22,657 nucleotides of DNA from positions 1 through 22,657 of the IMG/VR virus record IMGVR_UViG_3300017706_001606; one strand, 5' to 3'. Positions 1-22,657 of this stretch are shown in pieces. How positions within the stretch are numbered: the stretch's first letter is position 1; each line of letters starts with the position of its first letter. Made by a program: the position numbers and the translations under genes. Source of the stretch: a virus. Below the pieces are notes generated by a model, which worked only from the letters and a program-made list of their open reading frames with translations, had not been told where the DNA came from and did no database searches.

Positions 1-808
1 TACCTGATGATCCCGAAGTACCTGAAGAACCTGAGTCGCCTGATGTACCTGAAGATCCTGATGTACCTGATGATCCCGAAGTACCTGATGATCCTGAAGT
101 ACCGCTTGAACCTGATGTACCTGAAGATCCCGAAGTACCTGATGATCCCGAAGTACCGCTTGAACCTGATGTACCTGAAGAGCCACTAGTACCTGAGGAA
201 CCTTCACTACCTGGTTTTCCTGAAACCCCAGATGTACCTGAAGTACCTGAGGTACCTGAGGAGCCTGAGTTGCCTGATGTACCCGAGGAACCTGATGTAC
301 CTGAAGATCCTGATGTACCTGATGAGCCTGAAGTACCAGATGAGCCTGAGTCGCCTGAAGTACCTGAAGATCCTGAGGTACCTGAAGATCCTGATGTACC
401 TGAAGATCCTGAAGTACCTGATGAGCCTGATGTTCCTGAAGAACCTGAAGAGCCACTAGTACCTGATGAACCTGAAGTACCGGATGAGCCTGAAGTACCT
501 GATGAGCCTGAAGTGCCTGAAGAGCCTGAAGAGCCACTAGTACCTGATGAACCTGAAGTACCGGATGAGCCTGATGTACCTGAAGAGCCACTAGTACCTG
601 ATGAACCTGAAGTACCGGATGAGCCTGAAGTACCGGATGAGCCTGATGTACCTGAAGAGCCACTAGTACCTGATGAACCCGAGGTACCTGAAGAACCTGA
701 TGTACCCGATGATCCTGAAGTACCTGATGTACCCGAAGTACCCGAAATACCCGAAGTACCCGAAGTACCCGAAGTACCCGCAGTTCCTCCTGTTCCACTA
801 GTTCCTGT
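1..808 (-). repeat. Long 9-bp-periodic tandem repeat coding Gly-X-Y triplets
   Basis: The sense strand repeats GGT-ACT-TCA and GGT-TCA-TCA type codon triplets with a 9-base period, most often paired as an 18-base GTSGSS unit. Synonymous codons vary widely: Ser uses TCA, TCT, TCC, TCG and AGT, and Thr uses ACA, ACT and ACC. Larger duplicated blocks are visible. The plus-strand string ccactagtacctgatgaacc begins at 453, 534 and 588, and nearly unchanged at 660, with spacings of 81, 54 and 72 bases, all multiples of 9. The array runs off the left edge. Confidence 0.95.
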
Positions 809-1288
809 ATAAGAAACTATATAGGGATCTGAGGTAGAACCTTCACCTGTTACCGAAATATCTGTTCCTCCTTGAATATCCACATCTCCTCCTCCAGTGC
901 CATCATTGTAATCTAAACTAATACAAACTATTTCACCTCTAGTAAAGGGGATAGGGGAAGAAAATGCTGATGCTACAGGAGATCCTGTAGGGAAAAAGAA
1001 ATTTATATGATCTGTTCCCTCTGTAACTTCTGTATAAGGAAAAATAACATAAGAAGTTGGGAAATCCTTTGATGAAATTGTTAAGTTACCCTTGTTACTT
1101 CCTGTTAAATACGGTGTTATATTTTTATTAGAAAAATTAGTTTTACTAATGCTAACTTGGGTTGAAGATTGTACGTCATTGTTATAAAAACTTAGACGAC
1201 CACTAGCAGGAGTAATAGAGGGACTAGCCACTATATAAGGAATACAGAAATTCCCTGGGTCTTTATCTATTATAAATTTTTGTGACAT
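1..1288 (-). CDS. Collagen-like Gly-Thr-Ser/Gly-Ser-Ser repeat fibre protein, 3' end beyond window
   Basis: The frame starts at ATG 1288-1286 and stays open to the window edge, giving 429 residues with the C-terminus missing. Residues 1 to about 158 form a non-repetitive N-terminal domain starting MSQKFIIDKDPGNF and ending in a Gly/Asp-rich segment (GGGDVDIQGG, then ISVTGEGSTSDPYIVS). From about residue 160 to the edge the protein is an almost pure Gly-X-Y array of GTS and GSS triplets. It is interrupted once (about 203-238) by GVSGKPGSEG. Such arrays occur in phage tail-fibre and collagen-like virion proteins, so a stalk projecting from baseplate or capsid is likely. It follows the hub and the 201-residue protein in the same transcription unit, with a copy of the AT-rich upstream motif 20 bases before the start. 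Function in host binding is inferred. The N-terminal domain is not recognised. Confidence 0.85.
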   Translation of the reverse strand, partial: MSQKFIIDKDPGNFCIPYIVASPSITPASGRLSFYNNDVQSSTQVSISKTNFSNKNITPYLTGSNKGNLTISSKDFPTSYVIFPYTEVTEGTDHINFFFPTGSPVASAFSSPIPFTRGEIVCISLDYNDGTGGGDVDIQGGTDISVTGEGSTSDPYIVSYTGTSGTGGTAGTSGTSGTSGISGTSGTSGTSGSSGTSGSSGTSGSSGTSGSSGTSGSSGTSGSSGTSGSSGTSGSSGTSGSSGTSGSSGTSGSSGSSGTSGSSGTSGSSGTSGSSGTSGSSGSSGTSGSSGTSGSSGTSGSSGTSGSSGTSGDSGSSGTSGSSGTSGSSGTSGSSGTSGNSGSSGTSGTSGTSGVSGKPGSEGSSGTSGSSGTSGSSGTSGSSGTSGSSGTSGSSGTSGSSGTSGSSGTSGSSGTSGDSGSSGTSGSSG

Positions 1289-1307
1289 TAACTAGCTGTT
1301 CTTCGTT

Positions 1308-1316
1308 ATAAATATT
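1308..1316 (-). promoter_or_regulatory. AT-rich upstream motif, copy 1
   Basis: Plus-strand ATAAATATT (sense strand AATATTTAT), ending 20 bases before the ATG of the edge fibre gene and touching the stop of the previous gene. It may be a late promoter element or leader signal. The function is inferred from recurrence. Confidence 0.4.
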
Positions 1317-1921
1317 TAGGATTTATAATATTTTAAATATTCCTTTTGAAGATAATTGCCAAAGCCATAAAATTTTTTATTTTTTTCTTCTAATAAAGTT
1401 ATGTTTTGATTAATATTATACACTTTTTTTCTTTCTCCAGTTAAAGTCCATGGTATGCTAAAGGGTTCCCAATTAAGAAAATAAATAGTAGGATCTTGTT
1501 GAACAAGCTTATCATAACTATCTTTAGAAATTTCTAAGTAGGAAAATTCATTTCTTTTTTTACAAAAAAATCTTTGGAATTCACCTAATTTATAATTATC
1601 TTTCGTAGGTTGAGGAAATTCTAATTGAGGAGGATATACTGAAATAGAAGTATTAGGTTCTTTCAGTTCTGAGTAGATCAGGTTTTCATAGTTATTTACA
1701 ATTTCTACTCTTCTAATATTATTTTCTTCAGGAAGATTATAAAGTTCAATAGGAATTAATTCTAAATTGGGTCTATCATTTGGAGTTTTCCCTGTATATA
1801 CTTTTCCCGTATATAATTTATAGTAATAACCCACATAATCTGGGTTAGATCCTGGGATATAATATTCACCTCCTGCGGTATATAGGTTGGATTGGATTCT
1901 ATTTTTAGGGATATAAGCCAT
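1316..1921 (-). CDS. Conserved-type phage structural protein, function unknown (201 aa)
   Basis: Complete frame from ATG 1921 to TAA at 1316, lying four bases after the hub gene, so probably co-translated with it. The protein is Tyr-, Asn- and Lys-rich, with an N-terminal segment MAYIPKNRIQSNLYTAGGEY followed by YVGYYYKLYTGKVYTGK. This Tyr/Gly pattern resembles unannotated proteins I associate with the baseplate region of marine phage genomes, but I cannot name the family. No signal peptide, membrane segment or catalytic motif is visible. Position between hub and a fibre gene suggests a baseplate or fibre-attachment part; this is inference from context only. Confidence 0.8.
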   Translation of the reverse strand: MAYIPKNRIQSNLYTAGGEYYIPGSNPDYVGYYYKLYTGKVYTGKTPNDRPNLELIPIELYNLPEENNIRRVEIVNNYENLIYSELKEPNTSISVYPPQLEFPQPTKDNYKLGEFQRFFCKKRNEFSYLEISKDSYDKLVQQDPTIYFLNWEPFSIPWTLTGERKKVYNINQNITLLEEKNKKFYGFGNYLQKEYLKYYKS

Positions 1922-1925
1922 GGTT

Positions 1926-4856
1926 TTAAGCTATAGGATAGGTAGTTAATTGACCTTTATCTGCTAGTGCATATGCATTTTGAATTTTATCAAATCCTGA
2001 TCTATCTCTACCTATTCTTATATGGAAATGTTTAGAGGTAGCAGCTTTAGTAGGGCTTTCATATTCATTAATAAATGATACTGCTGGGTTTCTATTACCT
2101 GCAGCAAATCCTTGAAGTAGTAAATCTATATTATCTACTGTTTTAGAATCTGAGGGAGAAATAACAAAATCCATTCCCTTTCCTGTTTTATGAGATGAAT
2201 TATAGTTAAGTTTTTGGTGATACTTATCATTACCCCCAGTTACTCTAATTTTAATATTGGGATATTGAGATTTTATTTCAGTTAACACTGCAATAGTATA
2301 ATCAGCTAGTTCTTTACTAATGTCACCTCCATTTGAAATTTCTTCACCTTTTTCTTTATAGCCTAGTTTATTTAATACTAAACGAAGAGCATCAGCATTT
2401 GGTGTTGAACCCGATGATGATACTGGTGAGGTTGATGAAGAGTTAGAAGAAGAACCTCCTCGTTGGGCCTGATTAGCAACCGCAGTAGATCCTGCTGTGA
2501 CTCCTGTAGATTTAGAGCTAGATTGTTGAAATTTATTAGCATTAACTTTGGGAATGCATTGTCCTTCTATTTTAGTAACCCACCCACCATTATCTATAGT
2601 GTGGGTTACCCCTTTTACTATAAATTCAACTGCGTTTTGATAATTTTCAGGAAGAAAATCCTCAGTTATAGTATATTTTTGGAATATTTTAATCCCAGAA
2701 ATACCATCTGCTGTTAAACTTAAAGATATGGGGATTATTATAGGAGTTGAAGCTTTTTCTTCTTTTTCAGCTTTATTAAGTTCTATTTTAAAGAAATCTT
2801 TAATTGCTATTTCTAAGTCCCACAAATCTTCATCAAGGTCAAAATCATTATAATAATAAATAGCTTCAGCTACGGATTCTTGTAAGTCTATAAATTTTTC
2901 TTTTTGGTTTGCTGATTGGACTTTTTCCGCAGCATCCTTTTCTTCTGAGTTAGCTGTAGTTTTCTTTTCTTTAAAAATCCTATCTTCTAATCCAGCATTC
3001 CATTTTGAAAAAGGAGTAGAAGCTGATGAAAGTTGTGAGTCATTAGCTTGTGCACCAATCGCTATCTGGGTAGCAAAGTTAGGTGGAATTGTTGAGTTAA
3101 TAGAAACATCTTTTACAAAACTACTTTGTCCATTAGGAAACAAACCCACCCTAAATTTAGTTATTGGGGGAGGATTATTTAGTAATTTGTCGGAGTTACC
3201 TTTATTTACAATATGTAATACATTAGTATCTTTATCATGAAAAGGTTCTAATTGTAAGTAATTACTTAAACTTGAATTAATACCTTCGCATATTTTAGTT
3301 AAAAAATCTAAAAGTTTAATTTCATTTTCACCAGTTAAACTATCCTTTAAACATTGTCTAACAAATTCCATGTTTAACTGAGTGTGCATAAAGTTACAAG
3401 CAAATTCATTATTAGGATCAAAAAAATCCATTCCTAATAAATTATTCAAAGTTGTAAAATCTCGAGTTTTAGTGCGAGTTAGCCAAAATGCTTTGTAATC
3501 ACCTTTTGATTTTGAGGGAATTACACAAATTCTAGGATCAGCTGAAAATATGGGGGCGGGTAAATACGCTTGGTTATCACCAAAATCATAATCTATATGA
3601 GTTATAGGTTCTATAGGTTTATCACTTCCTGGGGTTTTATTGTATATAAGAAGAAAATTTTGTACTATTCTTAAAAGGGCACCAAATTTTATAAAATAAT
3701 AATCATAATCACTAGATACACCTTCTCCATTAATAAACACAACTTCATTTTCAGCATAAGGGGTTTTATTATTTACAGGGGTTTGTGCTGTGTCACTATC
3801 AAAAGGAGTAATGCCATTAAAAGCTGAAAGTTTTTGGATTTTATTATTAGTTAATGCTTCTTTGTATTTAACAGCCGTTGTAGAAAGACCATAAACACTT
3901 TTAGAACCAAATTCATCCATAAAAGCAGGACCTAATAATAGAGGCCAGTTTAATACCAAACGAAGATATTTTAACATCCTTCCTAGAGGAGTTTTATCAA
4001 TAGCAGATGATTTTTGTTCTTCATCATCGTCTCCGGCACTCGCCGAGTCTTCTTTTCCTTTAAAAGGGAGGGGTGTAGATATAGCTAGGGATTCAATTAC
4101 ATCTCCAGTAGAAGTAACAGATAATTCTATATCATATTGACCATCAGGACTAACTGACCAATCAAAATTAGTTACTCTTCCTACCAAAGCATCATAATTA
4201 CCATGTGAACTTTCTCTAGTAGATTTTATAGCATCCATAACCTTTGTTATACTATCAGCATTAAAAAAGGTATCAACTGAATTTGTGTAAATAGGATTAG
4301 AGACTAAACTCCCATCATTATCATAATAAAGTGAATGACCCCATTCCAAAAGTAAATGATACCCTAATCTTAAATAAAGAGCTTCAATAATTTTAAATTG
4401 TTGTTTACTAAAACATTTTAATTTAATTTTAGCTTGAGATAAAGATCCATTATTTTTAGGAGTAATTTCAAATGATTCTACTGAGGGGGGAGGGATTAAA
4501 CCAAATTCAGATGTAGAATTAAATCCATAGGCTTGGGTTGGGTCGGTTCCGTAGTTATTTATTATTCCTCCTCTTGGCGAATTACTATCTGTGCTTCTTT
4601 TATTACCTCCTTGTAATATATTATTTTTAGCTAAATTTGATCCTATTTCTGTATAGCTAATTCCTAATTCCGCTACTTTATCAATATCCAAATTACTAAG
4701 AATATCAACCGAGGATGCTAATCTTATCCAGGCTGTTTTAGATGTAAGATATGTAAGTAATTCATTGTCTCTATTAGTTTGACCTAATTTACTTTGGCGT
4801 ATGTTTACTTGGGCATTTACATATGGATCAAAACTTTCTCCTATTATTTTTCCCAT
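1926..4856 (-). CDS. Baseplate hub protein with fused C-terminal M15-type peptidase domain (976 aa)
   Basis: The first ~770 residues look like a large baseplate hub protein of marine myoviruses. Typical segments are FGLIPPPSVESFEITPK, LGYHLLLEWGHS and DGQYDIELSVTSTGDVIESL. Residues about 735-765 (AVEFIVKGVTHTIDNGGWVT) resemble the closing beta elements of gp27-like hubs. A Ser/Gly/Thr linker follows (about 779-819). The last ~155 residues carry a metallopeptidase signature: S887-x-H889-x-x-G892-x-G894-x-D896, then H943-F-H945. This matches the SxHxxGxAxD and HxH zinc ligands of M15/D-Ala-D-Ala-peptidase folds. The likely role is local cell-wall cleavage during tail penetration, analogous to T4 gp5 lysozyme on the hub. 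The hub assignment rests on context and sequence feel; the peptidase motif is seen directly. Cleavage specificity is unknown. Confidence 0.8.
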   Translation of the reverse strand: MGKIIGESFDPYVNAQVNIRQSKLGQTNRDNELLTYLTSKTAWIRLASSVDILSNLDIDKVAELGISYTEIGSNLAKNNILQGGNKRSTDSNSPRGGIINNYGTDPTQAYGFNSTSEFGLIPPPSVESFEITPKNNGSLSQAKIKLKCFSKQQFKIIEALYLRLGYHLLLEWGHSLYYDNDGSLVSNPIYTNSVDTFFNADSITKVMDAIKSTRESSHGNYDALVGRVTNFDWSVSPDGQYDIELSVTSTGDVIESLAISTPLPFKGKEDSASAGDDDEEQKSSAIDKTPLGRMLKYLRLVLNWPLLLGPAFMDEFGSKSVYGLSTTAVKYKEALTNNKIQKLSAFNGITPFDSDTAQTPVNNKTPYAENEVVFINGEGVSSDYDYYFIKFGALLRIVQNFLLIYNKTPGSDKPIEPITHIDYDFGDNQAYLPAPIFSADPRICVIPSKSKGDYKAFWLTRTKTRDFTTLNNLLGMDFFDPNNEFACNFMHTQLNMEFVRQCLKDSLTGENEIKLLDFLTKICEGINSSLSNYLQLEPFHDKDTNVLHIVNKGNSDKLLNNPPPITKFRVGLFPNGQSSFVKDVSINSTIPPNFATQIAIGAQANDSQLSSASTPFSKWNAGLEDRIFKEKKTTANSEEKDAAEKVQSANQKEKFIDLQESVAEAIYYYNDFDLDEDLWDLEIAIKDFFKIELNKAEKEEKASTPIIIPISLSLTADGISGIKIFQKYTITEDFLPENYQNAVEFIVKGVTHTIDNGGWVTKIEGQCIPKVNANKFQQSSSKSTGVTAGSTAVANQAQRGGSSSNSSSTSPVSSSGSTPNADALRLVLNKLGYKEKGEEISNGGDISKELADYTIAVLTEIKSQYPNIKIRVTGGNDKYHQKLNYNSSHKTGKGMDFVISPSDSKTVDNIDLLLQGFAAGNRNPAVSFINEYESPTKAATSKHFHIRIGRDRSGFDKIQNAYALADKGQLTTYPIA

Positions 4857-4859
4857 AAC

Positions 4860-5159
4860 TTATTTATTTAAAAGATTGTAAGCAGAAATAATATTTGCAA
4901 TATCAGTTGGTATTCTTATTTGTTGTCCTAAAACAGGAAACAGACTATTAGGTTTAAATCTTGGGTTTGCTGCAGGGATGATCCACCATAAAGTAGAATC
5001 TTTATAGTAATGGTATGCTAATGAATCATATCTATCCCCTTTTTGTGATATAACGTATATGTCACTGTTTCTAAAAGGAATTTCAGGGTATTTGGCACTA
5101 GCATAATATCTAGTTCCTGTAAAATCTTTAAGAATAGGTATGTTATTATAACGGTTCAT
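4860..5159 (-). CDS. LysM-domain baseplate wedge protein, gp53-like (99 aa)
   Basis: Almost the whole protein fits a LysM-type fold. RYDSLAYHYYKDSTLWWIIPAA (residues about 42-63) is the first helix and turn, and LFPVLGQQIRIPTD (about 73-86) is the closing strand. The same arrangement is found in T4 gp53 and P2 gpX-type tail proteins, which join wedges or hub in the baseplate. The short length, about 100 residues against roughly 200 for T4 gp53, means only the LysM core is kept. It lies 14 bases downstream of the 617-residue gene and three bases before the hub gene, consistent with one baseplate operon. Confidence 0.8.
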   Translation of the reverse strand: MNRYNNIPILKDFTGTRYYASAKYPEIPFRNSDIYVISQKGDRYDSLAYHYYKDSTLWWIIPAANPRFKPNSLFPVLGQQIRIPTDIANIISAYNLLNK

Positions 5160-5173
5160 ATAATACTAGAGCT

Positions 5174-7027
5174 TTAAACTGAGATAAAATTTGAGGTGTT
5201 ATCAATTAATTTATTATTATTGTCTGCAATTGGGGTAAAGTTAAAACCACTTACTTTAACTGCTTTTGCTAATTGTTGCCCATCTTTAATGTCAAAACCT
5301 GCGTCAAATATTGGGGATATGCTAAAACCATCTAAAATACATGGGACATTATTAAAATAATCTCCAAATGTTAATTTAACAAAACTTCCACGTAAATAAC
5401 CTTCACTACTATAATTAGGAGCTAATCTTTGTATAAGAGTATTTAATTTTTGATAAATAGGAATAATTTCCTCTGAGGAGTTAGCTACAATAGTAAAGTC
5501 TAAACCTACTTTTCTACTAAACCCTTTGTATTTGAACAAAGGATACCCTCTCCCTACATAATTGTATGAATCATACTCAGCTCCAATTTGATCATTAAAG
5601 TTTTCTATATAAGCTTGCCAATATAAGTAATTATTAGCTCCTGGAGTATCGGGGTCAATAAAGTTTAAATAAAATTTAAATAATTGATCGTTATCTGGTT
5701 TAGTGTTAGCTACAGAAGTATTTAAAGATTTAGTCTTAGCTTTATTAAATTTGTCTCCTTCAATGTCATCTCCCGCCTCATAACTTGTAGTTTTATAATC
5801 CGGGTTTGATGATCCTTTTTGTTTTATTGATGCATTTGTACCTTTAGTATACGCGGATTTAAGTGTTACTACACTATTGTCAGCCACAACACCATGAGTT
5901 ACATCAGATATAGTTCCCTTTGGTGAATTCTCGTTAAAGTAAGTTTTTGCTTGAGATTCTCTTGTTTTAGAATTGTTAAGAGCATCTGTTGTTGTGCTCT
6001 TATTATCTATAGAACTATCACTTCCGGCACCATAAGTTATATCAGATATAGAACCTGAGGGGGAGTTGTCGTTAAAATAAGTTTTAGCTGTAGAAACTTT
6101 TGTTTCAGATACATTTTTAGCAGATGTAATAAGAGTATCACTATCTTCTAAAGTACTTAAAGTTTTATTACCATCTTGGGGGCCAAAACGATTTAATTGA
6201 GTACCATCCACGGGATTAACACCTAAAATTTCAGCATCCGGGTCAGGGACTTCTAATCCACTAATTTCGGAATAAGTAAAATAATCATAAGAGGCACCTA
6301 ATGAATTGCCTAAATCTAAATTAGATTTTGAATTATTTACTTTACTAAAAGAAACTGATTTAAACCCCCCATCAGGATTACCATAGGGGTTAATTCCTGT
6401 GGTGTTTGAAGTTCGGCTAATTCGTGTTTTACCTATTCCTAATATAGATCCAGGACCCCCATCATAAGATAATAATTCAGTATCATTAGGGTTTAAATCA
6501 ATTTTATCTTCTTTAAGCTTAACTAGCCTATTTAAACCTTCCTGGTTAAAACTAAATGCAGCTTGTTCATATCTAATTAACCCCCCTCCAGGAAATAATC
6601 CCCCTTCAACAATACCCGCGGCTGGTGAAGAAGGGTCTAATCCCATTAAATTTAAATGAGTTCCAGTAAATCCAATTGCAGCTTGGGCTAAAGTGGAAGT
6701 AGGTAAATAAATCCCTTGATTAATATTACCCCCCTTATAAGCGGGGCCTGTAGTTGCTTCTGTTTTAACTGATCCTCTTGATAGTATATTTTGTGTAGCT
6801 ATAAAAGATAAGCCTCTAGTAGTAGTAAATAATTGAAATAATCTAGAGGTATCGTTTGCACTAGATACTATCGAGCCTTGCCTTAATAACACATCTAAAG
6901 AAGCTCCAGGAGTTTCCCCTTCGGGTATAGCTTTAGTAATAAAAGGTTCTTTACTACTTCCTAAACCACGTCTATCAAGTCCATACTTTAAAGACTTGAG
7001 GTCTGTTTTAAGGTCTATTAAGGGCAT
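5174..7027 (-). CDS. Probable baseplate/tail-tube-junction protein (617 aa)
   Basis: The N-terminus (MPLIDLKTDLKSLKYGLDRR) and C-terminal ~170 residues look conserved, while the middle (about 230-440) is low-complexity and Ser/Asn/Thr/Lys-rich. The C-terminal part has YVGRGYPLFKYKGFSRKVGL, IYQKLNTLIQRLAPNY and FVKLTFGDYFNNVPCILDGF. This pattern recalls baseplate tube-cap or tail-tube-initiator proteins (gp48/gp54 class) and related hub proteins. The middle contains a near-duplicate: residues 311-340 and 357-386 both carry AKTYFN(D/E)NSP-x-G(S/T)ISD(I/V)T. Placed between the tape measure and LysM genes, it probably caps or nucleates the tube at the baseplate. That role is inferred. Confidence 0.7.
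   Translation of the reverse strand: MPLIDLKTDLKSLKYGLDRRGLGSSKEPFITKAIPEGETPGASLDVLLRQGSIVSSANDTSRLFQLFTTTRGLSFIATQNILSRGSVKTEATTGPAYKGGNINQGIYLPTSTLAQAAIGFTGTHLNLMGLDPSSPAAGIVEGGLFPGGGLIRYEQAAFSFNQEGLNRLVKLKEDKIDLNPNDTELLSYDGGPGSILGIGKTRISRTSNTTGINPYGNPDGGFKSVSFSKVNNSKSNLDLGNSLGASYDYFTYSEISGLEVPDPDAEILGVNPVDGTQLNRFGPQDGNKTLSTLEDSDTLITSAKNVSETKVSTAKTYFNDNSPSGSISDITYGAGSDSSIDNKSTTTDALNNSKTRESQAKTYFNENSPKGTISDVTHGVVADNSVVTLKSAYTKGTNASIKQKGSSNPDYKTTSYEAGDDIEGDKFNKAKTKSLNTSVANTKPDNDQLFKFYLNFIDPDTPGANNYLYWQAYIENFNDQIGAEYDSYNYVGRGYPLFKYKGFSRKVGLDFTIVANSSEEIIPIYQKLNTLIQRLAPNYSSEGYLRGSFVKLTFGDYFNNVPCILDGFSISPIFDAGFDIKDGQQLAKAVKVSGFNFTPIADNNNKLIDNTSNFISV
5870..6097 (-). repeat. Internal duplication inside the 617-residue baseplate gene
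   Basis: Bases 6008-6097 and 5870-5959 encode two 30-residue copies at a 46-residue offset. Both contain AKTYFN, then NSP, G, ISD and a Gly. The flanking sequence is poorly ordered, suggesting a repeated linker or surface motif. Synonymous differences indicate the duplication is not recent. Confidence 0.75.
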
Positions 7028-7030
7028 CTA

Positions 7031-7306
7031 TTAAAATGAAGATCCCTCAGGTAAATTATCTTTGTATGTTCCTTTTTTAAAGGTACTATTTAATGTCCCA
7101 TACTGAGGATCATTTAAAGATCCATTAGGTTTACCTCCATTTAAATCTAATGTAGAAGGATTAGGTTTATTTTTTAATTTAGGAGACCCACTTAAAGAGT
7201 ATCGATCATGTAATTTAGATGAATCTGTAGCACCTACAGGAGCTGAGGGTGATTTTGGACCAGATAATGTAGAAGTGTTTTGGTTAAATTTGTCTAGTAA
7301 TGCCAT
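7031..7306 (-). CDS. Small low-complexity protein of the baseplate operon, unknown (91 aa)
   Basis: Complete frame starting MALLDKFNQNTSTLSGPKSP, three bases before the 617-residue gene. It is rich in Pro, Ser, Gly, Asn and Lys, predicted disordered, with no hydrophobic core or membrane segment. The start MALLDK echoes the MSLLDK start of the 57-residue protein at 17861-18034. Tight linkage to its neighbour and the upstream motif at 7318-7326 support expression. It could be a small baseplate or assembly accessory; I do not recognise a family. Confidence 0.7.
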   Translation of the reverse strand: MALLDKFNQNTSTLSGPKSPSAPVGATDSSKLHDRYSLSGSPKLKNKPNPSTLDLNGGKPNGSLNDPQYGTLNSTFKKGTYKDNLPEGSSF

Positions 7307-7317
7307 GGTTTTTATTT

Positions 7318-7326
7318 ATAAATATT
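7318..7326 (-). promoter_or_regulatory. AT-rich upstream motif, copy 2
   Basis: Exact ATAAATATT on the plus strand, 12 bases before the 91-residue gene's ATG, in the 25-base gap after the tape measure gene. Confidence 0.4.
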
Positions 7327-7331
7327 AAAAA

Positions 7332-10298
7332 TTATTGTAACTTTGAACTAGCCACTGTTAAAGCTGTACCTACTTTTGTACCGTCTAATGTAACCGTGCC
7401 TTCTTTAGATAAAATAGCATTTAAAGTAGCATTCATTTGAGACATTTGAGCTACTAAAGGTGCTATGTTAATTCCTCCTGAAGGAGAAGCACCACCTTCA
7501 CCGTTATTGGATAAAGCATTTGCGGCTCCTGGGGCTGCTACAAGATCATCATTTTTAGATAGTTCGAATAATCCTCCTTCTTTAGTAGAAACTTGGGTTT
7601 TACCATCTGCGGGGGAATACATATCACCTGCACTTTGTGCTTTAGAATAAAATCCATAACCTAAAGCTAATGCGGCAGCAGCGCCTGCTATACCTAATAT
7701 AGGACCTATAAATGGGATAGCTGCTAAAGAAGAGAATGCAGTCATTGCCATGGAAGCAACTAGGGGTAATAATCCTCCAAGTTTAATAGCGTTTGCAACT
7801 GCTAATATACCATTATATACTAAAGCAGCAGCATTTTGAGCTAGTGTCAAAGCTAAACTTGCTTTATCTAATATAAAATCTTTTGTTTTTATAGCAGACA
7901 TAGCTATAAACTGTCCCAATCTAGATTTCATTAATCCCCCTAAAATAGTTTCAGTTACAAGTTCTTTTGCTTTTAAAGCAGAATTTTGTAGTGATGTACC
8001 GAGATCTGCTATTGTAGTAGCTAATTGACTTTCTTTTATGGCTAATATTGAGGCTTCAATTACACTTTTTCCTGCAGCTCTAGCATTTGAAAAAGTTTCA
8101 TATGTGCCTTGTAATCCTAACATTGATAAATACTCTGCTTTACTTTTTATAGCACCTGAGTCTAGGGCTTCTTGGATTTTACCTAATCCTACTATAGTAC
8201 CTAAAGTAACGGCTATCCCTCCTAATACCGCTTGCATTGCAGAAAGACTTCCAAAATCACCTGTTAATATTTTACTAATACCATCAAATGTAGTTTTAAT
8301 GGGAATTAATAGAAGATTTATTGCGGGTAATACAGATGTAACTAAATTAAGTAAGGGATCAACTATAGCTAAAATAGGTTCTGCTATTCCTACAAATAAA
8401 TCTTGAAGTTTAGCTGTAATTGCTGCAAATCTTTCTTGAGCGGATTCTGATTTAAGTTGATTAGCTAACTGTTCATTACCTAATTTTTTAGCAATTTGGT
8501 CGTCAGATAATCCTTCTTTTTTAAGTTTATTATAGGCATCTTGAGCACTCATATCTGCCATTCCTATTTTTGCTAATGCTTCTCTTTCAATTAAAGATTT
8601 AGCTAATTCATCACGTGTCATACCCATAGATTTAGCTAATGCTTCTTGGGCTATAACATTCATTTCAGAAAATTCAGCAGAACCCCCTACTTGTTTAAGT
8701 ACTTCGGCTGCTGCTTTACCTGTTTCTCCTTTTAAAGCAAGCATTCTTGCTTGTTCTAAATTAAGTTGTTTACCTGTTAATAATTCCGCTTCCATTTCAC
8801 TCTCAATAGAAGATTGAAAGTCTAATAAACTGCCCGCGATGTTTTCAGCTTGTTGAAGATTAACACCAAATTGCTTTGCAGCAGCTGCGTTTTCTATTAA
8901 TGCTTTAGATGATTTACCAAGAGTTAAAACTGTTGCAGCACTTGTATTAGCCACTGCTTCAACTAATTCTTTTTCATTTAAAGCTAAACCATTATTAATA
9001 TTAAAGGCCTTAGCTTGACCCAATAATTCTGCTGTATTGTCTTGTAATGATTTACCTGTACCCTGGGAGATCATGCTAAGATTAGTCATGGCTTCTGCAC
9101 TAAATCCTGCTTGTTCCGTTAACTTAGTAAAATCTGTAAGTAATTCTCCACTAATTTGGGAATTAGTTCCTAAAGCTTTACTTAATGCTAATTGTGATTG
9201 AACTAAACCTTCAGTACTAACATGAGCATCCCCCGAAAGATTAGCTATATCAGTCATATCCGAAACCATATTATTGGCTTCTTTATAACTCATACCTAAA
9301 TTCTTAGCTACATCTCCTGTCATTTTATCTACTGAAGATAGGGCTTGTACTAATTGAGTAACAATAAATAACCCAGCAGATAGGGGGTCTTTAAGATTTT
9401 TTAATAAAGAGGAACCCATGGATTTAAACCCAGCTGTTAAAACTTCTACTTTACCTCCCATTCCTTCTAAAGCATCTCTTCTTTCCTGTAGGTTTTTAAG
9501 TTCTTTTCCTCCAAAACCTGCTCTAATCTGAGCTGCTGAGAGGTTGTTTTTATTTAATGCTACTAGCTCATTATCAAGTCCTATAATCCCTTCACTAACT
9601 TCTCTCATTTTTTGAGAGGCCTCATCAAAACCTAGTTTATCGGCAAGACCCGACATTCCTAATTTATCTAAAGCTCCTTTTGTAGAGCCTATTATAGCTC
9701 CTCCTAACCCCAAATATTTTGTTATTTGTTCCTCTTGGGTTAATCTTTGTTGAAGCCTGTCATTTATAAATTGTAAATTACCTGCTTCATCTTCTAATTG
9801 ACCATTTACCGCTTGTAAGGCCATAACTCTTTGATCAATAGCATCCTGGCTAGCCTCCTCGAGTCGAAGTTTTTGAATTTCCCTTTCTAAAGCAATTTTA
9901 CTAGATGCTAAATCTGATTTTTTCTGTTTTGCTTGTTCCTTAAGAGAAGTAAGTTGTTTGGTATTTAATTTAGATATGCCTTGTTGGTCATATAATAGTT
10001 TTTGAGCAATACTTTGAAGACCACTTAAAGCTTTAGTAGAGTTTCCTAAAGCCGAATTTTGTTTTTTTATTTCATCTACTGTTGATTGGAACGCAGATAC
10101 AACCCCATCCATATCATTATTTAAATCGTTTATTCTACGATTAACATCTCTAAGACCAGCTTCTAATTGTTGAGTAGCAGCGCGTGCATCCGATATTTTG
10201 GAGGGATCGAAATCCTTAAACGGGTTTATTTTCCCTAAACGATCATACTGTTTTTGAATGTCATTTAATAGTCTTTGGATTTCTTGGGGGGTAGCCAT
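7332..10298 (-). CDS. Tail tape measure protein (988 aa)
   Basis: This sets tail length and is expected to leave the tube lumen during DNA injection. The N-terminal ~200 residues are helical and coiled-coil-like (RLLNDIQKQYDRLGKINPF, NRRINDLNNDMDG, many Gln/Leu/Lys heptads). A long Ala/Leu/Gln-rich helical centre follows. Hydrophobic segments lie at about 640-710 (LAIVDPLLNLVTSVLPAINL and further) and about 841-884 (Ala/Leu/Ile/Gly-rich), as in many tape measure proteins that may insert in the host membrane. The C-terminus has KTQVSTKEGGLFELSKNDDL, a segment I associate with phage tape measure ends. It lies right after the gp26/gp51-like pair, the usual place. At 988 residues it predicts a tail of roughly 100-150 nm if the common 1.5 Å per residue rule holds. 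Confidence 0.92.
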   Translation of the reverse strand: MATPQEIQRLLNDIQKQYDRLGKINPFKDFDPSKISDARAATQQLEAGLRDVNRRINDLNNDMDGVVSAFQSTVDEIKKQNSALGNSTKALSGLQSIAQKLLYDQQGISKLNTKQLTSLKEQAKQKKSDLASSKIALEREIQKLRLEEASQDAIDQRVMALQAVNGQLEDEAGNLQFINDRLQQRLTQEEQITKYLGLGGAIIGSTKGALDKLGMSGLADKLGFDEASQKMREVSEGIIGLDNELVALNKNNLSAAQIRAGFGGKELKNLQERRDALEGMGGKVEVLTAGFKSMGSSLLKNLKDPLSAGLFIVTQLVQALSSVDKMTGDVAKNLGMSYKEANNMVSDMTDIANLSGDAHVSTEGLVQSQLALSKALGTNSQISGELLTDFTKLTEQAGFSAEAMTNLSMISQGTGKSLQDNTAELLGQAKAFNINNGLALNEKELVEAVANTSAATVLTLGKSSKALIENAAAAKQFGVNLQQAENIAGSLLDFQSSIESEMEAELLTGKQLNLEQARMLALKGETGKAAAEVLKQVGGSAEFSEMNVIAQEALAKSMGMTRDELAKSLIEREALAKIGMADMSAQDAYNKLKKEGLSDDQIAKKLGNEQLANQLKSESAQERFAAITAKLQDLFVGIAEPILAIVDPLLNLVTSVLPAINLLLIPIKTTFDGISKILTGDFGSLSAMQAVLGGIAVTLGTIVGLGKIQEALDSGAIKSKAEYLSMLGLQGTYETFSNARAAGKSVIEASILAIKESQLATTIADLGTSLQNSALKAKELVTETILGGLMKSRLGQFIAMSAIKTKDFILDKASLALTLAQNAAALVYNGILAVANAIKLGGLLPLVASMAMTAFSSLAAIPFIGPILGIAGAAAALALGYGFYSKAQSAGDMYSPADGKTQVSTKEGGLFELSKNDDLVAAPGAANALSNNGEGGASPSGGINIAPLVAQMSQMNATLNAILSKEGTVTLDGTKVGTALTVASSKLQ

Positions 10299-10302
10299 AC
10301 TA

Positions 10303-10311
10303 ATAAATATT
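10303..10311 (-). promoter_or_regulatory. AT-rich upstream motif, copy 3
   Basis: Exact ATAAATATT, only five bases before the tape measure ATG. If it were a -10-like element the mRNA would be nearly leaderless. Confidence 0.4.
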
Positions 10312-10328
10312 CAAAAAATTTATTTTTA

Positions 10329-10640
10329 TTATGGCGATGTTTTAAATGAGGACTTTTTTGGAGAAACATTAGCAAATTGTGATTTGTTAACTTTTCCTGA
10401 AGAGTCTATGAGGGTACTAGTACCTTTAGAAGTAGCCTTATCATATTGGGCTTTTTCTTCTTCGTAAAATTCTTGAATTTCCTTAAAAGTAAATCGTCTT
10501 AACCAAACAGGCATATTATACACATCATTCCAAGAATATCCCCCTTTACCATGGAATACTATTTCATGGATCTGCTTAAATAAATTGCGCCTAACTAGGG
10601 GGATGGCGTCAGAAGTCAGGCCAAAAAAAGCTAAGTCCAA
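10329..10640 (-). CDS. Small gp51-like / tail-assembly-chaperone extension frame (up to 103 aa)
   Basis: The frame overlaps the end of the gp26-like gene by 32 bases and has no ATG in the overlap. The first usable codon is TTG at 10640-10638, and the next Met lies well inside the conserved part. The protein has AFFGLTSDAIPLVRRNLFKQ, IHEIVFHGKGGYSWNDVYNM and PVWLRRFTFKEIQEFYEEEK. This short helical pattern is seen in small frames just before phage tape measure genes (T4 gp51 or GT-type chaperones). Given the lack of Shine-Dalgarno use here, translation may come from TTG, from coupling, or by a +1 shift out of the gp26-like frame at the T-run 10629-10623. Protein reality is well supported; the start is not. 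Confidence 0.75.
   Translation of the reverse strand: MDLAFFGLTSDAIPLVRRNLFKQIHEIVFHGKGGYSWNDVYNMPVWLRRFTFKEIQEFYEEEKAQYDKATSKGTSTLIDSSGKVNKSQFANVSPKKSSFKTSP
10609..10640 (-). other. Overlap with T7 run: candidate +1 frameshift site
   Basis: In the gp26-like frame the sense strand reads AGC-TTT-TTT-TGG-CCT-GAC-TTC-TGA-C. The gp51-like frame is +1 relative to it: GCT-TTT-TTT-GGC-CTG. A peptidyl-tRNA-Phe on TTT could move +1 within the seven T residues (10629-10623) with full re-pairing and enter the second frame. The zero frame then ends at TGA followed by C, a weak stop context. No canonical -1 heptamer fits. Not proven. Confidence 0.35.
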
Positions 10641-11331
10641 TTGGAATAGTAATCTCCTCGTTACTATCTGTGGTGTAGGTTAAATCTACATCCGGTTGGA
10701 CTTTTTTAAGATGGTTTCTTAATGCTCTTGAATCACGAGCTAGCAATCCATTTTCTACAAAGTTACGAACTGTTTTTGATTCATTATCTCCATTTACTGA
10801 AGTGATAATGTATTTTAATCTAGTAGAGAGTTCGGGGGAAGCATTTTTGTTTAACTTTTTTAATCCTTGAATCTCTTTTTCTATTTTAGTTTCGTCATAA
10901 CCATCTAGGATTTTAAATGTAACATCTATATTACTATGAGGTAAAGTATAAAAAAACTTATTACCTTCAGTTAATTGAGTTTCATCGAATTCTTTATTTT
11001 CTAATGTAGAAAGATCAATATCATGCTTATCTCCTAAGTATGAAAATGAATAATCTTTACCGTATCCTAAAACTCGAGTAGCAATTAGTGCAGCATTTTT
11101 ATCTCCTACAATTAAATCTTTAACGTTAATTTTACTAACAATTACTGATTTTAAGAGTTCGTCTAATACTGTACCTTTTTCTATATAAGCTTGGTTTGTA
11201 AGTATATCTTCCTCTTTAGCGGTCATATACTTAATCTCAATTTTCCCTTCTCTTAAGGGATGACCTTCAGGATATACTAAACCTTTTGAAGGTAATTCTA
11301 CCACTTCGGTAGGTAAATTAAATTCACTCAT
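10609..11331 (-). CDS. Baseplate hub assembly protein, T4 gp26-like (240 aa)
   Basis: The sequence starts MSEFNLPTEVVELPSKGLVY, continues PEGHPLREGKIEIKYMTAKE then EDILTNQAYI, and ends IPIGLSFFWPDF. This matches the T4-type baseplate protein family (gp26), including the Pro-Ser-Lys-Gly start and the aromatic end. Members act in baseplate hub or tape-measure assembly rather than as a major virion part. It is about 30 residues longer than T4 gp26. It sits directly upstream of the gp51-like frame and tape measure, as in T4. The tail tube terminator is upstream, and a variant of the AT-rich motif at 11356-11364 may start this transcription unit. Confidence 0.85.
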   Translation of the reverse strand: MSEFNLPTEVVELPSKGLVYPEGHPLREGKIEIKYMTAKEEDILTNQAYIEKGTVLDELLKSVIVSKINVKDLIVGDKNAALIATRVLGYGKDYSFSYLGDKHDIDLSTLENKEFDETQLTEGNKFFYTLPHSNIDVTFKILDGYDETKIEKEIQGLKKLNKNASPELSTRLKYIITSVNGDNESKTVRNFVENGLLARDSRALRNHLKKVQPDVDLTYTTDSNEEITIPIGLSFFWPDF

Positions 11332-11355
11332 TGTTAATAACTTTATTTGTTTGAT

Positions 11356-11364
11356 ATAAATATA
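11356..11364 (-). promoter_or_regulatory. AT-rich upstream motif, variant copy
   Basis: ATAAATATA, one base off, 25 bases before the gp26-like ATG and just after the tube terminator. This is where a new transcript would be expected to begin. Confidence 0.4.
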
Positions 11365-11372
11365 TAAAAAAC

Positions 11373-11405
11373 AAAGAAGGCGTACATAAGTACGCCTTTC
11401 TTTTT
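11373..11405 (-). terminator. Rho-independent terminator after the tail tube gene
   Basis: A perfect 9-bp stem, AAGGCGTAC with GTACGCCTT (11377-11385 with 11390-11398), closes a 4-base loop. In the minus direction it is followed by CTTTGTTTTTT. The plus direction also has a T-rich tail, so the element may work both ways. It separates the neck/shaft block from the gp26-like/tape measure block. Confidence 0.88.
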
Positions 11406-11426
11406 ATATTTGTTTTTGGACTTGTA

Positions 11427-11912
11427 TTAGAAGTTCAATACGCAGTAATCAGGTTGTACTGTCATAGAAATTTCAACAGCACCTTCATTATCATAATTAT
11501 ATTCACCAAACGAAGCTTCGGTAATAAAGGCACCCTTAATAATCCATTCAGAAACAACATCCCCTACAGGACCTAAGACATTAACTGTTAGATCTTTTTT
11601 ATAAAAATCTGAATAGCCGTCTCTACCTGTAACTGACTCATGGTGTAATCTAACCCATTCCATTGTTGCTTGTGCCCCAGAAGGCGTAATAGCATCAAAT
11701 AATGTCATTGAGATAGTACCCCAAGTAGTTTTACCTTTAAGGTTTCTTTGGATATTAATGTGGTTTAAATTAACTGTGCCCTGAGAGACTGTTATCGCTC
11801 CTAATCCTTTGATAAGGTAAGCGGGGAACCCATCTACATACAAAACAAATCTATTTTGTTGTTTTGGTTCAAATGGGGTGAAGAATACTTCGTTTGGATC
11901 TAATACTGCCAT
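11427..11912 (-). CDS. Tail tube protein, T4 gp19-like (161 aa)
   Basis: The protein forms the inner tube of the contractile tail. It shows the gp19-type pattern: N-terminal FEPKQQNRFVLYVDGFPAYL, a central beta region (GKTTWGTISMTLFDAITP), then EWVRLHHESVTGRDGY-SDFYKKD and an acidic/aromatic C-terminus ending VQPDYCVLNF. Length 161 is nearly that of T4 gp19 (163). It is directly downstream of the sheath gene, the T4 order, and is followed by a strong terminator, fitting high, discrete expression. An upstream motif copy lies at 11927-11935. Confidence 0.93.
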   Translation of the reverse strand: MAVLDPNEVFFTPFEPKQQNRFVLYVDGFPAYLIKGLGAITVSQGTVNLNHINIQRNLKGKTTWGTISMTLFDAITPSGAQATMEWVRLHHESVTGRDGYSDFYKKDLTVNVLGPVGDVVSEWIIKGAFITEASFGEYNYDNEGAVEISMTVQPDYCVLNF

Positions 11913-11926
11913 TGTTGTTTTTATTA

Positions 11927-11935
11927 ATAAATATT
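11927..11935 (-). promoter_or_regulatory. AT-rich upstream motif, copy 4
   Basis: Exact ATAAATATT, 15 bases before the tail tube ATG. A separate promoter here would allow extra tube protein relative to sheath. Confidence 0.4.
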
Positions 11936-11951
11936 ACAATTTCTATTTTTA

Positions 11952-13973
11952 TTATGATGAGAATTCAGCTCCTGTTGGTAATACGTTGAAATCTAAAATA
12001 ATGAATTCAGCTGTTCTTGTTGGTTGTAAGAAAATCTGACCCACTAATTGGTTTCTGTCTACTACATCTGGAGTGTTATTCGTATCATCCATTACTACCT
12101 TAAAGGCATAAACACCTTGTCTTTGTTGTACACTTTCGAGGTATGGGTTAACCGATGCTAAGAAGCTATTTCTAGTAGCTGCGGAGTTTTGTTCAAATAC
12201 TAAGTTATTAGCTGTTTGTCCAATAAAACTCTTAAGAGCAATTAATAACCTTCTAACATTTACACGATCAAGCGCAGATGCTTTCTTTTGTAATGTCTTT
12301 TGACCAAATACTACAGTTCCGTTTGCCGGGAAGCTGGCAATTGGGTTTACATTAGCTTCGTATAAAGTATCTCTATTGCTCTTAGTTAGCTTTCTTTCTG
12401 GTCTAATTACTGTATCTAAACCACCTCTGTTAATACCTGCTGGAGCAAACCATGGCTCAGCAGCAGCATCGTTAAAGGCATAAACACCCGGGATTAATGT
12501 TGAAGCAGGTACAAAATTTAATTTACCAGTGTCTGGGTTTTGGATTTGTACCCAAGGCCAATAAGCCGCGGCATATGATGAATTCAATGACTGTGCTGCA
12601 GTTACGGCAGCACTTACTGTAGCACCATAATCTTCAATATCTAACACTGTAATAGCATCTCCTCTATTTTGTGTATTTGTAATTAAAGTATTTAAAGCAG
12701 AAGTGTGATTTGCAAGAGTATGAATTAATCCCGGAGCTGAGATTACGTTATATTGGTATTCATCTTTATTATTTAATAAGCTAATAGCAGTATCATAATT
12801 TTCTCCAACAAGACCCTGAGAGTCGGCACTTGTAATCTTATCAAAATACTTACCAGTACCAGTTAAAATAGTTCCAGTACCCGAAGCAAATGATCCGGAT
12901 CCCACTTGTGGGATTGAAGCTGTAAATTCGTTTTTAGCGGTACCGTTATTATCAAAGTAACCTGCTGTTGGTTTATTTACGGCTGAAACGAAGACGTACT
13001 TACTAACATTGGGGTATTCTCCAGTTTCTTCAAGGTAGCTAACAGTACCATCTGTTTTAAGAGTTTGGAAAGAATCACCTATTGCTTTACCAACGTAATT
13101 GTCCTGTTCAGGATCTAGAGAAACGTTTGCAAATGTTTCTAAAATTACTTTTTCATTTGTAAGGTCGTCACCTCTTCTAATATTAAGAGTAAATGTTCCT
13201 TTAGTAGTGTCTGAATTAGTAACTTCCCATCTTACGTTGTCTGAGGTGCCGTTTGTTAATGCGCCGTTTGCATCTTCAGTACCACTACTATTTTGGATAA
13301 TACCTTCAGAGATAGTTTTTAAAGTAATTGCGGGAACATTAACTAAATCATCTGCTTTTAATGTAATTACCGTGTTGGTTCCTGCAGGAGCACCACTATA
13401 TCCTAAAGATGATGATGCGATTGTAATAGTATTACCAACACCAAATAATAAGGATCCTTCGTTTACAGTAATAGAGGTAAGTACATTACCAGGTGATGCT
13501 AAAACAACACTAGCGGTAAATCCTGTTCCAGCAGTACCTGTACCTCCTAATACAGAACCGGTAACCGTATAAGTACCTGCGGATCCTGTAACTGTAGCAG
13601 TGGAAGAAGATAGAGCATTTACTGCTGTGGAAACAGTTCCACTATCAATTCCTGAGGTTTGGATATCAGTTGATGTAGCTGAAGTCCAGCTACCTGATTG
13701 AACCCTAGTTACAAGTAATGATTCGCCTCCATTTTGGAAATAGTTATAGGCCGAAATTGAAGTGAGGAATGAATAAGTTTGGCTTTCACTTATAAAAGTA
13801 GTTCCAAATTTATTTTTAAACTCACTATAAGAAGTAACTACAGTTGGTACCTCTACTGGTCCTTTAACTGTGGGGCCCAAGATAGCAGCTCCTAATGTTA
13901 CGGGCTGCTGGGTGATAAATGACTGGTCGTTTTCTCTTGTAAAGACTCCAGGTGATACTATTTGTTCTGCCAT
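11952..13973 (-). CDS. Contractile tail sheath protein, T4 gp18-like (673 aa)
   Basis: The sheath contracts to drive the tube through the envelope. The N-terminus (MAEQIVSPGVFTRENDQSFI) with LGPTVKGPVEVPTVVTSYSE and FLTSISAYNYFQNGGESLLV is the usual sheath start. The C-terminus ending FNVLPTGAEFSS with an upstream FIGQTANNLVFEQNS segment is the conserved sheath core. Length is close to T4 gp18 (659). Residues about 125-205 are a Gly/Ser/Thr/Val-rich beta insertion (GGTGTAGTGFTASV, then FGVGNTITIASSSLG), probably an outward-facing decoration domain. The gene lies between the coiled-coil protein and the tube gene. Confidence 0.93.
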   Translation of the reverse strand: MAEQIVSPGVFTRENDQSFITQQPVTLGAAILGPTVKGPVEVPTVVTSYSEFKNKFGTTFISESQTYSFLTSISAYNYFQNGGESLLVTRVQSGSWTSATSTDIQTSGIDSGTVSTAVNALSSSTATVTGSAGTYTVTGSVLGGTGTAGTGFTASVVLASPGNVLTSITVNEGSLLFGVGNTITIASSSLGYSGAPAGTNTVITLKADDLVNVPAITLKTISEGIIQNSSGTEDANGALTNGTSDNVRWEVTNSDTTKGTFTLNIRRGDDLTNEKVILETFANVSLDPEQDNYVGKAIGDSFQTLKTDGTVSYLEETGEYPNVSKYVFVSAVNKPTAGYFDNNGTAKNEFTASIPQVGSGSFASGTGTILTGTGKYFDKITSADSQGLVGENYDTAISLLNNKDEYQYNVISAPGLIHTLANHTSALNTLITNTQNRGDAITVLDIEDYGATVSAAVTAAQSLNSSYAAAYWPWVQIQNPDTGKLNFVPASTLIPGVYAFNDAAAEPWFAPAGINRGGLDTVIRPERKLTKSNRDTLYEANVNPIASFPANGTVVFGQKTLQKKASALDRVNVRRLLIALKSFIGQTANNLVFEQNSAATRNSFLASVNPYLESVQQRQGVYAFKVVMDDTNNTPDVVDRNQLVGQIFLQPTRTAEFIILDFNVLPTGAEFSS

Positions 13974-13993
13974 TTTATTGTTGTATTAATTTT

Positions 13994-14248
13994 TTACTCA
14001 GTTTTTGTAAACGTTCCCGAATCTAAATTAACGGTGCCGTTCCCATATTTTTGTGTTAATCCTTTTCCAATTTTATTTTCATCTTGTTGCAACTCATCAA
14101 TAGCTTTCACTAATTGATCTTTTTGTAACTCTAATAATTGAATTTGGTATTCTAATTTACCAAACTTAGTTATTAAGTTTTCTTGTTGTTGTTGTAACTG
14201 CTTAATAGAATTTAATTCTTCTTGAGATAGCTTGATTTGTTCACTCAT
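13994..14248 (-). CDS. Small coiled-coil protein between neck and sheath genes (84 aa)
   Basis: Residues about 5-60 are Leu/Gln/Glu/Lys-rich in a heptad-like pattern (SIKQLQQQQENLITKFGKLE, YQIQLLELQKDQLVKAID), a clear coiled coil. The C-terminus is KYGNGTVNLDSGTFTKTE. It is conserved in style with small proteins next to sheath genes of marine phages, but I know no assigned function. Spacing of 20 bases to the sheath gene and motif copies at 14254-14262 and 14289-14297 upstream suggest it may head the sheath-tube transcript. Confidence 0.8.
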   Translation of the reverse strand: MSEQIKLSQEELNSIKQLQQQQENLITKFGKLEYQIQLLELQKDQLVKAIDELQQDENKIGKGLTQKYGNGTVNLDSGTFTKTE

Positions 14249-14253
14249 TTCAA

Positions 14254-14297
14254 ATAAATATTAATATTTTTTCTAAAACCATTTGTTGATAAATATC
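14254..14297 (-). promoter_or_regulatory. Two AT-rich upstream motifs before the coiled-coil gene
   Basis: An exact ATAAATATT lies at 14254-14262, six bases before the ATG, and a variant ATAAATATC at 14289-14297. The second sits inside a perfect palindrome ttgataaatatcaa (14286-14299). This 58-base gap is one of the few here and may start the sheath-tube transcript. Confidence 0.4.
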
Positions 14298-14307
14298 AAT
14301 TTTTTTC

Positions 14308-15216
14308 TCAAGAAATGCTAGTATCAGTATTTTGGGGATTTCTTGTATTTATTTGGTCTCTATCTAATTGATCAAAATTAGAAACTGTTTCTTGTTGTAT
14401 TACAACTTGACCCTTACTAAATCTTTTTTTATCTACTGTAAGATCTTTTTGTGGGATATCTGGTATAATATATCCATTAAGATTTATGTCAAAATTAGCT
14501 CTTACTGTTCTATCATTTCCCGCAGTAAGTTCCGTAATAGTAGTAAAACTATCTATATTAGCTTTAAATTTAAACCTATCAGGATTACCCCAGTAAGAGT
14601 TAGCAGCATAATTAATAGATTCAACTATTTTATTAAGTTGTTCTACGTAGTAAGTGTAAATTATACAACTATAAGTCATAGTTACATAATCTGGGACTAC
14701 AACAGTGTGGAATTCTTTAATAGGTTTTCTATTGTTTAAAATATTAAACTTATCATATGCATTTTGTTTATTGTATGCTGTCTGAGTGTAAGCTATATTG
14801 ACAGGTCTATTAGCGTCTATTTTATTATACATCCCCCTTACAGGGGATAAGGTATTACGTTTAAACATAATCATGGGGGCCATAAGAGCACCTTTATCAT
14901 CTCTTATAAACCCATCACGTTGTATTGATTTCCACCTTTCGGGGGCACCATACATTACAGGAACTTCAATACGTTGACCATTTTGGACTACAAAAGGTTT
15001 AATAACATTTTTAAAATAAAAAACAATAGATTCATCTATATCTTTAATTCCTATAGAAAAAGGTTTAGTAGTATCATCTCTATAAGAGGTTTTATCTCCT
15101 CTATTTAAATCCCGAGACTGGTTGGGATTACCTCTCTGAGTATCAAAAGGTTCAACAAACCCATTAGCTATTTCAGCTTGAGTTTTTGGTATCGGTATTC
15201 TTCCTTTAGTTGCCAT
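14308..15216 (-). CDS. Tail completion/sheath stabiliser protein, T4 gp15-like (302 aa)
   Basis: Pieces match T4 gp15. IEVPVMYGAPERW corresponds to gp15 IRVPITYASKEHF. MTYSCIIYTYYVEQLNKIVE corresponds to the gp15 MIYELSIFTRYEDDMFQIVE segment. ANFDINLNGYIIPD corresponds to its late strand ending NGWMYPP. gp15 caps tube and sheath and joins the tail to the neck. The 302-residue length compares with 272 in T4. The N-terminal ~50 residues (Arg/Asp/Asn-rich) look extended. The gene overlaps the upstream gp14-like gene at a TAATG junction, so translation is coupled. Confidence 0.85.
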   Translation of the reverse strand: MATKGRIPIPKTQAEIANGFVEPFDTQRGNPNQSRDLNRGDKTSYRDDTTKPFSIGIKDIDESIVFYFKNVIKPFVVQNGQRIEVPVMYGAPERWKSIQRDGFIRDDKGALMAPMIMFKRNTLSPVRGMYNKIDANRPVNIAYTQTAYNKQNAYDKFNILNNRKPIKEFHTVVVPDYVTMTYSCIIYTYYVEQLNKIVESINYAANSYWGNPDRFKFKANIDSFTTITELTAGNDRTVRANFDINLNGYIIPDIPQKDLTVDKKRFSKGQVVIQQETVSNFDQLDRDQINTRNPQNTDTSIS

Positions 15217-15725
15217 TATAGTCTTTCTCTAGTTATACCGGGTTTATCACCAGGAACGTAAACCGTGTTACAAATAATTGAGTAATTAGCACCAAATTGT
15301 TCTAATCCAGGATTAAGAGGATTAGTATTGTAAGGATAGTCTGGGTTCTTACCTAAGATATACTGGTTAGCATTAGTTGATTCAACTTCATAATAACCAT
15401 TGTAATATAAAATAATATCACCTACTTGAGGTACTACATTAGCATCTTTTAAATCTTCACGTAAAAATTTAAAGGTAATTCCCCAATTAAAATCTATACC
15501 TAAGTCACTTTCTGGGAATTCTTGGTCTGATCTTTCTATTAGGCAGTTAAATAATGTAGGACCATCGTAAAAAGCCCCATCAGCTGCTTCACCATATATA
15601 TTTACTGAAGTTTTTTCTAAAGCAAATTTGTAAAATGCACATTGTTGGGTAATAACATCCCCTAACAATTCTCTATTAATTGTTGTAAATAGATCTATAT
15701 CACGTTGTCTTCCAAATAGTGCCAT
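15216..15725 (-). CDS. Neck protein, T4 gp14-like (169 aa)
   Basis: The second half has VVPQVGDIILYYNGYYEVES followed by NANQYILGKNPDYPY. This matches the gp14 pattern EGDLIYFPMDNSLFEI and its QLGQN segment. Upstream, FNWGITFKFLREDLKD aligns with the gp14 middle. Neck proteins gp13/gp14 close the packaged head and offer the tail docking site. It is shorter than T4 gp14 (256), lacking the long C-terminal region. TAATG overlaps on both sides tie it into one operon with the gp13- and gp15-like genes. Confidence 0.82.
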   Translation of the reverse strand: MALFGRQRDIDLFTTINRELLGDVITQQCAFYKFALEKTSVNIYGEAADGAFYDGPTLFNCLIERSDQEFPESDLGIDFNWGITFKFLREDLKDANVVPQVGDIILYYNGYYEVESTNANQYILGKNPDYPYNTNPLNPGLEQFGANYSIICNTVYVPGDKPGITRERL

Positions 15726-16876
15726 TAGCCAATATAAATAGTGTAAGGTACTGAGCTTAAGTCTTTTTGCACAAATTCAGAATTTGCTGCTTTTTTTTCT
15801 AATAATTTATTACGGGAAGTTTCATCCAGATATGATCTTAATCTTTCTAACAACGCAGTTTTTTCTGATGTAGCTGCTGTAATAAGATCTGCTTGGTTTA
15901 GTGTAACTTCCGATCCTGGGATAGGGACTGTGCCATATTTACCTCTAATATAACCTAACATTTCTTTAGCTAAAGCTAAGGTGTATTCAAAAACCCATTG
16001 TCTACCAATAGAGTTAATATATTCATAAGTAGGATTATCATAGGGCACAGTAGATATGTCTGTTACAACACCTGTCCCTAAACTACCACTTACAGTTGCT
16101 CTATTTCTATCAGATTTTAAAATATATTTAAAATGTAATGTATAATTTTTAATAGGTATGGGAAAAAGTCTTAACTTATTATTAATTAATTCAAAACTAT
16201 AATTAGATTTTCTAATCATATCATTAAAATTAATAGCTTGAATTTTAGATAAGTCATAATTAATAGGCATTAATAAGAAATTAATACCTGGGGTATAGTT
16301 ACCAAATCCAAAAGCATCAAGTAACCCTTGAACGTCCGTACCTGTACCAGCATAGGGGTCAAAATATCTAACAACTGCAGGAGGTGCCTGGTATAATATT
16401 TCTTTAATTTCTAGGTCCCCATTATTTATACTCTGAGAAACTGCCCAATCATTTAGATCATATACTTGTTTGCCTTTAGTTAAATCTAAACTGCCTGTTC
16501 TCCAATCAACGGTTCCCCCAACACCTGCTTCTTCACCATACTGTTCGGCAATACGAACAACTGCACCTAAATTAGGTCTTTGAAGTTTATAATTTAAATC
16601 AGACCCTGTAGGAGATCCTTCTAATGAAAGATAATTTTCGCTTGCTTTAAAAGCATACACTTCATTACCATAAGTTGTTACTGCTTCTTCAAAAGCTGCA
16701 TAGAAACTAATATCCTGTAATTCTATATCAGTTAGAGGAAATCCCAAGCGTCTAGCACAAAATACTGCTACTTTATCAGCATCACTTTGAAAATCTATAT
16801 CATTATCGTAAAACCCAAAAGGTGTATCTCCTGGGAAAAATGAACTAGAGCCGGGCCAGATTGGAGTATTTGCCAT
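15725..16876 (-). CDS. Neck protein, probably T4 gp13-like (383 aa)
   Basis: The protein has FCARRLGFPLTDIELQDISF and FEEAVTTYGNEVYAF in the first third, a helical signature seen in marine T4-like gp13 proteins. A beta-rich C-terminal half follows (KYILKSDRNRATVSG). The last ~80 residues are helical (LAKEMLGYIRGKYGTVPIPG, LLERLRSYLDETSRNKLLEK). It is about 70 residues longer than T4 gp13. The assignment leans on its place at the head of a gp13-gp14-gp15 cluster with one-base TAATG coupling. The upstream motif at 16888-16896 may be its promoter. Confidence 0.75.
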   Translation of the reverse strand: MANTPIWPGSSSFFPGDTPFGFYDNDIDFQSDADKVAVFCARRLGFPLTDIELQDISFYAAFEEAVTTYGNEVYAFKASENYLSLEGSPTGSDLNYKLQRPNLGAVVRIAEQYGEEAGVGGTVDWRTGSLDLTKGKQVYDLNDWAVSQSINNGDLEIKEILYQAPPAVVRYFDPYAGTGTDVQGLLDAFGFGNYTPGINFLLMPINYDLSKIQAINFNDMIRKSNYSFELINNKLRLFPIPIKNYTLHFKYILKSDRNRATVSGSLGTGVVTDISTVPYDNPTYEYINSIGRQWVFEYTLALAKEMLGYIRGKYGTVPIPGSEVTLNQADLITAATSEKTALLERLRSYLDETSRNKLLEKKAANSEFVQKDLSSVPYTIYIG

Positions 16877-16887
16877 GTTGTTTGTTT

Positions 16888-16896
16888 ATAAATATT
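16888..16896 (-). promoter_or_regulatory. AT-rich upstream motif, copy 6
   Basis: Exact ATAAATATT, 12 bases before the gp13-like gene's ATG, the first of the three TAATG-linked neck genes. Confidence 0.4.
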
Positions 16897-16903
16897 AAAA
16901 AAT

Positions 16904-17614
16904 TTATAAAGCTTTAGCTATAACATTAAATGTGTAAATTCCAGATGTATCTAATACAAGTCTGCCATCATTTATAAATCTAAAAGATGCATCTGAAGTA
17001 TCTCCTATACCGTGGATTGAGGTTTCCGTAAAGTCTACGGATGATCCATCAAAACATCCTATAACAGTTCCTGTTCTAAGGTTAGAACCATTTTTAATTT
17101 TATATTCAGCATGAACCGCATCATAATCCCCAAAATCGAATATAGTTGCTCCATCTGAGACTGTTGATCCCGTAATATTTCTAACAAGTGTAGTGTCTAT
17201 AAAAATAGAACCAGATAAATTAGTAGTTTTACCTCTTATATCAAGGGGAGTTGATGCATCACCCATTTGAAGGCGACCATTTGCCGGTTGAGAGTCATTA
17301 GTGGATCTAAAAATAACTTGATCAACTTCATCAAGCATTGCTGATCCACTATAAATGTTTATGTCGCCATGAAATACAGGATTACCAAAAAGATTAGAAT
17401 CATTGGCAAATTGTATAGATGAACTAAGAAATGTTAATTCAGTTACATTTTTAATAGTAAGAGGTGAATTACCTTCAATTGTTGTAGTTTTAAGGTGTTT
17501 AAATGAACCCGTAAGTGATCCACTGATATTACCTGAGGCTGTGATTTCTCCTACTAAAAGAGAATTTAAATTGGCATTACTGCCTGAAGTTATTACTTTT
17601 TTCCAGTTAGGCAT
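16904..17614 (-). CDS. Fibre-like virion protein with WKKVI-SGS N-terminus (236 aa)
   Basis: Starts MPNWKKVITSGSNANLNSLL followed by short Ser/Gly/Thr-rich beta repeats (ASGNISGSLTGSF, FKHLKTTTIEG). The C-terminal domain has SIHGIGDTSDASFRFINDGR and ends LDTSGIYTFNVIAKAL. The start is shared with the 368-residue protein (MAEWRKVIVSGSRAEL), so both probably carry the same attachment module. Beta-rich repeats and the lack of enzymatic motifs fit a short fibre or decoration protein. It precedes the neck genes and follows the folded leader at 17631-17676. The start ATG at 17614 has only A/T-rich sequence before it. Confidence 0.75.
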   Translation of the reverse strand: MPNWKKVITSGSNANLNSLLVGEITASGNISGSLTGSFKHLKTTTIEGNSPLTIKNVTELTFLSSSIQFANDSNLFGNPVFHGDINIYSGSAMLDEVDQVIFRSTNDSQPANGRLQMGDASTPLDIRGKTTNLSGSIFIDTTLVRNITGSTVSDGATIFDFGDYDAVHAEYKIKNGSNLRTGTVIGCFDGSSVDFTETSIHGIGDTSDASFRFINDGRLVLDTSGIYTFNVIAKAL

Positions 17615-17630
17615 ACTTTTTTATATTGTG

Positions 17631-17676
17631 GTTGGCTACACCAAAAGTGCGGTGCCCACTTCCCTTACGGGCCAAC
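17631..17676 (-). ncRNA. Compact GC-rich folded leader with possible pseudoknot
   Basis: In RNA sense (minus strand) GUUGGC (17676-17671) pairs with GCCAAC (17636-17631), closing two inner hairpins. The first is CCC-GUAA-GGG, with a GNRA-type loop and one C shared with the closing helix. The second is AAGUG-GGCACCG-CACUU. The loop CACC (17654-17651) can also pair with GGUG (17642-17639), making a pseudoknot. The segment is visibly richer in G+C than its surroundings. It lies just after a terminator and 16 bases before the 236-residue gene's ATG, so a 5' leader element or processed small RNA is plausible. No known riboswitch class matches by eye. Confidence 0.5.
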
Positions 17677-17694
17677 AATTTAGTATAAATACAT

Positions 17695-17720
17695 AAAAAG
17701 GATCACTTATTTGTGATCCT
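17695..17720 (-). terminator. Rho-independent terminator after the miniprotein pair
   Basis: Stem AGGATCAC with GTGATCCT (17720-17713 with 17706-17699), six-base loop, followed in the minus direction by a run of T. The plus direction also shows CTTTGTTTTTG, so it may be bidirectional. The stop codon of the 53-residue gene (17705-17703) lies inside the 3' arm, so translation and termination could interfere. Confidence 0.85.
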
Positions 17721-17864
17721 CTTTGTTTTTGTTTTATTTAGGTCGGAAATATTTGTTTCTAATTTTGCTTGTAAAGAAGCAACTCTTTGAGCATCTGATC
17801 CTTTTATGTTTATATGGTTTAATGATTCTCTTAGTACACTTAATTCTTCAACTGTATAACTCAT
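17703..17864 (-). CDS. Miniprotein, unknown, coupled to upstream gene (53 aa)
   Basis: Frame begins MSYTVEELSVLRESLNHINI and continues KGSDAQRVASLQAKLETNIS, then a Lys/Thr/Asn-rich tail. It is charged and helical with no hydrophobic segment. Its ATG overlaps the stop of the preceding 57-residue gene as ATGA, a classic coupling arrangement, which argues for real translation. The last codons run into the terminator hairpin. The helical pattern suggests a small protein-binding or assembly factor; no family is recognised. Confidence 0.65.
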   Translation of the reverse strand: MSYTVEELSVLRESLNHINIKGSDAQRVASLQAKLETNISDLNKTKTKRITNK

Positions 17865-18034
17865 TTTATATTAACGTATTGGTTTTGTAACTTAACTACT
17901 ACTTTGTAAAGCATATCTAAATCTTTACCTTTGAAAGTAGATTCTTTAATAGTATTTAATATAAATTCTATTTCTTGTTTCTCCAAACTATTGGGAGTAG
18001 ATTTTTGTGGGGATATTTTATCTAATAAGGACAT
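17861..18034 (-). CDS. Miniprotein, unknown, MSLLDK start (57 aa)
   Basis: Frame starts MSLLDKISPQKSTPNSLEKQ, followed by EIEFILNTIKESTFKGKDLD and MLYKVVVKLQNQYVNIK. A flexible N-terminus leads into two amphipathic helices with no membrane segment. It begins 18 bases after the 368-residue gene and ends in an ATGA overlap with the 53-residue gene. A one-mismatch copy of the AT-rich upstream motif lies at 18046-18054. The short start resembles that of the 91-residue baseplate-operon protein. Function unknown. Confidence 0.68.
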   Translation of the reverse strand: MSLLDKISPQKSTPNSLEKQEIEFILNTIKESTFKGKDLDMLYKVVVKLQNQYVNIK

Positions 18035-18045
18035 AACTTTTTTAA

Positions 18046-18054
18046 TTAAATATT
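18046..18054 (-). promoter_or_regulatory. AT-rich upstream motif, variant copy
   Basis: TTAAATATT, one mismatch, 12 bases before the 57-residue miniprotein ATG. It overlaps the stop of the 368-residue gene. Confidence 0.3.
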
Positions 18055-19159
18055 AAACATAAATAAAAATATCGTCGGAGGCATCAATTTTAATATTTCC
18101 TCTTTGTTGATATAAAGCTATATCAGTTTGAGAGGCATCTATATCAATCACCATAGCGACGTAAGCATCGGCTGTAAAAGTAGTGGAATTAGCAGCAAAA
18201 CTACTTGTAACACCAAATCTACCTACATTTGAGGATGCGGCTGCATCATAACCAAATAATACTCCTTTATCTTGAACATTTTGTTGAACTACAAAACCAC
18301 CAGGAGAATTATCAGTACTAGAACCAGAATTTAACAAGATAAATTGGTCAGCAACTTCTAGATTTTTTGTACTTTGGAAAGACGCAGTACCCTGAACAAC
18401 AAGATCTTTATTAATTGTGATAACATTACCTGAGAATGTCCTGTTACCTGAAATAGTATCTGCTAATCCAATAGTATATGAAGGACCACCACCTAATGCT
18501 TGAGCTGCTGTTCCAGTAATATCAATTTCACCCGAAGTTTGGGTTAAAGTAATTGTAGTATTACCTTCTACAGCATCACCTGCTGAAGAACCATAATCTA
18601 CAGTTAATGTAGCTGCTCCTGAACCATCAAAAGTACCATTGTTAGAAGATAAACCAGTTCCTGCTGTTAAGGCATTTGGTACTTTGAGAACAGATAACGT
18701 ATTGCTTGATACTTCAATTGTGCTAGTATCGGCAACGTTAGCATTTAACATTGTGCCCTCTACGGAAGTTGCTTGAATTGTCGAAACTCCTCCAGTATCT
18801 ACATTGACGTCTCCTGCAATAGTATTAAGGATAGATCCTGTTGCTGCCTCAGCAATCATAGACAATTCAACTGCATTATTTGCAATTGTTAAAACTCCTG
18901 TACCACCAGCAACTGTGGCATCCCCACTTATTTTTTGAAGTGTATAATCAGCAAGAGCAGAAGCAGTAGTAAATTTACTAGCTCCGTCGTTTACAAACAC
19001 TTTTGTAGCATTTGCTGGGGCTATATACGTTGTTGGGAAACTGGCAGCTACTCCTGAAAGGCCACTACCATCTCCAAAAAATGAACCACTAAATGATCCT
19101 GATGCATCCACCAGTTCTGCTCTGGATCCTGATACTATTACTTTTCTCCACTCTGCCAT
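18053..19159 (-). CDS. Fibre-like virion protein (368 aa)
   Basis: Starts MAEWRKVIVSGSRAELVDAS, then SGSFSGSFFGDGSGLSG, a motif common near the N-terminus of marine phage fibres. A long Ser/Thr/Val/Ala-rich beta-repeat region follows (about 80-260). The C-terminal ~110 residues (STKNLEVADQFILLNSGSST, GGFVVQQNVQDKGVLFGYDA) form a globular-looking domain. The N-terminal module is shared with the 236-residue protein. It probably forms part of a tail fibre or capsid decoration; receptor binding is inferred only. It lies 29 bases downstream of the long Gly-Thr-Ser stalk gene. Confidence 0.75.
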   Translation of the reverse strand: MAEWRKVIVSGSRAELVDASGSFSGSFFGDGSGLSGVAASFPTTYIAPANATKVFVNDGASKFTTASALADYTLQKISGDATVAGGTGVLTIANNAVELSMIAEAATGSILNTIAGDVNVDTGGVSTIQATSVEGTMLNANVADTSTIEVSSNTLSVLKVPNALTAGTGLSSNNGTFDGSGAATLTVDYGSSAGDAVEGNTTITLTQTSGEIDITGTAAQALGGGPSYTIGLADTISGNRTFSGNVITINKDLVVQGTASFQSTKNLEVADQFILLNSGSSTDNSPGGFVVQQNVQDKGVLFGYDAAASSNVGRFGVTSSFAANSTTFTADAYVAMVIDIDASQTDIALYQQRGNIKIDASDDIFIYV

Positions 19160-19188
19160 TTTATATTAATTTTATTATACATATTATA

Positions 19189-20790
19189 TTATTCTATCCC
19201 CAAATAAAAACTTCCACTACCATAGTACATTCCGCCTTCTATTGGAGTAGGTTGGACTTTGGAATTTGGATGTAAGTCAGTAAATACAGGAATACCTTCA
19301 CTAGTGATTTTATATCGAGTTGCAGAGGATGTAGTAATAAGTACTACATCATTTTGCCCATTTACTTGTCCTCTAAAAGATGACGCAGCTAGTTTTCCTG
19401 TAAATTTACCATTTGAACCTGAGATAGATGTTAATTGATTTGAAGCGCCTTTTACTGATATTCCTGCAGATGTAGCTGTTAAAGTTGCTTCTTTAGTCTT
19501 AGTAGAAGCATTTACAAATTCAATTGTAGAATCAAAAGTCCTAATATGACCTATAGAAGCTGTATTAAAATAATTACTATCATCTCCTAAATTATACAAT
19601 AAATCACCATCAGGTATTATATGACCCCTAGCTACTAAAAGTTCAAATGATCCTGTAGGGGCTTGTACACTGCCTGTTATAGATAATAAAGATCCAGTAA
19701 ATCTTAAATTTTCTTCAGCTAATAAGCCTGATGTGGTTCCAGTAGATCTTATAACCCTAAATGCTTCTGGGTTTGAAACCGTAGCTCCATCAACACCTGA
19801 AGTGCCCGAGCTACCTGAAGTACCAGATGTACCAAAATTATCTCCTATTACTATAGTTACATTAGAGGAACTTCCAATACTATAAGAAGCATTGTCTCCT
19901 TCTACATAAGATACTGTTAAATTATAAAATGTTTCACTAATGTCAACATTTACACTTGTAATATTCCATTGGTCTATATTACCTCCATTAACTATTTTTA
20001 TAATACCTTTATCAAAGGCATCTAAATCTTCAAGAAAAGTTAAATGAGAAGTACCCCCATTATCGGTTATGTGAAGTCTAATAATAGTTATACTACCTGG
20101 AGTAGTACTATTTGATGTAAAATCTCCAGAAGGAGGTGTACCACCAGTTCCCCTAAATAAGTAAGTTTTACTAGGTAATATTAAATCCGCACCATCAATT
20201 CCACTAGTACCACTAGAACCTGAAGTGCCTGAAGAACCTGAAGTGCCTGAAGAACCACTAGATCCTGATGTTCCAGAAGAGCCTGATGTACCTGAAGAAC
20301 CTGAGGTACCACTTGAACCTGAGGTGCCTGAAGAACCACTAGTACCTGAAGAACCTGAAGTACCAGAAGAACCACTAGTACCTGAGCTGCCTGAAGTTCC
20401 TGAAGAACCTGATGTTCCTGAAGAACCTGAAGTGCCTGATGATCCACTTGTACCACTTGAACCTGAAGTGCCTGAAGTACCGCTTGAACCTGAAGTACCT
20501 GATGATCCACTTGTTCCCGAAGAACCTGAAGTACCAGAAGAACCACTAGTACCTGAAGAACCTGAGGTGCCACTCGAACCCGAAGTACCTGAGGTACCAG
20601 GTTTACCTGAAGCACCCTCATTTATGGTTACTACTTTAGTATTTTCTTCCTGGACAATTAAGTTTGTTTGGGGTAATTCAATAGTAACAGACTTATTACA
20701 AATATTATCTGTAATAATAACCTTTTCATTCTGATCTTGTAGAATGATTTGGTTTGGTTGGTCTGATATGTTAATTGAGTTACGACCCAT
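19189..20790 (-). CDS. Long-stalk collagen-like fibre protein (533 aa)
   Basis: Residues 1 to about 58 are an N-terminal module containing VIITDNICNKSV, related to the 210-residue neighbour. A GASGKPG hinge then leads into an almost pure GTS/GSS Gly-X-Y array (about 62-198), ending GIDGADLILPSKTYLF. After a ~115-residue beta domain a second short array occurs (GTSGTSGSSGTSGVDG, about 320-333). The C-terminal ~200 residues carry HIIPDGDLLYNLGDDSNYF, a repeat seen in tail fibres, and end YYGSGSFYLGIE. The layout of anchor, stalk, head, short stalk and tip suggests an adhesin. Repeats and motifs are seen directly; host binding is inferred. TAATG coupling links it to the upstream gene. Confidence 0.85.
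   Translation of the reverse strand: MGRNSINISDQPNQIILQDQNEKVIITDNICNKSVTIELPQTNLIVQEENTKVVTINEGASGKPGTSGTSGSSGTSGSSGTSGSSGTSGSSGTSGSSGTSGSSGTSGTSGSSGTSGSSGTSGSSGTSGSSGTSGSSGTSGSSGTSGSSGTSGSSGTSGSSGTSGSSGTSGSSGTSGSSGSSGTSGSSGTSGSSGTSGIDGADLILPSKTYLFRGTGGTPPSGDFTSNSTTPGSITIIRLHITDNGGTSHLTFLEDLDAFDKGIIKIVNGGNIDQWNITSVNVDISETFYNLTVSYVEGDNASYSIGSSSNVTIVIGDNFGTSGTSGSSGTSGVDGATVSNPEAFRVIRSTGTTSGLLAEENLRFTGSLLSITGSVQAPTGSFELLVARGHIIPDGDLLYNLGDDSNYFNTASIGHIRTFDSTIEFVNASTKTKEATLTATSAGISVKGASNQLTSISGSNGKFTGKLAASSFRGQVNGQNDVVLITTSSATRYKITSEGIPVFTDLHPNSKVQPTPIEGGMYYGSGSFYLGIE
20197..20613 (-). repeat. 9-bp-periodic Gly-X-Y coding repeat, second copy
   Basis: About 46 consecutive Gly-Thr-Ser or Gly-Ser-Ser triplets, mostly alternating, with varied synonymous codons. 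It shares many exact short words with the array at 1-808, such as cctgaagaaccactagtacc, despite lying about 20 kb away in the same orientation. Confidence 0.93.
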
Positions 20791-21422
20791 TATCCTTCAG
20801 ATATAAATAATTGGTTTGAACCATTTCTATAAATTACACCTTTAATATTGGGATTTGATGAAGGTATTTTATCATAGTCTAATTTTAAATGTTCAAAAGA
20901 TCCAGTACTATTTGCGCTTAATGTTCCTATGTTAGATAGGTTCATTACTGTTTCATCTCCAGTTATGTCTCTTGTTGAGAAAGGTATATATGAGGTTTGA
21001 GCCCTATTGAGGATTGATAAATCACCTTGTAATCTTATATTACCCGTAGTTGTTGTTGATACTGCTATACCATCAGCATATATACTTGCCCATCTTTTTT
21101 CAGGATTATCTTCACCTAAATTATATGTTGAATCTGCGCTAGGTATTAAATGACCTGAGGATGTTATACCACTTATAACTAAATGTCCACTTCCACTTAT
21201 ATTACCTGAGGCTGTTACGGAACCTATAATATTTAAACTAGATGCTGATGTAAGTGAACCCGGAACACCTTGAATGCCTTGAGGACCTATAGGACCTTGT
21301 GGTCCTATAGTATTTACGTCAACAATACTAGTAATTTCTTGGGTAACATTTGTACTTTCGTTGCAACTGTTATTTGTAATTACTATATGGCGACATTCTA
21401 CATTTTGCCTAGTATTAGCCAT
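20790..21422 (-). CDS. Fibre protein with short Gly-Pro-Gln collagen stalk (210 aa)
   Basis: Starts MANTRQNVECRHIVITNNSC, followed by NEST. The segment IVITNNSCNEST parallels VIITDNICNKSV of the 533-residue protein. Residues about 39-55 are a classical collagen stretch, GPQGPIGPQGIQGVPG. The remainder is beta-rich with SGHLIPSADSTYNLGEDNPE followed by KRWASIYADG, the fibre repeat typified by NLG-x-x-x-x-RW-x-x-IY. This is probably a paralogous fibre with a shorter stalk of different chemistry. It overlaps both neighbours at TAATG junctions, so the three genes are translated as a unit. Confidence 0.82.
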   Translation of the reverse strand: MANTRQNVECRHIVITNNSCNESTNVTQEITSIVDVNTIGPQGPIGPQGIQGVPGSLTSASSLNIIGSVTASGNISGSGHLVISGITSSGHLIPSADSTYNLGEDNPEKRWASIYADGIAVSTTTTGNIRLQGDLSILNRAQTSYIPFSTRDITGDETVMNLSNIGTLSANSTGSFEHLKLDYDKIPSSNPNIKGVIYRNGSNQLFISEG

Positions 21423-21820
21423 TAGAAGCTGCCTAATGTTACATTTTTGCTTAATTGAACCTTTCCTTCTAATAACCTTGTAACTACGGGGTTAGCATCA
21501 ATTGTTGCTATTTCTAAATCATAAACTGCCTCTCCAAAGTCTAATAATGATGAAGAAGCTGCTGATATGAAAATTCCTATAGTACCGGAAGTAGGTGGAT
21601 TTAATCCATCAGATCCACTAAAGTTTAAACCAGTTCCATCGGCATCTAAACTACTTGATAATGTAATGTGAATAGTAGAGTCTCCAATAGCCGGGCGAAT
21701 TTGCATTCTACCTTGGTGCCCTGTTAAATTAATGGGATCGTTATTTGAATCTTTATATGCTAATTCAAAATCTAAAGTTGATCCCTGTTCTATTGTAAAT
21801 GAGTATCTTCCTGCAGACAT
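21422..21820 (-). CDS. Small beta-rich virion protein (132 aa)
   Basis: The N-terminus MSAGRYSFTIEQGSTLDFEL, followed by AYKDSNNDPINLTGHQGRMQ, and the later LDFGEAVYDLEIATID with RLLEGKVQLSKNVT resemble an Ig-like/beta-sandwich domain. I associate it with small proteins in front of phage fibre genes, often used as attachment domains. No catalytic residues are visible. It begins the fibre cluster, with a motif copy (21831-21839) 10 bases before the start, and is coupled by TAATG to the collagen-stalk gene. Confidence 0.75.
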   Translation of the reverse strand: MSAGRYSFTIEQGSTLDFELAYKDSNNDPINLTGHQGRMQIRPAIGDSTIHITLSSSLDADGTGLNFSGSDGLNPPTSGTIGIFISAASSSLLDFGEAVYDLEIATIDANPVVTRLLEGKVQLSKNVTLGSF

Positions 21821-21830
21821 GGTTTTTCAT

Positions 21831-21839
21831 ATAAATATC
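21831..21839 (-). promoter_or_regulatory. AT-rich upstream motif, variant copy
   Basis: ATAAATATC, 11 bases before the first fibre-cluster gene and overlapping the phoH stop codon. It is a candidate start of the fibre transcript. Confidence 0.35.
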
Positions 21840-22536
21840 AATAAATTGGGTTATCTACATAATAATCTCTTAAATCTTCAACAATTTCATTACGGTGGTT
21901 GGAATTTAAGGTTATAGCTTCAAGATTTTTTACTTTTTTAGAAGCTTTATATAAATATTTAAATCCTGAGTCTGATTTTTTCTTTAGGTCTGTTTGATGA
22001 GCATCCCCACACACCATCATTTTAGATCTTAAACCTAAACGAGTAGCAATCATTTCCATTTGATCGTGGGTTACATTTTGTGCCTCATCTACAATAACAC
22101 ATGAATCTAAAAATGTTCTACCTCTCATAAATGATACAGGAACAATTTCTATCTTACCATCCGCTATAAGTTTTTCAACTTTAGCTTTATCATACAACAT
22201 ATATAAATTTTGATAAATAGGTTGTACCCAAGGATCCATTTTTTCCCTTAAATCCCCTGGTAAGAATCCTATTTCTTCTTTACTTACTGTGGGGCGGGTA
22301 ATAATGATTTTATCATATATCCTTCTTAAAAGACCATCTAAAGCTACTTGACACGCTAATAAAGTTTTTCCTGATCCTGCTTGACCCGCTAATAACGTTA
22401 TAGTGTTATCTAAAATTAGCTGTTTAGCTTCTTTTTGTTCTTCATTTAGTTGGATTTTAAATTTTATAGGGTTTTTCACTACTTTTTTTTCTCTGAAGAT
22501 TTCTTCAGCTTTGGGGGTGTTGTTGAAATGGGTCAT
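21838..22536 (-). CDS. phoH: PhoH-family P-loop ATPase (232 aa)
   Basis: The Walker A motif GQAGSGKT (residues 51-58) and Walker B VIVDEAQN (147-154) are both intact. Between them lie ITRPTVSKEEIGFLPGDLRE and VSFMRGRTFLDS. Downstream ATRLGLRSKMMVCGDAHQTD and LNSNHRNEIVEDL are present. This is the full PhoH core, related to superfamily 1 helicases. PhoH is widespread in marine phages; its role is unsettled (RNA metabolism or phosphate stress have been proposed). It overlaps the preceding gene by 32 bases and ends 17 bases before the fibre cluster, an auxiliary gene at the edge of a structural block. Confidence 0.95.
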   Translation of the reverse strand: MTHFNNTPKAEEIFREKKVVKNPIKFKIQLNEEQKEAKQLILDNTITLLAGQAGSGKTLLACQVALDGLLRRIYDKIIITRPTVSKEEIGFLPGDLREKMDPWVQPIYQNLYMLYDKAKVEKLIADGKIEIVPVSFMRGRTFLDSCVIVDEAQNVTHDQMEMIATRLGLRSKMMVCGDAHQTDLKKKSDSGFKYLYKASKKVKNLEAITLNSNHRNEIVEDLRDYYVDNPIY

Positions 22537-22657
22537 TTCTGAAATTGATTTTAACTAATTTATCTAATCCAGCATTTATATGCATTTCATCATCTAAGAC
22601 AAGGTCAAAATCGTATCTTTCATCTAATGGAAGAACTAAATCAACTTGTGAACCCCA
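22505..22657 (-). CDS. C-terminal end of an unidentified gene, cut by window edge
   Basis: The frame is open from the right edge to TGA at 22507-22505 and encodes 50 residues beginning WGSQVDLVLPLDERYDFDLV and ending NFRNDPFQQHPQS. The other two minus frames are closed within about 20 bases of the edge, so this is the likely coding frame. It overlaps the phoH start by 32 bases. The acidic composition gives no family clue, and I cannot say what the whole protein does. Confidence 0.65.
   Translation of the reverse strand, partial: WGSQVDLVLPLDERYDFDLVLDDEMHINAGLDKLVKINFRNDPFQQHPQS

Follow-up and report, generated by a model that had tools for sequence, protein, structure and literature searches.

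We identified a small structured leader RNA upstream of a fibre-like gene in a stretch of viral DNA of 22,657 nucleotides (IMG/VR record IMGVR_UViG_3300017706_001606; hereafter the window). The RNA belongs to an uncatalogued family of structured leader RNAs of about 55-75 nt, which occur once per genome in a large group of aquatic T4-like phages. The family is real, new and widespread, and its structure is secure; from comparison of the copies we infer a role in expression, and the RNA probably controls the expression of the fibre-like gene that follows it.

The element spans window positions 17679-17625 on the minus strand, and a gap of 10 nt separates its 3' end from the start codon of the fibre-like gene (16904-17614, minus strand), an open reading frame of 236 residues with the N-terminus MPNWKKVI. 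The initial annotation of this DNA had described a G+C-rich stretch between a terminator and the gene, and had placed a compact structured RNA in the 5' leader of the gene. The G+C-rich stretch is present, on the minus strand, flanked by a terminator-like hairpin (17724-17695) and by the start codon of the gene (ATG at 17614), and both homologues and covariation agree with a conserved leader RNA. The extent given at the time, 17631-17676, covered the right region but was slightly too narrow, because the closing helix requires 17679-17672 together with 17631-17625.

Architecture and covariation of the leader RNA

We collected 96 deduplicated copies of the RNA; their alignment was anchored on conserved sequence and took no account of pairing. 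The fold is a three-way junction consisting of a helix with a one-base bulge (P1), a short hairpin that often carries a GNRA cap (P2) and a hairpin with a two-base bulge (P3), connected by junction strands of 0, 3 (AAG) and 1 (A) nt. All parts lie on the minus strand. The 5' strand of P1 (17672-17679; AUUGU, the bulged U17674, and GG) pairs with the 3' strand CC-ACAAU (17625-17631), and the helix is paired to 97.5%. Among the copies, P1 is laid out as the GG/CC pairs, the one-base bulge and then typically at least five more pairs. The three pairs adjacent to the bulge are standard in 96/96 copies, using several pair types, and GG/CC is changed to GA/UC in Flavobacterium phage immuto.

P2 is the hairpin CCC-GUAA-GGG (17662-17671), with two C-G pairs and a covarying third pair, and corresponds to the GNRA-type hairpin that had already been recognized in the initial annotation; the loop is GNRA in at least 43 of the 96 copies. 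In the junction strand J2/3 (AAG, 17659-17661), G17659 is invariant and the preceding two bases are nearly always AA. P3 (17633-17658) combines alternating lower pairs with a covarying upper stem. It is built from the lower stem UGG/CCA (17656-17658 with 17633-17635), a G.U pair (17655-17638), the two-nucleotide bulge AG (17636-17637) and the upper stem CACC/GGUG (17651-17654 with 17639-17642), which is closed by an 8-nt loop. The same order is seen across the copies, with a lower stem that is either UGG/CCA (70/96) or UAG/CUA (26/96), followed by a purine-uracil pair, the two-base bulge and an upper stem of variable sequence. J3/1 consists of a single A (17632), which is invariant across the alignments.

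Compensatory change is seen in every helix in the pairing-blind alignment of the 96 copies. In a MAFFT alignment of 40 sequences, the three-way junction is paired in 97.3% of cells, and 13 of the 17 pairs in the model are doubly changed, with 110 doubly changed cells compared to a mean of 30.2 after shuffling. When the partners are slid against each other as a control, pairing falls to 25-47%. Unconstrained RNAalifold returned the identical three-way junction. We also compared covariation with a null in which substitutions were replayed on a tree; the tree-null values were not fully seeded and vary slightly between reruns. In a 58-column alignment, the eight column pairs that covary most strongly against this null all belong to the model, and the pairs of the P3 upper stem rank among the strongest covariers, while four model pairs never vary and three others score no better than the null. 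On the tree 59 double changes were counted, a number that is approximate because the tree was derived from the same short alignment.

Folding energy does not single the element out, as 17625-17685 folds no more stably than shuffled sequences do (minimum free energy, z = -0.01). For a segment with full P1 and some 3' flank, the minimum free energy structure is the three-way junction (-16.2 kcal/mol). The energy gap between the junction and the predicted minimum has a median of 1.7 kcal/mol in the 96 copies, and is at most 3 kcal/mol in 66 of them. The proof of the structure rests on covariation, not on energy.

The comparison leads to a different pairing scheme from the one initially drawn, which as a whole is paired in 72.4% of cells in the 40-sequence alignment, compared to the 97.3% of the three-way junction. 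The proposed 6-bp closing helix GUUGGC/GCCAAC is paired to 64.7%, with two of its six pairs failing in 30/40 and 37/40 sequences, and the halves of the proposed 5-bp hairpin AAGUG/CACUU are paired in 36.1% and 46.5% of cells. An H-type pseudoknot would require the stem of that hairpin, which is not conserved; with neither the closing helix nor the hairpin conserved, nothing in the alignment speaks for a pseudoknot. The pairing of a loop with the 3' strand (CACC/GGUG), on which the pseudoknot was based, is real and covaries, but forms the ordinary upper stem of P3. Covariation among homologous leaders, which had been suggested as a check, thus bears out the element itself but not the pairings first assigned to it.

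Wobble pairs indicate which strand is folded. The innermost P1 pair is U.G in 37/96 copies, and the purine-uracil pair of P3 is G.U in 36/40 sequences. On the other strand these would be A.C mismatches, and therefore the RNA corresponds to the sense strand of the gene. The conservation of the fibre-like protein at its N-terminus and its divergence beyond would be compatible with a DNA-level recombination or cruciform element that aids the exchange of fibre modules. We consider such an element very improbable, since the G.U and U.G wobbles tolerated at several pairs fit an RNA and not a DNA cruciform.

Distribution and the gene downstream

We used the 236-residue product for a protein search of IMG/VR and retained the best 80 of 327 related stretches. 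On inspection, nearly all of these best 80 of 327 protein-selected loci have the same RNA upstream. We trained a covariance model on 40 diverse copies, which include some from protein-selected and some from pattern-selected loci; it gives exactly one match in 80/80 of the protein-selected loci (best 80 of 327; E <=4e-8). A DNA-pattern search yielded at least 120 loci; among those listed, 117/120 have a model match, one each, and the three loci without a match (L086, L170 and L193) were dropped. The protein-selected and pattern-selected sets overlap in some contigs. Whole records gave one match at E <1e-8 in 13/13 cases, with a second, chance-level match in one of the 13 (E 0.23); the records include Flavobacterium phage immuto, with a single match in its complete genome of 160 kb.

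In a cellular collection of 84,980 species the pattern matches eight contigs. Two of these (L205 and L209), both metagenome-assembled, are confirmed by the model and have the RNA before an MP-W-K-K start. L205 is binned as Candidatus Pelagibacter and L209 as Flavobacteriales, and both carry the phage cassette; they are probably phage contigs inside cellular bins. The other six contigs have an E-value of 0.009 or worse, or no model match, and were dropped as chance.

The position of the RNA relative to the gene varies little. Among the matches listed, 195/197 loci have an MP[N/S/A]W[K/R/N] start within 130 nt of the RNA, and homing-endonuclease genes interpose between the RNA and the fibre gene in the other two. 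From their motifs we take the interposed genes to be HNH-like in L088 and GIY-YIG-like in L149. They lie approximately 15-260 nt (L088) and 16-740 nt (L149) downstream of the RNA, and in L088 the HNH-like reading frame and the fibre gene begin with the same ATGCCAAATT. The distance from the CC of the RNA to the ATG is 12-24 nt in 86/88 measured copies, corresponding to 5-20 nt between the end of P1 and the start codon, and is 118 and 128 nt in the other two. Insertions of about 100 nt, which leave the RNA intact and the start codon 118-128 nt off, are found in L097, L171 and L190. On the minus strand of the window, no terminator-like site was found that would separate the RNA from the fibre gene. 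This, together with the 12-24 nt spacing, argues against a stand-alone small phage RNA, which the initial annotation had also considered.

Neither Pfam nor PHROG gave a match for the 236-residue protein, and its predicted structure has a mean pLDDT of 36; the label 'fibre-like' rests on the annotation of the immuto relative. A paralogue is encoded upstream (MAEWRKVIVSGS, 368 residues, 18053-19159, minus strand). In most of these phages the adjacent paralogues share the N-terminal motif M-x-x-W-K/R-K-V-I-x-SGS. The RNA goes with the downstream MP-W-K-K paralogue, and the leader of the upstream paralogue, which usually begins with MA, is without it, the record of the window having a single model match. 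One MA start was positive by a loose pattern; the model gives no second match in any locus.

Other repeat-containing frames are found in the window. A tail-fibre-like gene at 19189-20790 contains long GSSGTS collagen-like repeats. At 270-812 on the plus strand there is a mirror open frame of the PDEPEVPEEP type, which suggests a second gene of this kind, on the minus strand and truncated by the left end of the window (1-812).

Transcript context and possible roles

Conservation of a short motif, TATTTATA in the window (17684-17691, minus strand, sense orientation), points to a late-promoter element in front of the RNA. The sequence TAT[TG]TAT occurs within 32 nt of the GG of the RNA in 71/96 copies, and a purine is located 11 nt after the first T of the motif in 70 of these 71. 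The corresponding position in the window, an A at 17680 (minus strand), is the predicted transcription start and lies one nucleotide before P1. P1 starts 12-13 nt after the first T in 31/71 copies, which is 1-2 nt past the predicted start. In immuto, the same sense-strand motif precedes the terL, portal, sheath, tube and tape-measure genes, and we therefore infer that it is the late promoter of this phage group. Read in sense, TATTTATA is identical to the reverse complement of TATAAATA, the late promoter of T4. The gene for the upstream paralogue has the same promoter motif. By consensus match, the terminator-like hairpin (17695-17724, minus strand) is located upstream of the motif in the window.

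Where the motif adjoins, the fibre mRNA would begin with this RNA. Such a location would suit a 5'-terminal stabilizer, in which the junction seals the 5' end of the late fibre mRNA and protects it from end-dependent decay or processing. The motif within 32 nt in most copies, the start of P1 directly past the predicted transcription start and the terminator-like hairpin upstream of the motif are all consistent with this role, and because P1 is near the predicted start of the transcript in most copies, a function in stability suits them equally well. However, 8/96 copies, from another clade, have the stop codon of a small open reading frame 6-9 nt before the GG of the RNA and no promoter motif nearby, and therefore the RNA is internal, or intercistronic, in that clade. 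Also, the bulge, the wobble and the junction bases are conserved far more than a simple cap requires, and the other late genes of immuto that have the promoter motif lack the RNA, with one match in that genome. Stabilization of the mRNA is the strongest rival where the promoter adjoins, but leaves the internal clade unexplained, and we consider it unlikely as the general function.

We hypothesize that the RNA is a cis-acting control element of the mRNA of the fibre-like gene, which most likely acts on translation initiation, and we assign this reading a probability of roughly one half. A covarying, conserved structure on the sense strand, in a fixed position before one gene, characterizes cis-regulatory structured leader RNAs in general and is present here. 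P1 is short, A+U-rich, bulged and tolerant of wobble pairs, and would be located inside the region that the ribosome must occupy. With a weak, bulged P1 at the ribosome site and a conserved junction, a translational gate appears the simplest mechanism. The folded junction would keep P1 shut and restrain the fibre gene. A strong Shine-Dalgarno sequence is present in 12/96 copies, and overlaps with P1 in 8 of these 12, so that P1 often covers the Shine-Dalgarno sequence in the clade that has a strong one. In the clade where the RNA is intercistronic, the ribosome-binding site is overlapped by P1. Masking of the Shine-Dalgarno sequence cannot be the mechanism everywhere, since nothing like this sequence is present in 73/96 copies.

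Binding or release of a partner would then shift the balance, with a phage protein as the first candidate and a metabolite as the second; alternatively, the trigger may be a ribosome that finishes the small upstream open reading frame. No conserved alternative (switching) pairing was found among the copies. We rejected a switch pairing of UUGGC with AUGCCAA in the start region, for which covariation is lacking between the bulge base and the third position of codon 2. A plausible purpose of translational control would be to set the amount or timing of the fibre relative to the paralogue without the RNA; the two proteins share the N-terminal motif, and the paralogue may use the same docking site on the virion. 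We tentatively propose, as one possible form of this control, that a protein- or ligand-operated three-way junction gates the translation of one of two virion fibres that may compete for a docking site.

The protein partner could be encoded next to the RNA. Two small open reading frames on the minus strand, u1 (17703-17864, 53 residues) and u2 (17861-18034, 57 residues, overlapping u1), are conserved neighbours in the cassette. Small reading frames of about 50-85 residues, which form one similarity cluster, are located directly upstream of the RNA in 88/96 loci. This arrangement would favour autogenous control, a sub-case of translational control in which u1, u2 or the fibre itself binds the RNA. 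However, the shared N-terminal motif is also present in the paralogue without the RNA, and therefore the motif cannot by itself be what binds. The small proteins match no Pfam family, and PHROG gives only weak matches, to families of unknown function; they are candidate regulators, but could also be fibre chaperones. We regard autogenous control as somewhat unlikely.

If a metabolite were the partner, the RNA would be a riboswitch with the junction as aptamer and P1 as expression platform. The conserved junction and bulge nucleotides between covarying helices would be in line with such a function, and candidate or known riboswitches are reported for T4-like cyanophages and a marine methylophage (PMC2864571, PMC9004378). 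We nevertheless find a riboswitch improbable, because a junction of 0, 3 and 1 nt is small, the downstream gene encodes a virion protein and not a metabolic one, and glnA, Downstream-peptide and the other Rfam riboswitch models gave no match at E <=10 in the scanned stretches.

The RNA is tied to one structural gene at every related locus examined, covaries strongly and falls outside Rfam 15, which suggests an RNA-level control of late virion genes in these aquatic T4-like phages that escapes annotation pipelines. If the gating of one of two fibres is true, the RNA would be a phage RNA switch of a new class, through which a widely distributed group of these phages adjusts the ratio or timing of the two. 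The function of the RNA is directly testable, since there is a cultivated carrier, Flavobacterium phage immuto, with the host Flavobacterium sp. LMO8. The covariance model doubles as a marker for the phage group.

Comparison with known RNAs

The absence of a known riboswitch or ribozyme class, which the initial annotation had noted, is upheld by Rfam 15. At gathering thresholds there were 0 matches in the whole window and 0 in 11 loci. At E <=10, the window has only chance-level matches around the RNA, and no riboswitch or ribozyme among them; eight loci gave five matches in 20 kb, all far below gathering, to unrelated sRNA, microRNA and snoRNA families, and none assignable to the RNA.

Two known junction RNAs were rejected as relatives. 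The core of the hammerhead ribozyme contains the boxes CUGAUGA and GAAA; the junction strands here are AAG and A instead, and there is no Rfam match. The glutamine riboswitch (glnA, RF01739; Downstream-peptide, RF01704) presumably shares with our RNA GGAAGUAGG and a junction of P1 with two hairpins. It is characterized by a loop-E motif, AGUA/GAA, beside P3 and by a 3' GAAGGAAC. In the fibre-leader RNA, U(G/A)G pairs with C(C/U)A, and AACC is found and no GAAGGAAC; the Rfam models gave no match at E <=10 in the scanned stretches. Where the glutamine riboswitch has GAA as the partner strand in loop E, the fibre-leader RNA has the UAG/CUA pairing, and the gene context differs as well.

Among regulatory leaders, the ompA leader has a 5'-terminal stabilizing stem-loop. 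The fibre-leader RNA resembles stem-loops of this type in that the transcript is structured at its 5' end or close to it, but differs by its conserved junction sequence and its internal position in one clade. T4 uses translational operators, such as the gene 32 pseudoknot and the gp43 operator. The likeness to these operators lies in a structured leader in the mRNA of a T4-like phage that would restrain one gene; the fold, the gene and the phage group are different.

We found no description of the fibre-leader RNA in the open-licence literature, and in the accessible part of the paper on Baltic Flavobacterium phages the terms 'promoter' and 'RNA structure' do not occur. In marine phages, a glutamine riboswitch has been reported (PMC9004378), and structured leader RNAs, the manA and wcaG motifs, have been described in T4-like marine cyanophages (Weinberg 2010, PMC2864571). 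The manA and wcaG motifs are close in kind, being structured leader RNAs of T4-like marine phages. They lead metabolic genes, however, whereas the fibre-leader RNA, without a match in Rfam, leads one structural gene.
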